Shown here: positions 1-64,000 of the stretch, piece by piece
Position numbering within the stretch: position 1 is the stretch's first letter
Layout of the letters: each line of letters begins with the position of its first letter
DNA from: Myxococcales bacterium
GTDB taxonomy: Bacteria > Myxococcota_A > UBA9160 > SZUA-336
DNA length: 64,000 nucleotides
Reading direction: 5' to 3'
Assembly: GCA_013215565.1 (NCBI GenBank)
Contig: JABSQV010000004.1
Span: forward strand, 204,917-268,916
Made by a program: the position numbers and the translations under genes
The notes under the pieces: model-generated
What the model saw: the letters and a program-made list of their open reading frames with translations, nothing else
What the model was told of the DNA's origin: nothing
Database searches by the model: none

Positions 1-276
1 CCCGACCTCCTCTCGAAGCTCGCGTAGCGCCGCGGCCTCGGGGCCTTCGCCGGCTTCGATACGGCCGCCCGGAAGCGCGAACTGACCGCTGTGCGTGCGC
101 AGGCGCGTGGCCCGCCGCGTCAACACGAAGCAGGCCCGCCCCTCGTCATCCGCAATCAGCGCCAGCGCCACGGCGGCCGGCCGCCGCCCGTCGAGCGAAA
201 TCGCCTGCCTGCGGAAGGCCCGCAGGTTCGCGGCCACCCGGTCGCGGAACTCGATTCCGAACTTCTCGTCCGTCAC
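1..276 (-). CDS. NUDIX hydrolase, CoA-pyrophosphatase-like (3' end outside window)
   Basis: The N-terminal 92 codons are present and the gene runs off the window edge. It starts at a GTG. The visible part holds L-T-R-R ... L-R-T-H-S-G-Q, then a Nudix box (G-G-x4-G-E ... R-E-L-R-E-E-V-G) at about residues 70-92. The LTRRxxxLRxHxGQ block before the box is typical of the YeaB/NudL family, which cleaves CoA and related dinucleotides to phosphoesters. It lies 78 nt downstream of the ferredoxin gene on the same strand and may be co-transcribed with it. The substrate is inferred from the family only; another Nudix substrate is possible. Confidence 0.8.
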   Translation of the reverse strand, partial: MTDEKFGIEFRDRVAANLRAFRRQAISLDGRRPAAVALALIADDEGRACFVLTRRATRLRTHSGQFALPGGRIEAGEGPEAAALRELREEVG

Positions 277-354
277 TGCGGCAGCATACCGCGGTTACGC
301 GTGCGGCATCGATCCACGGGTCGCCGGCGGGTTCCGGCGCGAGCGGGTCCGCGA

Positions 355-708
355 CTACGCGTCCAACCCCCACTTCTGCTTGTTGGCCTCGATCTCTTCC
401 GGGCCGGGCTTGTCCAGCTCCACCGTCTCGGGGACGCGGAAGTCGTCCTTGACGTCGACGATGCGAGCGTTCAACTCCGTGTCATCCTGGAACACGTCGG
501 GCACCGCCTCGTCCTGAAAAATGGCTTCCCACGGGCACTCGGGCTCACACACGCTGCAATCGATGCACTCCTCGGGATCGATGAACAGTTGATTCGGAAA
601 CGTCTCCCGGTCCTTCCCGGTGTACTCGTAGATGCAATCGACCGGACACACGTCCACGCAACTCATGTCGACGCAGTCCCTGCAGAGTCTGGTGATCACC
701 CAGGTCAT
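355..708 (-). CDS. fdxA: 7Fe/8Fe ferredoxin, FdxA type
   Basis: 117 residues. The N-terminal half carries the two cluster-binding motifs of FdxA-type bacterial ferredoxins. The first is C9, C12, C17, C21 and C25, with the wide C9/C17/C21 spacing usual for a [3Fe-4S] site. The second is [12 protein letters not shown], a classical [4Fe-4S] CxxCxxCxxxCP. An acidic tail of about 55 residues follows, as in Azotobacter FdxA-like proteins. It is a soluble low-potential electron carrier; its partner cannot be told from the neighbours. The upstream 260 bp (to 971) is shared with the divergent small membrane-protein gene and should hold both promoters. Confidence 0.9.
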
Positions 709-971
709 CGAGCGCCTCCTCGTCTGAAACTCGCGTGGCGCCCCGCGGGCGGCGGAGCCACGCTAGCGTACCACCCTCGCTCGCTTCGAGTGCAAGCCCG
801 TTCGGCTCGATTGGCCGCGCGCTCCCCCATCGCGGTCAGGCGCAGGGCCTGCACTGCGCTGTCGCGATTGCGCTGCGGTGCCGGCCCTGCTGCTGGAGCA
901 GCGCGCCGCTCACATGGCATGGGGCTTGCTCCACCGCAGAGGCATCCAGACAACCAGAGGGAGCGAGTGGC

Positions 972-1229
972 ATGAGCTACGAACTGCGCGAGGACTCCGA
1001 GTTCGAACTTCGTGTTCGCCGGACCGCGCCGAGCCCGGGGCTGGCAGCCGTGTTTTCGGTCGTTCTCCCAGGTCTCGGCCAGGTGTACGCGGGCGAACTG
1101 TTGCCGGGACTGCTCTGGTTTGCGGCGGTCTCGTTCAGCTACTGGGCCGTGCTCGTCCCCGGCTTCCTGGTCCACGGGCTCTGCATCTGGTCCGCCTACC
1201 GGTGCGCGAAGCGTTGGCGCGGCTATTGA
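972..1229 (+). CDS. small TM2-like membrane protein
   Basis: 85 residues starting at the ATG behind a GGGAGCG ribosome site. The reading frame extends further upstream, but that part is low-complexity and not convincing. About 20 polar residues are followed by two hydrophobic segments around P-G-L-G-Q-V-Y-A-G, the turn typical of TM2-domain and related small membrane proteins. It ends in a basic tail (R-C-A-K-R-W-R-G-Y). No function can be assigned. It is divergent from fdxA and convergent with the MaoC gene, whose stop lies 15 bp beyond its own. Confidence 0.6.
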   Translation: MSYELREDSEFELRVRRTAPSPGLAAVFSVVLPGLGQVYAGELLPGLLWFAAVSFSYWAVLVPGFLVHGLCIWSAYRCAKRWRGY

Positions 1230-1244
1230 AACCCGCGTGTGCGC

Positions 1245-1685
1245 TCACGCGGGCCCGAGCGGCACCAGCAGCGTGACCTGCTGCTCGAGCACCGCCTCGC
1301 CGCGCTGATTCACGAGCCGGTCCCGAAGCCGCACGATGCCACGGTCCGGCCGGGAACGGGAGATGCGCCGCTCCACGCACTCCGTGTGATAGGTCAGCCG
1401 ATCTCCGGGCCGGACCGGGTTCGGAAAACGCATCTCGTCCTTCCCTAGCATCGCGAGCACCGCGACGCGGTTCGGATCGCGATGATACAGGCGCGTACAG
1501 ATCGCGAAGATGTGACACGAGGAGGCCGTCAGGCCCCCGAAGTGTGACGCTCGCGCGGCCTCCTCGTCGGTATGAAACGGGAAGGGGTCCCAGCGCTCGG
1601 CGAACTCGACAATCTCCGACGCCTCCACCTCGTACTCGCCGACGGAGGAGCGGGTCCCCACCTCGAGGTCGCTCAGGTAGCGCAA
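1245..1685 (-). CDS. MaoC-like hot-dog dehydratase
   Basis: 146 residues from a TTG start, 6 nt after the stop of the TerB-like gene, so probably translated in the same operon. It has the MaoC/hydratase-2 layout: an N-terminal strand, then R-W-D-P-F-P-F-H-T-D-E-E-A-A near residue 35 (the D-x-N/P-x-x-H motif with catalytic Asp and His), and a later M-R-F-P-N-P-V-R-P-G-D strand. This family hydrates or dehydrates acyl-CoA-type enoyl substrates. A single short domain without an attached dehydrogenase makes the substrate impossible to name. Confidence 0.85.
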   Translation of the reverse strand: MRYLSDLEVGTRSSVGEYEVEASEIVEFAERWDPFPFHTDEEAARASHFGGLTASSCHIFAICTRLYHRDPNRVAVLAMLGKDEMRFPNPVRPGDRLTYHTECVERRISRSRPDRGIVRLRDRLVNQRGEAVLEQQVTLLVPLGPA

Positions 1686-1691
1686 GGGGCG

Positions 1692-2258
1692 TTACGCGAA
1701 GGCGCTTTCCAGCTCGCGGATGAGCGCGGCCTCCTCCTTCGAGATCCGGTTCCCGAGCCCCAGGAACCCCCCGGCGGCATCGGCGACGGCCCGCGCCCGC
1801 CCGATCAGCTCCTCCCGGAGCACGGCGCGCTGCTTCCCGTCGAGTTCAGCGCAGAGCGCGCGCGTGTAGTCCCGCCAGGTCGCCAACTGGTCGGGCGACG
1901 GCGGTTCGCGAAGCCAATCCCGGAGGAGTTCCCACGCCGCATCTCCGCTCGCGAGCCCGGACTCCTCGGCGCCGCGCAACACGGCCTCCCGCTCCGATTC
2001 ATCCAGCACGCCGTCGGCCCAGGCGACGGCCACGAGCGGAACGACCGAAAGCGCGGCCAGCGTCTCGGCTTCGATCCCGAGCGTCTCGAGCCGCTCGAGC
2101 AGCGCTTCGTCGTGGAGCCCCGAGGTTTCTCGAAGGACCTGCCGGCGCTCGCCCGCTGCCTGCCGCTCGCGAATCTGCCGCAGCTGCGCTTGGTTCTGCT
2201 TCGCGAAGAAGCTGTCTTCCAGCGCCCGGCGTCGGTCGTCGAGAAATTCGCCCGCCAT
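1692..2258 (-). CDS. TerB-like alpha-helical protein
   Basis: 188 residues. The ATG at 2258 is chosen because GGAGG lies seven bases upstream; an in-frame extension into the preceding gene has no support. The N-terminus (L-D-D-R-R-R-A-L-E-D-S-F-F) is followed by a charged helix, then a helical domain with V-A-W-A-D-G-V-L-D-E-S-E-R, the acidic loop of TerB/DjlA-like folds. The C-terminus G-G-F-L-G-L-G-N-R-I-S-K-E-E ends with another short helix. The role is unknown: TerB-like domains are often metal-binding or scaffold modules. Operon order is lipoprotein, this gene, MaoC. Confidence 0.6.
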   Translation of the reverse strand: MAGEFLDDRRRALEDSFFAKQNQAQLRQIRERQAAGERRQVLRETSGLHDEALLERLETLGIEAETLAALSVVPLVAVAWADGVLDESEREAVLRGAEESGLASGDAAWELLRDWLREPPSPDQLATWRDYTRALCAELDGKQRAVLREELIGRARAVADAAGGFLGLGNRISKEEAALIRELESAFA

Positions 2259-2323
2259 CGCATCCTCCGCGGCACCGGTCACCCGAACGCTGCGCCGCAG
2301 TCTCGGGGTTCCGAGCGCCGGGG

Positions 2324-2725
2324 TCAATCCGGGGCGTTCCGAAACTGGTCGAGATCGAGGCAGCTCCGCACACCCGACGAGATGAGGGTCCCGACCACGA
2401 CGCCGGCCTCCAGTTCCCCGTAAAGTTCACACGCCTCGGTGATCGCGCCCCGCCGCACCAGGACCTCGCGCCCGACGCACCGGATGAAATTCAGATTCGA
2501 GGGACCCGATCCCCTCGAACTTTCGATCCAGCCGCGGACCGAATCGCCGACCAGATCTTCCCGCTCGGGCTCGGGCCTGCCGAGCCAGCTCTGGCAGAAC
2601 GGGGTCGGCTCATCCGCGCAGCCCACCGCACCCGCGAGCGCGGCTGCCGCGAGCCACACGCCCGCGCAACACCGCTTCGCGCTTCGGTCGAGGCTCCCGC
2701 ACCCCGCTCCGAAGCACTGGCTCAT
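2324..2725 (-). CDS. cysteine-rich putative lipoprotein, unknown function
   Basis: 133 residues from an ATG behind AAGGGGAA. A basic stretch and a hydrophobic segment end in A-G-A-V-G-C (Cys36), which could be a lipobox, so export to the outer membrane is likely. The mature part has five further cysteines, probably disulfides, and no domain I recognise. Its stop lies 65 bp upstream of the TerB-like gene start. Confidence 0.5.
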   Translation of the reverse strand: MSQCFGAGCGSLDRSAKRCCAGVWLAAAALAGAVGCADEPTPFCQSWLGRPEPEREDLVGDSVRGWIESSRGSGPSNLNFIRCVGREVLVRRGAITEACELYGELEAGVVVGTLISSGVRSCLDLDQFRNAPD

Positions 2726-2793
2726 TTCGTTCCCCTTCCCGTCGGGCCTTCGGAGAGAATACACGCACACTGCTCGGGACCGGGGAGGGCGGC

Positions 2794-3330
2794 GTGCGGG
2801 AAGTGACGCGCATCGAGGACATCGACTGGGAGCGCTGGACGCCGACCAGCCGCGCGACGCTGGTGTTCGTGATCTCGGGCGGACGCGTTCTCCTGATCCG
2901 GAAGAAACGCGGACTCGGTGAGGGAAAGATCACCGGGCCGGGCGGCCACATCGAGCCGGGCGAGAGTCCGGCTGAGGCCGCAGTGCGCGAACTGGAAGAG
3001 GAACTGGAGGTACGCGCGCTCGGCCTCGAGCCGTGCGGCGCGAACCTGGTTCAATTCCTGGACGGTCAGCGTCTGCAGTTCTACGTGTTCCGCGCTTCGG
3101 GCTGTGAAGGGACGCCCGTCGAAACCGACGAGGCGGTGCCGATCTGGACTCCGCTCGAGCGAATCCCGTACCACGAAACCTGGGAGGATGACCAGCTGTG
3201 GCTGCCGCTGGTTGTGAGCGGCACGCCCTTTCTGGGCCGCTTCGTGTTCGACGGCGATAGGATGCTGGATCAGCAGCTGGAGCAGGGAGCAGTCGCTCGC
3301 GCGGTGTGTAGAGAGGCGATGAAACCCTGA
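2794..3330 (+). CDS. NUDIX hydrolase, MutT/MTH1-like
   Basis: 178 residues from a GTG with GGGAGGG just upstream. The Nudix box is G-G-H-I-E-P-G-E ... R-E-L-E-E-E-L near residues 50-70. The surrounding K-K-R-G-L-G-E-G-K-I-T-G-P-G-G and W-E-D-D-Q-L-W-L-P resemble MTH1/8-oxo-dGTP diphosphatases (G-K-W-N-G-x-G-G-K and W-x-D-D). The final Gly of the box is Glu here. A nucleotide-pool sanitising role is likely but inferred. The gene ends about 230 bp before the convergent folP homologue. Confidence 0.8.
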   Translation: MREVTRIEDIDWERWTPTSRATLVFVISGGRVLLIRKKRGLGEGKITGPGGHIEPGESPAEAAVRELEEELEVRALGLEPCGANLVQFLDGQRLQFYVFRASGCEGTPVETDEAVPIWTPLERIPYHETWEDDQLWLPLVVSGTPFLGRFVFDGDRMLDQQLEQGAVARAVCREAMKP

Positions 3331-3541
3331 GATCACGGAGCCTGCGCCGGAGTTCAACCACCCGCGTGCCGGCCCCGGCGGTGGCCCGGGACGCGAGTCA
3401 CAGAAACTCGCTGCGGGGCCTCTGACCGAGGGCCAGGACACGCCCGACGAGCGGGTAGGGCGAGCGCGCGCGTCGCGGACCCGCGAGCTGCTGAATCTCG
3501 AGGGCCCCGCAAACGGGCAGCGCGCGATGCCGGAGCGGGGT

Positions 3542-3557
3542 TCCCGGAGTTCCGGGA
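3542..3557. terminator. perfect inverted repeat between convergent genes
   Basis: TCCCGGA-GT-TCCGGGA is a perfect 7-bp stem with a 2-base loop. It sits two bases before the folP-homologue stop and 210 bp past the NUDIX stop. There is no T-run on either side, so it is only a possible bidirectional terminator or transcript-stabilising hairpin. Confidence 0.35.
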
Positions 3558-3559
3558 TC

Positions 3560-4438
3560 TCACCTCCGGTCGGCCGCGCCGGCTGCCGGCGGCGGCTCCG
3601 GTCGCAACGCTTCGACGACCGTGAGCGCATCGCGGAGCGCGCGCACCTCGTGGGTTCGGATCCAGTCGACCCCCCTCCAGGCGACGAGGCTCTCGGCCGC
3701 CAGGGTCGCGGCCCCAACCGTGGAAACGTCACGCCCGGCCAGACGCTGGAGAAAGGACTTCCGCGAGACGGAGACGAGCACCGGTAACCCGAGCTTCTGG
3801 CGCAGCGCGGGGATCGCGCGCAGAACTGCGAGCGAAGCCTCAGGCGCACGCCCGAGAAAGAAGCCCATCCCGGGGTCGACGACGATCCGCGCACGCGCGA
3901 TCCCGGCCGTGGCCAGTTCAGCCACGCGCTGCTCGAGGAAGCCGCACACCTCGGCCACGATCGTCTCGGGGTCGCTGGTACTTCGCAGCGCCTTCCCGCG
4001 CCGCTGGATCGAGTGCATCACGACCAGCTGGCAGTCCGACTGCGCGAGCCTGGGCCAGTGCTCGGGATCGGGAAAGCCCTGAATGTCGTTCAGCCAGGCG
4101 ACGCCGCGCTCGAGTCCGAAGCGTTGGGTTTCCGCGCGAAACGAGTCGATCGAAACCGGCACGCCCGCGGCCAGGAGCTGCTCGACCACCGGCCGGAGCC
4201 TCCGGATCTCCTCGTCGGGCTCGACCCGGGCAGCGTCGGGGTGGCTCGACGCGGGGCCGAGGTCGATCGCGTCCGCCCCCTCTGCAACCAGGCGCCGCGC
4301 GTGTTCGATCGCCTTTCCCGGGTCGAGGTAGCGCCCCCCGTCCGAGAAAGAATCCTCGGTGAGGTTCACGATTCCCATGATCCGCGTACGGGGCACCGGG
4401 TCGATCACGCAGACGTGCCGAATTGCGCGCTGCGCCAC
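3560..4438 (-). CDS. dihydropteroate synthase, Sul-type
   Basis: 292 residues from a GTG; the conserved part begins at Met21. The enzyme joins p-aminobenzoate to 6-hydroxymethyl-dihydropterin diphosphate in folate synthesis. The fold signatures are G-I-V-N-L-T-E-D-S-F-S-D-G-G (22-35), S-I-D-S-F (96-100), N-D-I-Q-G-F-P-D-P (117-125), M-H-S-I-Q-R (141-146), D-P-G-M-G-F-F-L-G (188-196) and S-V-S-R-K-S-F-L (223-230). Ordinary FolP has D-I-G-G-E-S-T-R-P-G and D-P-G-F-G-F-G-K at the second and fifth sites. This protein has D-L-G-P-A-S-S-H-P-D-A and the FFLG form, which I know from plasmid Sul1/Sul2. It lies 51 bp behind aat. Whether the cell has another FolP cannot be seen here. The start is uncertain within 20 residues. 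Confidence 0.9.
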   Translation of the reverse strand: MAQRAIRHVCVIDPVPRTRIMGIVNLTEDSFSDGGRYLDPGKAIEHARRLVAEGADAIDLGPASSHPDAARVEPDEEIRRLRPVVEQLLAAGVPVSIDSFRAETQRFGLERGVAWLNDIQGFPDPEHWPRLAQSDCQLVVMHSIQRRGKALRSTSDPETIVAEVCGFLEQRVAELATAGIARARIVVDPGMGFFLGRAPEASLAVLRAIPALRQKLGLPVLVSVSRKSFLQRLAGRDVSTVGAATLAAESLVAWRGVDWIRTHEVRALRDALTVVEALRPEPPPAAGAADRR

Positions 4439-4489
4439 TCGCGCAACAGCGGCGCGGGCAGCAACGCAGAAATGGCGGCGCAGCCCACC

Positions 4490-5194
4490 CTATTTCACCG
4501 CTGCGCAGGCTTCGGAAAGGCGCCAGGGCCCACGGCGCGTCTCCCGCTGGAGCGAGGTCCGCAACAGCTTCAGGAACTTTCCACGCGCCATCTCGACCGC
4601 CCCCAGGCTCGCCAGATGGTCCGAGTACACCTGACAATCGATCAGGTCGAAGTTCCAGTCGACCAACTGGCTCACCAGCCGCACGAACGCGACCTTGGAG
4701 GCGTCGCGTTCAATCGTAAACATGGATTCTCCAAAGAAGCAGCCGCCCAGCGAGACCCCATACAGTCCGCCGACCAGCCGCTCGTCGAGCCACGCCTCGA
4801 CCGAATGTGCGACGCCGCGTTCGTGGAGATCCGCGTACGCGTCCGTCATCTCGGGTGAGATCCAGGTCCCGGTCTGATGCGGGCGCGGCATCGCCGCGCA
4901 TTGGAGGACCACTTCTCGAAAGGCCGTGTCGCAACGAATTTCGGGGAGCGGGTGGCGCAGCGTGCGCGCCATGCTTTTCGAAATCTTGAGTTCGCGCGGC
5001 CGGAGCACCATGCGCGGGTCCGGAGAGTGCCAGAGGATCGGCTGGCCCTCCGAATACCACGGGAAGATCCCGGCCGCGTACGCGGCGAGCAGCCGCTCTG
5101 CCTCGAGCCCGCCTCCGATGGCCAGCAGGCCGTCCGGCTCGGCCCGCTCGACGGCGGGGAAGACGTAGCTCGCGCCGAGTTCATAGACCGGCAT
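4490..5194 (-). CDS. aat: leucyl/phenylalanyl-tRNA-protein transferase
   Basis: 234 residues, the normal length of Aat. It transfers Leu or Phe from tRNA to N-terminal Arg/Lys of proteins, marking them for ClpAP in the N-degron pathway. Family signatures visible are G-L-L-A-I-G-G-G-L near residue 25, Y-A-A-G-I-F-P-W-Y, P-I-L-W-H-S-P-D-P-R-M-V-L, T-G-T-W-I-S-P-E-M and G-G-L-Y-G-V-S-L-G-G-C-F-F-G-E-S-M-F. The ATG start matches the family. It is the first gene of a two-gene minus-strand unit with the DHPS. Confidence 0.95.
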   Translation of the reverse strand: MPVYELGASYVFPAVERAEPDGLLAIGGGLEAERLLAAYAAGIFPWYSEGQPILWHSPDPRMVLRPRELKISKSMARTLRHPLPEIRCDTAFREVVLQCAAMPRPHQTGTWISPEMTDAYADLHERGVAHSVEAWLDERLVGGLYGVSLGGCFFGESMFTIERDASKVAFVRLVSQLVDWNFDLIDCQVYSDHLASLGAVEMARGKFLKLLRTSLQRETRRGPWRLSEACAAVK

Positions 5195-5622
5195 TTAGCG
5201 CACCCCCGGGCCGCGCGGGGCTGCCGGGATCCGACGAAGCTCGGCGCACAGCAGGAGAGAGGGCGTCACGGAGAAGCATCATATCCGAGCCCGTTTGCGG
5301 GCCCCAGCCGCCGCGAAGGACGCATCCGGCACACGCGTCACGCACTCTCTGCACCCTCGGCCCGGCAGAGGAGGAGACAAATGTACAAAAGAGGGTCAAA
5401 AACACCTCATTATTTTCCGGTTCTGGAGAAAAACACACGGGACCGATCGGCAGCTGGGTTCAGTCTGCTGCGTCCCATTTCGGGCTCGAGCGCCCAGGCT
5501 GGCGCGGGGGCCCCCCGGAGGGGGTCTCCGAACCCGCTTCGCGGGACTTTCCTATGGTGGCATGAGCGTTGCACAATGACTGTTTCGTAGCTGCCGGTCC
5601 GTCGTCCGGTCGAGGAGGATAC
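5195..5622. other. 428-bp intergenic region with AT-rich patch and hairpins
   Basis: This separates divergent aat and the large regulator gene. About 5380-5450 is clearly richer in A+T than its surroundings (ACAAAAG, CAAAAACACC, TTATTTTCC), which suits promoter DNA. A hairpin CCCGC-TTC-GCGGG lies at 5533-5545 and a G/C-run hairpin near 5511-5524. No gene is convincing here, and I cannot assign a definite -35/-10 pair. Confidence 0.4.
5613..5618 (+). promoter_or_regulatory. Shine-Dalgarno AGGAGG fixing the regulator start
   Basis: AGGAGG, four bases before the GTG at 5623. The frame is open further upstream to a TTG at 5569, but this near-perfect site and the start of the conserved winged-helix domain favour the GTG. 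Confidence 0.75.
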
Positions 5623-8600
5623 GTGTACGTCTTCGGGGCCTTCGAACTCGATGAGCAACTCTACGAACTTCGCTCCAACGGAAAGCCGGTCAAGCTGACG
5701 CCCCGCGTCTACGACCTGCTGGCTTACCTGATCCGGAACCGGGACCGCGTGGTTCCCAAGGAAGAGCTGATCGAGCAGGTCTGGCAGCGCAAGTTCGTGA
5801 GCGAGTCGTCGCTGCCCACCTGCGTCAATCTCGCGCGCAAGGCACTGGGCGAGGCGCCGGATGTCGACTCGATGATTCAGACGGTCTACGGCCGTGGCTA
5901 CCGGTTCACGGCCCCGGTGGTAGAACGCAGCGCAGACGCTCAGGCGGAGGCGGGGCGGGCTGGCGAGTCACCCACCCCCGGAGACCGACCCTTCGTGGGC
6001 CGCAGCCGCGAACTGCGTGAGCTTCGAGGGGCATTCGATCAGGTACTCAAGGGGCGGGGACGCCTGGTGACCCTGTCGGGCGGTCCCGGTCTCGGAAAGA
6101 CCCGGACGGCCGAAGAGTTCGCCGACGAGGCGCGCGCCCGAGGTGCACGCATCCTGGTCGGCCGCTGCCACGAGGGAGAGGGCCCGCCGATTTTCTGGCC
6201 CTGGGTCCAGCTGATCCGTTCTTACCTCGCGGATCACGACCCCGCCCGCCTGCTCTACGCGCTCGGGAATTCGGGCGCCGAGATCGCGAGCCTGGTCCCC
6301 GAACTCCGCGAACTGGTCCCGGGCCTCCCCAAGCTTGCCCAAGAGCAGCTCAGCTCCGAGTCTGACCGCTTCCGACTCTTCGACGCGCTGGGCCGCTTTC
6401 TGACCCGTGCCTCGAGCCACGAACCCCTGCTGCTGCTACTCGACGACCTGCATGCCGCGGACGCACCTTCTCTCGCACTACTGGAGTTCCTGGCCCGCGA
6501 ACTCGGGCGAGCCCGGGTGCTGATCATCGCGACCTATCGCGACACGGCGCTCGAGCGCGGGCACCCTCTTTCAGCGACGCTGGGCGAGCTGGCCCGGGAA
6601 GACCTGACGCACCTGATCGAGTTGCAGCAACTTCGAGAAACCGATGTGGAAGAATTCCTCGAGGCCGTCTCCGGAGGCGAGGTCCCGGCCGAACTGGTTT
6701 CCCTGGTGTATCAGAAGACCGAGGGCAATCCGCTCTTCCTGGCTGAGATCGTCCGGTTGCTCGACGCCGAGCGGAAGCTCGATCACCCGCGGGAAGTACG
6801 TTCCTGGAGCGTCACGATCCCGCAGGGCGTCCGAGAGACGATTCGCCGGCGGCTGGTGCAACTCTCCGACTCCACGAATCGGCTGCTCACACTTGCCGCC
6901 GTGTGCGGGCGCGCGTTCTCTCGGAACACGCTCGAGGCCGTGGGAGAACTCTCCGGCGTCGAGTTGCTCGAGGGGCTTCAGGAAGCCGTCGACGCGCGGA
7001 TCCTGAACGAGGCCCGGGATCCGCACGTGGACTATCGCTTCTCGCACGGGCTGATCCGCGAAATGATCTACGACGAGCTTTCCATCTCCGACCGGGCCCA
7101 ACTGCATCTGCAGGTGGGGACGGCCGTCGAATCGCTTCACGAGACGGACCTGAGCCCATACCTCGCGGAACTCGCGCACCACTTCGGGCAGGCCGCCCCA
7201 CTCGCGGGCGTCGAAAACAGCATCGTGTACGAGACCCGAGCGGGACGGCGCGCCGCAACGCTGATGGCATTCGAGGATGCAGCCGGGCACTTCGACCGCG
7301 CACTACGCGCGCTCGATTCGAGCGAACTGCTCGACCGGGAGCAGCGTTTCGAACTGCTGCTCGAGCTCGCCGCGGCCGAGTTGCACGCCGGCCGGTGGGC
7401 ACCCGCGCACGAGACGCTGCAGCGTGCCTCTGAACACGCGCGCGAGTTCGGTGCCGCGGACGCCCTCGCTCGCGTCGCACTTCTCTACCCCGCTCCGTCT
7501 GCACCAGGCGTGATCACCGATCAGCGTCCGGACGCGGTCTCGGTCAAGCTCGTCGAGGAGGCGCTCCAAACTCTGGACGCGCAGGACAGCACGCTTCGGG
7601 CGTTGCTGCTCTCGCGCCTCGCGCTCGATCTGTACTGGACCAGTACGCAGGAGCACTGTCTGCGGGTCAGCCAGGAGTCACTCGAGATGGCGCGCCGGCT
7701 CGGAGATCCGCGCGTGCTGGCGTCCGCCCTCGTCGGGCGCCACGGTCTGCTGCTCGGCCCCCCCCACCTCGCGGAGCGGCAGCCGCTGGCAAGGGAGGCG
7801 CTCAGTTGCGCGGAACGTGCCGGAGCACCCGAACTCAGCCTGAGCAGCCGCCAGGCACTGCTTCACGACTTCATCGAAGTCTGCGACCCGGTCGGGGCGG
7901 ACGTCGAGATCGAGGCCATTTCAGAGCTCGAGCAGGAACTCAAGCCCAGATGGTCGCTCGGCGCGCGGACGATGCGACTGGCCAGCCGCGGCGAGTACGA
8001 GAAGGCGGAAAAGTCGCTGCGCGAGGATCGAGCGAGCACCGGCGGGCTGGATTCGCCCTCACCCGTGGGCGAGATCCAGCTGTGGAACGTACTTTTCTCG
8101 CAGGGTCGGCTTTCGGAACTCGGGACCTCCATCGAGAAATTCGTCGCGCGCTATCCCGAAGTCCCAGGCTGGCGGGCCGCCCTCGCGGCCATCTACTTCC
8201 AATCGGGACGCGAAGCGGACGCGCGTGCCGAATTCGAGCGCTTGCTCGAGGTCGATGTTCGCAAACTCCCCATGAACGCCGCCTGGTTCATGAGCATCGG
8301 CACGATCTCCGAGCTCGCGATGAACCTCGGGGGACGAGAAGCGGCCGAAAGACTCTACACCCTGCTCTTGCCCTATTCGGACCGGGTGCTCCAGGTTCCA
8401 CCCACGGCCATGTACTTGCAGGCGGCCTCCCACTACCTCGGAGGCCTGGCCTCGGTTCTCGGCCGCTTCGACGATGCGGAGCGCCACTTCACAAAGGCCA
8501 TCGAGCTCAACTCCCGAATGCAGGCACGAGGCTTCCTGGCGTACAACCGCTTGCACTACGCGCGAATGCTGCTCGCGCGGGGCCGATCGGGTGATCACAA

Positions 8601-8709
8601 GAAAGCGCAGCAGTTGATTGAAGAAGTGGTCAGCGCCGCAGGCGAACTCGGCCTGCAGCCAGTGATCGAGGTTGCCCTCGGGCTCAAGGCCGAGTACGGA
8701 CTCGACTAG
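5623..8709 (+). CDS. OmpR-type winged-helix / AAA ATPase / TPR regulator
   Basis: 1028 residues. Residues 1-95 form an OmpR/PhoB-type winged helix: F-G-A-F-E-L-D, L-T-P-R-V-Y-D-L-L-A-Y-L, ending T-V-Y-G-R-G-Y-R-F. F-V-G-R-S-R-E-L (124-131) opens an AAA_16-type ATPase with Walker A G-G-P-G-L-G-K-T (153-160) and Walker B L-L-L-L-L-D-D-L-H (269-277). The rest, about 600 residues, is helical with TPR-like repeats. There is no receiver domain and no membrane segment. The architecture fits a one-component cytoplasmic activator in which ATP and the repeat region sense a ligand or partner. No neighbouring gene is an obvious target. It ends with a 4-nt overlap with convergent leuD. Confidence 0.85.
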   Translation: MYVFGAFELDEQLYELRSNGKPVKLTPRVYDLLAYLIRNRDRVVPKEELIEQVWQRKFVSESSLPTCVNLARKALGEAPDVDSMIQTVYGRGYRFTAPVVERSADAQAEAGRAGESPTPGDRPFVGRSRELRELRGAFDQVLKGRGRLVTLSGGPGLGKTRTAEEFADEARARGARILVGRCHEGEGPPIFWPWVQLIRSYLADHDPARLLYALGNSGAEIASLVPELRELVPGLPKLAQEQLSSESDRFRLFDALGRFLTRASSHEPLLLLLDDLHAADAPSLALLEFLARELGRARVLIIATYRDTALERGHPLSATLGELAREDLTHLIELQQLRETDVEEFLEAVSGGEVPAELVSLVYQKTEGNPLFLAEIVRLLDAERKLDHPREVRSWSVTIPQGVRETIRRRLVQLSDSTNRLLTLAAVCGRAFSRNTLEAVGELSGVELLEGLQEAVDARILNEARDPHVDYRFSHGLIREMIYDELSISDRAQLHLQVGTAVESLHETDLSPYLAELAHHFGQAAPLAGVENSIVYETRAGRRAATLMAFEDAAGHFDRALRALDSSELLDREQRFELLLELAAAELHAGRWAPAHETLQRASEHAREFGAADALARVALLYPAPSAPGVITDQRPDAVSVKLVEEALQTLDAQDSTLRALLLSRLALDLYWTSTQEHCLRVSQESLEMARRLGDPRVLASALVGRHGLLLGPPHLAERQPLAREALSCAERAGAPELSLSSRQALLHDFIEVCDPVGADVEIEAISELEQELKPRWSLGARTMRLASRGEYEKAEKSLREDRASTGGLDSPSPVGEIQLWNVLFSQGRLSELGTSIEKFVARYPEVPGWRAALAAIYFQSGREADARAEFERLLEVDVRKLPMNAAWFMSIGTISELAMNLGGREAAERLYTLLLPYSDRVLQVPPTAMYLQAASHYLGGLASVLGRFDDAERHFTKAIELNSRMQARGFLAYNRLHYARMLLARGRSGDHKKAQQLIEEVVSAAGELGLQPVIEVALGLKAEYGLD

Positions 8710-9302
8710 AACCCCTCGATGTAGGGCAACCCGGCGGCGGTACTTTCGATCGCGTCCCCCGCCTCGAGCAATACCCCGGTCGCGTCCCAGGTTCCGTCGA
8801 GCAACCTGCTGCGGGCATCCTCGGCCTGTTGCGCCGCGAAGGTCCCGACCCTGCAGCGCACGCACTGCCGCTCCAGATCGACCGCGATCTCCTGTGCGGG
8901 CTCGAGGTCGATGCTGTCCATGAGCGTGCCGAGATCGGCGGGCTCGAGCGTCACGCACGGAAGTCCGAGCGCCACGCAGTTTCCGAGGAAGATCTCGGCA
9001 AAGGACTCCCCCACGAACGCTCGGAAGCCGTGTCGCATGAGCGACTGCGGCGCGTGTTCGCGCGACGAGCCGCAGCCGAAGTTTCTGCCAACGACCAGGA
9101 TCGACGCGCCCTCGAAACGCTCGTCATCGAGCGGATGCTCGCCCTTGGCCTGGGCACGGTCGTCCACGAACAGGTATTTCTCGAGGCCCTCGAAGGTCAC
9201 CTGGCGCATGAAGCGTGCGGGAATGATGCGATCGGTGTCGATGTCGTGCGTGCGCAGCACGCAACCTCGCCCGGAAACCCGAACGACCGGATCCGAGCCC
9301 AT
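8706..9302 (-). CDS. leuD: 3-isopropylmalate dehydratase small subunit
   Basis: 198 residues, the normal length. With LeuC it forms isopropylmalate isomerase of leucine synthesis. Conserved features are D-I-D-T-D-R-I-I-P-A-R-F near residue 20 and G-R-N-F-G-C-G-S-S-R-E-H-A-P, the swivel-domain loop contacting substrate. Its ATG shares one base with the leuC stop (TGATG), so the subunits are translationally coupled. leuA and leuB are not in the window. Confidence 0.96.
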   Translation of the reverse strand: MGSDPVVRVSGRGCVLRTHDIDTDRIIPARFMRQVTFEGLEKYLFVDDRAQAKGEHPLDDERFEGASILVVGRNFGCGSSREHAPQSLMRHGFRAFVGESFAEIFLGNCVALGLPCVTLEPADLGTLMDSIDLEPAQEIAVDLERQCVRCRVGTFAAQQAEDARSRLLDGTWDATGVLLEAGDAIESTAAGLPYIEGF

Positions 9303-10702
9303 CAGAGGATCTCCCGCACATCGGTAACCTGCCCGCGCAGCGCCGCGGCCGCCACCATCGCCGGTGACATCAGCAGCGTGCGTCCCGTGGGCGAACCCTG
9401 GCGCCCCTTGAAGTTCCGGTTACTCGAGGACGCGCACATCTCCTTGCCGACCAGCTTGTCGGGATTCATCGCGAGGCACATGGAACAGCCCGGCTCACGC
9501 CACTCGAAGCCCGCGCTACGAAAGACCTCGTGCAGACCTTCGGACTCGGCCTGCCGGAACACCTCCTGCGATCCCGGCACGACGAGCGCCCGCACGCCGG
9601 TCGCCACGTGGCCCATCTCCGCCACACGCGCAGCCTCGCGCAGATCCGAGATCCGCGAGTTCGTACACGAGCCGATGAACGCGACATCGATCGGGATTCC
9701 GGCAATCGGGTCTCCCGATCGAAGCTGCATATGCGCGAGCGCCTCTTCGACCCCGGCGCGTTCCTCGATCGAGACCCGGTCCACGGAAGGGACCCGTTCA
9801 TGTACGGCTGCATTCTGTCCCGGGTTGATGCCCCAGGTCACCGTCGGCGCGATCTCCTCCCCCGCGAGGGCAATGCGATCGTCGTACTGCGCGTCCGGGT
9901 CGCTCGCGATCGATGTCCACCACACCCGTGCCCGCTCGTAGGCCGCGCCCTTCGGAGCGAACTCGCGCGCGCGCAAATAATCGAATGTCCGCTCGTCGGG
10001 ATTGACGTAACCGACCCGGGCCCCGCCTTCGACCGACATGTTGCACACGGTCAGACGTTCTTCCATCGACATCGCGTCGATCACGTCTCCGCCGTACTCG
10101 TAGGCGAAACCGATTCCTCCCTTCACGCCCAGCCGGCGAATGATGGAGAGAATTACGTCTTTGGCGTAGACCCCGGCGGAGAGGGCTCCCGAAACTTCGA
10201 TCCGCCGCACCCTGGGCCGCCGAACCGCCATGCACTGGCTGGCGAGTACGTCGCGAACCTGGCTGGTGCCGATGCCGAATGCGATGGCTCCGAAGGCCCC
10301 GTGTGTCGAGGTGTGACTGTCCCCGCACGCGATCGTGATCCCGGGCTGGCTCAAACCCAGTTCGGGCCCGATCACGTGGACGATTCCCTGTCTACCGCTC
10401 GCGTGGTCGAAGAACTGAATCGCGTGCGCACGGCAATTCTGCTCCAGCCGCGCGAGCATCGCCTCGGCGAGGGCATCCTGGAGCGGGCGCGCGGACGAAT
10501 CTGTCGGGACGATGTGATCGGCCGTCGCAAAGGTGCGCTCTGGAAAACGCACGCGCAGTTTCTGCTGGTCGAGCGCCGCGAAGGCCTGCGGACTCGTCAC
10601 CTCGTGGATCAGGTGCAGCCCGACGAAAAGTTGCGTCTGGCCCCCGCTGAGTTCGCCAACCGTGTGGAGGTCCCAAACCTTATCGAGCAGGCTCCGGCCC
10701 AT
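9302..10702 (-). CDS. leuC: 3-isopropylmalate dehydratase large subunit
   Basis: 466 residues, equal to the E. coli enzyme. It isomerises 2-isopropylmalate to 3-isopropylmalate with a [4Fe-4S] cluster. Aconitase-family signatures visible are [21 protein letters not shown] (first cluster Cys), and [11 protein letters not shown] (other two cluster Cys). It starts at an ATG 29 bp after the methyltransferase gene and overlaps leuD by one base. Confidence 0.97.
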
Positions 10703-10731
10703 GCGCCACAGTCTAGCAGTTCGAGCCGCGC

Positions 10732-11490
10732 CTACAGTTCGGCCGCTACCATGAATGGGCCGCTTGGACGGTCCCCCAGTTGGATCGCACGCGCCGTCGA
10801 GGGGTCGTAGTTCTCGAACCAGACAATGTGTTCGAATCCGGCCTCTGCAAGGAGATCCCGAAGTGACGCGGGCGTAACGTAGCGCCGATGCGTGACCATC
10901 TCGGCCTCGGGCGCAGCATCGACCGAGAAGTATTGCGTCCTTCTTTCAAGCAGCGGAGTCAGCATTTCGCGTCGATCCCGCACCGAAATCCGGGTTCCGG
11001 CGACCTCCCGCTCGATCAGCCGCCACTGGCCCGAGAGTTCAGGCCGGAGCATGCTGAGCGGGACCGCGAGGTCGAACAGCACGCGCGCGGGACTCGCCAT
11101 CGACCGCCGCAGGTGGCGAAGGAATAGCCGCTGCTCCTCGATCTCGATCAGGTAGTTGAACGCGTGCAGGCTGACCAGAACCGCATGGAAGCGCTCGGAC
11201 AGCGGACGTGCCCGGAAATCATGGTGTGCCAGACGGACTCTGTCGCCATCCTCGCCCAGCCGTTCGCGCGCCACGGCGAGCATGTCGCGGGAGACGTCTA
11301 CGCCCACCGCCTCGTGGCCCTCCCGGGCGAAGCCCCGAAGCAAGCGGCCGGTCCCGCAGCCGATTTCGAGAAGCGGCGGCGCGTACTTGGCGGCAACGTC
11401 GAGATAGACGGGAAGGTCCCGCGCGAACCCAGAGGCGTAGAGGTCGTAGAAGCGAGCGTACTGGAGCATCACATTCGGTGGGTTCAGCAT
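10732..11490 (-). CDS. class I SAM-dependent methyltransferase
   Basis: 252 residues from the ATG at 11490; a second ATG seven codons in is also possible and neither has a clear ribosome site. The Rossmann motif [12 protein letters not shown] lies near residue 42, with G-V-D-V-S-R-D-M-L as the motif II acidic end. A mixed C-terminal region has [11 protein letters not shown]. The substrate is unknown. It lies between the TPP decarboxylase and leuC on the same strand, with no evident metabolic link to either. Confidence 0.8.
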
Positions 11491-11569
11491 GATGGCGTGC
11501 GGAGTTAGGCGAAAGAACACCCGACCGCAAACGCACCGCCGCCGCGAGTGTTCCCTGATACACAACGGA

Positions 11570-13252
11570 TCACGATTCTGAACTTGTTTGACGCCCCTGC
11601 AGGGCCGAAGCCCGGATATAGCGAGACGAGATTGGAGACAGATCGTCCGGATCGACAATCGCCTCGATGAGCGCGAAGCGCGGCTCCCGGTGTGCGCGCT
11701 CCAGTGCGTCGCGGAGTTCGCGACGATTTCTGACGCGAATCCCGAGGCCACCCCAGCCCTCGGCCATCTCTGCGTAGGGCCAGTTGGGCAGCTCGAGCAG
11801 GTCGGCGCGTGGCGAAACCGGCCGAAAGATTCCCCAGCCTCCGTTGTTGACCACGATGATGATCGGGTTGCAGCCGTGGCGCGAGGCGTGTGAGAGTTCG
11901 GCGCCCGTCATCTGGAAAGCCCCGTCTCCGCACAGGACCAGCGGGCGCTTTCCACTCCCGATCTGGATGCCGAGTGCCGCCGGAACGCCGTAACCCATCG
12001 AGGCATAGAAGCCCTGGGCAAAGTAGAGCCCGCCGGGCGGGACCCGGACCTCGAGTCCACCGAAGAGCATGTCGCCCGACTCCGCAACTACATGGTAGCC
12101 ACGCCGAACCCGCAGAAAATCGTTGACCGTGAGCAGCAGATCGTTGACTGCGATGGGCGTACGCGCCTCGGCCCGGGGGCGCTTTAGGTTGTCCGCGTAC
12201 TCGACCTGCTCCCGGTGTCTGCGAAGTCCAGGGATCCGGCGGATCGCGCGCACGAAGGGCCGGAGACGTACATCCGTGTAGGTGTGTCGACTGATGTGCA
12301 CCTGTCCGCCCATCGCCTGAACCATCCGCTCCGGCGCAACCCCGCGCGAGGACGCCCCCAGGTTGATGTCGCTCCGAAGCGCCCCGAGCGCCAGGACCAG
12401 ATCGGCGTCTGCAACGCGCCGCCGAATCGGGGCCGGCCCCAGATTCCCCATGTACAGGCCGAGATACAGGGGGTGGTACATCGGAAAGGCGCCACGCGAG
12501 AGCACCGTCGTTGCGACCGGAGCGCCGAGCCGGTCGGCGAGCGCGACCAGGTCGCGCGTCGCGCCTTCGCGGTGCACCTCGATCCCGACGATCACGACCG
12601 GGCGTCGCGCGGAGTTGATCCGATCGGCGGTCTCGCGCGCCGCCTCGGCCCCTTTCGCGCTGTCGGAGGTCGGCTCCGCAATCGAACCGTCCCAACGTAC
12701 CAGCTCCGCCGGGACCCCGATCCGGGTCTCGACCAGGTCCCGGTGGATCTCGAGGTAGCCGGGCCGCCTGCGGGAGCGGATCGTCGAGACCAGTTCGTGG
12801 ATCTGCTCCGCTGCACCCGAAGCGCTCCGGATCACGCAGGATGCACAGCTCACCTCCTGGAAAATCCGGTGCTGACTCTCGATTTCCTTCGCCTGGTGGT
12901 GAATCAGCGTCCCGAGCCTGGTCTCCTGCTCGCCCGGGCCGCCGCTGATCACCAGCAGCGGAACTTCCTCGGCGAACGAGCCCGCAACCGCGTTCACGAC
13001 GTTGTGCCCGCCGGCCCCGTAGGTCACGACGACCACGCCCATCCGCCCGGTCGCACGCGCGTAACCGTCCGCCGCGAAGCCGACCCCGGGCTCGTGCGAG
13101 AACGTCATGATGCGAAGGCCCCGTTGGGCCGCAAAGCGGTGGAACAGGTTCAGGACCAGGTCGCCCGGCAGCCCGAACAGATGCTCGACGCCGGCCCGCC
13201 TGAGGTAGGCCACCAGGAAATCGCCGAGGGGCATCCTGGAGCGCATGTCCAC
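11570..13252 (-). CDS. TPP-dependent decarboxylase, indolepyruvate/pyruvate decarboxylase type
   Basis: 560 residues from a GTG, with ATGs at codons 3 and 7 as alternatives. It has three-domain TPP-enzyme architecture. The N-terminal PYR domain has G-L-P-G-D-L-V and the catalytic Glu in S-H-E-P-G-V-G-F-A-A-D-G-Y-A-R. The C-terminal PP domain has G-D-G-A-F-Q-M-T ending in V-V-N-N, the Mg-TPP motif. The pattern fits non-oxidative 2-oxoacid decarboxylases more than acetolactate synthase, but the substrate is not certain. It is divergent from the acyltransferase gene at 13293, 40 bp away. Confidence 0.8.
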   Translation of the reverse strand: MDMRSRMPLGDFLVAYLRRAGVEHLFGLPGDLVLNLFHRFAAQRGLRIMTFSHEPGVGFAADGYARATGRMGVVVVTYGAGGHNVVNAVAGSFAEEVPLLVISGGPGEQETRLGTLIHHQAKEIESQHRIFQEVSCASCVIRSASGAAEQIHELVSTIRSRRRPGYLEIHRDLVETRIGVPAELVRWDGSIAEPTSDSAKGAEAARETADRINSARRPVVIVGIEVHREGATRDLVALADRLGAPVATTVLSRGAFPMYHPLYLGLYMGNLGPAPIRRRVADADLVLALGALRSDINLGASSRGVAPERMVQAMGGQVHISRHTYTDVRLRPFVRAIRRIPGLRRHREQVEYADNLKRPRAEARTPIAVNDLLLTVNDFLRVRRGYHVVAESGDMLFGGLEVRVPPGGLYFAQGFYASMGYGVPAALGIQIGSGKRPLVLCGDGAFQMTGAELSHASRHGCNPIIIVVNNGGWGIFRPVSPRADLLELPNWPYAEMAEGWGGLGIRVRNRRELRDALERAHREPRFALIEAIVDPDDLSPISSRYIRASALQGRQTSSES

Positions 13253-13292
13253 GCGAAGATACCCACAAATGCCCTATTCTCCGAGGGACGGG

Positions 13293-14252
13293 ATGACAGA
13301 CTTCGCGCTCCCTCCTGAACGCACCAAGCTCGCGGAGCAGGTCCTCGCGATGCTCGGGGACCGAAGCGTCGCAAAACGTGCCGATCTGAGCGGGGCCGTG
13401 GCCCGAACCCTGGTCGAGGCTCGCGACGAGGAGATCCACGGTTTCCTCGAGCAGATCGGGTCGACCGGAGGGGACTGGGGCTACCACCCGGCCAACGCGC
13501 TTGCGCGGCGGGTCATGGGTGCCGTGCAGCAGGTGCTGCTGCTTCCGGGCTCCGGGCTCGCCGGCACGGAGAGCCTCGAGGTCGCCCGCGAACGGCCGAC
13601 GCTCTTCTTCGGAAATCACGTCTCCTTCAGCGATGCGAACGTGCTGGAGCATCTCGTGACCCGCGCCGGCTACGACGACGTCGCGCAGCGGATGGTGGCT
13701 GCAGTCGGTCCAAAGGTGTACACCTCGGTCCCGCGCCGGATTGCGAGCCTCGCGTTCGGGACCATCAAGCTGCCGCAGAGCGCCAGCCGCGCGACGGCCG
13801 AAGTCCGACTGAGGGCACGCGAGGTCGCGCGTCTCTCCCACCAGGCGCTCGCGGTCGCGCGCGAACGGCTCGCGGCCCGCGAGCACCTGATCGTGTTCGT
13901 CGAAGGTTCGCGCAGCCACGACCAGGGCATGAAGACCGCGCTCCCGGCCGTCGCCCGCTATCTCTCCTTCCCGGATCTGGCCATGATTCCGTTCGGCCTC
14001 TGGGGAAGCGAACGCCTGTCTCCGCCGGATGACCGGGGGCTCGCACCGGCCCGGGTCGAGGGGCGCCTCGGACCCGCGCTCGACGCAGCGCGGATTCTGG
14101 ACGCCTGCGGGCAGAACCGGGTGCTCTGCATGCAGGTCGTCGGGGTCCTGATCGCGCGCCTGCTTCCGCCCGCGTACCGGGGTGCCTACGCGAAAGACGC
14201 GCCGAAGCTCGAGCGAGCACGCGAACTCGCCCGGGAGTTGTCGGAGGCTTGA
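13293..14252 (+). CDS. PlsC-like acyltransferase
   Basis: 319 residues, from the ATG with GAGGGACGG upstream. N-H-V-S-F-S-D (the H-x4-D catalytic motif of glycerolipid acyltransferases) is near residue 110. A later F-V-E-G-S-R-S-H matches the E-G-x-R-S substrate-binding block, and M-I-P-F-G-L-W-G the final block. No clear membrane anchor is seen. It probably acylates a lysophospholipid or related alcohol. Its stop overlaps the next gene's TTG start by 4 nt. Confidence 0.8.
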   Translation: MTDFALPPERTKLAEQVLAMLGDRSVAKRADLSGAVARTLVEARDEEIHGFLEQIGSTGGDWGYHPANALARRVMGAVQQVLLLPGSGLAGTESLEVARERPTLFFGNHVSFSDANVLEHLVTRAGYDDVAQRMVAAVGPKVYTSVPRRIASLAFGTIKLPQSASRATAEVRLRAREVARLSHQALAVARERLAAREHLIVFVEGSRSHDQGMKTALPAVARYLSFPDLAMIPFGLWGSERLSPPDDRGLAPARVEGRLGPALDAARILDACGQNRVLCMQVVGVLIARLLPPAYRGAYAKDAPKLERARELARELSEA

Positions 14253-15571
14253 AGCCCAGCAACCGCGTTCGAGCCTGTGGCCCGCTCCGGGCCCTCTGGA
14301 GCGCGCTGGCGCTGCTCGCGGCTCCGGCGCTGGCCGACGTCGACCCGCTCGCTGAGAAGGCCGAGCAGTTTCGCAGCGCGCTCGTAGAGCGGCATCTCTC
14401 GCCCGAGGGCCTGGTCCTCTACAGGATCGACCTGGACCGCCTGCCTCAGATGCTCGAGACCGGCCGCTACCCGCGCCAGGCCGACACCCCGATGTTCACC
14501 GGCATCTGGGCCGCGACCAGCTGCCTGCGGGCACGCCTGGTCCGAGGTCCGGAACGCGAGGAAGCCCTTCACGACGCAGGCCGCGCACTCGCGGGGCTCG
14601 AGCTGTTGATGGGCGTGACCGGACACCGCGGCCTGCTCGCCCGCCTGGTCCGGCGCGCATACGCGCCCCAGGGGGCGGAGGAAGCCCGCCAGAAATGGTA
14701 TCCGGGCGGCCCAGGCTATGAAGACTACCGCTGGCGCGGCGAGGTTTCGGTCGACCAGTACGCGAGCGGACTGCTCCCGGCCGTCTGGGAGTGCCGCGAG
14801 CTGTTCCCGGAACGGAGCCGGGAACTCGTCACGGGATTCGCGGATCATCTGCTCGAGCACGATCTCGAAATTACGGACGCCGACGGAGCGCGCACCCGCT
14901 TCGGAGACCTGTCGCCGCGCGCCGGCTACGGCTGGAACTCGATCGCGCAGCTCACCGCCTACGCCACCTTCGCGCTCGCGGCGAAACTCGGGACGAACCC
15001 CGCCTACGCCCGCGAGCGCGACCGACTGCGCGACGAACGACGGGTGGTAGCGCGGTCGCGGACCACCAACCTCCGCATCGGCGCGACCACGAACCCCTCG
15101 AACGACCTGATGGCCTGGAGCCTGTTCCGGGTGCTGGTCCCGCTCACGCGCGAGACGCGCGATCCGGCGCTGGCGGACCTGCGTCACGCCACACACGTCG
15201 CCTGGTTCCGGGTGCGAAACGACGGCAACCCGCTCTTCGCCGGACTGTTCTGCCAGCTCGAGCCGGGAGCGTGCGACCGCGCCGCGCTCGATCAGGCCCG
15301 GGAACTGCTCGCGCGCTTTCCGCTCGACAAACGGGGGCGGGGCCCCGACCCCGCAGTGGCCAGGCTGCCCCGGAGGCTGCTCCCGGGACGCAAGTGGCGC
15401 CCGCTCGCGCGAGATCCCGTCCCGATCGAACTCCGCGCCACCGACTCCTACGAGTGGAAGGCGAGCCCCTACCGCGTGGACGGGACGGGCGCTCCGAGCA
15501 CCCAGTACACGGGCCTCGACTACCTATCTGCCTACTGGGTCCTGCGCGCCGCGGACTCGGCCGCCCGGTAA
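14249..15571 (+). CDS. exported protein of unknown function, probable alpha/alpha-barrel
   Basis: 440 residues from a TTG overlapping the acyltransferase stop; no other start lies before the signal peptide. The signal peptide has a hydrophobic core L-W-S-A-L-A-L-L-A-A-P-A-L-A, with cleavage expected near residue 29. The mature part is helical and rich in W, Y and R, with repeated blocks (D-T-P-M-F-T-G-I-W-A-A-T, D-Q-Y-A-S-G-L-L-P-A-V-W, Y-G-W-N-S-I-A-Q-L). Such regularity suggests an alpha/alpha toroid as in glycan-processing enzymes, but no catalytic signature is certain. Coupling to the acyltransferase hints at an envelope role. Confidence 0.55.
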   Translation: MKPSNRVRACGPLRALWSALALLAAPALADVDPLAEKAEQFRSALVERHLSPEGLVLYRIDLDRLPQMLETGRYPRQADTPMFTGIWAATSCLRARLVRGPEREEALHDAGRALAGLELLMGVTGHRGLLARLVRRAYAPQGAEEARQKWYPGGPGYEDYRWRGEVSVDQYASGLLPAVWECRELFPERSRELVTGFADHLLEHDLEITDADGARTRFGDLSPRAGYGWNSIAQLTAYATFALAAKLGTNPAYARERDRLRDERRVVARSRTTNLRIGATTNPSNDLMAWSLFRVLVPLTRETRDPALADLRHATHVAWFRVRNDGNPLFAGLFCQLEPGACDRAALDQARELLARFPLDKRGRGPDPAVARLPRRLLPGRKWRPLARDPVPIELRATDSYEWKASPYRVDGTGAPSTQYTGLDYLSAYWVLRAADSAAR

Positions 15572-15646
15572 AGCCCCCCGCTGCCGGCGCCGATGTACCT
15601 CATAGCCCCTGGACGGCTCAAATCTCCGCCCCCCTGCGGGAGCCCC

Positions 15647-16057
15647 ATGCTTCGCAGCGCATCTCCTGGAACCGCCCGCGTGCCCCGGCGACCCCGCGTC
15701 AATTCGGAGTCAGCATCGCTCGACATCTTCCTTGCGAACTCCCAGGCTGCCATCATGGTGGTCGCGGGAGGGCACGAGGGCGTGGAGTTCGTACTCGATC
15801 AGCAGCGCGTGCTGATCGGACGGGGACCGGGCATGGACCTGACGATCGACGACTCGAGCCTCCGCACACTGGAGGCCGCGCTCGAATTTCGCCAGGGTGC
15901 GTACCACCTTCGGCGCTTCGACCTCGAGGCAAACCCGGGGTCGGATGGCGCGCCAGCGCGCGCGCAGAGGCTGAAATCCCTCGACCAGTTCCGGCTCGGA
16001 GACCTTCGCTTCGAGTACACGATCTCGCCAGATGACGTCGGCGGCCCGACGGGATGA
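15647..16057 (+). CDS. FHA-domain protein
   Basis: 136 residues from the ATG at 15647, behind GGGAG; the ATG at 15593 is also open. After a basic stretch comes an FHA-like beta sandwich: F-V-L-D-Q-Q-R-V-L-I-G-R-G-P (the G-R pair opening FHA domains), D-L-T-I-D-D-S-S-L-R, and a final L-R-F-E-Y strand. FHA domains bind phosphothreonine. The canonical S-x-x-H is reduced to S-S-L-R-T, so phosphopeptide binding may be altered. It overlaps the pseudokinase gene by 26 nt, implying a joint function. Confidence 0.6.
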   Translation: MLRSASPGTARVPRRPRVNSESASLDIFLANSQAAIMVVAGGHEGVEFVLDQQRVLIGRGPGMDLTIDDSSLRTLEAALEFRQGAYHLRRFDLEANPGSDGAPARAQRLKSLDQFRLGDLRFEYTISPDDVGGPTG

Positions 16058-17321
16058 TCTGGCGTCCCCCCCGGCCGCCTCGCGGCCGACCGTAGCAATG
16101 GAACTCCTGAGCGGAACGGCGATCGGCAGCTTCGTGATCGACGTGCGGCTCGCGAGCGAGGGGACCTCCGAGATCTACCGCGCGCACCAACCGGCGCTCG
16201 GCCGATCGGTGCGGATCGTGCGGCTTCCGGACCCGCCGGATGCGGCGAGCAACCCGCTCCCCGGCCTGGATCGCGAACTCCGGCTGCGTGCCCGGCTGCT
16301 GCACCCCAACGTCGCGCAGCTGTTCGACTGCTTCACGCAGCACGGCGCGATCTATCTGGCGAGCGAAGACGTGGACGGCCCGAGCCTGGCCGAGCTTCTC
16401 CAGGCCGCGGTCCCGATTCCGGCCGCGGTCGCGCTCCAGATTGCGCTCGAACTCTCGCGCGGCCTCGCCGAGATCCACGAACGCGGCATCGTCCACGGCG
16501 ATCTGCAGCCCCGGAACCTGCTCGTGAGCCGCGCGGGCGAAGTCAAAATCACCGGCTTCGAGCACGCCCGAGAGGCCGGAAGCATCGACCCGGCCGAACC
16601 CGCGGGGTCCGCACACACCCGGCCGCCCGAGCAACGGGCTGGATCCCGGAGGTTGCCGGCCTCCGACGTTTTTGCTTTCGCGCGAACGCTGCAGCAACTG
16701 CTGGCCGGACGGACCGAGCCCGCGGGCTCGACCCGCTTCCCGGGCACCAGTCGCCGGCTCGAGCGGTCGCTTCGCGCCTCGCTCCTCGAGGATCCCGCAC
16801 TCAGGCCACGGGCCCGGGACCTGCGGGACGCATTGGCGCAGGAACTCGGCGAACCGGGCCCGCTGGATTGCCGCGTCACCATCGCCGCCTGGCTCTGGGA
16901 GGCACAGTCCGGGACGGCCGGCGGCTCCGGGAACTCTGCGACCGCTGAGGCAGGCCGTGGGCGTACGGCCGCTGCCCGGCGGCGCGCGCTCTCTCTGGTC
17001 GGAGCCGCCGCAGCCATTCTGCTGGCCGGAATTCTCTGGGTCGGATACGAGCGAAACACCGCACCGCGCGACGTCGCAGCGCAGATGCTGACGCCCGCAG
17101 ACGCGCCCGGCCTGGTTTCGTTCGTGGCGCATCCATGGGCCGAGATTCAGGTCGACGACCTGCCCCCATTCGTCACGCCGCAGGCGGCGCCACTCGAACT
17201 CGCGCCGGGCGAGCACCGCGTTGTGTTCCGGCACCCCACACTGGGCTCGCGCGAGCGGACCCTGCGGGTGGTTCCCGGGGAACGCAGGCGCGTGATCGAA
17301 ATCCTCGAGCCCGCGTCGTGA
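16032..17321 (+). CDS. membrane pseudokinase with periplasmic PEGA domain
   Basis: 429 residues if the ATG at 16032 is used; Met23 at 16098 is an alternative. Residues 30-270 align by eye to Hanks-type Ser/Thr kinases: a loose Gly loop (L-A-S-E-G-T-S-E-I-Y-R), a helix-C Glu (E82), catalytic loop H-G-D-L-Q-P-R-N (155-162), and V-K-I-T-G-F-E-H-A-R where V-K-I-T-D-F-G-x-A-R is expected. The metal-binding DFG Asp is therefore Gly175, and no Lys occupies the VAIK position (S-V-R-I-V-R-L). It is probably a pseudokinase. A transmembrane helix spans about 319-339, and a PEGA-like beta domain (361-425) follows on the other side. It lies between FHA and LysM genes with overlaps on both sides. Confidence 0.75.
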   Translation: MTSAARRDDLASPPAASRPTVAMELLSGTAIGSFVIDVRLASEGTSEIYRAHQPALGRSVRIVRLPDPPDAASNPLPGLDRELRLRARLLHPNVAQLFDCFTQHGAIYLASEDVDGPSLAELLQAAVPIPAAVALQIALELSRGLAEIHERGIVHGDLQPRNLLVSRAGEVKITGFEHAREAGSIDPAEPAGSAHTRPPEQRAGSRRLPASDVFAFARTLQQLLAGRTEPAGSTRFPGTSRRLERSLRASLLEDPALRPRARDLRDALAQELGEPGPLDCRVTIAAWLWEAQSGTAGGSGNSATAEAGRGRTAAARRRALSLVGAAAAILLAGILWVGYERNTAPRDVAAQMLTPADAPGLVSFVAHPWAEIQVDDLPPFVTPQAAPLELAPGEHRVVFRHPTLGSRERTLRVVPGERRRVIEILEPAS

Positions 17322-18271
17322 GGACAAGGCTGGATCGGCGCCTGCTCGCAGCCGCCCTCGCACTGGTCGCGGGCAACTCGTTCGCGGCCGCCGGGCCGGA
17401 TCCGGAAGCCCCCCTGGAGCAGACCCACGTACTGGGCCCCGGTCAGAACCTGGCCTGGGTCTCGGAACGGTACTACGGAACCGCCCGCTGGGACTCCGTC
17501 CTCAGGCGCTACAACGGACTCCCGTCCACCGCACCTCCGCCCGCAACGCGGGTTCGGATCCCGCGCTCGAAGACCCAGACCGCCGTGCCCGGAGACACCT
17601 GGTCCGCGCTGGCGGAGCGTCACTGGAAGCGTCCGTTCGCGGCCGACGCGTTCGCTCGCATGAACCAGCGCTCGCTTCGGGAGCCGCTGCAGGTCGGGGA
17701 ACGCGTCGCGGTGCCGATCCTGGTGCCAGTCGAACTCTCGCGAGGACAGACGCTGGCCTCGGTCGCGCGCGAACTCTACCGGGATCCGGAGTTCTGGCCA
17801 CTGCTCCAGTCCGTGAACCGGATCGAACAACCGCACAAGCTGCGGCCCGGGACCCGGATCCTGGCGCCCGTCGTCCTCGAAGCGCGCGCGCTTCCGGAAT
17901 CCGAAGAGTCCGCGGCTGACCCGCAGGGCCGCGACACGGATCCGGGGCGCTCGCTCGACGCCGCCACGGGACCGGACCCGGAACGCACACGCGAACTGGA
18001 AGCCGGAATCCGCGCCTACCGGCAAGGGCAATACGCACAGGCACTGGAGTCGCTGGAGTCCGCGCGTGCCGAGATCATGACCCGGGGCTCGATCGCGCAG
18101 CAGCGGAGCCTGCTGCGCCACCTCGGATTCAGCTACGTGGCCTACGATCTCGGCAACCCCGCCTGCGCCGCGTTCCGTGACTTCGAGCGGGTCTCGCCCG
18201 GCATCGAGTGGGATCCGAAACTCGTGTCACCCAAGATCCTGACGGTGCTTCGCGGCTGCCAGGGCCTCTAG
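17318..18271 (+). CDS. exported LysM-repeat protein with TPR-like C-terminus
   Basis: 317 residues from a GTG that overlaps the pseudokinase stop (GTGA). The signal peptide is about residues 1-25. Three LysM-like units lie at roughly 36-82, 88-134 and 138-186, each with the G-Q/D-T/N-L/W start and a final R-I-P / V-P-I / I-L-A-P strand. They probably bind peptidoglycan. A linker and a helical TPR-like region (Y-R-Q-G-Q-Y-A-Q-A-L-E-S-L-E near 230) end the protein. With the PEGA protein it could link wall state to the cytoplasmic FHA partner; this is inference. Its 3' end overlaps the convergent dehydrogenase gene by 45 bp. Confidence 0.75.
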   Translation: MRTRLDRRLLAAALALVAGNSFAAAGPDPEAPLEQTHVLGPGQNLAWVSERYYGTARWDSVLRRYNGLPSTAPPPATRVRIPRSKTQTAVPGDTWSALAERHWKRPFAADAFARMNQRSLREPLQVGERVAVPILVPVELSRGQTLASVARELYRDPEFWPLLQSVNRIEQPHKLRPGTRILAPVVLEARALPESEESAADPQGRDTDPGRSLDAATGPDPERTRELEAGIRAYRQGQYAQALESLESARAEIMTRGSIAQQRSLLRHLGFSYVAYDLGNPACAAFRDFERVSPGIEWDPKLVSPKILTVLRGCQGL

Positions 18272-19318
18272 CGCACTTCGTTCCGCGGCCTCGAGCGGGC
18301 TGATGGCCTCCGCGGCCGCGCGTTCCAGGACCGCCAGCAGATTTCGTGGGATCGCCTGAAGTCGCTCGCGAGACGGCCCGTCGGGATCCGGCATCGGCCG
18401 TTCCCCGGCGGCCGCCGCGTGGGCGGCCGCGAGGTAGATGAGACCCCCCGCGTTCGCAACGAAATCGGGGACGCAGAGGATCCCGCGCGCCTGGAGTGCC
18501 GACGCCAGCGAGCGGTCTGCGAGCGGATTGTTGGCGGCGCCGCAAACCACGCGGCAGGCCAGCTCCGCAGACTGAATCGCGGCCGGGGGACCGCACGGAG
18601 CCAGCACGTCACACGGAGTCTCGAGCAGGCGGCCCGGCTCCACGACCCGGGTCTCGGGAACCCGCTCCCTCAGCTGTGACAGCGCCAGCGCGTCGGTCTC
18701 CGCAACCGAAACCTCCGCTCCCGCCCCAATCAGCAGTTCGGCCAGCCGCAATCCGACCTGGCCCGCGCCCTGGATCAGGACCGACGCGCCCTCCAGGCTC
18801 CGCCCCAGGTGCGCCAACGCCGTCTCGGTCGCCAGGCAGACCCCCAGCGCGGTGTGGGGGGCGGGTTCCCCGCACCCGCCGAGCTCCCGCGGGTAACCGA
18901 CGACGTGGGACGTCGTCTCGCGGATCACGGCCATCTCGCGTTCGCTCGTCCCCATGTCCGCGGCCGTCACGTACTCGCCGCCGAGTCCCTCCACGAAGCG
19001 ACCCAGGGCCAGCAATTGCTCGCGCGTGCGCGCTCTGGGATCGCCGATCACGACGGCCTTGCCGCCGCCGAGTGGAAGACCCGCGAGCGCGGCCTTGAGC
19101 GTCATCGCGCGCGCCAGTGCGCGGGCGTCCGCACGCGCCGAGGCCACATTCGGATACGGCTTCCAGCGGCAGCCCCCGAGCGCGGGGCCGCGTGCGGTCG
19201 AGTCGATCGCGATGACCATTTCCACTCCGGCCACGCGCTCGAGGTGCAGCGACTCGAGTCCCCCAAAGCCCCGCTCGGGCGGATCGGTTGCGGTGCTGTC
19301 GCTTGACCCGCTCTGCAT
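18227..19318 (-). CDS. Glu/Leu/Phe/Val dehydrogenase, leucine-dehydrogenase type
   Basis: 363 residues from the ATG at 19318, the usual length of leucine dehydrogenase. Substrate-domain features are G-P-A-L-G-G-C-R-W and L-P-L-G-G-G-K-A-V-V (catalytic Lys), and D-M-G-T-S. The NAD domain has Q-G-A-G-Q-V-G-L and later C-G-A-A-N-N-P-L. It reversibly deaminates branched-chain or related amino acids to 2-oxo acids. The last 45 bp lie inside the LysM gene on the other strand. Only 20 bp separates its start from the divergent small gene, so promoters must overlap coding DNA. Confidence 0.88.
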   Translation of the reverse strand: MQSGSSDSTATDPPERGFGGLESLHLERVAGVEMVIAIDSTARGPALGGCRWKPYPNVASARADARALARAMTLKAALAGLPLGGGKAVVIGDPRARTREQLLALGRFVEGLGGEYVTAADMGTSEREMAVIRETTSHVVGYPRELGGCGEPAPHTALGVCLATETALAHLGRSLEGASVLIQGAGQVGLRLAELLIGAGAEVSVAETDALALSQLRERVPETRVVEPGRLLETPCDVLAPCGPPAAIQSAELACRVVCGAANNPLADRSLASALQARGILCVPDFVANAGGLIYLAAAHAAAAGERPMPDPDGPSRERLQAIPRNLLAVLERAAAEAISPLEAAERSALEALAAAKHRQDLG

Positions 19319-19338
19319 ACCGGGGATTATGAAGGGGC

Positions 19339-19725
19339 ATGAGTACCCCCGCCCCCCCCGAGGAACCGCGCGCTGCCCGAGCGCGCGGCGTGATGATCGC
19401 CCGGGGAGGCGGCGGCGACGATCTGCGCGCGCTCGCCGAACTCCTGGATAGCGCCGGGATTGACTACGGGATCGAAGACCGGTTGGAGCCGGACGGAAGC
19501 GGCCGGGCGTGGCAGATCTTTGTGAGCCCGCGCGACGTCCTGCGCGCGCGCAGGACCCTGCAACAGCTCGTCGCAAAGGGATCGACAGACACTCGGGCGG
19601 GCGCGAACACCCCGCCGACGGGCCCGCTGTTCGAGGGCGGCGGGCGCGGGCTCACGCAAAGCTTCCTGGTCCTGGCATGCTTCGGTCTCGGCTTCCTCCT
19701 CCTGTTGCGCGGCTGCATGGGATAG
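19339..19725 (+). CDS. DUF2007-like protein with C-terminal membrane anchor
   Basis: 128 residues. The N-terminal domain (A-R-G-G-G-G-D-D-L-R-A-L-A-E-L-L-D-S-A-G-I) continues into I-F-V-S-P-R-D-V-L-R-A-R-R-T-L. This resembles the DUF2007/GlnB-like signal-transducer fold. A Gly/Pro linker leads to a C-terminal hydrophobic helix F-L-V-L-A-C-F-G-L-G-F-L-L-L-L-R. The ATG is only one base behind AAGGGG, so Met19 may be the true start. Function unknown. Confidence 0.55.
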   Translation: MSTPAPPEEPRAARARGVMIARGGGGDDLRALAELLDSAGIDYGIEDRLEPDGSGRAWQIFVSPRDVLRARRTLQQLVAKGSTDTRAGANTPPTGPLFEGGGRGLTQSFLVLACFGLGFLLLLRGCMG

Positions 19726-19794
19726 ATTCGGCGCGCCCGAGCGGGCGGGCGCGCAACTCCGAGCGATCGCCGACGCCGAGACGCGCGCGGTTGG

Positions 19795-20379
19795 CTAAGG
19801 CCCAGGAGGCTCGAGCACCAGCCGGAGACCGTCCGTTCCCGGCTCGACCGGGTCCGGCAGCGCCGCCACCAGGTCTTCGGGCTGCCGCGTTAGCGGATCG
19901 CCATCGGCATCCAGGCGCGCGGAGAGTTGCACCGGCCCGGCGAAGGGACGGCCCGCGAGCATGGCATCGGCGGGCCCGATCTCGAAGTCGATCGGGAACG
20001 CGCCCGTCCCGAGACGCTTCACGGCGAGCGGCGGACCGCCCGCGGGGGAACGCGCGATCACGAACAGCACGGCGCTGCCCGAGGGAGTTGCAGCGTCCGC
20101 GAGTTCCAGCGTTCCCCGGATCGGCTCGGCCTGCGAGACCGTGGCGTCGGCCGCCAGCTCGCGGCCCCGCCCGGGCATACCCTCCGCGAGGCGCGGTGCC
20201 GGGCGGGCCAGCCCTGGGATGCGGAAGTCCCCCCGGGATGGGGGCTCGTCTTCGCGCGGCACGTAGGGATCGACCCGGCGGTCGCAGCCCGCGAGCCCGA
20301 AGCAGAGCATGACCGAAACAGACACAAACAGGCCGCGAGTGCCCAGACAGAGTCGGCTCGCCAGGATTCGCGCCTCCAT
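19795..20379 (-). CDS. lipoprotein with CcmI C-terminal-like domain
   Basis: 194 residues. The signal peptide ends in the lipobox G-L-A-G-C (Cys32). The mature C-terminal half reads I-R-G-T-L-E-L-A ... S-G-S-A-V-L-F-V-I-A-R-S-P-A-G-G-P-P-L-A-V-K-R, then F-P-I-D-F-E-I-G-P-A-D-A-M and V-Q-L-S-A-R-L-D-A-D-G-D. This is the pattern of the periplasmic C-terminal domain of CcmI/CycH, which holds apocytochrome c during haem ligation. The TPR and membrane part of CcmI is missing and no ccm genes are nearby, so its role is uncertain. Confidence 0.65.
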   Translation of the reverse strand: MEARILASRLCLGTRGLFVSVSVMLCFGLAGCDRRVDPYVPREDEPPSRGDFRIPGLARPAPRLAEGMPGRGRELAADATVSQAEPIRGTLELADAATPSGSAVLFVIARSPAGGPPLAVKRLGTGAFPIDFEIGPADAMLAGRPFAGPVQLSARLDADGDPLTRQPEDLVAALPDPVEPGTDGLRLVLEPPGP

Positions 20380-20436
20380 CGGCAGCGGAAGAAACGGACG
20401 CCAGGATCGTAGCAGACTCCACGCTACCCTCCCGGG

Positions 20437-21447
20437 ATGCGCCTCGACGACGCGACGCTGCCCGGATATCTAACCGAGGTCGGGGTTCTGGACTCGGCCG
20501 ACGGCGTGAAGATCGAGGTCCCGGGTGACGGGAACATCAACTACGTACGCCGCGCGCGGCATCCGGCTGGAGTTTCGGTGATCGTGAAGCAGGCGCGCCC
20601 GACCCTGGAGCGTTTTCCGGAGTACGCAGTCACGACCGAACGCATCGTCTTCGAACGACGCTACCTGGAGACCGTGGAAGGGATCGCGCCCGAGGTGGCC
20701 CCGCTCCTGCCACGTGTGATTCACTTCGATCGAGAGCTGCGCGTGCTCGTGATGGAAGACCTGGGCAAGGCGCCCACGCTCGAGGCGACACTGCTCGCGG
20801 GAACGCTTCCAAAAGCTCCCCTCGCGGCGATCGGCCGCTTTCTGGGTTCCGTACACGCGGCTTCGAGCACCCGAGCGGGCGCACTCGGCTCCGGCTTTCT
20901 AAATCGCGAGATGCAGTCGCTTCACGGAGAACACATCTTCACGCTCCCGTACCAGCCGAACGACTTTCCGATTCCGGCCGATCTGGCGAGCTTTGCGGCG
21001 CAAGCGCTGGACGCGTCCGGGGCCCGCGCTCGGATCAGCAAGTTGCGCCGCCGTTACTATGAAACCCGGGAAGCCCTCGTCCACGGAGACCTTCAGGGAG
21101 GAAACGTGCTGCTCCAGGGCGACACCCCCCGGCTGCTGGATGCCGAGATCGCCCACATCGGCGATCCGGCGTTCGATCTCGGCATCTCGCTCGCGCACCT
21201 CCGGCTCCACCGCACTCGGACCGATCCCAAGCGGCCCACGCGATCGGAGTTCTCTAGCGGCGAACGGGCGCTCCTGGACGGCTACCTGGCGGCCGGCGGC
21301 CTGCGCCGAACTCTGCGCCGGGCCGACCGCTACTGCGGCGTCGAAATGCTGCGCCGCAGCATCGGGGCGGCACGCCCCGAGTTCCTGCAGGCCCCGACGA
21401 CGGCGCGAAGCGCCTTCTCGGCGGGCCTGGCGTGGCTGAGCCCGTGA
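20437..21447 (+). CDS. methylthioribose-kinase-like phosphotransferase
   Basis: 336 residues. It has an APH/choline-kinase fold: G-D-G-N-I-N-Y-V near residue 30, V-I-V-K-Q-A (ATP-binding Lys), L-V-M-E-D-L-G hinge, catalytic V-H-G-D-L-Q-G-G-N and metal-binding L-L-D-A-E-I-A-H-I-G-D-P-A-F-D-L-G. The G-D-G-N-I-N and K-Q-A-R-P pieces and the D-A-E (not D-F-D) point to 5-methylthioribose kinase (MtnK) of methionine salvage, though MtnK is usually longer (about 400). No mtnA is adjacent. It overlaps the DUF4149 gene by 16 nt. Confidence 0.75.
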   Translation: MRLDDATLPGYLTEVGVLDSADGVKIEVPGDGNINYVRRARHPAGVSVIVKQARPTLERFPEYAVTTERIVFERRYLETVEGIAPEVAPLLPRVIHFDRELRVLVMEDLGKAPTLEATLLAGTLPKAPLAAIGRFLGSVHAASSTRAGALGSGFLNREMQSLHGEHIFTLPYQPNDFPIPADLASFAAQALDASGARARISKLRRRYYETREALVHGDLQGGNVLLQGDTPRLLDAEIAHIGDPAFDLGISLAHLRLHRTRTDPKRPTRSEFSSGERALLDGYLAAGGLRRTLRRADRYCGVEMLRRSIGAARPEFLQAPTTARSAFSAGLAWLSP

Positions 21448-21902
21448 GCCAGGGGCTGCGGCTGGCCCTGCTCGGCATCTGGGCCGGAATGCTGCTCGCG
21501 ATCGGGGCGGTCGCAATCCCGGCGGCCTTCCAGACCCTGCCGGGCACGGAGTTGTCGGCCCGCCTGGTTGGGGCCGCGCTTCCCACGCTGGATCAGGCCG
21601 GGATCGTGCTGGCCCTCGCCGCCGTCGGCCTCGGCTGGGTCGGGGGTGCGCAGCGCGCGCGGGCGCTGCTTCCGGGCCTCGGAGGCACATTCCACCTGGT
21701 CTCGCTGCTCTGGCTCGCGCCTCGGATCCACGAGATTCGGGAGGCTGCTGGAGGCAGCATCGGCAGGCTCGGGGTGGACAATCCGGACCTGGCACTGTTC
21801 GCGCTGCTCCACAACGGCTCGGTCTCCCTGTTCGTGGCCGCAGGGCTGCTAGCGCTCGCTACGATCGCCTGGGATTTGAGAGCCGGAATGAAAGAAAATT
21901 GA
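21432..21902 (+). CDS. DUF4149-like integral membrane protein
   Basis: 156 residues from a GTG inside the end of the kinase gene. There are four predicted membrane helices, with F near A-I-P-A-A-F-Q-T-L-P-G after the first and N-D-L-A-L-F-A-L-L-H-N before the last, as in DUF4149 proteins. Function unknown. An inverted repeat follows the stop. Confidence 0.6.
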   Translation: MAEPVSQGLRLALLGIWAGMLLAIGAVAIPAAFQTLPGTELSARLVGAALPTLDQAGIVLALAAVGLGWVGGAQRARALLPGLGGTFHLVSLLWLAPRIHEIREAAGGSIGRLGVDNPDLALFALLHNGSVSLFVAAGLLALATIAWDLRAGMKEN

Positions 21903-21913
21903 ACAAGTCCTTA

Positions 21914-21938
21914 GATTTCCAGGGTTTTTTTGGAAATC
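21914..21938. repeat. 8-bp inverted repeat with T-rich loop
   Basis: GATTTCCA, a 9-base loop GGGTTTTTT, TGGAAATC. The arms are perfect and unusually AT-rich here. It lies 11 bp past the DUF4149 stop and 5 bp before the -35 of the next gene's likely promoter. It could end the upstream transcript or be an operator. Confidence 0.5.
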
Positions 21939-21943
21939 AGCGG

Positions 21944-21971
21944 TTGCGATCGCAGTTGGGCGGGCTACACT
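21944..21971 (+). promoter_or_regulatory. sigma70-type promoter candidate for the small acidic protein gene
   Basis: TTGCGA, 16-bp spacer, TACACT, ending 42 bp before the ATG at 22014. Both boxes match the consensus at four positions. The position directly after the inverted repeat supports it. Confidence 0.45.
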
Positions 21972-22013
21972 CGCGCCCTTCGCCGGATCAGCTCAGGGGG
22001 TGCCCAAGCAACC

Positions 22014-22232
22014 ATGCCGATCGATATCAAGCTCACCGTACGCCTCGAAGTCGAAGAAGCCGCGCTGGAGGATGCCCTCGCGGAATACGACGAGATCACG
22101 GTTTCGGAGTTGGTCAAGCAGATCCTCGACAAGGCGATCGCGCTGGACGAGGTCGCCGCCGTAGTCACCGAGGGCCCGAACACGCTCGACGAGTACGACG
22201 ACTCCCCTTCCGCGCCGGTCGCCGAGGGCTAG
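22014..22232 (+). CDS. small acidic protein, unknown
   Basis: 72 residues from an ATG behind CAGGGGG. It is very acidic with a helical centre (L-E-V-E-E-A-A-L-E-D-A-L-A-E-Y-D-E) and an unstructured tail ending S-A-P-V-A-E-G. No family recognised. It has its own promoter candidate and an upstream inverted repeat, and codon positions show the strong G/C third-base bias of real genes here. Confidence 0.55.
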   Translation: MPIDIKLTVRLEVEEAALEDALAEYDEITVSELVKQILDKAIALDEVAAVVTEGPNTLDEYDDSPSAPVAEG

Positions 22233-22254
22233 CCGAGCCCGAGCGCGTCGCGCG

Positions 22255-22704
22255 CTAGCGGAAGAGGTCCAGCTGGACCCCCACACCCTGCGCGGATTCG
22301 GCCTGGGCAGGGCGGACGGCCGGAACGTGTAGCGGCGGCCCGGAATTGCGTGTTCTCCGGGTTCGCAGAGCCGGCCGGTAGATCCCGGCCCAGCGCGCGT
22401 GGGACAGGATCTGGCGGTAGAGGACCTCGAACTTCCGGCCGTGGTTGAAGTGTCGCAGGTGCGCGAGTTCATGACACAGCGTGTCGATCAGGCCCGAGTA
22501 CTTGAGCGGGGCGCCTGTCTTCGCGTGACGCAGCCGGATTCGGATGCTTCCATCCTCGTAACAGATCCCGTAACGCCGCCGCACCGCGGGGCGCTCAGCC
22601 GAAAGATCGCGCAGCCGTAGCCGAAAGCGCGCCGCCAGCACTTCCGCGTCGCGCCGCAGCCGGGCCAGTACCTGTGCTTCCTCGAGTCTCTCCTGCGGAC
22701 TCAA
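22255..22704 (-). CDS. YgjP-like zinc metallopeptidase
   Basis: 149 residues from a TTG at 22704; the open frame continues into the opposite-strand Lon-N gene but is not conserved there. The zinc motif is C-H-E-L-A-H-L-R-H-F-N-H-G-R-K-F, i.e. H-E-x-x-H plus a downstream H, as in the YgjP/DUF45/SprT-like group. A long helix of R/L/A precedes it. A C-terminal R-T-R-R-T-R-N stretch could bind nucleic acid. The substrate is unknown. It is divergent from the Lon-N gene 45 bp away. Confidence 0.65.
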   Translation of the reverse strand: MSPQERLEEAQVLARLRRDAEVLAARFRLRLRDLSAERPAVRRRYGICYEDGSIRIRLRHAKTGAPLKYSGLIDTLCHELAHLRHFNHGRKFEVLYRQILSHARWAGIYRPALRTRRTRNSGPPLHVPAVRPAQAESAQGVGVQLDLFR

Positions 22705-22749
22705 CGCGGGTGACTCCCGGGGGGCCGGGGGAGTATACCTTCGAGATCG

Positions 22750-23424
22750 ATGGATTCCGACCTCGACCTCTCCGAACTGCGGATCTTCCCGCTCCCCAAC
22801 CTGGTGCTGTTTCCGTCCGTGCGCCTCCCGCTCCACATCTTCGAGCCTCGCTATCGAGAATTGACCCGGGATGCGCTCGCCGGTGACCGTGTGATCGCAA
22901 TGGTGCTGCTGCAGGACAACGCCGCGTCGGGAGTTCAGGCGCACCCGGCCGTGTACGAGGTCGGATGCGCGGGCCGGGTGGTCGGGCACGAAGCGCTCTC
23001 GGACGGCCGCTACCAGCTGCTGCTCGAGGGACAGAGCCGCATCCGGATCACGCAGGAACTCCGGACGCGCGAGCCCTTCAGAAGGGTTCGCGCCGAGGCG
23101 TGGCCCGAACTTCCCGGTGACGGGCGCGACCCGGAACTACTTCGCGAACTCGACCAGATCCGCCAGGGGATCGAGAAGACCGTGCTCGGACTGACCCGGA
23201 GAGACGCTCCCGCGACCGAGCGCCAGGTCCAGGAACGGCTCCGTCAACTCGACAGCATCGAACTGGTCAACCTGGTTTGCTTTGGACTCGATTGCTCGCC
23301 GGTCGAAAAGCAGGCGCTTCTCGAAGCCCCGGAACTCGTTCGACGTGCACGCATGCTCGAACACCTGCTGCAATTCCGTCTCGCGGAGACGCGACTTCCC
23401 GAAGGCCCCCGAACCCTCCAGTGA
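22750..23424 (+). CDS. Lon N-terminal (LON substrate-binding) domain protein
   Basis: 224 residues. It carries only the LON/PUA-like substrate-binding domain: L-R-I-F-P-L-P-N-L-V-L-F-P (8-20), L-P-L-H-I-F-E-P-R-Y-R-E-L, V-G-C-A-G-R-V-V, G-R-Y-Q-L-L-L-E-G. A helical C-terminal region follows. There is no ATPase or protease domain. Stand-alone LON proteins are widespread and mostly uncharacterised; a role in proteostasis is inferred. Confidence 0.85.
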   Translation: MDSDLDLSELRIFPLPNLVLFPSVRLPLHIFEPRYRELTRDALAGDRVIAMVLLQDNAASGVQAHPAVYEVGCAGRVVGHEALSDGRYQLLLEGQSRIRITQELRTREPFRRVRAEAWPELPGDGRDPELLRELDQIRQGIEKTVLGLTRRDAPATERQVQERLRQLDSIELVNLVCFGLDCSPVEKQALLEAPELVRRARMLEHLLQFRLAETRLPEGPRTLQ

Positions 23425-23784
23425 GAGGCGGGTGCAGGATGTCGGCTCAGGTTTTCTCGAATTCGTTCGAAATTCGTAGATTGGTAGCGAAATTCAGAGC
23501 CCGCTAAACACAGCGATGTGCCGATTCGCTGTGTACGGAGCTGTGCATGAGCGGCGGCGCGGGCATGCCCCGACGCGACTTCGGAGCCCAGAGCGCGGTA
23601 CTTTCGGAGCCTTGCGCAACCGACGAGAAACGCGCCGGCTGTCGGGCGTTCTCGACACCCTGACGGGGAGGCGAAAGCCGCCTCGGCCAGAACCGCCCTT
23701 GCCCGACTACGCGGCTCGTGGGAGAGTCCGCCGCACCGAAACGCGGCCCTGTTCCGGGGCCATTTGTGGGGAAAATCAGCGGAT
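23425..23784. other. 360-bp region upstream of dnaA, possible origin or dnaA control region
   Basis: No convincing gene. 23450-23520 is relatively AT-rich, with T-C-G-A-A-T-T-C-G and T-T-C-G-A-A palindromic pieces. Two 9-mers match the DnaA box TTATCCACA at 7 of 9 positions on the minus strand: 23542-23550 and 23765-23773 (TTCCCCACA), the latter 11 bp before the dnaA ATG. The rest is GC-rich and featureless to me. Confidence 0.35.
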
Positions 23785-25161
23785 ATGGCCAACCCGGGGG
23801 GGTGGGAGGCCGTCCGAGAGGCGGTCCGCGAGCGCGTGGGGAACGCTGCCTTCGGAGCGTGGTTCGAGAACCTTGATGCCGAGGCGAACGGCCAACAGCT
23901 CGTGATCCGCTGTCCCGATCGCTTCAGCCGGGACTGGATCCGGGGCCGTTACGCGGGCGTGGTCAGTGAGGCGGCCCGCAGCGCGGGCCGGATGACACAG
24001 GTCGCGTTCGAGGTCGCGGTCGGCGGAGTCGCCCCGAGCACGCAGGCGTCGAAAGCCCGGCCGGTTCGCACGCGCGCGCCCCAACCAGAGCTTCCCCTCC
24101 CGCGCCCGGCCGACCCGAGCTTCGAGAGCTTCGTGCGAGGTCCCGACAACGCACTGGCGCTCGAGGCGGCCCGAGCGGTGGCACGGGGCAACGCCGGGCG
24201 CTGCAGCCCGCTGCTCATCACCGGAGAATCGGGGGCGGGCAAGACGCACCTCTGCCGTGCCATTCGAGGCGCTGTCAGGGGGGACACGGTCTACCGTTCC
24301 AGCGAGGAATTCACCGGCGAGGTCACACAGGCGATGCGCGGCGGCCAGATGGAGGCGGTGCGCCGGCGCTACCGACGCTCGCTCAACGTCCTGATCCTCG
24401 AAGACCTGCAGTTTCTGGAGGGGAAGCGCGCCACCCAGATCGAGCTCTTTCACACCCTCGACCACCTGATCACGCACGGAAAGACCGTGGTGCTCAGCGC
24501 GGATCGAGGACCGCAGGACCTGCCGGGCATCGACGTGCGGCTGCGTTCTCGCATCGCTTCCGGACTCGTCGCGCACCTGGGTACGCCGGGCCCCGAGACC
24601 GCCCTCGCGATCCTGCGCGAGAAGGCCGCGGCCGGCGGGGTGCGCATTCCGGCCGACTGCTTGGAGATGCTCGCGGCCCGGCCTGCCGGGAGTGTGCACA
24701 ATCTGCTCTCGGGCCTGAACCAGGTGGTCGCGCGCGCCTCCCTGATGGGGCGCACGGTGACGCCCGAGCTGGTTCGCGAGGCGCTGGCCGCGGTGGAAGT
24801 TCCGGGGCGCGCCCGCACGCTCCAGGAGATCATCGAACTCTGCGGCCGCGTCTACGGGGTCAGCCTCGAGGCCTTGAGTGGCCGCTCGCGCAAGCGAGCC
24901 ATCGTGCGGCCGCGCCAGTTCGCGATGTATCTCTGCCGCAGGTACACCGACGCCTCGCTCAAGGACATCGGGCGCGCGTTCCGGCGCGATCACACCAGCG
25001 TGATCTACGCAATCGACACGGTCGAGCGCCGAATCGTCGAACGGCCACAGCTGCGCTACGAACTCGAGGCGCTGGCTGCCCGGATCAGCCCAGGCCCCCG
25101 GGCGCGGCCAGCGCCCGGACGAGGACTCCTCGAAGCCCCGGGGCGTCGCAGCGCGGGCTAG
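23785..25161 (+). CDS. dnaA: chromosomal replication initiator DnaA
   Basis: 458 residues from the ATG at 23785; a TTG seven codons upstream is also open. Domain I is W-E-A-V-R-E-A-V ... F-G-A-W-F-E-N-L. Domain III starts at F-E-S-F-V-R-G-P, with Walker A G-E-S-G-A-G-K-T (147-154), Walker B-like L-I-L-E-D-L-Q-F-L, and sensor S-A-D-R-G-P-Q-D. Domain IV has R-P-R-Q-F-A-M-Y-L and the DNA-box signature D-H-T-S-V-I-Y-A. The DDIQFL, DHTTVLHA and GREFGGR consensus blocks are altered (EDLQFL, DHTSVIYA, GRAFRR). No dnaN, recF or gyrB lies nearby. It could be the main DnaA or a diverged paralogue. Confidence 0.88.
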   Translation: MANPGGWEAVREAVRERVGNAAFGAWFENLDAEANGQQLVIRCPDRFSRDWIRGRYAGVVSEAARSAGRMTQVAFEVAVGGVAPSTQASKARPVRTRAPQPELPLPRPADPSFESFVRGPDNALALEAARAVARGNAGRCSPLLITGESGAGKTHLCRAIRGAVRGDTVYRSSEEFTGEVTQAMRGGQMEAVRRRYRRSLNVLILEDLQFLEGKRATQIELFHTLDHLITHGKTVVLSADRGPQDLPGIDVRLRSRIASGLVAHLGTPGPETALAILREKAAAGGVRIPADCLEMLAARPAGSVHNLLSGLNQVVARASLMGRTVTPELVREALAAVEVPGRARTLQEIIELCGRVYGVSLEALSGRSRKRAIVRPRQFAMYLCRRYTDASLKDIGRAFRRDHTSVIYAIDTVERRIVERPQLRYELEALAARISPGPRARPAPGRGLLEAPGRRSAG

Positions 25162-26363
25162 TACCCGCCGGCGAGCACGGGCGCCGCGGGTTCGGGCGCC
25201 GGGCGCGCGGACCTGATCGCCGGCCGCTTGCGTCGCTCGTAGGTCGTGGTTCGCTCCCAGGGCGTGCGCCCGATGTCGCGAATCAACCTCTCGATCTCCT
25301 CGGGCTCGATGTGATCGCCGTGCTCGGAGCCCGCGGCCTGGCTGATCGACTCTTCCATCAGGGTTCCGCCGAAGTCGTTTGCGCCCGACATGAGCGCCAC
25401 CTGGCCGAGCTTCTTGCCCATCTTCACCCAGGAAATCTGGATATTGGTGATCCAAGGGCGCAGGAAGAGCCGGCTGATCGCAATCAGGCGCAGATCCTCG
25501 GGCATCGTGGCGCCCGGGCGACTGCCATCCTCGTTGAAGAGTTGGGTCTCGTGATGGATGAAGCCGAGAGGTACGAACTCCGTAAACCCCCCGGTCTGTT
25601 TCTGAATGCTCCGCAGAAGATCGAGGTGTCCGGCGATATGGTGTGGCGACTCGATGTGTCCGTACATCAGCGTGGAACTCGAGCGCAGTCCGACTTCGTG
25701 CGCGGTCGTGACGATCTCGACCCAGCGGTCGGTCATCAGCTTCCGGGGCGAGATGATCTTGCGAACTTCGTCATCGAGGATCTCGGCCGCCGTTCCCGGA
25801 ATCGTCCCGAGCCCTTCGTCGCGCAGCATTGCGAGGTAGTCGCGAAGACTCATGCCGTCGGCCTTCTTAACAGCAAAGTGAATCTCCTCGGGCGAGAAGG
25901 CGTGGATGTGCAGATCGGGAAGCTCCGCCTTGATGGCGCGCAGCATGTCCCGGTACCAGAAGCCGTCCTTGTTCGGGTGAATGCCGCCCTGAATGCAGAC
26001 CTCGGAGGCACCGCGCTCCCAGGCTTCGCGCGCACGTGAAACTGTATCTTCGAGCGGGCGATCGTAGGCGTCGGGCTCGTGCTTGTGTCGAGCAAAGCCG
26101 CAGAACGAACATCCCACGTAGCAAATGTTCGTAGAGTTGATGTTTCTGCAGATCACGTAGGAAACCTCGTCGCCCACGTCTTCGGCGCGCGCCAGATCGG
26201 CGACGAGACAGAGCAACTGGAGATCCCGCCCCTCTGCGCCAAGCAGAGTGACTGCGTCTTCGCGGAGGAGTTCGGTGCCGGCGAGTGCCTTTTCGAGCGC
26301 AGCGCGCACGGCGTGCGTCGCGCCCACCAGAATTCGATCGGACAGGTTCATCGTGGTCATCAT
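25158..26363 (-). CDS. cofH: radical SAM F420 precursor synthase subunit CofH
   Basis: 401 residues. The radical SAM cluster motif is C-Y-V-G-C-S-F-C near residue 80, followed by G-F-A-R-H-K. G-G-I-H-P-N and G-T-I-P-G-T-A-A-E-I-L fit the CofH/MqnC/MqnE group. CofH is preferred over MqnC because the next gene upstream is CofG. CofH joins tyrosine to 5-amino-6-ribitylaminouracil, and CofG then closes the ring to F0 of coenzyme F420. Its start overlaps the cofG stop by 4 nt. Its stop overlaps the convergent dnaA stop by 4 nt. Confidence 0.88.
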   Translation of the reverse strand: MMTTMNLSDRILVGATHAVRAALEKALAGTELLREDAVTLLGAEGRDLQLLCLVADLARAEDVGDEVSYVICRNINSTNICYVGCSFCGFARHKHEPDAYDRPLEDTVSRAREAWERGASEVCIQGGIHPNKDGFWYRDMLRAIKAELPDLHIHAFSPEEIHFAVKKADGMSLRDYLAMLRDEGLGTIPGTAAEILDDEVRKIISPRKLMTDRWVEIVTTAHEVGLRSSSTLMYGHIESPHHIAGHLDLLRSIQKQTGGFTEFVPLGFIHHETQLFNEDGSRPGATMPEDLRLIAISRLFLRPWITNIQISWVKMGKKLGQVALMSGANDFGGTLMEESISQAAGSEHGDHIEPEEIERLIRDIGRTPWERTTTYERRKRPAIRSARPAPEPAAPVLAGGY

Positions 26364-27571
26364 GACTCCTGGGAAAAAGCGCGGCCCGTAGGATACCCGT
26401 CTTCGTCGCAGTCGGACCGCAGGCGAGAGAGCATCTCAGGATCGAAGAACTCGGGTCGCTCACGCAAATACTCCGGATACACACAGAGTCGCTCGCGCAG
26501 ACGGTAGCCAGCCGCCTCGGTTCGAACTGCGAGTTCGGCCAGCTCGGGCCATGGTGCTTCCGGGTTGATGAAGTCGATCGTGACGGGCGAGACCCCGCCC
26601 CAGTCATTGAGTCCCGACCGGGCCAGGAGTTCGAGCGAGGTGGGTGAAAGGTTGGGCGGCGCCTGGAGGTTCTGTGCCGGCCCGAAGATCAGGCGCGCCA
26701 GCGACACGGTTCCGGCCATGAGTTCGTCGGAGGGAGACGGTACATGCTCCATCCGGGTCCCGGGCTTCGGATGGAAGTTCTGGACGATCACCTCCTGAAT
26801 ATGCCCGTACTCGCGGTGCAGGGCCTCGATCGCGAAGAGCGTCTCGACGCGTTCTTCCGGTGTCTCGCCGATTCCGATCAGGATGCCGCTCGTAAACGGG
26901 ATCTTCAGTTCCCCGGCGTCGCGCGTCATACGGATGCGCCTCGCGGGATCCTTGTCGGGCGCCCAGTAGTGCGCCTGTCCCCTCTCGCGGAGCCGCGCAC
27001 TCGTCGTCTCGAGCATAAGCCCCATGCTCGCGTTCCAGCGACGGAGTTCCGCGAGTTCCTCCGGGGTCATGATTCCCGCATTGGAATGCGGATAGATCCC
27101 CTCCTCGTAGGCCACGCGGCAGGCGTCGACGAGGTAGGCGGGCGTCGACGAGTAACCCTGCTTCGCGAGCCAGTCGCGGTAGCTCCGGTAGGCGATCTCG
27201 GGCTTGTCGCCCAGGCAAAAGAGCGCCTCTCTGCAGCCGGCCCGCAGGCCGTCCCGGACCGCGCTGCGTACCTCGTCCAGAAGATAGTTTCGAACCTCGG
27301 GCGATTTATGGCCCTTTGCAAAGGTGCAATAGGAGCAGCGGTTGCGGCACAGGTTGGTGAGCGGGATGAAGATGTTGCGTGAGACGGTGATCTCGGCTCC
27401 GTGTCCACGGATGCCGAGTTCGCGCGCAGCCTCCATCAGCGGCTCGAGAATCTCGTGGGGCGCGTACTCGAGATGCTGCGCCACCTTCGTCGCCGACTCT
27501 CGGTCGAGCGGCTCGGCGTCTACCGCCTTCTTGATGCGTTCCAGAAGTTCGTCGCGCTCGAGCGCGGTCAT
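26360..27571 (-). CDS. cofG: radical SAM F0 synthase subunit CofG
   Basis: 403 residues; ATG behind GAGGGA. The radical SAM motif is C-R-N-R-C-S-Y-C-T-F near residue 75. I-M-T-P-E-E-L-A-E-L, P-F-T-S-G-I-L-I-G-I-G-E-T and G-L-N-D-W-G-G-V-S-P match CofG (7,8-didemethyl-8-hydroxy-5-deazariboflavin synthase). It is the upstream partner of cofH. Later F420 genes (cofC, cofD, cofE) are not in the window. Confidence 0.92.
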   Translation of the reverse strand: MTALERDELLERIKKAVDAEPLDRESATKVAQHLEYAPHEILEPLMEAARELGIRGHGAEITVSRNIFIPLTNLCRNRCSYCTFAKGHKSPEVRNYLLDEVRSAVRDGLRAGCREALFCLGDKPEIAYRSYRDWLAKQGYSSTPAYLVDACRVAYEEGIYPHSNAGIMTPEELAELRRWNASMGLMLETTSARLRERGQAHYWAPDKDPARRIRMTRDAGELKIPFTSGILIGIGETPEERVETLFAIEALHREYGHIQEVIVQNFHPKPGTRMEHVPSPSDELMAGTVSLARLIFGPAQNLQAPPNLSPTSLELLARSGLNDWGGVSPVTIDFINPEAPWPELAELAVRTEAAGYRLRERLCVYPEYLRERPEFFDPEMLSRLRSDCDEDGYPTGRAFSQES

Positions 27572-27663
27572 CGGGAATCCCTCGGGCCGATGGCCATGAA
27601 AGGCGCCATGCTAGCACCTGACGCTTGGCCTGCGGAAGCAGCACCCGGCACACGCCCCACGGG

Positions 27664-28545
27664 TCAGCTCGCGACCTCCTCGTAGCTCGGAGCCGCGAAG
27701 GCGAGGCGCTTTCGCATGATCCCGACGGCGTGGGGGTCGGAATCGATCAAAATGAAGTTCCGATCGCACTGCGCGGCTGCCTCTCCGAGCGTCCCGCTCC
27801 CGGCAAAGCAGTCAAGCACCAGGTCTCCCGGATCCGAGTGGACACGAACGATCCTGCGCAGGATGCCGAGCGGCTTCTGCGTCGGGAACCCGGTTCGCTC
27901 CTTTCCCTGCGTGGGCACGATGGTGTGCCACCAGACGTCGGTCGGGGTCTTTCCGCGCGCGGCCTTCTCCGCACCGACGAGGCCCGGCGCCAGGTAGGGA
28001 ATCCGATCGATCTCGTCGTAATGAAAGGTGTAGGTCCGCGGATCCTTTACGTACCAGAGGATGTTGTCGTGCTTCGCGGGCCAGCGGCGCTTGCTGCGCC
28101 CCCCGTAGTCGTACGCCCAGATGACTTCGTTAATGAAGCACTCGCGCCCAAAGATCGAATCGCAGAGCAGCTTGCAGTAGTGCACCTCGCGGTAGTCGAG
28201 GTGCAGGAACATCGATCCGGTCAGCGACAGCACCCGGTGCAGCTCGCGCACGCGCGGTTCGAGAAACGCGGCCAGGTCGTCGAAGTGGTCGTTAAAGCCG
28301 TGGCTTCCGAGGACTTCCGTGCGATAGCGCCGGCCAGCGAAACCCGTCCGGTCCCCCCGTTCTTCGTCACGGACCGTACGAATCCTCGTGTGGCGCTGAA
28401 CGCGGCCGGTGTTGAAAGGCGGATCGGTGTAGACCAGCGCGACCGACTCGGTCGCGATCGAGGGCAGCACCTCGAGGTTGTCGGCGAGTATGATCCGATT
28501 CACTGAAGGCGACTCCGGCCGAGGTTCGCGGCTTCTTTCCGGCAT
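27664..28545 (-). CDS. DNA N6-adenine/N4-cytosine methyltransferase, beta class
   Basis: 293 residues. Catalytic motif IV T-D-P-P-F-N-T-G (40-47) comes before the SAM-binding motif D-C-F-A-G-S-G-T-L-G (about 256-265), the beta-group order shared with CcrM and many type II and III enzymes. F-P-T-Q-K-P (motif X region) is present. No restriction gene is adjacent, so it is a solitary enzyme in this window. The target sequence is unknown. Its start is 17 bp from the divergent HAD gene. Confidence 0.88.
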   Translation of the reverse strand: MPERSREPRPESPSVNRIILADNLEVLPSIATESVALVYTDPPFNTGRVQRHTRIRTVRDEERGDRTGFAGRRYRTEVLGSHGFNDHFDDLAAFLEPRVRELHRVLSLTGSMFLHLDYREVHYCKLLCDSIFGRECFINEVIWAYDYGGRSKRRWPAKHDNILWYVKDPRTYTFHYDEIDRIPYLAPGLVGAEKAARGKTPTDVWWHTIVPTQGKERTGFPTQKPLGILRRIVRVHSDPGDLVLDCFAGSGTLGEAAAQCDRNFILIDSDPHAVGIMRKRLAFAAPSYEEVAS

Positions 28546-28562
28546 CGCTATTCTGCCCGCAG

Positions 28563-29321
28563 ATGCCGATTCGGGCCATCCTCTTCGACCTCTTCGACAC
28601 GCTGGTCGACCTCGAGATGGAAGCGCTTCCCGAAGTCACGATCAACGGGGCACGGGTGAGGTCTACGTACGGAATCCTGCACCGGGTCCTCGCCGACCTT
28701 GCCAGCATCGGCTTCGACGACTTCGCACTCCGTCTTCGCGAGGTGGACCGGGAAGGCGCGCGGCTCCAGCGAGAGGGCCGCGAATACCCGACCCTCGAAC
28801 GCTTCGGCGAGCTGGTCCGGAGGCTCGGGATCGACGACCCGCTGCTTCCCGCGCGGCTCACCGAGGCACACATGGGGCAGATCGTACGCTGTGCGCGCTA
28901 CCAGCCCGAGCATCCGGGGATCTTGAGCAGACTCCGCAAGCGCTACGTGATCGGGATCTGTTCCAACTTCAGTCACACGCCGACGGCCGTGCACACGCTC
29001 GAGCAGGCCGGGCTGCTGCCTCACCTGGATGCGATCGTGATCTCCGAGGAAGCGGGCTGGCGCAAACCGAGGCCCGAGATCTTTCTCGAGGCGCTGCGTC
29101 GCCTCGACGTGGCACCGGGCGAGAGCGTCCACGTCGGCGACCGACTCGACGCCGACGTCGCAGGCGCGGCGGCGCTTGGGATGCGCACCGTGTGGCTGAC
29201 GCGCCGGGTGGCAGATCCCGAAGCCCGGCTCGAAGCGCACGCGGGCCTCCCCCCCGCCGCTGTGATCGGAGACCTCGCCGCGCTGCCCGAGTTGCTCGCA
29301 AGAGAACCCGACTGGGGCTGA
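28563..29321 (+). CDS. HAD-superfamily hydrolase
   Basis: 252 residues. Motif I is F-D-L-F-D-T-L-V (nucleophile Asp and the second Asp two residues... F-D-T variant), motif II I-C-S-N-F, motif III K-P-R-P-E-I-F, and motif IV H-V-G-D-R-L-D-A-D-V. A helical cap is inserted after motif I. It looks like a small-molecule phosphatase or dehalogenase-like enzyme; the substrate is unknown. Confidence 0.85.
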   Translation: MPIRAILFDLFDTLVDLEMEALPEVTINGARVRSTYGILHRVLADLASIGFDDFALRLREVDREGARLQREGREYPTLERFGELVRRLGIDDPLLPARLTEAHMGQIVRCARYQPEHPGILSRLRKRYVIGICSNFSHTPTAVHTLEQAGLLPHLDAIVISEEAGWRKPRPEIFLEALRRLDVAPGESVHVGDRLDADVAGAAALGMRTVWLTRRVADPEARLEAHAGLPPAAVIGDLAALPELLAREPDWG

Positions 29322-29339
29322 TGCCGCGCGCGGGCCGGA

Positions 29340-29698
29340 CCGCGGCCGCTGGTCGGCCGGAGCCTGGGCGGCATGGCGGCCCGGGAGCTGGCGCTGTTCG
29401 CGCCGGAGCGGGTGCGCCGACGGCTGCCGGTCCCGACGACCGGATCCGGGCCTCGCTGGCGGAAAGGGCCCGGGCCGACCGGCTGGCGAGCCTGCGCGTC
29501 CAAACCCGCGTGGTCGCGGGGGGGGGCGAGGACCGGCTCAGGCCGCGATTGCGCTCGGAGACCCTGGCCCGGACGATCCCGCGCGCACGTCTGGCGACCA
29601 TTCCGGGACCCGGTCACCTTCCCTATCTTGAGTCGCCGGGGCGTTTCGCTGAACCGGTGCTGGCGTTCCTGGAAGAACGCGGAGTCGAAGCGTCCTGA
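29340..29698 (+). pseudogene. remnant of an alpha/beta hydrolase
   Basis: One frame (from 29352) reads V-G-R-S-L-G-G-M-A-A-R-E-L-A-L-F-A-P-E-R-V-R-R, the nucleophile elbow G-x-S-x-G-G and following helix of alpha/beta hydrolases. A different frame, ending at the stop at 29698, reads R-V-Q-T-R-V-V-A-G-G-G-E-D and I-P-G-P-G-H-L-P-Y-L-E-S-P-G, then F-L-E-E, the acid and His segments of the same fold. The N-terminal oxyanion part is absent and the middle is shortened. It is best read as a frameshifted, decayed gene between intact neighbours. Confidence 0.7.
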
Positions 29699-29721
29699 GC
29701 AGCAGTACGGGGGAACACGGA

Positions 29722-30915
29722 ATGTCCGAGCAGTTCGAGGCGATCGTCGCGCGAGAGAAGCGGCTCTATGCCCCCACGGCACGGCGCTGGCCGCTCGCCC
29801 TCTCCCGGGGAGCGGGCTCCCGGGTCTGGGACCTTGACGGCAAGGCCTACATCGACCTCACCGCCGGCTGGGGCGTGAATGCGATCGGGCACTGCCATCC
29901 GCGGATGGTGAGCGCGATCCAGGACCAGTGTCGGACGCTGATGCAGACGACCAACATCGTTTACACCGAGGCCCAACTCGACCTCGCGGAACGACTCGAC
30001 CGGATCGCGCCTGACCCGATCCACCGCTCGTTTCTGGTCTCGAGCGGGACCGAGGCGAACGAGGGCGCGCTCAAGCTGGCCCACGCCGCCACCGGGCGCA
30101 GTCGCTTCGTGGCCGCACTCGGGAGTTTTCACGGACGCTCGCTCGGAGCGATCGGGCTGCTGGGGCAGGAAAAGCACCGTGCCCGCTGGCGCGCGATCGC
30201 GCGCGAAGCCGACTTCGTCCCGTACGGCGACCTCGCCGCTGCCGAGGGCGCGATCGACGAGCGGGTCGCGGCCATGATCGTCGAGCCGATCCAGGGAGAG
30301 GGGGGCGTGAACGTCCCGCCTCCCGACTACCTGGCCGGCCTGCGACGCGCCTGTCACGCAGCCGGCGCGCTCTTGATTCTCGACGAGGTGCAGACCGGAA
30401 TCGGGCGCACCGGCCGCTGGCTCGCGCTGGAGCACTCGGGCGTCGTTCCCGACATCCTCACGCTCGGCAAGGGTCTCGGCGGTGGCATGCCGATCGCCGG
30501 CTTCATGGCGACCGACGCGGTGATGGACACCATGCAGCCGGGCGATCACGGGGGAACCTACGCGGGGAACCTCGTCACCTGCCGCGCCGCGGACACGGTG
30601 CTCCAGGTGATCGAGGAAGAGGACCTCGTCAGGCGGGCCGAGCGGCTGGGCAGCCAGACCCGCGCGCGACTCGAGCGGCTGGTGGAACGCGGAGCCGGGC
30701 GCGCGGCCGGGGTCCGCGGCCGGGGCCTGCTGCTCGGACTGGTCTTCGAGCAGCCCGAGGAGGCCGCGCATTTGCACGCTGCCTGCCGCGAGCGCGGCGT
30801 GCTCGTGAGCCTGACCGCGGAGCGGGTCCTGCGACTCTTCCCCGCGCTCAACATTCCCGAGAGCGAACTCGACCAGGCGCTCGAGATTCTCGAAGACCTC
30901 GTCGGGAGCGCCTGA
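29722..30915 (+). CDS. class III aminotransferase, acetylornithine-aminotransferase-like
   Basis: 397 residues. PLP fold-type I features: S-S-G-T-E-A-N-E-G-A-L-K, G-S-F-H-G-R-S-L-G-A, E-P-I-Q-G-E-G-G-V, L-I-L-D-E-V-Q-T-G-I-G-R-T-G and T-L-G-K-G-L-G-G-G-M-P with the Schiff-base Lys. Length and pattern fit ArgD (N2-acetylornithine or succinyl-diaminopimelate aminotransferase). No arg genes flank it, so the symbol is left open. The neighbouring YceI lipoprotein gene starts 17 bp downstream. Confidence 0.88.
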   Translation: MSEQFEAIVAREKRLYAPTARRWPLALSRGAGSRVWDLDGKAYIDLTAGWGVNAIGHCHPRMVSAIQDQCRTLMQTTNIVYTEAQLDLAERLDRIAPDPIHRSFLVSSGTEANEGALKLAHAATGRSRFVAALGSFHGRSLGAIGLLGQEKHRARWRAIAREADFVPYGDLAAAEGAIDERVAAMIVEPIQGEGGVNVPPPDYLAGLRRACHAAGALLILDEVQTGIGRTGRWLALEHSGVVPDILTLGKGLGGGMPIAGFMATDAVMDTMQPGDHGGTYAGNLVTCRAADTVLQVIEEEDLVRRAERLGSQTRARLERLVERGAGRAAGVRGRGLLLGLVFEQPEEAAHLHAACRERGVLVSLTAERVLRLFPALNIPESELDQALEILEDLVGSA

Positions 30916-30932
30916 CGCGCGAACCGAGCCCG

Positions 30933-31604
30933 ATGTGCTCCCGCGGGAACCGCGCTTCGCGCGCCGCGGCTGCGCTTCGCGGCGCCGCCGCGATGGCACT
31001 CGGGGTCGCCGCCTGCGGTCTCGAACCGGCTCCGGCCGGCCCGCCCCCGCTGCCCCACGAGCTGCAACTGGTCGCGCCGGAGTCGCGGCTGCGCTTCGTG
31101 GCGATTCAAGACGACGAACACGCGGTCTCGGGCTCGCTGCGCCCGCTCTCGGGATCTCTAGACACGGCGCACCGGACTGCCTGGATCGAACTGGCGCTGG
31201 CGACGGTCGCCACCGGAGACTCCGAGCGAGACGAGAACATCCGCAAACACTTCTTCGACAGTGAGAAGTTCCCGAGCGCCAGGCTGGTCGTCACGGCGGC
31301 CGAGACCATACGCGGGCCCGCAGACGGCTCCGCCCCGCCCGCGATCGGGGAACCCCTCGAGGTCGACGTCCAGGCCGAACTCGAGCTTCGAGGCGGACGC
31401 TACCCGATCGAAGCCGAGCTCCGCATCACGCGCGAAGCCCCGGGACGGGTGCGCGTGACGACGCGGGCACCGTTTCTGCTCTCCGCGGAGGCGACGGGCC
31501 TCACCGCCCGGTTCACGCTGCTCGAGGTCGTCGGGCGGATCGGAGCGCTCTCGCGGGTGGTGCCGGTCGAGGTCGATCTGGTGTTCGAGGCCCCGGCGTC
31601 CTAG
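30933..31604 (+). CDS. YceI-like lipoprotein
   Basis: 223 residues. The signal segment ends in G-V-A-A-C-G (Cys28), a lipobox. The mature part is a YceI-type lipocalin: E-S-R-L-R-F, G-D-S-E-R-D-E-N-I-R-K-H-F-F-D-S-E-K-F-P, the hallmark of the family, and a final barrel strand V-P-V-E-V-D-L-V-F. YceI proteins bind polyisoprenoid-like lipids in the periplasm. It ends 7 bp before the convergent gene at 31612. Confidence 0.8.
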   Translation: MCSRGNRASRAAAALRGAAAMALGVAACGLEPAPAGPPPLPHELQLVAPESRLRFVAIQDDEHAVSGSLRPLSGSLDTAHRTAWIELALATVATGDSERDENIRKHFFDSEKFPSARLVVTAAETIRGPADGSAPPAIGEPLEVDVQAELELRGGRYPIEAELRITREAPGRVRVTTRAPFLLSAEATGLTARFTLLEVVGRIGALSRVVPVEVDLVFEAPAS

Positions 31605-31611
31605 CGGTCGG

Positions 31612-32328
31612 CTAGCGCAGCTTCACGCCATGCCAGGGGCAGAAGGCCCAGCTCGCCTCGAGCCGCTCGCCGCCTTCGGGGCAAATCCGGGGGCCCACCA
31701 CCGAGGTCAGGGGGCTTCTCCAGCGGAGATCCAGGGTCTCATCCTCTTTTTGCGGACCGAGCCGGTAGCGGGCATCCAGCACCCCGGGCTCGCTGCTGTC
31801 GAAGCGCGGCTTGCCGTCATCCGACAGGTTCGGAAACAGGAAGATTCGAACCTGGCCCCCGAGCGGACCGAGCGCGAACCGAAGCACGTAGGTGAGTTCA
31901 CGGAGCATGTTGGCCAGCTCGGGATTGACGCGGCCGACGAGAGGCTCGACCGGCTGGCCCGCCACCAGGATGTGGATCCGCTCCAGCATCTCTAGGTGGT
32001 CCTGGCCCGTGATCGAGCCGGTTTTCGCGATCTCGGTGTCCAGTCCCGCCAGGATCACGTAGGCCTCGGTCAGGACCCCGGCGCGCCGCACCTCGGCCTG
32101 ACTCTGCCCGGCCTCCCGCGCAGCCGCCCGCCAGTACTCGGCCGGCAGCCACCAGAAGCTGATCAGGCGGCTATCCCGCTGCTCCTTGCGCAGCGATTCT
32201 CCCTGAATCGCCGCCGTCGTTGGCGCGCCGGCGGATGCCGGGCGCACACCGCCCGCCGCGAGAATTGCAGCTACGAGGATTGCGGCGGCGACGCGGCCGC
32301 TTGCAGAGCGGGCGGGCTTCGAGGGCAT
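31612..32328 (-). CDS. exported protein of unknown function
   Basis: 238 residues from the ATG at 32328, chosen because it gives a normal signal peptide (V-A-A-A-I-L-V-A-A-I-L-A-A-G-G with a likely A-S-A cleavage). An in-frame GTG at 32364 directly follows the upstream stop. The mature part has F-W-W-L-P-A-E-Y-W, a helical centre with H-L-E-M-L-E-R-I-H-I-L, and a C-terminal strand region with two cysteines (R-I-C-P-E-G-G, F-C-P-W-H-G-V). Those could form a small metal or disulfide site. No family recognised. Confidence 0.5.
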   Translation of the reverse strand: MPSKPARSASGRVAAAILVAAILAAGGVRPASAGAPTTAAIQGESLRKEQRDSRLISFWWLPAEYWRAAAREAGQSQAEVRRAGVLTEAYVILAGLDTEIAKTGSITGQDHLEMLERIHILVAGQPVEPLVGRVNPELANMLRELTYVLRFALGPLGGQVRIFLFPNLSDDGKPRFDSSEPGVLDARYRLGPQKEDETLDLRWRSPLTSVVGPRICPEGGERLEASWAFCPWHGVKLR

Positions 32329-32364
32329 CGGCTGCCCAGAGGATAGCGGGCCGCGGGCCTCCAC

Positions 32365-33087
32365 TCACGGCACCGCGCGCATCCGGGCAAGCTCGGCCCG
32401 GTAGGCTGCGACCGGGTCCGGCGTTTCCGGGAGCCGCTTCATCCAACCGCGAACCGTATCGGCCAGCAATGGCCGGACCTCACCGCGCAGCGCGCGCAGG
32501 GCGGGAACCCGCGCCTCGTCCGGATCTCCGCGCGCGTATCCGAAACAGAGGTCCCGGCGGCTGCGCGGAGGCAGGACCAGCGTCAGTTCCAGGGCCAGTC
32601 CGCGCGGGGCGACGGTTTCGGGGACGCGCGAGCGAACCCCGACCCCGAGATCAGCCAGCACCCGCAGCCCGTCCACGTCGCGCCGCTCGGCACCGCCGGG
32701 CGCGGAAGCGTACGCCTCACCGGCGACGTCCCAGATTTCCGTGTACTCGACCGGAAGCAATTCCTCGCCCCGGTTCTCGAGCCGGACCAGGCCGAGCAGC
32801 AGCGGGCGCGCGGCTTCTGGTGCGAAGACGAGGTGGAGCACGCGCAGGGTCCCGCGCTCGAGGTACCGGCGTACCTGAGCGATCCCGCACGCGGTCGAAT
32901 CGGGCGCCGCGGTCCGCAGCAGGCTTCCGTGACAGATGAGGAGCGCATCGATGCGGCCCCCGGCAAACTCCACGCGAGCATTCTCGGCGACGCCCCGGCA
33001 CACCGCGTTGGCGATCGGATGCGGGCCCGGCGCGGGGTGCGCGCTGCACGGGCCCCAGGCCTCATCGGCCAGCGTCGCTGGACCCAT
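32365..33087 (-). CDS. protein of unknown function
   Basis: 240 residues, starting 4 bp after the stop of the TPP enzyme gene and ending directly before the exported protein gene. It has a beta-rich centre (R-V-L-H-L-V-F-A-P, L-L-L-G-L-V-R-L-E-N-R-G-E-E-L, V-E-Y-T-E-I-W-D-V) and a basic helical tail. No signal peptide and no motif I can name. Position suggests co-expression with the TPP enzyme. Confidence 0.45.
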   Translation of the reverse strand: MGPATLADEAWGPCSAHPAPGPHPIANAVCRGVAENARVEFAGGRIDALLICHGSLLRTAAPDSTACGIAQVRRYLERGTLRVLHLVFAPEAARPLLLGLVRLENRGEELLPVEYTEIWDVAGEAYASAPGGAERRDVDGLRVLADLGVGVRSRVPETVAPRGLALELTLVLPPRSRRDLCFGYARGDPDEARVPALRALRGEVRPLLADTVRGWMKRLPETPDPVAAYRAELARMRAVP

Positions 33088-33091
33088 CCGG

Positions 33092-34738
33092 CTAGACGTA
33101 GGTGCTGCCCTTCATCCCGGTGGTGACGTCCTTGCGAATCTTCACGTTGACCAGCGCGGGCTTGCCCGACTCGAACGCCCGTTCGAGCGCCGGCCGAATT
33201 TCTTCCGGCCGTTCGCAGTACTCCCCGTGGCCACCGAGCGCCTCGACGACGAGGTCGTAGCGCGTGTAGTTGAGTTGGGTCGCAACCACGCGATCTTCGC
33301 CGTACAGGGCCACCTGTGGTCTCAGCATCTGGCCCCAGGCCGCATCATTGCCCACGACCCCGACGATCGGGAGCCCGAAGCGGATCGCGGTATCGAACTC
33401 CATACCGTTCAGGCCGAAGGCGCCGTCTCCGTAGACGATCAATACGCGCTTGTTCGGATGCGCCAGCTGGGCCGCGAGCGCAAAGGGCATGCCAACCCCG
33501 AGCGTCCCGAGCGGTCCGGGATCCATCCAGGCCCCTTCCGCCATGACCGGCACCACCTTGGAGGCCTGCGCGACGATGTCGCCGCCATCTCCGATCACAA
33601 TCGTGTTCTCGTCGACCACGTCGCGAATCTCGCGGCACATCCGGAGCGGGTCGATCGGAACCTCGTCCGAGTCGAGCTGTGAGCGGAACGCGGTTTCGAG
33701 CTCGGTCTCACGCACGCGGAGTTCGTCTGTCCAGCCGGCGAAGTCGAGCTGGATCGATTCTTCCTTCATCACCTGCAGCAGCAGTTCGAAGCTCCGGTCC
33801 AGGCTGCCGACCAGGGCCACGTCGGAGGAACGGTTGTGCCCGATCAGCGTGTTCTCGAGATCGAGCTGGACGATCTTCGCCTCTGCCGGCACCGAGCGGC
33901 CGTAACCGAGACGGAAATCGAGTACCGATCCCGCCAGCACGAAGACATCGCACTGCTTGAGGGCCTCGCGCCGGACGCGGTTGAACAACTGCGGGGAATC
34001 GTACGGGATCTGGCCGCGTCCCATGCCGTTCACGAAGGAGGGCAGGTGGAGCTCGTCGATGAACGCGTTGAGCGCTGCGCGCGCGTTCGACCACTTGACG
34101 CTGGTGCCGGCCATCAGTACCGGGCGTCGGGCGTCGCGAATCAGCTCGAGCGCACCCAGTACCTCCTCGCGCGGCGGCGCCAGCTTCGGCGCGCTGGTCC
34201 GAATCACCGGGAAGCGGACCTTGTCCTCATCGACGGGTGTGCCGAGTACGTCCATCGGGATCTCGAGAAAGCTCGGCCCGGGGTTTCCCGAAACGGCGTA
34301 CCGGATCGCGACCTCGATGTAGTCCGGGATCCGGGCGGTTTCGTAGCAGGCGTCGGCCCACTTGGTGATCGGGCGCATGACCGAGACGTGGTCCATCTCC
34401 TGGAGCGAGCCACGCCGCATGTTGCTGAACGGGCCCTGGCCCCCGATCACGAGGATCGGGCTGTTCGCGCGCCAGGCGTTCGCGACACCGGTCACACCAT
34501 CCGTGACGCCCGGACCCGCGGTCAGCACCGCAACCCCGATCTTGCCGGGGTTGAGCCGGCTCCAGGCGTCGGCGGCGTGTACCGCGGCCTGCTCGTGCCG
34601 CACGTCGATGACCCGAATGCCCTCGTCGATGCAGCCGTCGTAGATCGCCATCACATGGCCACCCGAGAGCGTAAAAATACACTCGACCCCCGCCTGCTTG
34701 AGCGCGCGGGCCGCGAGCTTTCCTCCGTGGACCGGCAT
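33092..34738 (-). CDS. TPP-dependent acetolactate-synthase-like / 2-hydroxyacyl-CoA-lyase-like enzyme
   Basis: 548 residues, ATG behind GAGGAGGCGAC. PYR domain: T-L-S-G-G-H, catalytic Glu in R-H-E-Q-A-A-V-H-A-A-D, L-T-A-G-P-G-V-T-D. Central domain: N-G-M-G-R-G-Q-I-P. PP domain: Y-G-D-G-A-F-G-L-N ending V-G-N-D-A-A-W-G. The G-x-A-W-G end and the M-G-R-G loop are like oxalyl-CoA decarboxylase and 2-hydroxyacyl-CoA lyase, which otherwise resemble acetolactate synthase. No small regulatory subunit (ilvH) is adjacent, which argues against amino-acid synthesis. Confidence 0.78.
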   Translation of the reverse strand: MPVHGGKLAARALKQAGVECIFTLSGGHVMAIYDGCIDEGIRVIDVRHEQAAVHAADAWSRLNPGKIGVAVLTAGPGVTDGVTGVANAWRANSPILVIGGQGPFSNMRRGSLQEMDHVSVMRPITKWADACYETARIPDYIEVAIRYAVSGNPGPSFLEIPMDVLGTPVDEDKVRFPVIRTSAPKLAPPREEVLGALELIRDARRPVLMAGTSVKWSNARAALNAFIDELHLPSFVNGMGRGQIPYDSPQLFNRVRREALKQCDVFVLAGSVLDFRLGYGRSVPAEAKIVQLDLENTLIGHNRSSDVALVGSLDRSFELLLQVMKEESIQLDFAGWTDELRVRETELETAFRSQLDSDEVPIDPLRMCREIRDVVDENTIVIGDGGDIVAQASKVVPVMAEGAWMDPGPLGTLGVGMPFALAAQLAHPNKRVLIVYGDGAFGLNGMEFDTAIRFGLPIVGVVGNDAAWGQMLRPQVALYGEDRVVATQLNYTRYDLVVEALGGHGEYCERPEEIRPALERAFESGKPALVNVKIRKDVTTGMKGSTYV

Positions 34739-34824
34739 GTCGCCTCCTCGTCCTGAGCACGCGGCGCCAGCAGGGCGCGCGAACCTGGCCCAGGATACCG
34801 CGTGAAGCGGCGGAGCGGAGCCGG

Positions 34825-35715
34825 TCAGGGCAGGGCGCCCCGGAGTGCCGGGAAGCGGAGCCCCGCCTGCTCGGCCTCCGCCAGCGCCTGCCGCGCACGG
34901 TCGGGGCGGCCGGCATCGAGCCAGGCCACGACGCGGCTGCGCTGTGCGGCCGCGAACTCGGCCTGAAGCTCCGGGTCGGCGCCGGGCTCGAGCCGGCCGT
35001 AGGCCTCCACAGCGGACTCGCGCGCCGCCGCGGCCTCCGCGTAGCGCCCCGAGGCATGCAGGGCCGTCCCCCTGCGGACCTCCGCCCGGGCGAGCAGCCG
35101 ACGGGCCGGCGCGAACCCCGGCTCCGCCTGTAGCAACATCCGCATCCGCTGGATCCCGGCATCGAGCTGCCCGCGGTCGATCAGCTCGAAGGCGAGGTCG
35201 AGCCGCCGCTCGAGATCGGCGCGACGCGCTGGGACCAGACCCGGCAGCGCGGGATCCAGCGCCTCCGCCTCAGCGCGGAGTTCGCGCGCCCGCACGGGGT
35301 CTAGTTCCACCGAGGAATGCTCCACCAGCACCACCGCGAGGTTCGCCTCGAGAACCGGATCTCCCGGCAGGAGTTCGAGACCGGCGCGAAGCTCCTGCTC
35401 TGCCTGCGCGAGATCTCGAAACTGCCCTAAAGCGCGCAGCTGCCCCGCCCGCGCCGCATGGGCGGCCGCCAGCGCATCGCGAAGCCGCGTATTCCAGGGC
35501 GTCCGCTCGTAGGCGGCGCGGTAGAACTCGATCGCAGCCCCGAAGTCGCCCCGCGACATGGCGGTCTCGGCACGCGCGACGATGGGCCCCACGGTGGGAC
35601 TTTCGAGCACGCTCGTGGGCACGCTAGAAGCAGCGGGCGCCGGCTCCGGCGCCCCCCCGGTCACGCACCCGAGTACCAGGGCCCCACTCCACAGCATCCC
35701 GGGACGCAATCCCAC
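34825..35715 (-). CDS. TPR-repeat lipoprotein
   Basis: 296 residues from a GTG; Met7 is an alternative. The signal ends in L-V-L-G-C (Cys17). The mature protein is nearly all TPR-like helices (D-F-G-A-A-I-E-F-Y-R-A-A-Y, G-Q-L-D-A-G-I-Q-R-M-R, G-R-Y-A-E-A-A-A-A-R-E-S-A-V-E-A-Y). It is probably a periplasmic scaffold anchored in the outer membrane. The partner is unknown. Confidence 0.65.
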   Translation of the reverse strand: MGLRPGMLWSGALVLGCVTGGAPEPAPAASSVPTSVLESPTVGPIVARAETAMSRGDFGAAIEFYRAAYERTPWNTRLRDALAAAHAARAGQLRALGQFRDLAQAEQELRAGLELLPGDPVLEANLAVVLVEHSSVELDPVRARELRAEAEALDPALPGLVPARRADLERRLDLAFELIDRGQLDAGIQRMRMLLQAEPGFAPARRLLARAEVRRGTALHASGRYAEAAAARESAVEAYGRLEPGADPELQAEFAAAQRSRVVAWLDAGRPDRARQALAEAEQAGLRFPALRGALP

Positions 35716-35800
35716 CCTCCACGCCTTCTTTCTCGGCCGTCTCCGGGCCGCTTCCTAAGGGTGTCAATTTCAGCGCGGCTCCGCCCGATAGGTCCAGAAG

Positions 35801-36145
35801 ATGACGGAGTCGGTTGCACACCAGACAGAGCCGGGCAGCGACGAAGGCGTAGATCTCTACACCTCGCCGTGGGTCAGCGGTACCCGGGCGGCCGCGTACT
35901 TCGGGCCGATCAGCTCCGAACTGTTTCTCGAGGACGCCGCCGCAGGCAACCGTTCCGAGGCGTGGAGCAAGGCCGAGATCGAGTTGCTCGAGTCGCTTCG
36001 AGACCGTGCACGCGTGCTCGGCGCAAATGCCGTCGTCGGACTCGAGGTCACCCTCGACCCGTTCGCGCATTGCAAGAGAACCGCGGCCAGCGGGCTGCTG
36101 CTCCACGCGGTCGGCACTGCGGCCAAGCTCGAACCGCTCTTCTAA
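35801..36145 (+). CDS. YbjQ/UPF0145-like protein
   Basis: 114 residues. The central A-R-V-L-G-A-N-A-V-V-G-L-E-V-T-L-D matches the G-A-x-A-V-V-G-L block of YbjQ-type heavy-metal-binding-like proteins. The N-terminus is an acidic tail of about 20 residues. Function not established. It is convergent with the 2-hydroxyacid dehydrogenase gene, whose stop is 22 bp away. Confidence 0.6.
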   Translation: MTESVAHQTEPGSDEGVDLYTSPWVSGTRAAAYFGPISSELFLEDAAAGNRSEAWSKAEIELLESLRDRARVLGANAVVGLEVTLDPFAHCKRTAASGLLLHAVGTAAKLEPLF

Positions 36146-36167
36146 CGCGGCTCTCTTCCAGCGCACC

Positions 36168-37112
36168 TCAACGCACGAGACCCGCGGCAGGAGCGGCGCC
36201 GACCGGGTTCGGGATCGACTCTCCCCGCAACACGCGCACCACGTTTCGGGCCGCGATCTCGGCCATCCGGTTGCGCGTTTCCACGGTCGCGCTCCCGAGG
36301 TGAGGAAGCAGCACGACGTTCGAGAGCGCTGCGAGACCAGGCGCGAGCCGCGGCTCCCGCTCGAACACGTCGAGCCCGGCCGCCCCGATCCAGCCTTCTC
36401 GCAGCGCGCGCACCAGCGCGCGTTCATCGACCACGGGTCCCCGCGCAGTGTTGATCAGTACCGCGTGCGTCGGCATGCGCCGGAGTTCCGGCTCGCCGAT
36501 CAGGTGCTGGGTCTCTTCGCTGAGCGGCACGTGTAGCGATACGAAGTCGGCCTGCTCGAGCAACTCCGAAAGCCCGACCCGATCCGGCGCGGCTCGACGC
36601 CCGGAGCGCAGCACACGCATTCGAAATCCTTGCGCCCGCTCCGCCACGGCTTCGCCGATCCGACCGGGGCCCACGATCCCGAGCGTCCGGCCGGTCACAT
36701 CGGCCCCGATCCCGAGTTCGGGGCGCCAGCCGGTAAAGCCACCCCCACGGACCAGGCGATCGCCCCAGACCACGCGGCGCGCTGCGGCCAGCAGCAGCGC
36801 GAACGTGAGATCCGCGGTCGCGTCCGTGAGTACGTCCGGCGTATTGCTGACCGCGATCCCGCGCCGCGCGCACGCCTCGAGATCGATGTTGTCGGTTCCG
36901 ACCGCCATGTTCGCAACCAGGCGCAGCCGATCCGCACCCGCGAGCACGCGCTCGTCGATGCGGTCCGTGAGCAGGCAGAGCAGGGCATCGACACCGCGCA
37001 GGTCGAGTCCCCCGAGTTCTGGCTCCAGGCCCGCCTGCTCCAGCACGCGCAGCCCCGCCGGAAGCACCCCGGGACGCACGCGCACCCTGAATTCGGCCCG
37101 CGGCTCCGTCAC
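36168..37112 (-). CDS. D-isomer 2-hydroxyacid dehydrogenase (glyoxylate/hydroxypyruvate reductase type)
   Basis: 314 residues. Catalytic triad: N-T-A-R-G (Arg), D-V-F-E-R-E-P (Glu) and L-P-H-L-G-S-A-T (His). The NAD(P) fold is G-I-V-G-P-G-R-I-G near residue 147. N-M-A-V-G-T-D-N-I-D is the usual substrate-loop lead. The length fits glyoxylate or hydroxypyruvate reductases. It overlaps the upstream enoyl-CoA hydratase gene by 4 nt, so the two are coupled. Confidence 0.9.
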   Translation of the reverse strand: MTEPRAEFRVRVRPGVLPAGLRVLEQAGLEPELGGLDLRGVDALLCLLTDRIDERVLAGADRLRLVANMAVGTDNIDLEACARRGIAVSNTPDVLTDATADLTFALLLAAARRVVWGDRLVRGGGFTGWRPELGIGADVTGRTLGIVGPGRIGEAVAERAQGFRMRVLRSGRRAAPDRVGLSELLEQADFVSLHVPLSEETQHLIGEPELRRMPTHAVLINTARGPVVDERALVRALREGWIGAAGLDVFEREPRLAPGLAALSNVVLLPHLGSATVETRNRMAEIAARNVVRVLRGESIPNPVGAAPAAGLVR

Positions 37113-37939
37113 CGGCCGCGAAACCGGGGTGTGCGCTTTTCCAGAAACGCGCGCACGCCCTCGCTGTAGTCATCACTCGCGAAGCACGCGTCGATCGCGG
37201 CCTGCATCGCGGCGGGGTCGCGGCGCGCGGGGTCGCGCTGGCTCTCGCGAACCGCGCGCTTGACCGCCCGGAGCGTGAGCGGCGCATTCGCGGCGATCCG
37301 GGCCGCGATCTCGCGAACCGTGGCGTCGAGTTCGTGTTTGGGATGGACCGCCTCGACGAACCCGATCCGGAGTGCCTCCTCGGCCGTGTAGCGCCGCGCG
37401 GTAAAGAAGATCTCCTTGGCCCGCGCGCCGCCGACGAGTTGAACCAGGCGCTCGATTCCGGCCTGGCTGTAGCCGAGGCCGAGCCGGGCGGCCGGAATCG
37501 CAAACACCGCGTCCTCGGCCGCGTAGCGCAGATCACACGCGAGCGCGATCGCGGCTCCGCCCCCGATGCAGAATCCGTGAATCAAGGCCAGAACCGGGAT
37601 TTCGAGCGCCGCGAGCGCCGCCATCGCGCCCCCCGAAGTCTGCTCGTAGGCGCGCTCGTCGTCGGCACCCGAGCGCACGCTCCCGAACTCGGAGATGTCG
37701 GCGCCCGAGACGAAGGCTTCGTCTCCGGCACCGCGCACGATCAGGCAGCGCAGTTCGGGATCCCGGGCGACCTCGGCGCAGACTGCGCCGAGGTCGCGCC
37801 ACATCGCCACCGAGACCGCGTTTCGCCGCGCGGCGTGGTCGAAGCTCAGCGTCGCGACGCGGCGCTCTCCGGGCTCGCGCTCGAGCAGAACGCGCCCCTG
37901 CGCGGAACCCGGAGCTTCCTGGCTTTTTACATTTTTCAC
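37109..37939 (-). CDS. enoyl-CoA hydratase/isomerase family protein
   Basis: 276 residues. Crotonase fold: oxyanion motif S-G-A-D-I-S-E-F (78-85) and I-H-G-F-C-I-G-G-G-A-A-I-A-L-A-C-D-L-R-Y. At the two usual Glu positions it has G-L-G-Y-S-Q-A-G rather than P-E-x-G-L-x-P, so one catalytic Glu may be missing and the reaction may not be hydration. Coupled by 4-nt overlap to the dehydrogenase. Confidence 0.86.
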   Translation of the reverse strand: MKNVKSQEAPGSAQGRVLLEREPGERRVATLSFDHAARRNAVSVAMWRDLGAVCAEVARDPELRCLIVRGAGDEAFVSGADISEFGSVRSGADDERAYEQTSGGAMAALAALEIPVLALIHGFCIGGGAAIALACDLRYAAEDAVFAIPAARLGLGYSQAGIERLVQLVGGARAKEIFFTARRYTAEEALRIGFVEAVHPKHELDATVREIAARIAANAPLTLRAVKRAVRESQRDPARRDPAAMQAAIDACFASDDYSEGVRAFLEKRTPRFRGR

Positions 37940-37966
37940 GGTTGCGATCTTAGCGCGGCGGCTCGC

Positions 37967-39352
37967 TCAGTACTGGATCACGAGATCCGTCTGGAAGCGG
38001 TAGCGGTCTGCATCGTTGAAGGAATTGAAATACGCGGCGGAATCATCGATCCATTTCGACTTGTACAGCGACGCCTTCACGGCCACCGCGTCGCTGAGAT
38101 TTCGCGAGCCCGTAAAGACCCAACCCCTGCGGTTGGTCTCGCCGTCGAACAGATTGCTGTCCGTCATGCTCGCGATCACCGAGTTCGCCTCGGCTTTGTA
38201 GTAGCCAACCCCGAGCTTCACGATCTCCTTGGCACTCCCGAACTCGACCCCCGCGCCCCAGGCGGTGTCGTCCTTACCCCCGGGAGCCAGCGCTGGCGGG
38301 GTGCCCCCGTCGGGAGTAGGCGGTTGAACCAAGCGGCTCCTGGCCGAGAAGTTCTTGGCATACATCCCGTAGAGCTTCACGGGCCACTCCGGGACGGGTA
38401 CGAATTTCACGAAGCCCACGAGTTCCCCGATCTCGGCTCCATCATCAAACGCACCGGGAAGGTTGCCAAAGCTTTCGGCCCTGTCCCGGAAAGTCGAGTT
38501 CAGCGAGTGCCAGAAGTACCCGCTTCCACGCAGCCCCAGACGAAGCGCATCGGAGGGACTCGTGGTCCCGCCGAGTTGGACTGCGGCCATGTGCGGGTCG
38601 TGGATTCCCGAGTTCTGGTCCGAGACGAGATAGCCGACCCGGCTGAAGAACTGGGTTCCTTCCGCGGGCGAGAAGCCCGTCTTGAGTACAAAGCCCTCTA
38701 CGGCAATGTCGCCATCCCAGACCACGAGGTCGGGCATCTCCCGCCAGTGGAACGGGTTGCTCATCTTGCCCGCAACCAGCGTGTTCCGGAGGTCCGCCGG
38801 ACCCTCGGGGAGACGGATCGACGCGTAGGCCCGGTCGATCCAGAGGGGGTCGAGGTCGAAGTCCTCGCCCGTTCCAAACGAGCGGCTGGTGCTTCGCGGA
38901 GTTCCGCCTTCGCAACCACCTGGACCGTCACCCCCCACACAGTCCCCGCTCGCGAGACGCACGCCGACCGTGAGCCAATCGTTGATGGACTTCGTGAAGC
39001 CGAAGCGCAGCCGGTAGCGGAAGCGGTTGCGGGCGTCGGGCTTGGCCCCGCCGGGATTACGCTCGAAGCGGGCGCCCTCGTAGCGCAGCCGCAGGTCGCC
39101 CGACCAATCGAAGCCCGAAAGCAGGCCCCCCTTCTGATCCGCCGCCACGTCTGCCAGCTCGCGGCCCTGCTGCATTTCGTGCTTGGAGACCAGCCGTTCG
39201 TACTCGCGCTGATCCAGCAGCCCGCGGTTCCGAAGCACCTCCAGAATTTCGCCCACCGCATCGCCATCCAGGGCCTGGGCGGGTGCAGCCGGAACCAGCA
39301 AAGCTGCAGATGCCATCAGGGTTGCACACACGACGATTCCCCAGTTCTTCAT
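37967..39352 (-). CDS. putative outer-membrane porin
   Basis: 461 residues; ATG with CGGAGG upstream. Signal peptide about 1-27 (L-V-P-A-A-P-A-Q-A). A helical N-terminal segment (I-L-E-V-L-R-N-R-G-L-L-D-Q-R-E-Y) precedes a long beta-barrel region with alternating aromatic strands, e.g. F-D-W-S-G-D-L-R-L-R-Y-E-G and F-R-Y-R-L-R-F-G. It ends in L-V-I-Q-Y with a terminal aromatic, the outer-membrane targeting signal. It fits the putative-porin family of Gram-negative bacteria; solute unknown. Confidence 0.8.
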   Translation of the reverse strand: MKNWGIVVCATLMASAALLVPAAPAQALDGDAVGEILEVLRNRGLLDQREYERLVSKHEMQQGRELADVAADQKGGLLSGFDWSGDLRLRYEGARFERNPGGAKPDARNRFRYRLRFGFTKSINDWLTVGVRLASGDCVGGDGPGGCEGGTPRSTSRSFGTGEDFDLDPLWIDRAYASIRLPEGPADLRNTLVAGKMSNPFHWREMPDLVVWDGDIAVEGFVLKTGFSPAEGTQFFSRVGYLVSDQNSGIHDPHMAAVQLGGTTSPSDALRLGLRGSGYFWHSLNSTFRDRAESFGNLPGAFDDGAEIGELVGFVKFVPVPEWPVKLYGMYAKNFSARSRLVQPPTPDGGTPPALAPGGKDDTAWGAGVEFGSAKEIVKLGVGYYKAEANSVIASMTDSNLFDGETNRRGWVFTGSRNLSDAVAVKASLYKSKWIDDSAAYFNSFNDADRYRFQTDLVIQY

Positions 39353-39525
39353 GCTTGTCCTCCGTTCGGCGAGAATCCAGGCTCAGTTCGCGGATCGCGA
39401 TGGCGACTCTACGACGAGCGCACGCTTCTTACACGACAGTGCACCGCGAAGGGCGTCACGATCGATTGAATCTCGCACCCGGCCCCACAACAACCCCCAG
39501 CGAAGCTTGGAGTGAGCACTTCGGA

Positions 39526-39555
39526 TTGACCGGGGACGGCCGCTTCGCATAGGCT
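39526..39555 (+). promoter_or_regulatory. weak sigma70-type promoter candidate for the DUF1232 gene
   Basis: TTGACC (5 of 6), 18-bp spacer, TAGGCT (3 of 6), 35 bp before the TTG start. The -35 is good but the -10 is poor. Confidence 0.3.
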
Positions 39556-39589
39556 GGCGCTTCTTGCGAGCCGGCACCCCGGGGGAGCC

Positions 39590-40159
39590 TTGGCCGATCT
39601 CAAAATCACCTTTAGCCTGAGCGACCGAGACGTCGCCCACCTACGGCGTGTGATGCGGCACGCCACCGCGGCAGCCCGGACACTGGGCGAGTCCGACATC
39701 GTCGCGAGGGCCCGGAGCCTGGCAGCCTCGGTCCGCGAGGCCAAACCCCCGAGATACGTGGTGGAGCGGGTCGAGAAGCTCGAGACCATCGTCTCGATGG
39801 CGGCCGATGATAGCTGGAATCTGCCCGCCAACGTCCGCCGCAAGGTGATTGGGGCGCTCGGCTACTTCGCAAACCCGGCGGACCTGATCCCGGACCAGGT
39901 CCCGGGCCTCGGGTTCCTAGACGACGCCATCATGATCGAGCTCGTCGTCCAGGACCTGCGCCACGAGATGAAGGCCTACCGCGAGTTCTGCTCGTTCCGA
40001 GACTCCGCTGAACAGCGCCCCTGGACCCGCGTCGGTCACGACGCCCTCGAGCGACGATTGGTGGCCAAGCGCAGGCGCCTGCGCGAGAAGATCCGGGAGC
40101 GGAGCGACGCCGACCAGGAACGGGCCCGGAACAGGGGGGCGCTGCGCCGCCTCTGGTAG
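39590..40159 (+). CDS. DUF1232 / YkvA-like protein
   Basis: 189 residues from a TTG behind GGGGGAG. The central G-A-L-G-Y-F-A-N-P-A-D-L-I-P-D continues into G-L-G-F-L-D-D-A-I-M, the hallmark of YkvA/DUF1232 proteins. The ends are helical; the C-terminus is highly basic (R-R-L-R-E-K-I-R-E-R). Function unknown. It precedes the small basic peptide gene by 32 bp. Confidence 0.78.
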   Translation: MADLKITFSLSDRDVAHLRRVMRHATAAARTLGESDIVARARSLAASVREAKPPRYVVERVEKLETIVSMAADDSWNLPANVRRKVIGALGYFANPADLIPDQVPGLGFLDDAIMIELVVQDLRHEMKAYREFCSFRDSAEQRPWTRVGHDALERRLVAKRRRLREKIRERSDADQERARNRGALRRLW

Positions 40160-40191
40160 GGGCCGCGCGGGTTGCATATCCTCCCGGCGCG

Positions 40192-40317
40192 ATGAAGAAC
40201 ACCAAGCCGCTCCCCCACCGGAACCGTCGCCGGAGCGTCCGGCGCCGGGCGAAGCTCAAGGCCAAGCATCGCAAGGCCCGCCTGCGCCAGAGCCGCGGCG
40301 AGCGCCGCTACCCTTAG
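40192..40317 (+). CDS. 41-residue very basic peptide coupled to purM
   Basis: ATG to TAG, 41 residues: M-K-N-T-K-P-L-P-H-R-N-R-R-R-S-V, then a run rich in Arg and Lys to R-R-Y-P. More than half of residues are R, K or H and there are no acidic residues except one Glu. The TAG shares a base with the GTG of purM (TAGTG). This layout and charge suggest an RNA- or ribosome-associated peptide, but I do not recognise a family. Third-codon positions are G/C-rich as in real genes here. Confidence 0.5.
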   Translation: MKNTKPLPHRNRRRSVRRRAKLKAKHRKARLRQSRGERRYP

Positions 40318-41408
40318 TGCTGGCCGCTCGCGTGGCGGGCAGCGAATACGCCCGCAGCGGCGTTGACACCGACCGGGCCGACCACGCCCTCTCGCGGCTG
40401 CTACTCGAAATCTCGCCGACGCTCGCCTTCGGCGCTCCGAGCGAACTCGGCTTTGGTCACTTCGCGGCCGTGATTCGAGTCGGTCCTCTGCGGATCGCGC
40501 TGACCACCGACGGCGTCGGGACCAAGCTGCTGATCGCCGAACTCGCCGGGCGTTACGACAGCATCGGAATCGACTGCATCGCCATGAACGTGAACGACCT
40601 GCTCTGCGTTGGGGCGACGCCGCTCGCGATGCTCGACTACATCGCCATCGAAAGCGCCGACCCCGACGTCTTCGAGCAGATCGGGCGCGGGCTCGCCGAG
40701 GGCGCCAAGCAGGCTGAAATCAGCATCGTGGGGGGCGAGGTGGCCCAGATCCCCGAGATGCTACGCGGCGCGGTACCGGAGCGCGGGCTCGACCTCGTCG
40801 GCATGGCGATCGGACTGGTCCCCGAGGGGGACCTGCTCGACGGTTCGGCGATCGAACCCGGCGATGCCGTCCTGGGCGTGGCCTCCTCCGGTGTGCACTC
40901 GAACGGCCTGTCGCTCGCCCGCCACGTGCTGCTCGGTCGGCTCAAGCTCGACGAATTCGTCGAGGAACTCGGCACCACCGTCGGCGACGAACTGCTGCGG
41001 CCGACCCGGATCTACGTCGAGCAGGTTCGGGCGCTGGCCGCGGCCGGCGTCCGCCCACGCGGGATCGCGCACATCACGGGCGACGGGCTGATCAACCTGC
41101 GGCGCGTCGAAGCTCCGGTCGGGTTCGAGCTCACCGACCTGCCGGAGCCGCCCGCGATCTTCAAGCTGATCCAACATCGGGGTGAAGTGGAGACGGCTGA
41201 AATGCGCACGGTCTTCAACATGGGGATCGGGCTTACCGTCGTGGTCCGCGAGAGCGACGCCGACCGCGGGCTGACCGCGCTTCGCGAAACCGGAGTCGAG
41301 GCCTGGCGCATCGGCCACGCGGTGGAGGACGCGGAGCGCCGGGTGTACATCCCGGCCGAGGGGTTGATCGGTCAATCCCGCCGCTTCGTCCCGCAGGAGG
41401 GAACATAG
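40317..41408 (+). CDS. purM: phosphoribosylformylglycinamidine cyclo-ligase
   Basis: 363 residues from a GTG overlapping the upstream TAG. PurM makes aminoimidazole ribotide from FGAM and ATP in purine synthesis. Signatures are T-T-D-G-V-G-T-K, C-I-A-M-N-V-N-D-L-L-C-V-G, G-G-E-V-A-Q-I-P, A-S-S-G-V-H-S-N-G, H-I-T-G-D-G-L and V-F-N-M-G-I-G. No other pur gene is adjacent. Confidence 0.96.
   Translation: MLAARVAGSEYARSGVDTDRADHALSRLLLEISPTLAFGAPSELGFGHFAAVIRVGPLRIALTTDGVGTKLLIAELAGRYDSIGIDCIAMNVNDLLCVGATPLAMLDYIAIESADPDVFEQIGRGLAEGAKQAEISIVGGEVAQIPEMLRGAVPERGLDLVGMAIGLVPEGDLLDGSAIEPGDAVLGVASSGVHSNGLSLARHVLLGRLKLDEFVEELGTTVGDELLRPTRIYVEQVRALAAAGVRPRGIAHITGDGLINLRRVEAPVGFELTDLPEPPAIFKLIQHRGEVETAEMRTVFNMGIGLTVVVRESDADRGLTALRETGVEAWRIGHAVEDAERRVYIPAEGLIGQSRRFVPQEGT
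41395..41402 (+). promoter_or_regulatory. strong Shine-Dalgarno AGGAGGGA before tgt with no ordinary start codon
   Basis: AGGAGGGA lies in the last codons of purM. In the tgt frame the codon three bases downstream is ATA (41405), and no ATG, GTG or TTG occurs before the conserved N-terminus. It may serve an AUA start, or be incidental while CTG at 41471 is used. Confidence 0.4.
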
Positions 41409-41470
41409 CGGCGCGTCCCGAGAAGCGTGCGACCCGCGGGACGCGCGCAGACCCGGACCGGGGCCAGGTC

Positions 41471-42601
41471 CTGCTCGAGGTCGAGGCGCTCGACGCCGCT
41501 TCTTCGGCGCGCGCGGGGCGCCTGCTGACCCCGCGCGGAGCGGTCGAAACGCCGGTCTTCATGCCCGTCGGCACCCAGGCGGCCGTGCGCGCACTGACCC
41601 CGGAACAGCTGCGCGAGACCGGCGCCCGGGTCGTGCTCGCCAACACCTACCACCTTGCACTGCGACCCGGCGAAAGCCTGATCCAAAAGGCGGGAGGCCT
41701 GCACGCCTTCATGGCCTGGGACGGCCCGATCCTGACCGACTCGGGCGGCTTTCAGGTATTCAGCCTCCCCGGAGTGGAGATCGATCGCGACGGCGTCCGC
41801 TTTCGGAGCGAGGTCAACGGCTCCGAGATCCGGCTGACGCCCGAGCGCGTGATCGAAATCCAGGCGGCGCTCGGGGCCGACATCATCATGCCGCTCGACG
41901 AGTGCACGCCCTTCCCGGCGGACCGCGGGCTCGCCGAGCGCGGCGTCGAACATACGCTTCGCTGGCTCGAGCGCTCCGTGGAGGCCCACGCAAAGCTCGA
42001 GACCGCGGCCTGCCAGAGCCTGTTCGGGATCGTGCAGGGCTCGGTCTATCCGGAACTCAGGCAGCGGTGCGCCGACCGCGTCGCCGAATTCGACCTCCCG
42101 GGCTATGCGATCGGGGGCGTCTCGGTCGGGGAGGGGCTCGAGGAACTCCTGGCCAGCGTGGCGGCCACCATCCCGCGGCTCCCGGCGAACCGGCCACGCT
42201 ACGCGATGGGCGTCGGGCTCCCCGAGGATCTGCTCGCCGCGATCGCACTCGGGGTCGACATGTTCGACTGCGTAATCCCGACCCGCTACGCGCGCTCGGC
42301 GACCCTGTTCACACGCCGGGGCCGCATCCGAGTCACGAATCGCCGCTATCGGCGCGATTTCTACCCGATCGACCCCTCCTGCCACTGTTACGCCTGCCGC
42401 GACTTCACGCGCGCTTACCTCCACCACCTCTACAGCGCCAACGAGATCACCGGAACGATTCTGGGCGCGCTCCACAACCTGACCTTTTACGCAGAGCTGA
42501 TGAAGGGCGCGCGGGCCGCGATCCTGGAGGGACGCTTCAATCGTTTCCGTTCGGAGTTCGAGACCGACGTCGGGGCCGCCGGCCCCGCCCACGGCGGCTA
42601 G
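41471..42601 (+). CDS. tgt: queuine/preQ1 tRNA-guanine transglycosylase
   Basis: Swaps G34 of GUN-anticodon tRNAs for preQ1 in queuosine formation. Conserved: F-M-P-V-G-T-Q, N-T-Y-H-L, T-D-S-G-G-F-Q-V-F-S-L (active-site Asp), G-I-V-Q-G, G-G-V-S-V-G-E, F-D-C-V-I-P-T-R (nucleophile Asp) and the zinc site C-x-C-x-x-C ... H (C-H-C-Y-A-C). Homologues begin about 29 residues before F-M-P-V-G-T. That position is CTG 41471 here; the first ATG (41561) would delete the first strand. No ATG/GTG/TTG is in frame upstream, and ATA 41405 behind AGGAGGG is the other option. It follows purM and overlaps rlmE tail-to-tail. Confidence 0.9.
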   Translation: MLEVEALDAASSARAGRLLTPRGAVETPVFMPVGTQAAVRALTPEQLRETGARVVLANTYHLALRPGESLIQKAGGLHAFMAWDGPILTDSGGFQVFSLPGVEIDRDGVRFRSEVNGSEIRLTPERVIEIQAALGADIIMPLDECTPFPADRGLAERGVEHTLRWLERSVEAHAKLETAACQSLFGIVQGSVYPELRQRCADRVAEFDLPGYAIGGVSVGEGLEELLASVAATIPRLPANRPRYAMGVGLPEDLLAAIALGVDMFDCVIPTRYARSATLFTRRGRIRVTNRRYRRDFYPIDPSCHCYACRDFTRAYLHHLYSANEITGTILGALHNLTFYAELMKGARAAILEGRFNRFRSEFETDVGAAGPAHGG

Positions 42602-43196
42602 CCGGCTCGGCTCCGGAACGCGCGACCCAGTAGTGCTCCTTTGAGGTCGTGCGCTTCGCCTCTGGACGCACCTCGGACACCCGGGGGAAGCGACCGCGGA
42701 GCGCGGCGCGGAAGCTGTCGGCTTCGGGCCCCGGGAAGCCCTTGACGACCAGGGCCCCCCCGGGGCGGAGGGTTCGCTCCATCACCCGCCAGACGGCCTC
42801 GTAGAGTTCTTCTCCGGCCGCGCGATCGAGATCGCGGATTCCGGTGAGCTTCGGCGCAGCGTCCGAGAGCAACGCGTCGGCGGATTCTCCCAGCGCCCGC
42901 GCGATCGTGTCCGGTGCATCCGCGCGCGTGAAGTCGAGTTCCAACAACTCGATCGGACCCTCGAGCGGATCCAGCGAGACGGTATCGACCCCAAGCACGC
43001 GGCCCCGGTCGCCGACCCGGGCCGCCAGCACCTGTAGCCAGCCGCCCGGCGCACAGCCGAGATCGATCACACGGGTACCGCGCGCGACCTCCGGCACGCG
43101 TCGCAGAAGGTCGATCAGTTTGAACGCTGCGCGCGACCGGTAGCCCTGCGCCTTCGCGCGCTCGTACCAGGCGTCGCGGTGTTCGTACCTGGACGT
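42537..43196 (-). CDS. rlmE: 23S rRNA 2'-O-methyltransferase RlmE (FtsJ); start codon not found
   Basis: Methylates U2552 in 23S rRNA. D-L-G-C-A-P-G-G-W is the SAM site; catalytic residues are Lys in R-S-R-A-A-F-K-L, D in L-L-S-D-A-A-P, K in V-V-K-G-F and E in S-K-E-H-Y. The first ATG/GTG/TTG in frame is the GTG at 43097, which would remove the R-S-R-A-A-F-K-L segment and its catalytic Lys. Upstream to the end of rplC and beyond (at least to 43290) no ATG, GTG or TTG is in frame. ACG at 43196, 6 bp past the rplC stop, is used here only as a placeholder. Its 3' end lies 65 bp inside tgt on the other strand. Confidence 0.85.
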   Translation of the reverse strand, partial: TSRYEHRDAWYERAKAQGYRSRAAFKLIDLLRRVPEVARGTRVIDLGCAPGGWLQVLAARVGDRGRVLGVDTVSLDPLEGPIELLELDFTRADAPDTIARALGESADALLSDAAPKLTGIRDLDRAAGEELYEAVWRVMERTLRPGGALVVKGFPGPEADSFRAALRGRFPRVSEVRPEAKRTTSKEHYWVARSGAEPASRRGRGRRPRRRSRTPNGND

Positions 43197-43201
43197 GGGA
43201 G

Positions 43202-43843
43202 CTAGCCGCTCGGGTCGGGCCGGACGCGTACCAGCCCGTTTCGGTGCCCGGGGACCGCCCCGCGGATGAACAGCAGATTGCGATCCGCATCCATCCGCGC
43301 GACCACGAGGCCCCGGATGGTCACCTGTCTGCTGCCATGCTGGCCCGCCATCTTCTTGCCCTTGAGCACACGCCCCGGGTAGGTGCCGGCCGAAATCGCG
43401 CCGCCGTGCCGGAAAGACTCGTGCGTACCGTGCGTCGCTTTACTCGTCTTGAAGCCCCAGCGCTTGATCACGCCCGTAAAGCCGCGGCCCTTGCTCCGGC
43501 CAGTCACCGAGACGTCCTGCCCCTCCTGGAAGGCGACATCGCAGCGGAGTTCCTGACCGGGCTCGAGCGCTCCGACCTCGTCTTCCGGCACGCGGACCTC
43601 GTACACGACCCGGCGGGGCGCCGTGTCCGCTGCAGCGAAATGACCCTTCATCGCCCCGGTGGTGTGGCGTTCCCGGCGCTCTTCGAAGCCGAGCTGCACC
43701 GCGCTGTAGCCATCGCGCCCGGGCGTCTTCTTCTGGATCACCGTACACGGGCCGGCGCGCACCACGGTGACCGGGATCCGCTCCCCGACATCGGTGAAGA
43801 TCTGGGTCATCCCCAGTTTGCGACCCATGAATTCGAGACTCAT
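43202..43843 (-). CDS. rplC: ribosomal protein L3, outside the S10 operon
   Basis: 213 residues, ATG behind GGGGAAGAG. The full L3 pattern is present: L-G-M-T-Q-I-F, V-T-G-R-S-K-G-R-G-F-T-G-V-I-K-R, H-G-T-H-E-S-F-R-H-G-G, P-G-R-V-L-K-G-K-K-M-A-G-Q-H-G and R-G-A-V-P-G. The loop carrying Gln150 in E. coli (the PrmB methylation site) reads A-I-S-A-G-T-Y-P-G, so no Gln there. Normally rplC sits between rpsJ and rplD; here it is alone, followed by rlmE. TACAAT at 43972-43967 is a possible -10 for it, without a good -35. Confidence 0.92.
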   Translation of the reverse strand: MSLEFMGRKLGMTQIFTDVGERIPVTVVRAGPCTVIQKKTPGRDGYSAVQLGFEERRERHTTGAMKGHFAAADTAPRRVVYEVRVPEDEVGALEPGQELRCDVAFQEGQDVSVTGRSKGRGFTGVIKRWGFKTSKATHGTHESFRHGGAISAGTYPGRVLKGKKMAGQHGSRQVTIRGLVVARMDADRNLLFIRGAVPGHRNGLVRVRPDPSG

Positions 43844-44057
43844 TCTCTTCCCCGCCGCGGGATGGCTCAGCGCGCAGCCGAAAGGCCCCTGCCACGGCCC
43901 GCGGAGAACTTCCGAGTTCCCCGTCCTGCAAGCGACCGGCCCGGTGCCGGAGCCAGGGGGCGCCGAATTGTAGCGGGGCGGCCAGGGGAACGCGATGCTG
44001 GGGTGTCAGAAGCCGCGGCCGCGGGGTGGCCGGGCAGCGACTAAACAGGAAGAGCGA

Positions 44058-45638
44058 TTGATCCTGGTCCTCGCGCTGGATGCGCTCGATCCCGACCTCG
44101 TCGACCGGTTCCGGGCCGAGGGGAAGCTCCCCGTCCTCTCGAGGCTCGCAGAACGCGGACGGCTCGAGCGGCTCCGGTCGACCTTCCCGCCGGTTTCGCT
44201 GCCGGCATGGTCGACCTTCCTGACCGGCGTCGGACCCGGAATCCACGGGCTGTTCGACTTCACACGGCTCGAGAACGGCCGGGTCTGCTTCCAGACCGCG
44301 GCCGACCGGGCCACGCCCACGCTGCTCGAGCTGCTCGACCGCGCAGGCCTGCGCTGCGCCAGCATCGGGGTCCCGTCGACCTACCCGGCGGCGTGCCTCG
44401 CCCACGGGGCGGTGCTGTCGGGGTTCGACTCTCCGCTGGCCGGCCGCCCCGACGCGCGCGCCATGCAGCCCCTGAAACTCTGGCGGGAGCTCGGCCGGGC
44501 CGGAGTCGACCTCAGAACCTCGGAGCTCCCGGAAGGACGCAAGGGGCGCGGCTGGCACCGGCGTGCACGGCGCGAAATCCTGGCCTCGATCGAACGCCGG
44601 GTTGCCCAGACAATGGGACTGCTCGCCCGGCGCGACTTCGACCTGATGCTGGTCCACTTCCAGGCGGCCGACACCGCCGGCCACCATTTCACGCGTTATT
44701 TTGACACAAGCTCGCTGCGTCATGACTCGCGTCACCCAGATCGGGCGCGCGTCATTCCCGAGGTGTACGGCGCGCTCGACCGGGCGGTCGGGCAACTCTG
44801 GAGCGCGTGCGGAGACGACGCGACCGTGGTGGTCGTGTCCGACCACGGCATGGGTCCCGCCTCGGACTGCGTCGTGTACCTGAATCGCTGGCTGGAACAG
44901 CAGGGCCTGCTGGTGACACACCCGGCCCCGTTGCGCAGGGGCATCCAGCTGTTGCGGAGCGCGTCACTGCGCTGGTTGCCGCGAGAACTCCAGGCCCGGC
45001 TTTTTCGGCAACTGCGTCATTCCCTGGTGCCGTGGCTCGAGAGCCGGGTGCGGCTGCGTCATGTCGACCTGGAGGCCTCCGCCGCCTTCTCGGAAGAGTC
45101 GAGCACCTTCCCGGGCGTATGGGTCCAGGATCCGGCACGCGAGGACGAGATCTTCGAGCGGCTGCGGGGCTTCGATGCGGTCGCGCGCGTCTACCGCCGC
45201 CGCGACCTCTACCGCGGTCCCGAGCGGGAGCGCGCGCCCCAGCTGCTGCTCGAGCTGCGGCATCCTCTGGTGCGCACCCCGCCCGGCTATCGCGGCCCCG
45301 CGGTTCGGCGCCTCGACCCGGCCGAGTTCGACGGCGAACGGGGAACGGGACTGAACGGCGTGCACCGGCCCGAGGGCGTGTTGCTGATCGGCGGGAAACG
45401 GAGCGCGGTCGAGCGCGCCCGGACGCCCTGGATCGGCGACCTGGCTCCGAGCCTGCTGGCCGCGCTGGGCGTCCCCATTCCGACCTGGATGGAGGGAACA
45501 CCGCTCGAGGAACTGGCGCCGCGCCCGGCCTACACGGACACGCCCGCCGACGCGCCGGCCCTCCCGCAGAGCCGACTCTCGCACCGCGACCGGGCCCGAA
45601 TCGACCGCCGGCTACGCGCGCTCGGGTACCTCGAGTGA
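44058..45638 (+). CDS. alkaline-phosphatase-superfamily phosphodiesterase
   Basis: 526 residues from the TTG at 44058, chosen because AGGAAGAG precedes it and the conserved core (L-A-L-D-A-L-D-P-D) begins at once; the ATG at 43995 adds 21 unlikely residues. Features: L-P-A-W-S-T-F-L-T-G near residue 50 (nucleophile Ser/Thr region), V-H-F-Q-A-A-D-T-A-G-H-H, and V-V-V-S-D-H-G-M-G (metal-binding Asp/His). Related to nucleotide pyrophosphatase/phosphodiesterases. It overlaps the GT2 gene by GTGA. Substrate unknown; its neighbours suggest envelope glycan work. Confidence 0.83.
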   Translation: MILVLALDALDPDLVDRFRAEGKLPVLSRLAERGRLERLRSTFPPVSLPAWSTFLTGVGPGIHGLFDFTRLENGRVCFQTAADRATPTLLELLDRAGLRCASIGVPSTYPAACLAHGAVLSGFDSPLAGRPDARAMQPLKLWRELGRAGVDLRTSELPEGRKGRGWHRRARREILASIERRVAQTMGLLARRDFDLMLVHFQAADTAGHHFTRYFDTSSLRHDSRHPDRARVIPEVYGALDRAVGQLWSACGDDATVVVVSDHGMGPASDCVVYLNRWLEQQGLLVTHPAPLRRGIQLLRSASLRWLPRELQARLFRQLRHSLVPWLESRVRLRHVDLEASAAFSEESSTFPGVWVQDPAREDEIFERLRGFDAVARVYRRRDLYRGPERERAPQLLLELRHPLVRTPPGYRGPAVRRLDPAEFDGERGTGLNGVHRPEGVLLIGGKRSAVERARTPWIGDLAPSLLAALGVPIPTWMEGTPLEELAPRPAYTDTPADAPALPQSRLSHRDRARIDRRLRALGYLE

Positions 45639-46696
45639 GCGAGATCGGTTCCATTTCGGTGGTGTTCCCTGCCTGGGACGAGGCGGAGAATCTGCCTCAG
45701 CTGCTCGGACGGGCGCTCGAGGTCCTGCCGCGCTTCGCGAAGGAGTTCGAGATCATCGTCGTCGACGACGGGAGCCTGGACGAAACGCCCCGGATCGCGG
45801 CCCGCTACCCGGGCGTCCGGCTGCTGCGTCATTCTCGGAACCGCGGCTACGGGGCTGCGCTGCGCACCGGGCTGCGCGCGGCCCGCTTCGACTGGGTCTT
45901 CTTCTCCGACGCTGACCTCCAGTTCGACCTGGGGGACCTCGAGGACCTGATCCGTGCGTCGCACGAGACCGACATCGTCGCCGGCTACCGCACCCCGCGC
46001 CGCGACCCCTGGGGACGGCTCGCGCTCGCTTGGATCTGGGGGCGACTGGTGCGCGCGCTTTACCGGATCCGGATTCGCGACATCGACTGCGCCTTCAAGC
46101 TGTTCCGGCGGAGCGTACTCGAGGCGATCCCGATCGAGTCCGTCGGCGCATGCATCAACACCGAACTCCTGGTCCGGGCACGCGCCGCGGGCTTTCGGAT
46201 CTGCCAGGTGCCAGTGCAGCACTTCCCACGGCGCGCGGGCCAGGCCTCGGGTGCGCGGCCCCGCGTGATGCTGCGCGCGGTCCGCGAGCTCGTGACACTG
46301 CGGTCGCGGCTCCGCTAGATGCGGGTGCTCCAGGTGGCCGGCTGTCCGTTTCCAGCCGGACGCGGCTCGCAGCTCCTGATCGAGCGCATTGCGCAGGGCC
46401 TGATTGCTCGCGGCCACCAGGTCGAGACCCTGGCACCGCTACAGCGGGAGCGAGGTCGCCCCGAACGCGTGCCGATCCTGCGCGCAGGCTGGATGGGCGG
46501 GCCCGTCTCGATCCCGGCCGGGGCTCGCGAACTCGACTCGGTGCCCCGACCCGGGCGACTCCTGCGGGACGCCGCGCTCGCGGCCAGCTGCGTGCGTCAT
46601 AGGCCCGACGTGATCATCGGTCACAACGTCGAGGGGGGCTGGATCGCGGGTCTCGCCGGCCGCGTGCGCAGGATTCCGTCCGTCTACGTGCGTCAT
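44716..46696 (+). repeat. cluster of octamer TGCGTCAT, six copies on one strand
   Basis: Exact copies start at 44716, 45013, 45055, 45825, 46593 and 46689, all on the plus strand, inside three consecutive genes. Each encodes Arg-His with CGT-CAT codons. I found only two others in the window: 49043-49050 on the minus strand and 61996-62003, the latter being the atpB start read backwards. Confidence 0.6.
45635..46318 (+). CDS. GT2-family glycosyltransferase, dolichol/polyprenyl-phosphate mannosyltransferase-like
   Basis: 227 residues from a GTG overlapping the previous stop (GTGA). GT-A fold: V-V-F-P-A-W-D-E-A-E-N-L, I-V-V-D-D-G-S (41-47), and F-F-S-D-A-D-L-Q-F (DAD at 92-94) with R-D-I-D-C-A-F-K-L-F-R later. 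This is the DPM1/GtrB-like group that transfers a sugar from a nucleotide donor to a polyprenyl phosphate. No membrane helices. It ends directly before the next glycosyltransferase. Confidence 0.88.
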   Translation: MSEIGSISVVFPAWDEAENLPQLLGRALEVLPRFAKEFEIIVVDDGSLDETPRIAARYPGVRLLRHSRNRGYGAALRTGLRAARFDWVFFSDADLQFDLGDLEDLIRASHETDIVAGYRTPRRDPWGRLALAWIWGRLVRALYRIRIRDIDCAFKLFRRSVLEAIPIESVGACINTELLVRARAAGFRICQVPVQHFPRRAGQASGARPRVMLRAVRELVTLRSRLR

Positions 46697-47350
46697 AGCG
46701 GCTTCGCGGAAGAACTCTCGCTCTACGGAAACTTCCCGCGAGCCGCCCACCGGGCCGGGTACCTGCTGGAGCGCGGCGCACGCAGGCTCGCCGGGCTCAC
46801 GGTTTCGCTCTCACCGCTCGCCGGGGCCGAAGCGATCCCGGCACCCGGCGACCCGGCCGAAGCCGCGATCGCGCCCGCGGACGGGTGCACGCTCTATTAC
46901 GAGGGCAACGCCGACCGCTATCAGAACCCGGAGTGGCTGGCGTGCGCGCTCGCGGCTGCGCGCCGTGCGGAGCCGGGCGTGCGGCTGCTGCGCGCGCATG
47001 GTCCCGGCGAGCGTCCGGCCGCGGCCGACCTCGCCCTCGTGCCACGCTCGCTCCCAGGGGGATTCCCGATGAAGCTGCTGGCGTATCAGTTCGCGGGAAT
47101 CCCCGCGGTCTGCGTCGCGTCGGGAGCCCCGGGCATGCTGGACGGGCTGGATGCCTTCGTGGTCCCGGGGCAGGGCTCGCCCGGGGCCTTTGCGGCGCAC
47201 GTGGTCCGGGCCCTGAAGAGGCCGACCGAGCGCCGGGCACTCGGCTTGCGCGCCCGCGCACGTGCGTGCGTCCGCAACGCGCCGGATACGGTCGCGCGTC
47301 TCTGGGAGCAGACGCTTGAGCGCGCCATCGGACGAACGCACGCCGCTTGA
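46319..47350 (+). CDS. GT4-like glycosyltransferase
   Basis: 343 residues, ATG on the base after the previous stop. N-terminal G-C-P-F-P-A-G-R-G-S-Q-L-L-I-E-R-I-A-Q-G-L fits the acceptor-domain start of GT-B enzymes (F-x-P-x-x-G-G), and P-D-V-I-I-G-H-N-V-E-G follows. The second domain has Y-Y-E-G-N, P-G-G-F-P-M-K-L-L-A-Y-Q-F-A-G-I-P, the E-x7-E-like donor region in modified form. It probably acts after the polyprenyl-phosphate enzyme in an unknown glycan pathway. Confidence 0.7.
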   Translation: MRVLQVAGCPFPAGRGSQLLIERIAQGLIARGHQVETLAPLQRERGRPERVPILRAGWMGGPVSIPAGARELDSVPRPGRLLRDAALAASCVRHRPDVIIGHNVEGGWIAGLAGRVRRIPSVYVRHSGFAEELSLYGNFPRAAHRAGYLLERGARRLAGLTVSLSPLAGAEAIPAPGDPAEAAIAPADGCTLYYEGNADRYQNPEWLACALAAARRAEPGVRLLRAHGPGERPAAADLALVPRSLPGGFPMKLLAYQFAGIPAVCVASGAPGMLDGLDAFVVPGQGSPGAFAAHVVRALKRPTERRALGLRARARACVRNAPDTVARLWEQTLERAIGRTHAA

Positions 47351-47506
47351 AGCTGCGTGGCAGGCATCCGGGCCGGCTCGTATCATTCCACCTCCCGACG
47401 CTGGCCCGAGCCCGGCTCTCCCCGTGAGGCCGGGCCGGCCCGGCGGCCCAGCGAACCTGTTGCCTGGGGGACGTCCCCGCTGCGCGAGACCGATCTGACC
47501 GATGCC

Positions 47507-50500
47507 ATGCTCGAGAGAGCGGGACCGCTCCGGCTCCTGCGCGTCCAGGGGAGTGCCGGCGCCTTCCTGAGCTTCCGGCTGCGGCAGGCGTGGGGAGGTC
47601 CGATCCTGGTGCTGACCCCTTCCGCAAAAGCGGCGGAGCACTTCGCGAACGATCTCCGGAGCTTTCAGGGCGCTGAGGCCGACATCGCGGTCTTCCCGGC
47701 CTACGACGTCGCCCCATTCGATCGCTTCTCGCCACATCCCGAGCTGGAAGCGCGTCGCATGAGCCTGCTCTACCGGCTGCTCGCGGCGGAGGAAACCACC
47801 GCGCTCACGCTCGTGGCCCCCTGGCCGGCAATCCTGCGGCGCGTGCTGCCGCGCGCCGAACTGCGCGGCCGCGTGACCCACCTGGAGCGGGGTACGACGC
47901 GTGACCGGGACGCGCTGGTCCAGGTCCTCGTGCAGGCCGGTTACCAGCGCACCAGCCTGGTCGAGGAGCCCGGCGAAGTCGCGGCGCGCGGCGGGATCCT
48001 CGACCTGTTCCCGCCCCATCTCGCGCGCCCGGTGCGGCTCGACTTCGAGTTCGACGAGATCGGATCGATCCGGAGCTTCGACCCGGTCACGCAGCGTTCC
48101 GAGCAGGAACACCGCTCGGTCGTCGCGATCCCGCCGCGCTCCTTCCGGCTTCCGGCCGATCCGGCGAAGCTGGCGCAGCGGATCCGGGCGCTCGGGCGCT
48201 CGCAGAAAACACCCGAGTCGAACATCTACCAGCTGACCGAGGCGCTGTCGCGGCGCCAGATCCTGCCGGGTACGGAAAATCTGGAGGCGCTGCTGCACGA
48301 CCGGATGGAGACCTTTCTCGACTACCTGCCCGCCCATGCCCCGCTGTTGGTCAATGATCCGGAGCGCGGCCGCGCCGCGGTGCTGCGCTACACCGAGGAG
48401 ATCTTCGACGGGCACGCGCTGGCCCGCCAGCAGGATCGGCTGGTGTGCGATCCGCTCGCCCTCTACCTGACCGACACGAGCGCGGCCGAGGCGGTCTCAG
48501 CCCGCGCCCCCGTCTACTTCGACGCGCTCGGCGCCGAGCCTGCGAAGCACGAGCGCGCGGTGCCGCTCGACGCCACCGACCACCGCAGCCTCCGGGCTGA
48601 GATCCAGCAACTCCGCGGCTCCGGGCAGGCGCTGCGGCCCCTGGCCGAACGAATTCAGCGCTGGCGCGATGCAGGGCTCCGGATCCGGCTGGCGTGTTCG
48701 ACGCTGTCCTCCGCGGAGCGGCTCCGCGACATTCTGAACGACTACGGGCTCGAGTTCGGGATCTGCGGCGGGAGGCCCGGGCAGGGCTGGGCGCCGAGCC
48801 TCTCCGAGGATCCGGGCCCCGGGGCGGCCGAAGTGGAGATCGTCGTGGCCTCCGTGCGGGAGGGCTTCGAGCTTCCGCTCGAAGGGCTGGTCATCGTCAC
48901 CGAGCAGGACCTCTTCGGGGAACGCAGCTACCGGCGGCCCGTACGCGCGACGCGGCGCGGACAGGCGCTCGACCAACTCGCCCAGATCGAGCAGGGCGAC
49001 TACCTGGTCCACGTAGAGCACGGGGTCGGAAGCTACGGCGGGATGACGCAACTCGACGTCACGGGGATCCGCGAAGAATTCTTGCTGATCCGTTTCGCCG
49101 GGTCCGACAGGCTGTACTTGCCGATCTCGCGCCTGGGACAGATCCAGCTCTACAGTGGCGCCGACAGCGCAAAGCCCTCGCTGGACCGGCTGGGGGGCCG
49201 GACCTGGAAGCGGACCCGCAGCCGCGTCCAGCGCGCGGTCCGCGACATGGCCCGCGAGTTGATCGCGGTGCAGGCCGCGCGCGAGGCGACGCGCGGGCAC
49301 GCGTATCCGGCGCCCGACACCAGCTACGAGGAATTCGAGGCGCGCTTCCCCTACGACGACACCCCCGACCAGCGCGCGGCCACCGAGGACGTGCTCCGCG
49401 ACCTCCAGCGCGAACGCCCGATGGATCGCCTGGTCTGTGGCGACGTCGGCTTCGGGAAGACCGAGGTCGCCTGCCGCGCCGCCTATCTGGTGGCCGCCCA
49501 CGGCCGGCAGGTCGCGTTCCTGGTCCCGACCACGGTCCTGTGCCAGCAACACACCGAGTCGCTTCGCGTGCGCTTCGAGGGAACCGGGCTCAACCTGGCT
49601 TCGCTCTCGCGGCTCTCGACACCCAGCGAACTCCGTCGGGTCCGCGAGGGGCTCGCGTCGGGGCGACTCGACATCGTGATCGGGACCCATCGCCTGCTCT
49701 CGCAGGACGTCCAGTTCCGACAGCTGGGACTGCTGATCATCGACGAAGAGCACCGCTTTGGCGTGGCGCACAAGGAGCGCTTCAAACAGATCAAGCAGCT
49801 CGTCGAGGTATTGACCCTGACCGCCACGCCTATCCCGCGCACGTTGCAGATGGCACTCTCGGGAATGCGCGACCTGTCCCTGATCACGACCCCGCCCCCG
49901 GACCGGGTTTCGATCCGAACCCAGATCTGCAACTTCTCGGACGACGTGATCCGGGAAGTGATCCTGCGCGAACTGCGTCGCGGCGGACAGACCTTCTTCG
50001 TACACAACCGGGTTGCGACGATTTCGGAATTCGGCGAGCACCTGCGCGCACTCGTTCCGGAAGCCGGGGTCCGGATCGCACACGGGCAGATGTCGGGCAT
50101 GCGACTCGAAGAAATCATGCTCGCCTTCGTGGCGGGCGAATTCGACGTGCTGCTCTGCACCTCGATCATCGAGTCGGGCCTCGACATCCCGAACGCGAAC
50201 ACGATCCTGATCCACCGCGCCGAGCGCTTCGGGCTGGCTCAGCTCTACCAGCTCCGCGGCCGGGTCGGGCGCAGCGACCGGCGCGCCTACGCCTACCTGT
50301 TCCTGCCACCGGAGGGGAGGCTCAGTCCGGAGGGCCGGCAGCGGATCGAGGCAATCCAGGACCTGTCCGAACTCGGAGCCGGTTACCGTCTGGCCACCCA
50401 CGATCTCGAGATCCGGGGCGCCGGGAACCTGCTCGGCGGCGAGCAGTCCGGCTACGTCGCGGCCGTCGGCTACGACCTCTTTCTAGAGATGCTCGAGCAG

Positions 50501-51022
50501 GCCGTGGCCGAGCTTCGCGGGCAGGGCGCGGAGCAGCGGATCGAACCCGAGATCAAGCTGCCGATCCCAGCGCTGCTACCCGAGGAATACGTCGATGCAG
50601 CGAACCAGCGGCTGGTCTTCTACAAGCAGCTTTCGTCGGCCCGGGACGGGGACGAGCTCGCCGAGATCCGCGGCGAGCTGCTGGACCGCTACGGCCCGCT
50701 TCCGGCGGAAGCGCTGAGCCTGTTCGAAGTGATCCGCCTCAAGCTCCGCTGCCGCGATCTGGGAATCGAGTCGCTCGAGGCCAGCCGGAACGAAATCGTG
50801 GTCCGGATCGCACCGGATCTGGCGCCGCGCATCGATCCGTCCAGGCTCGTCACCCTGCTCGGGCGTCCGGGCACCCCCTTTCGGGTGGACGCCGATCAGC
50901 AGATTCACATGCGCTACCGCGGAAGCCGGACGCTCCTCGCGGAGAGTTTCGGGCTGCTCGACCTGCTCGCACCCGGGTCCAATCCGACAGACGGCTCCGA
51001 GGCCGCGCCGGGGCAAGAATGA
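47507..51022 (+). CDS. mfd: transcription-repair coupling factor Mfd
   Basis: 1171 residues from the ATG at 47507 (E. coli 1148). The frame is open to a GTG at 47357, but the extra Pro/Arg-rich stretch is not conserved. Mfd removes stalled RNA polymerase and recruits UvrA. UvrB-like N-terminal part, RNAP-interacting domain (G-D-Y-L-V-H-V-E-H-G-V-G), helicase with G-D-V-G-F-G-K-T and D-E-E-H, motif T-A-T-P-I-P-R-T, S-I-I-E-S-G-L-D-I-P-N-A-N, Q-L-R-G-R-V-G-R, and the TRCF C-terminal domain. It overlaps the PPIase gene by ATGA. Confidence 0.96.
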   Translation: MLERAGPLRLLRVQGSAGAFLSFRLRQAWGGPILVLTPSAKAAEHFANDLRSFQGAEADIAVFPAYDVAPFDRFSPHPELEARRMSLLYRLLAAEETTALTLVAPWPAILRRVLPRAELRGRVTHLERGTTRDRDALVQVLVQAGYQRTSLVEEPGEVAARGGILDLFPPHLARPVRLDFEFDEIGSIRSFDPVTQRSEQEHRSVVAIPPRSFRLPADPAKLAQRIRALGRSQKTPESNIYQLTEALSRRQILPGTENLEALLHDRMETFLDYLPAHAPLLVNDPERGRAAVLRYTEEIFDGHALARQQDRLVCDPLALYLTDTSAAEAVSARAPVYFDALGAEPAKHERAVPLDATDHRSLRAEIQQLRGSGQALRPLAERIQRWRDAGLRIRLACSTLSSAERLRDILNDYGLEFGICGGRPGQGWAPSLSEDPGPGAAEVEIVVASVREGFELPLEGLVIVTEQDLFGERSYRRPVRATRRGQALDQLAQIEQGDYLVHVEHGVGSYGGMTQLDVTGIREEFLLIRFAGSDRLYLPISRLGQIQLYSGADSAKPSLDRLGGRTWKRTRSRVQRAVRDMARELIAVQAAREATRGHAYPAPDTSYEEFEARFPYDDTPDQRAATEDVLRDLQRERPMDRLVCGDVGFGKTEVACRAAYLVAAHGRQVAFLVPTTVLCQQHTESLRVRFEGTGLNLASLSRLSTPSELRRVREGLASGRLDIVIGTHRLLSQDVQFRQLGLLIIDEEHRFGVAHKERFKQIKQLVEVLTLTATPIPRTLQMALSGMRDLSLITTPPPDRVSIRTQICNFSDDVIREVILRELRRGGQTFFVHNRVATISEFGEHLRALVPEAGVRIAHGQMSGMRLEEIMLAFVAGEFDVLLCTSIIESGLDIPNANTILIHRAERFGLAQLYQLRGRVGRSDRRAYAYLFLPPEGRLSPEGRQRIEAIQDLSELGAGYRLATHDLEIRGAGNLLGGEQSGYVAAVGYDLFLEMLEQAVAELRGQGAEQRIEPEIKLPIPALLPEEYVDAANQRLVFYKQLSSARDGDELAEIRGELLDRYGPLPAEALSLFEVIRLKLRCRDLGIESLEASRNEIVVRIAPDLAPRIDPSRLVTLLGRPGTPFRVDADQQIHMRYRGSRTLLAESFGLLDLLAPGSNPTDGSEAAPGQE

Positions 51023-51906
51023 GCGGCAGCAACGCGCGTGCCCGGTGGCTCCCGCTGCTGCTTGTGGTGTGCGCGTGTGGACCCGACCCGGCGCTCGAAG
51101 GACCCGTCGCCCACGTCGACGGGGTCGCGATCCCGCGCGCGAGCCTCGCCAACGCGGTCGAACGGCGCGTCAGAATCGAGCCCGACCGGCCCCGATCGGA
51201 CCTCCTGGTCGAGGAGCTGGACCGCCTGATCAGCGATCAGGTGGTATTGAATCGGGCGGACGCGCGCCGCGTCCGGGTCTACGAAGCGGAGGTAGACGAA
51301 CGCATGCGGTTTCTCTTCGGCGGCGAAACGGAAGGAAACACGCCAGAATTCAAGGCCCAGGTATATCGACAGATGCGGATCGATCGAATCACGCTGCTCG
51401 AACTCGCGAAGCGGCTGCACGTCTCGGAGGATGCGATCGCGGACTATTTCGAACAGCACCGGGAGCGCTTCGACTCGCCCGAGAAGGTCGTGATTCGGCA
51501 CATCCTGCTTCAGGATGCGAAGCGCGCGCGCGCGATCTCCGCAGAGCTGCGGGGCGGCGCTGATTTCGGGGAACTTGCCCGGCGCGAGAGCATCGCGCCC
51601 GAGGCCGAGACGGGCGGCCTGCTTCCGCCCTTCGCGCACGGAGAGATGCCCGAGGTATTCGATCGCGCCTTCGAGATTCCAGCGGGCGCGCTTTCCGACG
51701 CGATCGAATCTCCCTTCGGCTTCCACCTCTTCCGGGTCGAACAGCGGGTACCGGCCCGCAGCGCATCGCTCGACGACGCGGGAGAGGAAATCCGGCAGAT
51801 TCTGGAGCAGCGCCGCCTGGAGGTACTCCGGAGCGAATGGCTGCGACAGCTTCGACGCGCCGCGGAAATCGAAGTACATGAGCGCGCACTGGATTCCTTG
51901 CGATGA
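51019..51906 (+). CDS. parvulin-type peptidyl-prolyl isomerase lipoprotein (PrsA/SurA-like)
   Basis: 295 residues, ATG overlapping the mfd stop. Lipobox V-V-C-A-C (Cys20). A SurA-like N-terminal helical region leads to one PpiC/rotamase domain: R-H-I-L-L-Q, A-D-F-G-E-L-A-R-R-E-S, G-G-L-L-P-P-F, F-G-F-H-L-F-R-V-E. Likely anchored in the periplasm, helping outer-membrane proteins fold. It is coupled by ATGA to the following surA-like gene. Confidence 0.88.
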   Translation: MSGSNARARWLPLLLVVCACGPDPALEGPVAHVDGVAIPRASLANAVERRVRIEPDRPRSDLLVEELDRLISDQVVLNRADARRVRVYEAEVDERMRFLFGGETEGNTPEFKAQVYRQMRIDRITLLELAKRLHVSEDAIADYFEQHRERFDSPEKVVIRHILLQDAKRARAISAELRGGADFGELARRESIAPEAETGGLLPPFAHGEMPEVFDRAFEIPAGALSDAIESPFGFHLFRVEQRVPARSASLDDAGEEIRQILEQRRLEVLRSEWLRQLRRAAEIEVHERALDSLR

Positions 51907-52880
51907 GAGTCAGCGCGCGATCGATCGCGTCGATCCTGATCTTCGCTGGATCCTCTGCCCTGTCGGCGGCGCCGCGTCAGGTCGAAGGCGTCGCGGCCGT
52001 GGTTGGCGACGAGGTGATCCTGCGCTCCGAGGTTCAGCGCGCGGCCACACCGGCGCTGAACCGCCTCGCGAGCCAGAACGGGGGCGCGGTGCCGCCCGAA
52101 CTGAAGCGCCAGGTCTACCATCAGGCGATCCAGGCCGTGATCGATGCGCGCCTGCTCGCGGCTGCCGCGCAACGAATGAACCTGGAGACGACGCCCGAGG
52201 AGATCGACAGCACGATCGATGAGATCGCAAAGCAGGAGGGCCTCACCACCGAAGAGCTCTACGTCGAGGTCGAAGCGCAGGGACTCAGCCGGGACCAGTA
52301 CCAGCAGGAGATCGGAGCGCAACTCACGAAGATGCGCGTCATTTCCGCGGGCGTTCGATCGCGCGTGACCGTGTCGGAATCGGAGATCGAGGCGCTCTTC
52401 GAGGAGCGTTACGCGGCCAGGTCCGGGCGACGCGTGCGTCTGCGGCACATCCTCATTCCCTGGCCACCCCCCGACTCCGACCTCGGACGCGAGCACGCAA
52501 CGGAGATTGCGGAGGAGATTCGGGCCTCGGCACAGGGCGGACAGGACTTCGCTCAACTCGCGCGGCGCTACTCGGCCGCCCCGAGCGCGGAAAACGGCGG
52601 CCTGATGGACCTGGAAGAGGGGACCGCCGTCGCCGCGCTCGCCGGCCCCGCGCTCAGTCTCGCTCCCGGAGAAATCAGTCCCGTGATCGAGACCCGACAC
52701 GGCGCCAACCTGCTTCAGGTGCTGGAGCGTTTCGATCCCGGCGAGGTCGAGTACGAGAGCATGCGCGACGCGCTCTATATGGAACTGTTCGAGCGCTCGA
52801 CCCAGCCCGAGGTCGCCAAGTTCCTCGAGGAGCTTCGCGAAGAGCGCTACATCGAGATCATCGCTCCGGATTTCAAGTAG
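51903..52880 (+). CDS. surA: SurA-type periplasmic chaperone/PPIase
   Basis: 325 residues, ATG overlapping the upstream stop. Signal peptide about 1-23. SurA N-terminal domain with V-V-G-D-E-V-I-L-R-S-E-V, then R-L-R-H-I-L-I-P, F-A-Q-L-A-R-R-Y-S and G-G-L-M-D of a parvulin domain. It is shorter than E. coli SurA (428) and has one PPIase domain, as in many deltaproteobacteria. The stop shares one base with the pdxA GTG. Confidence 0.85.
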   Translation: MRVSARSIASILIFAGSSALSAAPRQVEGVAAVVGDEVILRSEVQRAATPALNRLASQNGGAVPPELKRQVYHQAIQAVIDARLLAAAAQRMNLETTPEEIDSTIDEIAKQEGLTTEELYVEVEAQGLSRDQYQQEIGAQLTKMRVISAGVRSRVTVSESEIEALFEERYAARSGRRVRLRHILIPWPPPDSDLGREHATEIAEEIRASAQGGQDFAQLARRYSAAPSAENGGLMDLEEGTAVAALAGPALSLAPGEISPVIETRHGANLLQVLERFDPGEVEYESMRDALYMELFERSTQPEVAKFLEELREERYIEIIAPDFK

Positions 52881-53881
52881 TGGCCTCCGGTCAGGACAAA
52901 GCGTGCGTCCGGCTGGGCATCACCATCGGGGACCCGGCCGGCATCGGGCCCGAAATCATCTCTCGGGCGCTGCGCGAACTGCCCGCGGAAGGACTGGAAC
53001 TCCACGTGTACGGCGACCAGGAGGCGATCGATCGTGCCGGCGGATTGGGGCCCGGGATCACGCGGCACGCGTTCGCGAGCGCCGCGGTCACACCCGGACA
53101 GCCCGACCCGGCCGCGGCGGCCGGAGTCGAGGACGCGATCCGGTCCGCAGCACGCGCAACCCTCGATCGCAGGCTCGATGCCCTCGTGACCGGGCCGATC
53201 TCGAAGCAGGTCATGGCCGAAGGGGGCTTCCGCTTCCCGGGCCACACGGAGTTGCTCGAAGCCGTCTCCGCCGAGGCCACGGGTGCCGGCGGACCTGCCG
53301 TGATGTGCCTCGTGGGCGGCGCGCTGCGGGTCGCACTCGCCACGATCCACTGTCCGCTGCGCGAGGTACCCGCCCGACTGTCAACGGAAGGGCTGCGGAC
53401 CACGCTGCGCATCCTCGACCGGGACCTCCGGCGGTGGTTCGCACTCCCCGCTCCGCGAATCGCGGTCTGCGGCCTTAACCCGCACGCGGGGGAGGGGGGC
53501 CGGATCGGCGACGAGGAGACCCGGGTGATCGCACCCGCGATCCAGGCCGCACGTGCAGACGGGATCGACGCGCGTGGGCCGCTCGCGGCGGACAGCCTCT
53601 TCTGGCGCGCCGCCTCGGGCGAATTCGACTGCGTACTCGGCATGTATCATGATCAGGCACTCGCGCCGCTCAAGGTCCACGCCTTCGGAAAGGCCGTGAA
53701 CGTGACGCTCGGACTTCCGCTCATTCGCACCAGCGTGGATCACGGAACAGCATTCGACATCGCGGGACTGGGTCGTGCGGACCCCGGCTCCCTGTGCGAG
53801 GCCCTCGAGCTGGCGCGGCGCCTCGTCGCTGCCCAGCGTTCCTTTGCAGCGGACCCGGGGCCTTCGAGGAGCAGCGGGTGA
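52880..53881 (+). CDS. pdxA: 4-hydroxythreonine-4-phosphate dehydrogenase
   Basis: 333 residues from a GTG. PdxA oxidises 4-phosphohydroxy-L-threonine in vitamin B6 synthesis. Signatures: [27 protein letters not shown] (metal His), [23 protein letters not shown] and [14 protein letters not shown]. It overlaps uvrA by GTGA. Confidence 0.96.
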
Positions 53882-56712
53882 CGACCGGACCGGGAGACCT
53901 GCTGGTTCGCGGCGCGCGCGAACACAACCTGAAGTCGATCGACGTCCGAATTCCGCGCAACAAGCTCGTGGTGATCACGGGCCTCTCGGGTTCGGGCAAG
54001 TCGTCGCTCGCCTTCGACACGATCTACGCCGAGGGGCAGCGGCGTTACGTCGAAAGTCTCTCCGCCTACGCGCGCCAGTTCCTGGATCAGATGGGCAAGC
54101 CCGACGTCGACTCGATCGAGGGCCTCTCCCCGGCCATCTCGATCGAACAGAAGACGACGAGCCGAAATCCGCGCTCGACCGTGGGCACCGTCACAGAAAT
54201 CTACGACTACCTGAGACTGCTCTACGCCCGGATCGGACAGCCCCATTGCGTGAACTGTGACAAGCCGATCGCGGCACAGACCGTCCAGCAGATGGTCGAC
54301 CGGGTTCTGGCACTTCGTTCCGGCACCCGGATCCAGGTGCTGGCTCCCGTCGTGCGCGATCGCAAGGGCGAGTACCGGCGTGAACTTAGCGAGTTCGCAC
54401 GGCAGGGATTCGTGCGTGTCCGCATCGACGGCCAGCTCCACGAGCTCGACAGCCTCCCGAAGCTCGACCGGAAGAAGCGACACAGCATCGACCTGGTGGT
54501 CGACCGGGTGGTGGTCAAGGCGGAGGCCCGGGGGCGCATCGCAGATTCTCTCGAGACCGCGCTCGCCTCGGCCGAAGGCTACGCCACCATCGATGTGGGC
54601 CCCGGGCGCCGGGAGATCCCGTTTTCGGAGAATGCCGCCTGTATCGACTGCGGCGCCAGCTATCCAGAGATCAATCCGCGGATGTTCTCGTTCAACAATC
54701 CGCACGGCGCCTGCCCCGAATGCTCGGGCCTCGGAACCCGCGACTTCTTCGACCCGGACCTGATTGTGCCCGACCCCACGCTTTCGATCAGCGACGGTGC
54801 CATCGTCCCCTTCCGCCGGCGCGGCCGCGCGTCCGGCTACTACAACGCGATGCTCGAAGCGCTCTCGGAACAGCTGGGCTTCGAACTCGACCAGCCCTGG
54901 AGCAAGCTCCCCGCACGCGCACGAAGGCAAATTCTGGACGGTACGGGAGAGACACCGATCGAGTTCAGCTTCGGCCGACGGCGAAAGTTCAACGTCACGC
55001 GGCCCTGGATGGGCGTCGTCGCCCATCTCGACCGGCGCTATCGCGAAACCGAGGCCGACGCCGTCCGAGAGGACCTGCGCCAGTATATGACCATGACCGA
55101 GTGCCCCGAGTGCCAGGGGGCCCGGCTACGCCCGGAGGCGTGCGCGGTTCTCGTCGCCGACAGACGCATCCACGAGATCACGCGCCTGCCGGTCGGCGAT
55201 GCGGTTCGTTGGTTCGAGTCGATCGAGCTTCCGGCCCAGGCTCGGGTGATCGCGGAACGCTTGCTGAGGGAAATCCAGGAGCGACTCTACTTCTTGAAGG
55301 ACGTCGGCCTCGAGTATCTGGCGCTCGACCGCGGCGCGGCCACCCTCTCCGGCGGAGAGGGCCAGCGAATCCGGCTCGCAACCCAGGTCGGCTCCGCGCT
55401 AGTCGGCGTGATCTACATTCTCGACGAGCCCTCGATCGGTCTCCACGCACGCGACAACGCCCGACTGCTCCGCACGCTCTTCTCGCTCCGCGACATGGGA
55501 AATACAGTGGTCGTGGTCGAACACGACGCATCGACGATCCTGAGCTCCGACCACGTCATCGACCTCGGACCGCGCGCCGGCGTCCACGGCGGCGAAGTCG
55601 TCGCGGAGGGAACTCCGAAGCAGATCATGCGGAACTCCCGCTCGCTGACCGGCGCCTACCTGTCGGGCAAGCGGGCGATCGCGGTACCGGTGCGGCGCCG
55701 GCCCGGCTCGGATCGCTTCCTGACCCTGGTGGGAGCCGCCGAGAACAACCTGCGCGACATCACGGTGCGGGTTCCCCTCGGTGTCCTGACCGTGGTCACG
55801 GGCGTCTCGGGCAGCGGCAAGTCGACGCTCGTCAACGATACCCTGTACCCGGCCCTGGCCCAGAAGCTCTACGGCTCCAAGCAGCGGCCGGGCCGGCATC
55901 GCCGAGTCCACGGCATCGACTACCTCGACAAGGTGATCGACGTGAACCAGGCGCCGATCGGGCGGACCTCCCGCTCCAATCCCTCGACCTATACCGGAAT
56001 CTTCACCGGGATCCGCGACCTGTTCGCGCAGCTGCCCGAAAGCCGGGTGCGCGGTTACAAGCCCGGACGTTTCAGCTTCAACGTGAAAGGAGGACGCTGC
56101 GAGGCCTGCGAGGGGGGCGGCATCATCCGGATCGAGATGCACTTTCTTCCCGACGTCTTCGTCACCTGCGAGGAGTGCGCGGGGCGGCGTTACAACCGCG
56201 AGACCCTCGAGATCCTGTACAAGGGAAAGTCGATCGCGGGCGTGCTCGACATGACCGTCGACGAGGCCCTGGAATTCCTGGAGCACATCCCCTCGGTCCG
56301 AAACGGGCTCCGCACGCTCGCCGAGGTCGGCCTCGGCTACCTGCACCTGGGCCAGCAGGCGACCACGCTCTCCGGCGGCGAGGCCCAGCGGATTAAACTC
56401 TCGCGCGAACTGTCGAAGCGCGCGACGGGGCGCACGGCCTACATTCTCGACGAACCGACCACGGGCCTGCACTTCGCCGACGTGGAGAAGTTGCTCGAGG
56501 TGCTGAACCGGCTGGTCGACCGGAACAACACGGTGGTCGTAATCGAACACAACCTTGACGTGATCAAGACCGCCGACCACATCATCGACCTCGGCCCCGA
56601 GGGCGGCGACAAGGGCGGGGAGGTCGTCGCGACCGGGACGCCCGAAGAGGTCGCGAACAATCCGCTCTCGTTCACGGGCCAGGCGCTGCGCCCCGTCCTT
56701 TTCGGACACTAG
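53878..56712 (+). CDS. uvrA: excinuclease ABC subunit A
   Basis: 944 residues from the GTG at 53878, seven bases behind GAGGAG; the open frame upstream lies in pdxA. UvrA finds DNA damage for nucleotide-excision repair. Two ABC ATPases: Walker [10 protein letters not shown] and G-V-S-G-S-G-K-S-T, signatures L-S-G-G-E-G-Q-R and L-S-G-G-E-A-Q-R. Zinc modules at C-x-x-C-G-A-S ... C-P-E-C and G-G-R-C-E-A-C ... C-E-E-C. With mfd it is in one transcription direction here; uvrB and uvrC are absent. Confidence 0.97.
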
Positions 56713-56727
56713 GCCGCTCGGCCGCGC

Positions 56728-57555
56728 ATGCTCCCCGAGCCCGACCGCGCCGCCCCCTTCCCGACCCCGCTCCAGGCGCTCCTGTACGGGCTGGCCGCGG
56801 CCGCAATGCGCGGGCTCATGACGGGGCTTCTCGCGACGCCCGAGGGTGTACGGCCCGGGAGCCTCGGCATGGCCACGATCCTGGCCTTCGGCGCCATCCT
56901 CTTCCTGGTCGCCCCGCGGCTGGCGCCGCCACCAGGCTGGACGCTGGGGTTTCGTCCCGCACCCCGGCTGGCCTGGCTCGCGGTTCTGCTGCTGGTGCCG
57001 TCGCTGCTCTGGATCAGCGAGTTCGACAACCTCGTGAAAGAGTTCCTGCCCGCGCCGCCCGAGGGCCAGGAACTGCAGCGGGTCTCGGGACCGCTGGTGG
57101 CACTGGAGTGGCTGCTGCTGCTCTGTGTGATCAACCCGCTGGGAGAGGAAGTCCTGTTTCGCGGGCTCTTCCAACCGGGCTTCGTGCGCGCCTGGGGTCG
57201 CTGGGGCATCCTGGCGAGCGCGGGCCTCTACGCTGCTTCGAGCGTGCTCGTCTTTGGTCCGAGTTCACTCGGCTTCGCATTCGCGTTCGGCGGGACGCTC
57301 GCGATCGTGCGCGAGTGCTCGGGATCGATTCTGCCCGGAGTCGGGCTGCACGGACTCTTCGGCGTGGTCTCGTTCGTGGCGCTCGAGGGGGGCTGGGGCA
57401 TCCCGGGTTTCGACGACCCGAGCGCCGCGCACACCCCGGTGGAGTGGCTGGTTTTCGCGGGTCTCTTCGTGGCGGCCGGTTTCTGGCTCTGCCGCGCGGC
57501 CTCTCGCCAGGTCCTGACCGAACCCCTCGCGCTCGACGACGAGCCGGATCGCTAG
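56728..57555 (+). CDS. CPBP-family membrane protease
   Basis: 275 residues. Six to seven hydrophobic segments. E-E-V-L-F-R-G (E-E-x3-R) near residue 140 and G-L-H-G-L-F-G later are the CPBP/abi intramembrane-protease motifs. Its target is unknown. It may be co-transcribed behind uvrA (15 bp gap). Its end overlaps convergent tmk by 4 bp. Confidence 0.75.
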   Translation: MLPEPDRAAPFPTPLQALLYGLAAAAMRGLMTGLLATPEGVRPGSLGMATILAFGAILFLVAPRLAPPPGWTLGFRPAPRLAWLAVLLLVPSLLWISEFDNLVKEFLPAPPEGQELQRVSGPLVALEWLLLLCVINPLGEEVLFRGLFQPGFVRAWGRWGILASAGLYAASSVLVFGPSSLGFAFAFGGTLAIVRECSGSILPGVGLHGLFGVVSFVALEGGWGIPGFDDPSAAHTPVEWLVFAGLFVAAGFWLCRAASRQVLTEPLALDDEPDR

Positions 57556-58289
57556 CGGCCAGGCTCCGCGAGCAACGCCAGGACATGAGTCCGGAGCAGC
57601 GGCTCGACCTGATCGGGCGAGCCGGAGGCGTCGACCTCCACGAACCCGAGGCGCGCATATTCCGCATCGACGCGTCGAAGGAAGTCATCGCCCTCGTAGC
57701 GCTCGCGGGCACCGGCGCAAAGCCGCGCGAGTGCCTCGGCGGGCGCGAGCCGCAGCCAGAGCACGAGATCCGGGAGCGGTAGCCGGTCGACCTCGACCCG
57801 CTCGCGCAGCAGCGCGCAATCGACCCCGTGTGCCGCCTGATAGGCGAGGGTCGAGCCCGTGTAGCGGTCGCAGAGCACGGTCGCGCCGCGCCCAAGCGCC
57901 GGCCGAATCACCTGCTGCACGTGCTCGCGCCGATCCTGGACGAAGTAGCCCAGAACCTCGTCCGGCGTGGCCTCGATCTCGCCCCGGGCCCAGCGGCGGT
58001 AGCGCCGGCCCCACACGCCCTGCGTGGGCTCTCGAGTCGCGACCAGGTCGTGCCCGAGCGACCGCAGCCAGTGCGCGAGGCGCTCGGCCTGAAAGGTCTT
58101 GCCGGCGCCGTCGATCCCCTCGAGCACGATCAAGCGCCCGGGCCCGGCGCTGCCAGCCCGCGCTGCTCGGGCGGGGTCCGACGGCTCCGATCCCGCGGCG
58201 GCGCGGAGCTGCTCGTCCCGGCCGGCTTTGCCGGATGGGGCCGACGCACGCCTCACCCCGTTTACCGCACGCCGTTCCCCAGTCCCCAT
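57552..58289 (-). CDS. tmk: thymidylate kinase
   Basis: 245 residues from the ATG at 58289, which has GGGAAGG about ten bases upstream. The conserved core begins L-I-V-L-E-G-I-D-G-A-G-K-T at residue 53, so the first 50 Ala/Gly/Arg residues are not family sequence; a TTG at 58133 would give a normal 193-residue enzyme. D-R-Y-T-G-S-T-L-A-Y-Q is the usual dTMP-binding motif. It makes dTDP from dTMP. Convergent with the CPBP gene. Confidence 0.88.
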   Translation of the reverse strand: MGTGERRAVNGVRRASAPSGKAGRDEQLRAAAGSEPSDPARAARAGSAGPGRLIVLEGIDGAGKTFQAERLAHWLRSLGHDLVATREPTQGVWGRRYRRWARGEIEATPDEVLGYFVQDRREHVQQVIRPALGRGATVLCDRYTGSTLAYQAAHGVDCALLRERVEVDRLPLPDLVLWLRLAPAEALARLCAGARERYEGDDFLRRVDAEYARLGFVEVDASGSPDQVEPLLRTHVLALLAEPGR

Positions 58290-58572
58290 CCGGCTCAGAC
58301 CTTCCCGGGAGCCCCGGTCCCGTCGAGGATCTTCCCGTTCCGGCCGAGTTCCGGAACCGCAAGTGGCGTGCCGGAGCTAAGTGGGCGGAGTTGCGATGCG
58401 GGGCGGACGGGATGTGAACGCGCGTCGCGCGTTCCGTGACGAGCCGTTCTCGCGTCCGCGGGTCCGACCATGGCCGGCCACTATACGCCGGATCGGTCGC
58501 AGCGCGCGCCCGGCCGGAGCCGCCGCGCCCGCCGCCGCCGGCCCGCGGCGCGGCCGGTATGATGCGGGCGCA

Positions 58573-60006
58573 ATGCCACGTCCGAATCTACTGATCTTCA
58601 TGCCCGATCAGCTCCGCGCGGATTGCGTGGGTGCGTTCGGAAACCCGGTCATCAAGACCCCGAACATCGACGCGCTCGCAGCCCGCGGAACCTGTTTCGA
58701 GCAAGCCTACTCGCAGCACAGTGTCTGCTCGCCGAGCCGCGTCTCGATCCTCACGGGCTGGTACCCACACGTTGCCGGGCACCGCACGCTGACGCACCTG
58801 CTCAAGCCCTGGGAACCTAACCTGTTCCGGCTGCTGCGCGACGCGGGCTACCACGTGGCCTGGATGGGGCAGCGCGGGGATACCTTCGCGCCCGGAGGCA
58901 CGGCGGAGAGCACCGACTTCTACGGCTTTCGGACGAACCCGAAATTCGTGTTCCAGAAATCTCCGTACCCGCCCGACCACCGCTTCGCGCGCACCTTCTA
59001 CCACGGACGCCGGAGCGGAGCGACGCCGGCGCTCGACTTCGACGAAGCCGCGGTCCGCAGCGCCGAGACCTGGCTCGCCGAGGGTCCCCCCGAGCCGTGG
59101 GTGCTGTTTCTGGCCCTGATCTTTCCGCACCCCCCGTTCGAGGTAGAGGATCCCTGGTACGGACTGCACGATCGGGCCGAGGTACCGCTCCCGGTCGACT
59201 GCGACCTGTCGCGCAAGCCCGCCTTCGTGCGGGCGCTGCGTGCGGCCTACGGCACCGACCGACTCGACGAGAAGGACTGGCGCGAGATCGTAGCCACATA
59301 CTACGGCATGATCGCACGGGTCGACGACCAACTCGGGCGCGTGCTGCGCGCCGTCGACCGAGCCGGCGCGCTGGAACGAACCGCCACGGCCTTCTTCACT
59401 GACCACGGCGAATATCTGGGGGACTACGGACTGATCGAAAAGTGGCCGGCCGGCGTCGATGACTGCCTGGTCCGCAATCCCTTGATCCTGCAGGTCCCAG
59501 GCGCCCCCGAGCGCGGACGCTCTGCACAGCTCGTCGAACTGGTCGACCTCTTGCCCACGCTGCTCGAACTCGCGGAGACGGAGGCGAAGCACACGCACTT
59601 CGGCCGGAGTCTCGTGCCGCTGCTCAGCGACCCGGACGCACCGCACCGGGACGCCGCCTTCTCGGAAGGCGGCTTCACGGCAGACGAGGCGCACCTGCTG
59701 GAGCGAGGAGGCTTCCCGTACGACCTAAAGGCAAGCGTCCAGCACGACGACCCGAAGCACGTCGGCAGGGTGATCTCGATCCGGACACCGGATTGGAGCT
59801 ACGTCCACCGCATGTACGACCGCCCTGAACTGTATGACCGGAAACGAGATCCGCGCGAACGAGAGAACCGGGCCGGCGAGCCCGCGCTCGCCGGGGTCGA
59901 GCGCGGACTGCGCGAGCGCGTACTCGACTGGCTGCTGGAGACGAGCGACGTGATCCCCTGGGATCCGGACCCCCGCTTCGATCCCGGCCCGCCGGAGCCC
60001 GACTAG
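58573..60006 (+). CDS. sulfatase
   Basis: 477 residues from the ATG at 58573; in-frame sequence further upstream is low-complexity. [13 protein letters not shown] gives the first metal Asp, and [13 protein letters not shown] is the formylglycine motif C-x-[14 protein letters not shown] is the second metal site. There is no signal peptide, so it is probably cytoplasmic, and an anaerobic or FGE-type maturase is not visible nearby. It overlaps convergent hemF by 4 bp. Confidence 0.88.
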
Positions 60007-60914
60007 CTCTCGGCCCAGTCGCGCGGGGGCAGGAAGCGCTCGGCCAGCGCCGCCTCGGGCGTCCCGGCCTCGGGGCGCCAGTCGTGCCGCCAGCGCACCA
60101 GCGGCGGCATCGAGGCCAGCACGGACTCAATCCGGCGCCCCGACTGGACGCCGTAGAGCGTACCGCGGTCGTACATCAGGTTGAACTCGACGTAGCGACC
60201 GCGACGCCAGAGCTGAAACTCGCGCTCGCGCTCTCCCCAGGCGAGTCCCTTCCGCCGCTGCACAATCGGGAGATAGGCCTCCAAGTAGGCGTCGCCGACG
60301 CTGCGCTGCAGGTGAAATGCGTTCTCGAAGCCCCCCTCGTCGAAGTCGTCGAAGAGCACGCCCCCAATACCGCGCGCCTCGCCACGGTGCGGCAGAAAGA
60401 AATACTCGTCGCAGGCATGCTTGAACTTGGGGTAGAGGTCCGAGCCGACCTGCGCGCAGGCGTCACGCGCGGTCCGGTGCCAGTGCACGGCATCTTCCTC
60501 GAAGCCGTAGTAGGGCGTCAGGTCGAAGCCGCCCCCGAACCACCAGACGGGTTCACGGCCGGCCGGGTGCGAGATGAAGCAGCGCACGTTCATGTGTGAG
60601 GTGGGAACGTAGGGGTTGCGCGGGTGCGTGATCAGCGAGACCGAAATCGCCTCGAAGCGGGCGCCGCCCAGCTCCGGCCGCTGTGCCGTGGCGGCGGGCG
60701 GCAGCGCGCTACCGCGACTGTGGCTCAGATGGACGGCCGCCTTCTCGAAAACCTCGCCTTCCGAGAGTACGCGCGGACGCGCCAGCCCGTGTTCACCCTC
60801 GTGCCGCTCTTCCTCGAAGCGCGCAGAGCCATCCTCCGCTTCGAGGCCGGAGCAGATTCGATCCTGCAGCTCGAGCAGGTATTCGAGCACCGGGCCGGCT
60901 GCGGCCTCGGTCAC
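60003..60914 (-). CDS. hemF: oxygen-dependent coproporphyrinogen III oxidase
   Basis: 303 residues. Converts coproporphyrinogen III to protoporphyrinogen IX using O2. Signatures: [47 protein letters not shown] and [11 protein letters not shown]. The usual residues are present. This implies growth with oxygen. hemL lies in the same strand block, with the atp genes between. Confidence 0.96.
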
Positions 60915-60957
60915 GTCCTCACCGAACTGCCGGGGGTCCCGTCTCCGGGCCGGATCG

Positions 60958-61266
60958 CTAGATCTTGCCCTGGAGCAGGAACGCGACGACGAAACCGTAG
61001 AGCGAGATCGACTCGATCAGGGCCAGGCCGATGATCATCGGCGTCTGGATGCTCGCGGCCGCACCGGGATTGCGCGCGATGCCCTGCGTAGCGCCCCCGG
61101 TCGCGATGCCCTGTCCGATCCCGCAACCCAGCGCGGCGAGTCCGATCGCGACCCCGGCACCGATCCCGATCCCGAGCACGCCCGTCCCGTCCACGGCCGC
61201 GTGCGCGATACCGGGCGCGACGAGCGCGACGCAGAAAGTGATGAAAGTTAGAACCGGTGTGCGCAT
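60958..61266 (-). CDS. atpE: F0 ATP synthase subunit c with leader peptide
   Basis: 102 residues from an ATG behind GGGAGGG. Residues 1-23 look like a cleavable leader ([16 protein letters not shown]). The hairpin is [18 protein letters not shown], loop A-R-N-P, and [10 protein letters not shown]. The ion-binding Glu is 85, with Gln52, Ser86 and Tyr90 at Na+-type positions. Follows atpB by 41 bp. Confidence 0.93.
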
Positions 61267-61307
61267 CACGTACCCTCCCTGAGGACGACGAAGCCCGGGA
61301 GCCCCTG

Positions 61308-62003
61308 CTAGTGGGCCTCCTCGAGCGCTCCGCCAATATAGATCATGGTCAAGAAAGAAAAGATGAAGGCCTGCAAGAACGCTACGAACAGGCCGAGTCC
61401 CATGAACAGCCACGGGATCACGAAGTTGAGCCCGAGGCCGAACGAGAGCCCGAGCGCGACCAGCGTGTGATCCGCGAACATGTTGGCCGTGAGCCGGATC
61501 GTGAGCGAGAGCAGGCGCGCGAGGTGGCTCACGAGTTCGACCGGAAGCATCAGCGGCGCCAGCCACGCGACCGGTCCGATGAAGTGCTTCAGGTAGCTGA
61601 GCCCGTGGTGCTTGACCGCCGCGTAGTTGTAGACGCAGAAGGCGATCAGGGCCCAGGAGAAGTTCGTCTCGACGTAGCTGGTCGGGCCCGTCAGCCCGGG
61701 CACCAGGCCCATCAGGTTCGAGACCAGAATGAACAGCGCCATGGTCGTCACGATCGGTGCGAAGCGGCGCCACTCGGGCCCGATCACGTCCTGCATCATC
61801 GACGTGAGCCCCTCGAGCAGCACCTCGAGCAGGCCGCGGAGCGTGAAGCGCTCCGGCGGAATCAGCCCACCGGTCTCGTCCCGGGCCAGGTCGCGGCGCA
61901 GCAGCAGGCTCAGCACCAGCACCACGAGCGCGCACGCGAGGAGCGTCTGGATCGGGACCGGAACCGCGCCGTAGAGCCCAAAAATGTGTGGCGGGTGCGT
62001 CAT
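61308..62003 (-). CDS. atpB: F0 ATP synthase subunit a
   Basis: 231 residues. Five to six membrane helices. The essential Arg is in [13 protein letters not shown] near residue 165, and M-G-L-V-P-G-L-T and [10 protein letters not shown] follow the family. It starts with ATG overlapping the atpI-like stop (ATGA). Confidence 0.95.
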
Positions 62004-62371
62004 TCGAGCCCCTCCCGCGGGAGCCGCGCCGTCTCGAGCCCGTGCCAGAGGACGGCCGGGACCAGCGCCGACAGGCCGACCAGGAACGCGAGCGGGAGAA
62101 TCGGCAACAGCCACAGCATCGCGCCCACGCTGGCGAGCAGCGCGAGCATGCGCACCCCGAGCAGCACCCGCGCGAAGGAGTCGGGAGCGCGATCGGGGGT
62201 CCCGAGCAGCGCGCCCACACCCCTTTCCATGGCCCACAGATTCACGATCTGAATCCCTCCTCCGAGCGCGGCGCTCCAGACGGCGGGCACTCCATAGGGA
62301 ATCGTACCGAGCACCGCAACCGCGACCAGCAGCGCGTGCTTCGCCTGGAGCCTGACTGGTCCGAATTTCAT
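62000..62371 (-). CDS. ATP synthase I-like membrane protein
   Basis: 123 residues, four hydrophobic segments ([23 protein letters not shown], and two C-terminal ones). Small membrane proteins of this type precede atpB in many operons; they aid assembly of the c-ring or Mg2+ supply. It overlaps both neighbours by 4 nt. Confidence 0.7.
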
Positions 62372-62631
62372 TCCGGAGGCTCTCCGCGGCTGGATTTTGC
62401 CGAAGCCGCCCCGTCGGAATCATCCCCCGCCTGAATCTGGAGCAGGGTTCGGACGCAGGCTACCAAGCCCGCGAGCATGAAGAGAAACAGGAACACGGGT
62501 CCGGTATCGAGCCAGCGATCCAGGTAGTACCCGATCACCACGCCCACCCCGATCGCGAGGGACGCCTCGAACGCCTTCTCGAAGGCGCGGCCGGTCCCGC
62601 TGGAGGCCCGGTAGGGCCGGATCCAGGCCAC
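62368..62631 (-). CDS. atpZ: AtpZ/AtpI-family F0 accessory protein
   Basis: 87 residues from the GTG at 62631, two bases past the hemL stop, with AAGAAGG about ten bases upstream; a GTG inside hemL (62655) is the alternative. Two helices: A-S-L-A-I-G-V-G-V-V-I-G-Y-Y-L-D and P-V-F-L-F-L-F-M-L-A-G-L-V. This G-Y-x-L-D turn and length match AtpZ/AtpQ, which assists Mg2+ or assembly of F0. Confidence 0.75.
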   Translation of the reverse strand: MAWIRPYRASSGTGRAFEKAFEASLAIGVGVVIGYYLDRWLDTGPVFLFLFMLAGLVACVRTLLQIQAGDDSDGAASAKSSRGEPPE

Positions 62632-62632
62632 C

Positions 62633-63919
62633 TTACGCGACCTTCTTGAATGCACGGCGCGCGGCCTGGAGCAGCTGGTCGATCTCGCCGTCGCCGTGCG
62701 CCAGCGTCAGGAAGCCGGCCTCGTACCCGGACGGCGCGAGATAGATCCCCTGGTCGAGCATCGCGTGGAAGAAGCGCCCGTACCGATCGTGGTCGGCGGC
62801 GGCCGCGTCGGCGAAGCTCCGGACGGGCGTCTCGGAAAAGGCCAGCCCGAACAGCGCACCCGCAGCGCGCGTCTGGAACGGGAGCCCGGCCTCGCGCGCG
62901 GCCGCTTCGAGTTCCTTTGCGATTCTGAGTGAGCTCGCCTCGAACGCGTCGAAGACCCCGGGCGGCGTGATCAGCTCGAGCGCCGCGAGCCCGGCCGCGA
63001 CCGCGAGCGGGTTTCCGGCCAGCGTGCCGGCCTGGTAGACATCGCCCACTGGCGCGATCCGCTGCATCAGACGGGCGCTACCCCCGTAGGCGCCCACCGG
63101 CAGCCCCCCTCCGATCACCTTCCCCAGGCAGGTGAGATCCGGCGTCACGCCGAAGCGCTCCTGCGCACCTCCGAGACCGACCCGGAAGCCCGAGATCACC
63201 TCGTCGAAGACCAGCAGGCTCCCGAACGCATCACACAACTCGCGCAGGCGCGAGAGGAAGTCGACGTCGGGCCAGGCCAGCCCCATGTTGGCCGGGATGG
63301 GTTCCACCACGACTGCCGCGATCTCGTCCGGCCGGGCCGTGAACGCCGCCTCGACCGCGGCGAGGTCGTTGAAGGCCACCACCAGGGTGTCGGCCACGGC
63401 CGCCGCCGGGACCCCGGCTGAGCCCGGGATTCCGAGCGTCGCCACGCCCGATCCCGCCGCCGCGAGCACAGCATCCGCGTGGCCGTGATAACAGCCCTCG
63501 AACTTCAGGATCCGGTCGCGCCCCGTGGCCGCCCGCGCGAGCCGCAGCGCGCTCATCGCCGCCTCGGTGCCCGAGGTGACGAGCCGGAGCATTTCGATCG
63601 AGGGTACACAGGCCACAATCCGTTCGGCCAGTTCGATCTCGGCCTCAGTCGGCGCTCCGAAGCTGATCCCGTTCGCGGCCGCGCGCCGGACCGCCTCGAC
63701 GATCACGGGATGCGCGTGACCTGCGATGATCGCCCCCCAAGAGGCCACGTAGTCGACGTAGCGGTTGCCATCGACGTCCTCGATCGAACTCCCGGAGGCT
63801 CTCGCGATGAAGCGCGGGGTTCCGCCGACCGAATTGAATGCGCGAACCGGGCTGCTAACGCCTCCGGGCATCAGTTGGCGGGCGCGGCGAAGCAGCCGCT
63901 TGGAGCGGTTGACGCGCAC
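62633..63919 (-). CDS. hemL: glutamate-1-semialdehyde 2,1-aminomutase
   Basis: 428 residues from a GTG. Makes 5-aminolevulinate for haem. Signatures: P-G-G-V-S-S-P-V-R-A-F, S-G-T-E-A-A-M-S-A-L-R-L-A-R, F-E-G-C-Y-H-G-H, L-L-V-F-D-E-V-I-S-G-F-R and G-K-V-I-G-G-G-L-P-V-G-A-Y-G-G with the PLP Lys. Its partner step (hemA) is not here. A 5-bp gap separates it from the upstream C-terminal fragment. Confidence 0.96.
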   Translation of the reverse strand: MRVNRSKRLLRRARQLMPGGVSSPVRAFNSVGGTPRFIARASGSSIEDVDGNRYVDYVASWGAIIAGHAHPVIVEAVRRAAANGISFGAPTEAEIELAERIVACVPSIEMLRLVTSGTEAAMSALRLARAATGRDRILKFEGCYHGHADAVLAAAGSGVATLGIPGSAGVPAAAVADTLVVAFNDLAAVEAAFTARPDEIAAVVVEPIPANMGLAWPDVDFLSRLRELCDAFGSLLVFDEVISGFRVGLGGAQERFGVTPDLTCLGKVIGGGLPVGAYGGSARLMQRIAPVGDVYQAGTLAGNPLAVAAGLAALELITPPGVFDAFEASSLRIAKELEAAAREAGLPFQTRAAGALFGLAFSETPVRSFADAAAADHDRYGRFFHAMLDQGIYLAPSGYEAGFLTLAHGDGEIDQLLQAARRAFKKVA

Positions 63920-63924
63920 CGAAC

Positions 63925-64000
63925 TCAGGCTCCCGAAGCGTCGAGGTTCGCGCCGTCTTCGCGCTCGGCCACCCGCGCGACCGACACGATCCTCTCGTCA
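63925..64000 (-). CDS. C-terminal end of a protein, probably DNA gyrase subunit A
   Basis: Only the last 24 residues are in the window: D-E-R-I-V-S-V-A-R-V-A-E-R-E-D then G-A-N-L-D-A-S-G-A and stop. The D-E-R-I-V-S-V-A-R-V-A-E piece resembles the extreme C-terminus of GyrA-type proteins. That is a short match, so the call is tentative. hemL starts 5 bp later, so they are probably co-transcribed. Confidence 0.45.
   Translation of the reverse strand, partial: DERIVSVARVAEREDGANLDASGA

Follow-up and report, generated by a model that had tools for sequence, protein, structure and literature searches.

Chromosomal dihydropteroate synthase (DHPS) genes carrying Sul motifs, termed folP*, were reported from Rhodobiaceae and Leptospiraceae in 2019 and described as the origin of sul1/2 and sul3; in E. 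coli, those of Parvibaculum and Leptospira gave sulfamethoxazole MICs of at least 512 mg/L (PMC6335563). Crystallography and mutagenesis of Sul1, Sul2 and Sul3 indicated that a loop Phe (residue 178, 179 and 177, respectively) would clash with sulfonamides. Replacing it with Gly lowered the sulfamethoxazole Ki 243-fold in Sul1 and 90-fold in Sul3, with pABA use unchanged; the adjacent Leu also contributes, and mutations of the Phe and Leu compromise Sul resistance (PMC10328974). In a literature search excluding subscription papers and preprints, we found no later paper that widens the range of Sul-motif FolP past Rhodobiaceae and Leptospiraceae.

Here we analysed a DHPS gene in a 64,000-nucleotide stretch of DNA, referred to as the window. 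Chromosomal Sul-type folP as such has been known since 2019 (PMC6335563), and the window gene adds a further lineage. It shares with the published copies its status as a chromosomal host DHPS gene, the two-residue insertion in the DPG loop, membership of the Sul-type clade and the lack of a mobile context. The published copies adjoin glmM/ftsH or pal/TPR genes, whereas the window gene adjoins aat and belongs to another lineage; Rhodobiaceae and Leptospiraceae reference sequences were not included by name in our comparison set. To the earlier work we add further lineages, an either-or pattern of Sul-type and ordinary FolP among the genomes of a single class, and naturally occurring substitutions of the resistance residue.

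Sequence of the window DHPS

The folP reading frame, whose coordinates take in the stop codon, and the features discussed below are listed in table 1. Its start codon is uncertain, as the first approximately 17 residues are of low confidence in the structural model and the sequence ahead of the GTG has no obvious ribosome-binding site. The protein matches Pfam Pterin_bind (PF00809) with 224 bits against a cut-off of 25.5, and the NCBIfam DHPS equivalog TIGR01496 with 269.6 bits, above the curated cut-off of 162.6. The top NCBIfam model was Sul2, with 321 bits, but the curated cut-offs of the named Sul models were all missed (321 of 575 for Sul2, 289 of 475 for Sul3 and 270 of 600 for Sul1), so that routine annotation would call the protein a plain 'dihydropteroate synthase'. 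The model for Sul4 (NF033502), which shares the DHPS fold but lacks the two-residue insertion (PMC6335563), gave only 121 bits.

Table 1. Features of the folP locus in window coordinates.
Feature	Coordinates	Strand	Basis
Sul-type dihydropteroate synthase gene (folP)	3560..4438	-	ORF, 292 aa, GTG start (uncertain); Pterin_bind 2.3e-66; Sul2 the best NCBIfam model
DLGPASSHPDA, residues 59-69, at the place of D-x-G-G-E-S-T-R-P-G in ordinary FolP	4232..4264	-	ORF translation, alignment
LNDIQGFPDP, residues 116-125	4064..4093	-	ORF translation, alignment
CQLVVMHSIQR, residues 136-146	4001..4033	-	ORF translation, alignment
DPG loop DPGMGFFLG, residues 188-196, two-residue insertion relative to ordinary FolP	3851..3877	-	alignment; short helix 192-194 in model
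Phe193, equivalent to Sul2 Phe179, the sulfonamide-clashing residue in Sul	3860..3862	-	alignment to Sul2; function per PMC10328974
Leu195, equivalent to Sul2 Leu181 (Lys in ordinary DHPS), second resistance determinant in Sul	3854..3856	-	alignment; function per PMC10328974
aat, leucyl/phenylalanyl-tRNA-protein transferase, upstream, co-directional, 51 bp gap	4490..5194	-	Pfam Leu_Phe_trans 5e-74
NUDIX hydrolase, convergent neighbour	2794..3330	+	Pfam NUDIX 2e-17

Among the named enzymes, the closest is the plasmid-borne Sul2 (PDB 7s2j/7s2k), at 58.5% protein identity in tblastn searches against plasmids and 57.2% in global alignment. Sul1 (51.5% and 49.8%) and Sul3 (51.0% and 50.6%; PDB 7s2i, 7s2l, 7s2m and 8scd for the two enzymes) have the same loop and are more distant. 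The window gene nevertheless differs from sul2 in being a chromosomal gene, the only copy found, that is about 40% diverged and falls below the NCBI Sul2 cut-off. The best sequence matches in the PDB were likewise Sul2, Sul3 and Sul1, at 262-299 bits, while the next DHPS reached 176 bits. In contrast, most ordinary FolP proteins of related genomes in the window's class are 33-44% identical to the window DHPS, and every copy whose loop was inspected has the motifs D[VIL]GGESTRPG and DPG[IL]GFGK.

An earlier note, made from the letters of this DNA, had recognized four Sul signatures in the reading frame at 3560-4438, and all four are indeed present (DLGPASSHPDA, NDIQGFPDP, CQLVVMHSIQR and DPGMGFFLG). 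Its description of the enzyme as Sul-type is borne out by the identities and the best NCBIfam model, as well as by the loop insertion and the clade described below.

The DPG loop and predicted fold

The insertion proposed to mark the Sul loop was found in the alignment, which reads DPGMGFFLGRAPEAS in the window DHPS and, for example, DPGIGF--GKRVEDN in its class. Met191, Phe193 and Leu195 correspond to Met177, Phe179 and Leu181 of Sul2, and all three are kept.

Across 78 Sul-type sequences, Met177, Gly178 and Phe180 (Sul2 numbering) are invariant and Leu181 is replaced once, by Ile. The resistance Phe at position 179 is present in 71; the other seven sequences have Leu (five), Gln or His. In these seven (L012, L191, L204, L162, L182, L183 and L221) the remainder of the loop is intact. 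Separately, the FolP of a Patescibacteria MAG (L100:5992-6813) combines a loop that is longer by two residues, DPGMGAFISS, with DIGGESTGPGS at the other motif. Its long branch in the tree is on the side of the ordinary enzymes, and it could be an intermediate or a case of convergence.

An AlphaFold model of the window DHPS, built with 22 sequences, reached a mean pLDDT of 90.2 and a pTM of 0.87. Its best 13 structural matches in the PDB were all Sul enzymes, ahead of any ordinary DHPS, and the predicted fold superimposes with an rmsd of 1.0 Å on the Sul3 complex and 1.1 Å on the Sul2 complex. Residues 192-194 form a short helix in the model, which agrees with the change in helix 6 reported for Sul enzymes.

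Copy number and genomic context

The genome comprises 3.8 Mb in 154 contigs and is 91.1% complete; folP lies on a contig of 287 kb. Pterin_bind gave two matches in this assembly, the window folP and a long open reading frame. We considered the latter as a second folP and rejected it, since it reads as a cobalamin-dependent methionine synthase (MetH). The search for a second folP, suggested in the earlier note, thus found none in the 91.1%-complete genome. As folK is present, on another contig, the folate pathway needs a DHPS.

The neighbourhood is a housekeeping one. Upstream of folP come aat and then genes for an AAA/TPR regulator and a LeuD-like protein with an aconitase-C domain. On the other side lie genes for NUDIX, DUF533-like, MaoC-like and ferredoxin proteins and, beyond them, for IMP cyclohydrolase-like, phosphodiesterase, aminotransferase, molybdopterin-binding, chorismate synthase and MutY-like proteins. 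No integrase, transposase or other mobile-element family was detected among the neighbour proteins scanned, which reached as far as about 18 kb downstream. GC3 of folP is 0.86, within the range of its neighbours (0.79-0.86). The normal chromosomal setting beside aat, with no integron, that had been read from the window was therefore confirmed among the genes scanned. Because folP is the sole DHPS gene found in the 91%-complete genome and sits among housekeeping genes, we take it to be a chromosomal folP doing its normal job.

The arrangement itself is particular to this locus: aat, the NUDIX gene and the flanking genes accompany a Sul-type gene in none of the other loci compared. Contexts of Sul-type genes vary between genera, and in some genomes of family f4 an acyl-CoA-synthetase-like reading frame follows.

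Phylogeny and relation to the mobile sul genes

We built the tree without the loop columns, so that the trait itself could not create the grouping. All 74 Sul-type sequences, the mobile Sul1-3 included, were grouped together by a branch supported at 100/99, while the ordinary FolP of the window's class formed a clade of its own (100/94). The window DHPS is thus placed in the Sul-type clade and outside the ordinary FolP of its class, the outcome on which the earlier note had made its reading depend.

Within the Sul-type clade, most deep branches were without resolution and the bootstrap had not settled. The window sequence had no strongly supported partner, and the nearest rows were members of its own family. 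A single clade for all 21 class members was not rejected (p-AU 0.61); the tree constrained to it scored 9.3 log units above the free tree, so the free search was not optimal. Sul2 paired with the alphaproteobacterial L187 (65% protein identity) at 100/88. Sul3 joined a sequence from viral-labelled contigs (80% identity) at 100/100 and, with weaker support (87/90), sequences from Lewinella and spirochaetes. The suggestion that the window gene could be related to the source of the mobile genes holds loosely, in that both belong to the same Sul-type clade, but Sul2 is closer to Alphaproteobacteria and Sul3 groups elsewhere. Because Sul2 groups with alphaproteobacterial sequences, the window folP is not, as judged from the tree, the donor of the mobile sul genes.

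The viral-labelled contigs deserve a separate comment. L116 and L117 (IMG/VR contigs 3300029305_005940 and 3300032167_004695), together with L230:387-1178 on the minus strand, encode a Sul3-like DHPS with 80% protein and 75% DNA identity to sul3. The protein exceeds the NCBI Sul3 cut-off (493.6 against 475). Its gene has a GC content of 33%, compared with about 52% for the contig stretch that carries it, and the contig opens with 127 bases that match an lnu(C) lincosamide-resistance gene at 96% identity. None of the chromosomal relatives in our comparison comes as close to sul3 as this DHPS, which has the appearance of a mobile sister of sul3; whether the contigs are truly viral is doubtful.

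Distribution of Sul-type and ordinary FolP

A Sul-type gene was found in 21 of 91 genomes of the window's class, the window's own counted: six genomes of its family, fourteen of family f4 and one of family f8. The other 20 proteins are 49-60% identical to the window DHPS (E of 2e-74 or better), and even the homologues of the same family are diverged, at 51-60%. Nearly all remaining genomes of the class carry ordinary FolP, with the loop DPG[IL]GFGK wherever it was inspected; elsewhere presence or absence was judged from score and identity. No genome with both types was found among the 91. The ordinary enzymes (e.g. L013 and L024) catalyse the same reaction and belong to the same Pfam family as the Sul-type DHPS, for which they are evidently interchangeable in these genomes, although they differ in identity, motifs, clade and the absence of the insertion.

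Outside the class, Sul-type genes occurred in two further genomes of the window's phylum, 24 of 385 Alphaproteobacteria, 5 of 294 Planctomycetota and, in the phylum to which a Leptospirales MAG belongs, at least 20 of 198 genomes. These are samples and not censuses, and many of the genomes are fragmented assemblies resembling metagenome bins. A scan of contigs from named genomes covered at least 80 loci, mostly filled by ordinary FolP. Among the matches listed there, one Leptospirales, one alphaproteobacterial and one Planctomycetota MAG had a Sul-type gene without a second DHPS, and two Bacteroidota had one together with an ordinary FolP. Actinobacillus minor and Sandarakinorhabdus carry acquired sul2/sul1 (100% identical) beside their own folP, unlike the window case. 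Sul-type FolP thus appears to replace ordinary FolP, rather than accompany it, in the window's class and a few Planctomycetota.

Three further observations concern other genomes. In Lewinella sp. W8 and a Bacteroidia MAG (L036/L037), a Sul-type DHPS with 59% identity to Sul3 and 34% GC is present in addition to an ordinary FolP and is a candidate acquired or accessory copy in Bacteroidota. In genus g26 of the window's class (L208-L214) and in G020, weak second matches were examined as possible ordinary FolP and rejected: they are a divergent DHPS-like paralogue beside the main FolP, with the motifs GVLNLSPESM and DPNLGIIHP and with AARKPERL instead of SRK. The DHPS model gives this paralogue 101 bits, short of the 162.6-bit cut-off. 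Finally, G010, a 95%-complete genome of the window's family, gave no DHPS match at E <= 0.001 with the window protein as query, which points either to sequence missing from the bin or to an organism that scavenges folate.

Discussion

We consider it very likely that the window folP is the organism's own and only DHPS gene, of the Sul type, which performs the normal reaction and renders its host insensitive to sulfonamides through the loop. The enzyme would convert pABA and 6-hydroxymethyl-dihydropterin pyrophosphate into 7,8-dihydropteroate, as any DHPS; residues conserved with Sul1-3 and the sole-copy status point to catalysis with pABA. Owing to the two extra residues of the DPG loop, Phe193 would lie at the end of the site that holds the pABA carboxylate, and Leu195 would stand where ordinary DHPS has lysine. 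pABA should still fit the site, while the sulfonyl group and substituents of sulfonamides would clash with Phe193, so that the host should be intrinsically sulfonamide-insensitive. For catalysis, drug exclusion and resistance alike, we infer from the published work on Sul1-3 and on two other chromosomal members. The natural resistant DHPS proposed in the earlier note is probable in the light of the loop, the clade and that work, and the host bacterium is probably naturally resistant to sulfa drugs.

A mobile sul gene recently acquired and carried for resistance beside a normal folP would also have a Sul-type sequence, a patchy distribution in the class and a gene context that differs between genomes, and genuine acquisitions exist in A. 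minor and Sandarakinorhabdus. However, the closest mobile gene is only 57-58% identical, no ordinary folP was found in the 91%-complete genome, the composition is that of the neighbours, no integrase or transposase family occurs among the scanned neighbours, and relatives in the family carry diverged homologues. Recent acquisition is largely refuted by these observations, and we regard it as very unlikely. We give even less credence to an ordinary FolP that came to a Sul-like loop by convergence. E. coli under sulfonamide selection did gain a Phe-Gly insertion at the same place (PMC10328974), but the Sul-type clade has full support in the tree made without the loop columns, and Sul signatures are also found in three other regions of the protein.

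What shaped the loop is a different matter. It may have been something other than sulfonamides, such as an altered affinity for pABA or a natural DHPS inhibitor, with sulfa insensitivity a side effect or partial; we hold this to be a serious possibility, if somewhat short of an even chance. The Sul-type lineage has a long history and a wide distribution, and sulfonamides are synthetic, a point also raised in PMC6335563, and the presence of Leu, Gln or His in 7 of 78 sequences indicates that the Phe is not under absolute constraint. Such an origin concerns the cause of the loop and overlaps, without conflict, with our reading of the window folP as a sulfonamide-insensitive sole DHPS; the window protein itself keeps the full Phe/Leu pair.

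On balance, we lean slightly towards Sul-type FolP being an old second housekeeping DHPS lineage, present at least in the window's phylum, Alphaproteobacteria, Spirochaetes and Planctomycetota, that has repeatedly swapped with ordinary FolP as the sole enzyme. If so, the route from Leptospiraceae to Rhodobiaceae (PMC6335563) would represent a single branch within a natural reservoir of far greater extent, and the Phe-less natural variants could show the order in which the loop changed and whether sulfonamide exclusion is its purpose. The seven such members offer a ready-made test set for which part of the loop discriminates and to what end. The chromosomal Sul-type reservoir is widened here from two reported families to several more lineages; such genes will escape resistance surveys, since they score below the NCBI Sul cut-offs and their annotation reads simply DHPS. 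These results support the view that, long before the drugs, resistance to a fully synthetic drug class was already present in environmental bacteria in the form of an ordinary metabolic enzyme.

Follow-up and report, generated by a model that had tools for sequence, protein, structure and literature searches.

The window analysed here, a stretch of 64,000 nucleotides from a Myxococcales bacterium (GCA_013215565.1, contig JABSQV010000004.1), holds three consecutive genes on one strand (+) at 15647-18271. The first (15647..16057; start ATG 15647, with a possible upstream ATG at 15593) encodes an FHA-fold protein with a degenerate phosphothreonine pocket. The second (16098..17321, in a reading frame open from 16032) encodes a membrane pseudokinase with a C-terminal PEGA-type domain and the third (17318..18271, GTG start) an exported protein with a signal peptide, three LysM modules and a TPR-like helical C-terminal domain. 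The kinase and LysM genes share 4 bp (GTGA, 17318-17321) and this overlap is kept in the relatives. Relatives begin their kinase at the equivalent of ATG 16098. With this start, 40 bp separate the FHA stop codon from the kinase gene, and a 26-bp overlap of these two genes arises only with the alternative kinase start ATG 16032. Thus, of the three overlapping genes described in an earlier note on this DNA, the consecutive arrangement and the kinase/LysM overlap stand but the FHA/kinase overlap does not. As the genes were found intact in six other genomes of the window's family at 28-40% identity, their coding is real.

The six relatives carrying the locus each belong to another genus than the window's, and contig ends remove part of the locus in three of them, the compared genomes being mostly in many contigs. 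The order in these relatives is acyltransferase, secreted protein, FHA (where present), kinase, LysM and a convergent dehydrogenase. In the window the two conserved upstream genes, encoding an acyltransferase-like protein (13245-14252) and a secreted protein (14249-15571), span 13245..15571 (+), and the Glu/Leu/Phe/Val-dehydrogenase family gene (18227..19576, -) is the one that bounds the locus downstream in relatives. The upstream genes are context and lie outside the module, because they are kept in relatives without it; the secreted protein was rejected as a module member, as it remains in G003, G006 and G009 without adjoining kinase and LysM genes. In these three genomes the upstream genes are followed by neither kinase nor LysM, so that both are gained or lost jointly. 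The secreted protein (~440 aa) carries many invariant residues and occurs in 10/11 family genomes, with two copies in G003; searches with Pfam, NCBIfam and PDB profiles gave zero matches to it. A thiamine-diphosphate-enzyme-like ORF (11570-13252, -) separates methyltransferase-like and acyltransferase-like genes in the window alone; L026, L027 and L029, which are syntenic with it, have none at that place.

The pseudokinase comprises a cytoplasmic kinase-fold domain (16098..16922, +), one predicted transmembrane helix (16965..17051, +; model residues 290-318), in agreement with the membrane helix proposed before, and an extracytoplasmic PEGA-type beta domain (17109..17303, +; model residues 338-402). 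The kinase domain matched Pfam Pkinase at 81.9 bits, covering model positions 45-195 of 263 only. The earlier reading of its active site was accurate, with the VAIK Lys replaced by Val and DFG by GFE, and the losses go further: the Gly loop, HRD Arg and Lys and most of the activation segment are also gone. The alpha-C Glu, HRD His and Asp and alpha-F Asp are kept. The window protein therefore does not show the set of Gly loop, VAIK Lys, HRD and DFG that marks an active Hanks-type Ser/Thr kinase. Structure prediction, a check suggested along with the original proposal, gave an AF2 (AlphaFold) model with a mean pLDDT of 88 that consists of a kinase fold, one long helix and a beta domain, and Foldseek placed PknB among its best matches (TM-score 0.77 by target length).

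The same losses run through the family. VAIK Lys, HRD Arg and HRD Lys are lost and the Gly loop is broken in all seven family pseudokinases, which come from seven genera, and the DFG Asp is lost in six, L051 retaining it; the catalytic residues are intact in 37/37 class kinases of the same alignment. None of the seven deviates at the alpha-C Glu, HRD His or alpha-F Asp. Catalytic columns were kept in 33/91 cells versus 285/462 for other conserved columns (p=9e-6, a descriptive value as the seven form one clade and are non-independent), which points to a fold that is retained while the active site goes. A juxtamembrane column holds Thr in 35/37 active kinases versus 1/7 pseudokinases. No truncated form was seen among the seven genera. 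Judged from these alignments, the pseudokinase is a genuine and fixed trait of the window family, and we infer from the residues lost that its members are without catalysis. A catalytically unconventional rather than dead kinase, which binds nucleotide in some other way, e.g. through Lys/Arg flanking the missing VAIK Lys, to transfer phosphate or a different group, would account for the HRD Asp kept in 6/7, the alpha-C Glu kept in 7/7, the R-K pair found at the VAIK Lys and next residue in 5/7 and the DFG Asp of L051. We hold it to be quite improbable, for the Gly loop, VAIK Lys, HRD Arg/Lys and metal-binding DFG Asp (6/7) were lost jointly, the activation segment is shortened and the neighbouring FHA protein has no phosphate pocket.

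Conservation is distributed differently in the pseudokinases and their active relatives. Kinase domain identity was 43% among pseudokinases versus 58% among active relatives, and in the four genomes in which an active FHA-kinase pair and a pseudokinase coexist (G004, G005, G008 and G010) the active kinase domains were 59-64% identical and the pseudokinase domains 39-46%. For PEGA the order was reversed, with 50% identity over all pairs among pseudokinases versus 27% among active relatives having PEGA, and within the family no other domain of the pseudokinase protein is conserved as well as PEGA. Constraint has thus moved to the part outside the membrane. Although the Pfam PEGA model gave zero match on the window protein itself, the corresponding region of its homologue L102 matches PF08308 at 1.6e-8 and profile-profile comparison of the PEGA regions of the family and phylum sets gave 99.7% probability, so that the outer PEGA domain named earlier is, by homology, a PEGA-type beta domain.

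These figures also bear on relaxed decay, in which the operon is kept for the LysM protein and a PEGA-transmembrane anchor while the kinase domain and FHA drift to loss with no signalling at all. The long pseudokinase branches (0.4-1.9 versus a median near 0.25-0.3), the 39-46% identity of their kinase domains, the better conservation of PEGA and the FHA gene missing beside four pseudokinases would fit such drift. However, seven genera retain an uninterrupted reading frame and the complete kinase fold, with none truncated, and structural residues, among them HRD His, alpha-C Glu and alpha-F Asp, do not vary; we therefore regard decay as unlikely, and retention of the fold as a structural core remains the preferred reading.

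On the far side of the membrane, the LysM protein matched PF01476 with one module (24.1 bits), and its profile matches PDB LysM proteins. Its model (pLDDT 87) has a signal-peptide-like N-terminal hydrophobic helix, three LysM units and a TPR-like bundle. The window protein thus has both LysM modules and a signal peptide, and the exported three-LysM/TPR protein of the earlier description was recovered in full. A LysM orthologue is present in exactly 7/7 pseudokinase genomes and at comparable score in 0/84 other class genomes. The core module is therefore the pseudokinase-PEGA protein plus the LysM protein, with FHA optional. The LysM protein would be expected from its family to bind peptidoglycan, and the overlap and joint occurrence of the two genes suggest that it meets the PEGA protein in the periplasm.

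The FHA protein showed a similar loss of its working residues. It matched Pfam Yop-YscD_cpl above cut-off (E=1.6e-8, 35.1 bits) and PF00498 FHA below cut-off (only 12.4 bits), its best PDB matches were OdhI and GarA, and by profile it is an FHA beta-sandwich. Of the residues that contact phosphothreonine (GR..S..H..STNG) it keeps the GR Arg; Ser is replaced by Arg and His by Glu, and STNG is lost. In the class, FHA genes adjoin active kinases at 37 loci, and the Arg, Ser, His and Asn are kept in 37/37. Of the FHAs beside pseudokinases (window, G001 and G004), 3/3 are without pocket Ser and Asn, versus 0/37 beside intact kinases (Fisher p=1e-4, overstated by kinship), and both residues are missing from 7/7 FHAs of the window family lineage. 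Most FHAs beside active kinases carry an N-terminal M-x-D-G-x-T-R motif (34 fit a loose pattern), and this DGxTR tail motif was not seen in the three beside pseudokinases. The window FHA is thus unlikely, on these residues, to read phosphothreonine, and its designation as a phosphothreonine-reader has to be given up. That another cellular kinase phosphorylates a threonine of the pseudokinase or of its partner and the FHA reads this mark, as FhaA does with MviN (PMC11898655), draws on that precedent, on the kept FHA fold and GR Arg, and on the three further kinases encoded in the window genome. With the Ser, His and STNG Asn replaced in the window, Ser and Asn gone from every family FHA and the juxtamembrane Thr lost, we consider this highly improbable. 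By sequence comparison, decay in one lineage has reached writer and reader as well as the threonines that were likely acceptors.

The FHA gene is also the loosest member of the locus. It adjoins the pseudokinase at 3/7 loci, no FHA gene lying between upstream gene and pseudokinase in G008, G002, G005 and G010, and was for this reason rejected as an obligatory partner. Four more degenerate family FHAs (G006, G008, G009 and G010) lie elsewhere on contigs with the pseudokinase locus or its empty equivalent, two of these genomes having no pseudokinase. The stand-alone degenerate FHA genes are located at L046:7146-7505, L047:6044-6367, L049:7135-7989 and L051:1014-1361, roughly 5-24 kb from the pseudokinase locus or its empty equivalent. 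Among the seven degenerate FHAs, 5/7 cluster (94/85) and a single clade of all is compatible with the data (p=0.27). A fixed three-gene system, as first envisaged, was consequently not found; linkage holds for the kinase and LysM genes, which co-occur in 7/7 genomes, but not for FHA, which occurs independently. The 37 two-gene units of FHA and active kinase (L030-L085), with DGxTR in the FHA and an ETVV-like juxtamembrane motif in the kinase, look from their motifs like an OdhI/GarA-type switch outside Actinobacteria.

A search with the pseudokinase profile recovered full-length kinase-TM-PEGA proteins in other classes of the phylum. A homologous LysM gene, which aligns end to end, follows kinase-PEGA at 13/16 of the first loci examined, with the same four-base overlap at 12/13 such loci, and LysM orthologues were present in 86/379 phylum genomes. 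The window pair has this composition, a kinase-TM-PEGA gene followed by a 4-bp-overlapping 3xLysM/TPR gene. The phylum kinases adjoining LysM look intact apart from isolated changes, for example a weakened Gly loop or HAD in place of HRD (L137 and L138), and no FHA gene was detected beside the phylum pair. The gene order, taken at first as undescribed, is therefore not unique: a LysM gene after kinase-PEGA is common across the phylum. The full order with FHA was seen in three genomes of three genera only. Similarly, relatives with an active kinase in place, on whose absence the original idea depended, do exist at phylum level, but no active version of the locus was found within the window family. 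In the literature searched, no published description of a kinase-PEGA plus LysM module was found. In some genomes of other families the kinase-PEGA-LysM pair has an extra kinase ORF next to or immediately after it (L134, L136, L138 and L144).

Catalytic residues have also been lost in a second set of kinase-PEGA proteins. Members of family f17 that are not beside LysM (L110, L112, L113, L126-L133 and L142) have lost the Gly loop and most of them DFG (NFS, NFA, GFS, EFA), and three retain DFG yet carry altered VAIK and HRD surroundings; the f17 kinases that adjoin LysM look intact. In the kinase tree the seven family pseudokinases form a single clade (support 100/99) that groups with class FHA-kinases (100/92) and not with the phylum kinase-LysM set, although one clade uniting the family pseudokinases with that set is compatible with the kinase data (AU p=0.14). 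A single origin of the window-family and f17 pseudokinases was rejected (AU p=0.0002), therefore the catalytic motifs were lost at least twice. A tentative extension is that the wall-linked receptor kinase module exchanged phosphorylation for signalling by contact more than once, with the f17 lineage losing catalysis independently; we put this forward as possible and with less confidence than the account of the window locus that follows.

Taken together, the locus probably encodes a peptidoglycan-linked receptor-kinase module that has lost its signalling chemistry and become a phosphorylation-independent scaffold. The exported LysM/TPR protein would be attached to cell-wall glycan in the periplasm and be coupled there to the single-pass membrane protein of the overlapping upstream gene, through the PEGA ectodomain of the latter. 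In most of the phylum this membrane protein has a cytoplasmic part that resembles an active Ser/Thr kinase; in the window family this part is a pseudokinase, whose retained structural kinase core may offer a docking surface for proteins. Where an FHA-fold protein is adjacent, it may dock without phosphate, as do the FHA domains of EssC/YukB on EssB/YukC. Because the catalytic and phosphate-reading parts are lost and the link to the LysM partner is kept, the phosphorylation signal is suggested to have been replaced by direct protein contact. The putative contact between FHA and pseudokinase is the weakest step of this scheme, because FHA is absent beside 4/7 pseudokinases and degenerate FHAs occur in two genomes without a pseudokinase. 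The phosphorylation-independent path from peptidoglycan to cytoplasm that the earlier note suggested thus appears to be the best reading of a locus from which catalytic residues, pocket and likely acceptor threonines are gone.

The phylum is rich in Ser/Thr kinases. To our knowledge, few bacterial pseudokinases have been described, mostly as single examples. In the present phylum one receptor exists in both active and dead versions, with FHA changing in step, so that signalling without catalysis and the order in which features were lost can be tested. The results also point to a wall-facing kinase module made of kinase-PEGA and LysM proteins. If our reading is true, the periplasmic half gained constraint in the window family while writer, reader and likely acceptor threonines were lost, and the repeated switch would offer a set of natural cases in which the change of a kinase cascade into a scaffold can be studied.

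Several systems resemble the module in part. The phylum pair of kinase-TM-PEGA and 3xLysM/TPR proteins has the same domains, order and 4-bp overlap and a partner homologous end to end, but its kinase is mostly intact, no FHA was detected and the kinase tree does not unite the two sets. The PASTA-type kinases PknB, StkP and PrkC share the PknB-like kinase fold, one transmembrane helix and a wall-facing ectodomain; the window protein differs in having PEGA and not PASTA, in the probable assignment of wall binding to a separate, co-translated LysM protein and in the apparent loss of catalysis. In OdhI, GarA and DgcB (Bdellovibrio), tail threonines are bound by the protein's own FHA domain (PMC6733907). 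The class FHAs beside active kinases resemble these, with an intact pocket and a conserved N-terminal Thr, whereas the window FHA has neither pocket nor tail motif. A pseudokinase and an FHA protein also meet in a cell-wall setting in MviN (MurJ) and FhaA of mycobacterial wall synthesis, where FHA reads a phosphothreonine made by PknB (PMC11898655); in contrast, the window FHA is without the pocket residues and the window system has no flippase. In type VIIb secretion, the membrane pseudokinase EssB/YukC binds EssC/YukB FHA domains that lack the phosphopeptide residues, apparently independently of phosphorylation when studied in E. coli (PMC9600267). The likeness extends to a single-pass membrane pseudokinase with an extracytoplasmic domain and an FHA partner without phosphopeptide residues. 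The window system differs in its PEGA-type ectodomain and LysM partner and in its FHA being a small separate protein rather than part of an ATPase, and both sequence and Foldseek put its kinase with PknB. Homology of the window pseudokinase to EssB was rejected, as the YukC family PF10140 is absent from the window genome while the same search was positive in the B. subtilis control. EssB/EssC may nevertheless be taken as the closest mechanistic precedent, the similarity being one of working and not of membership.
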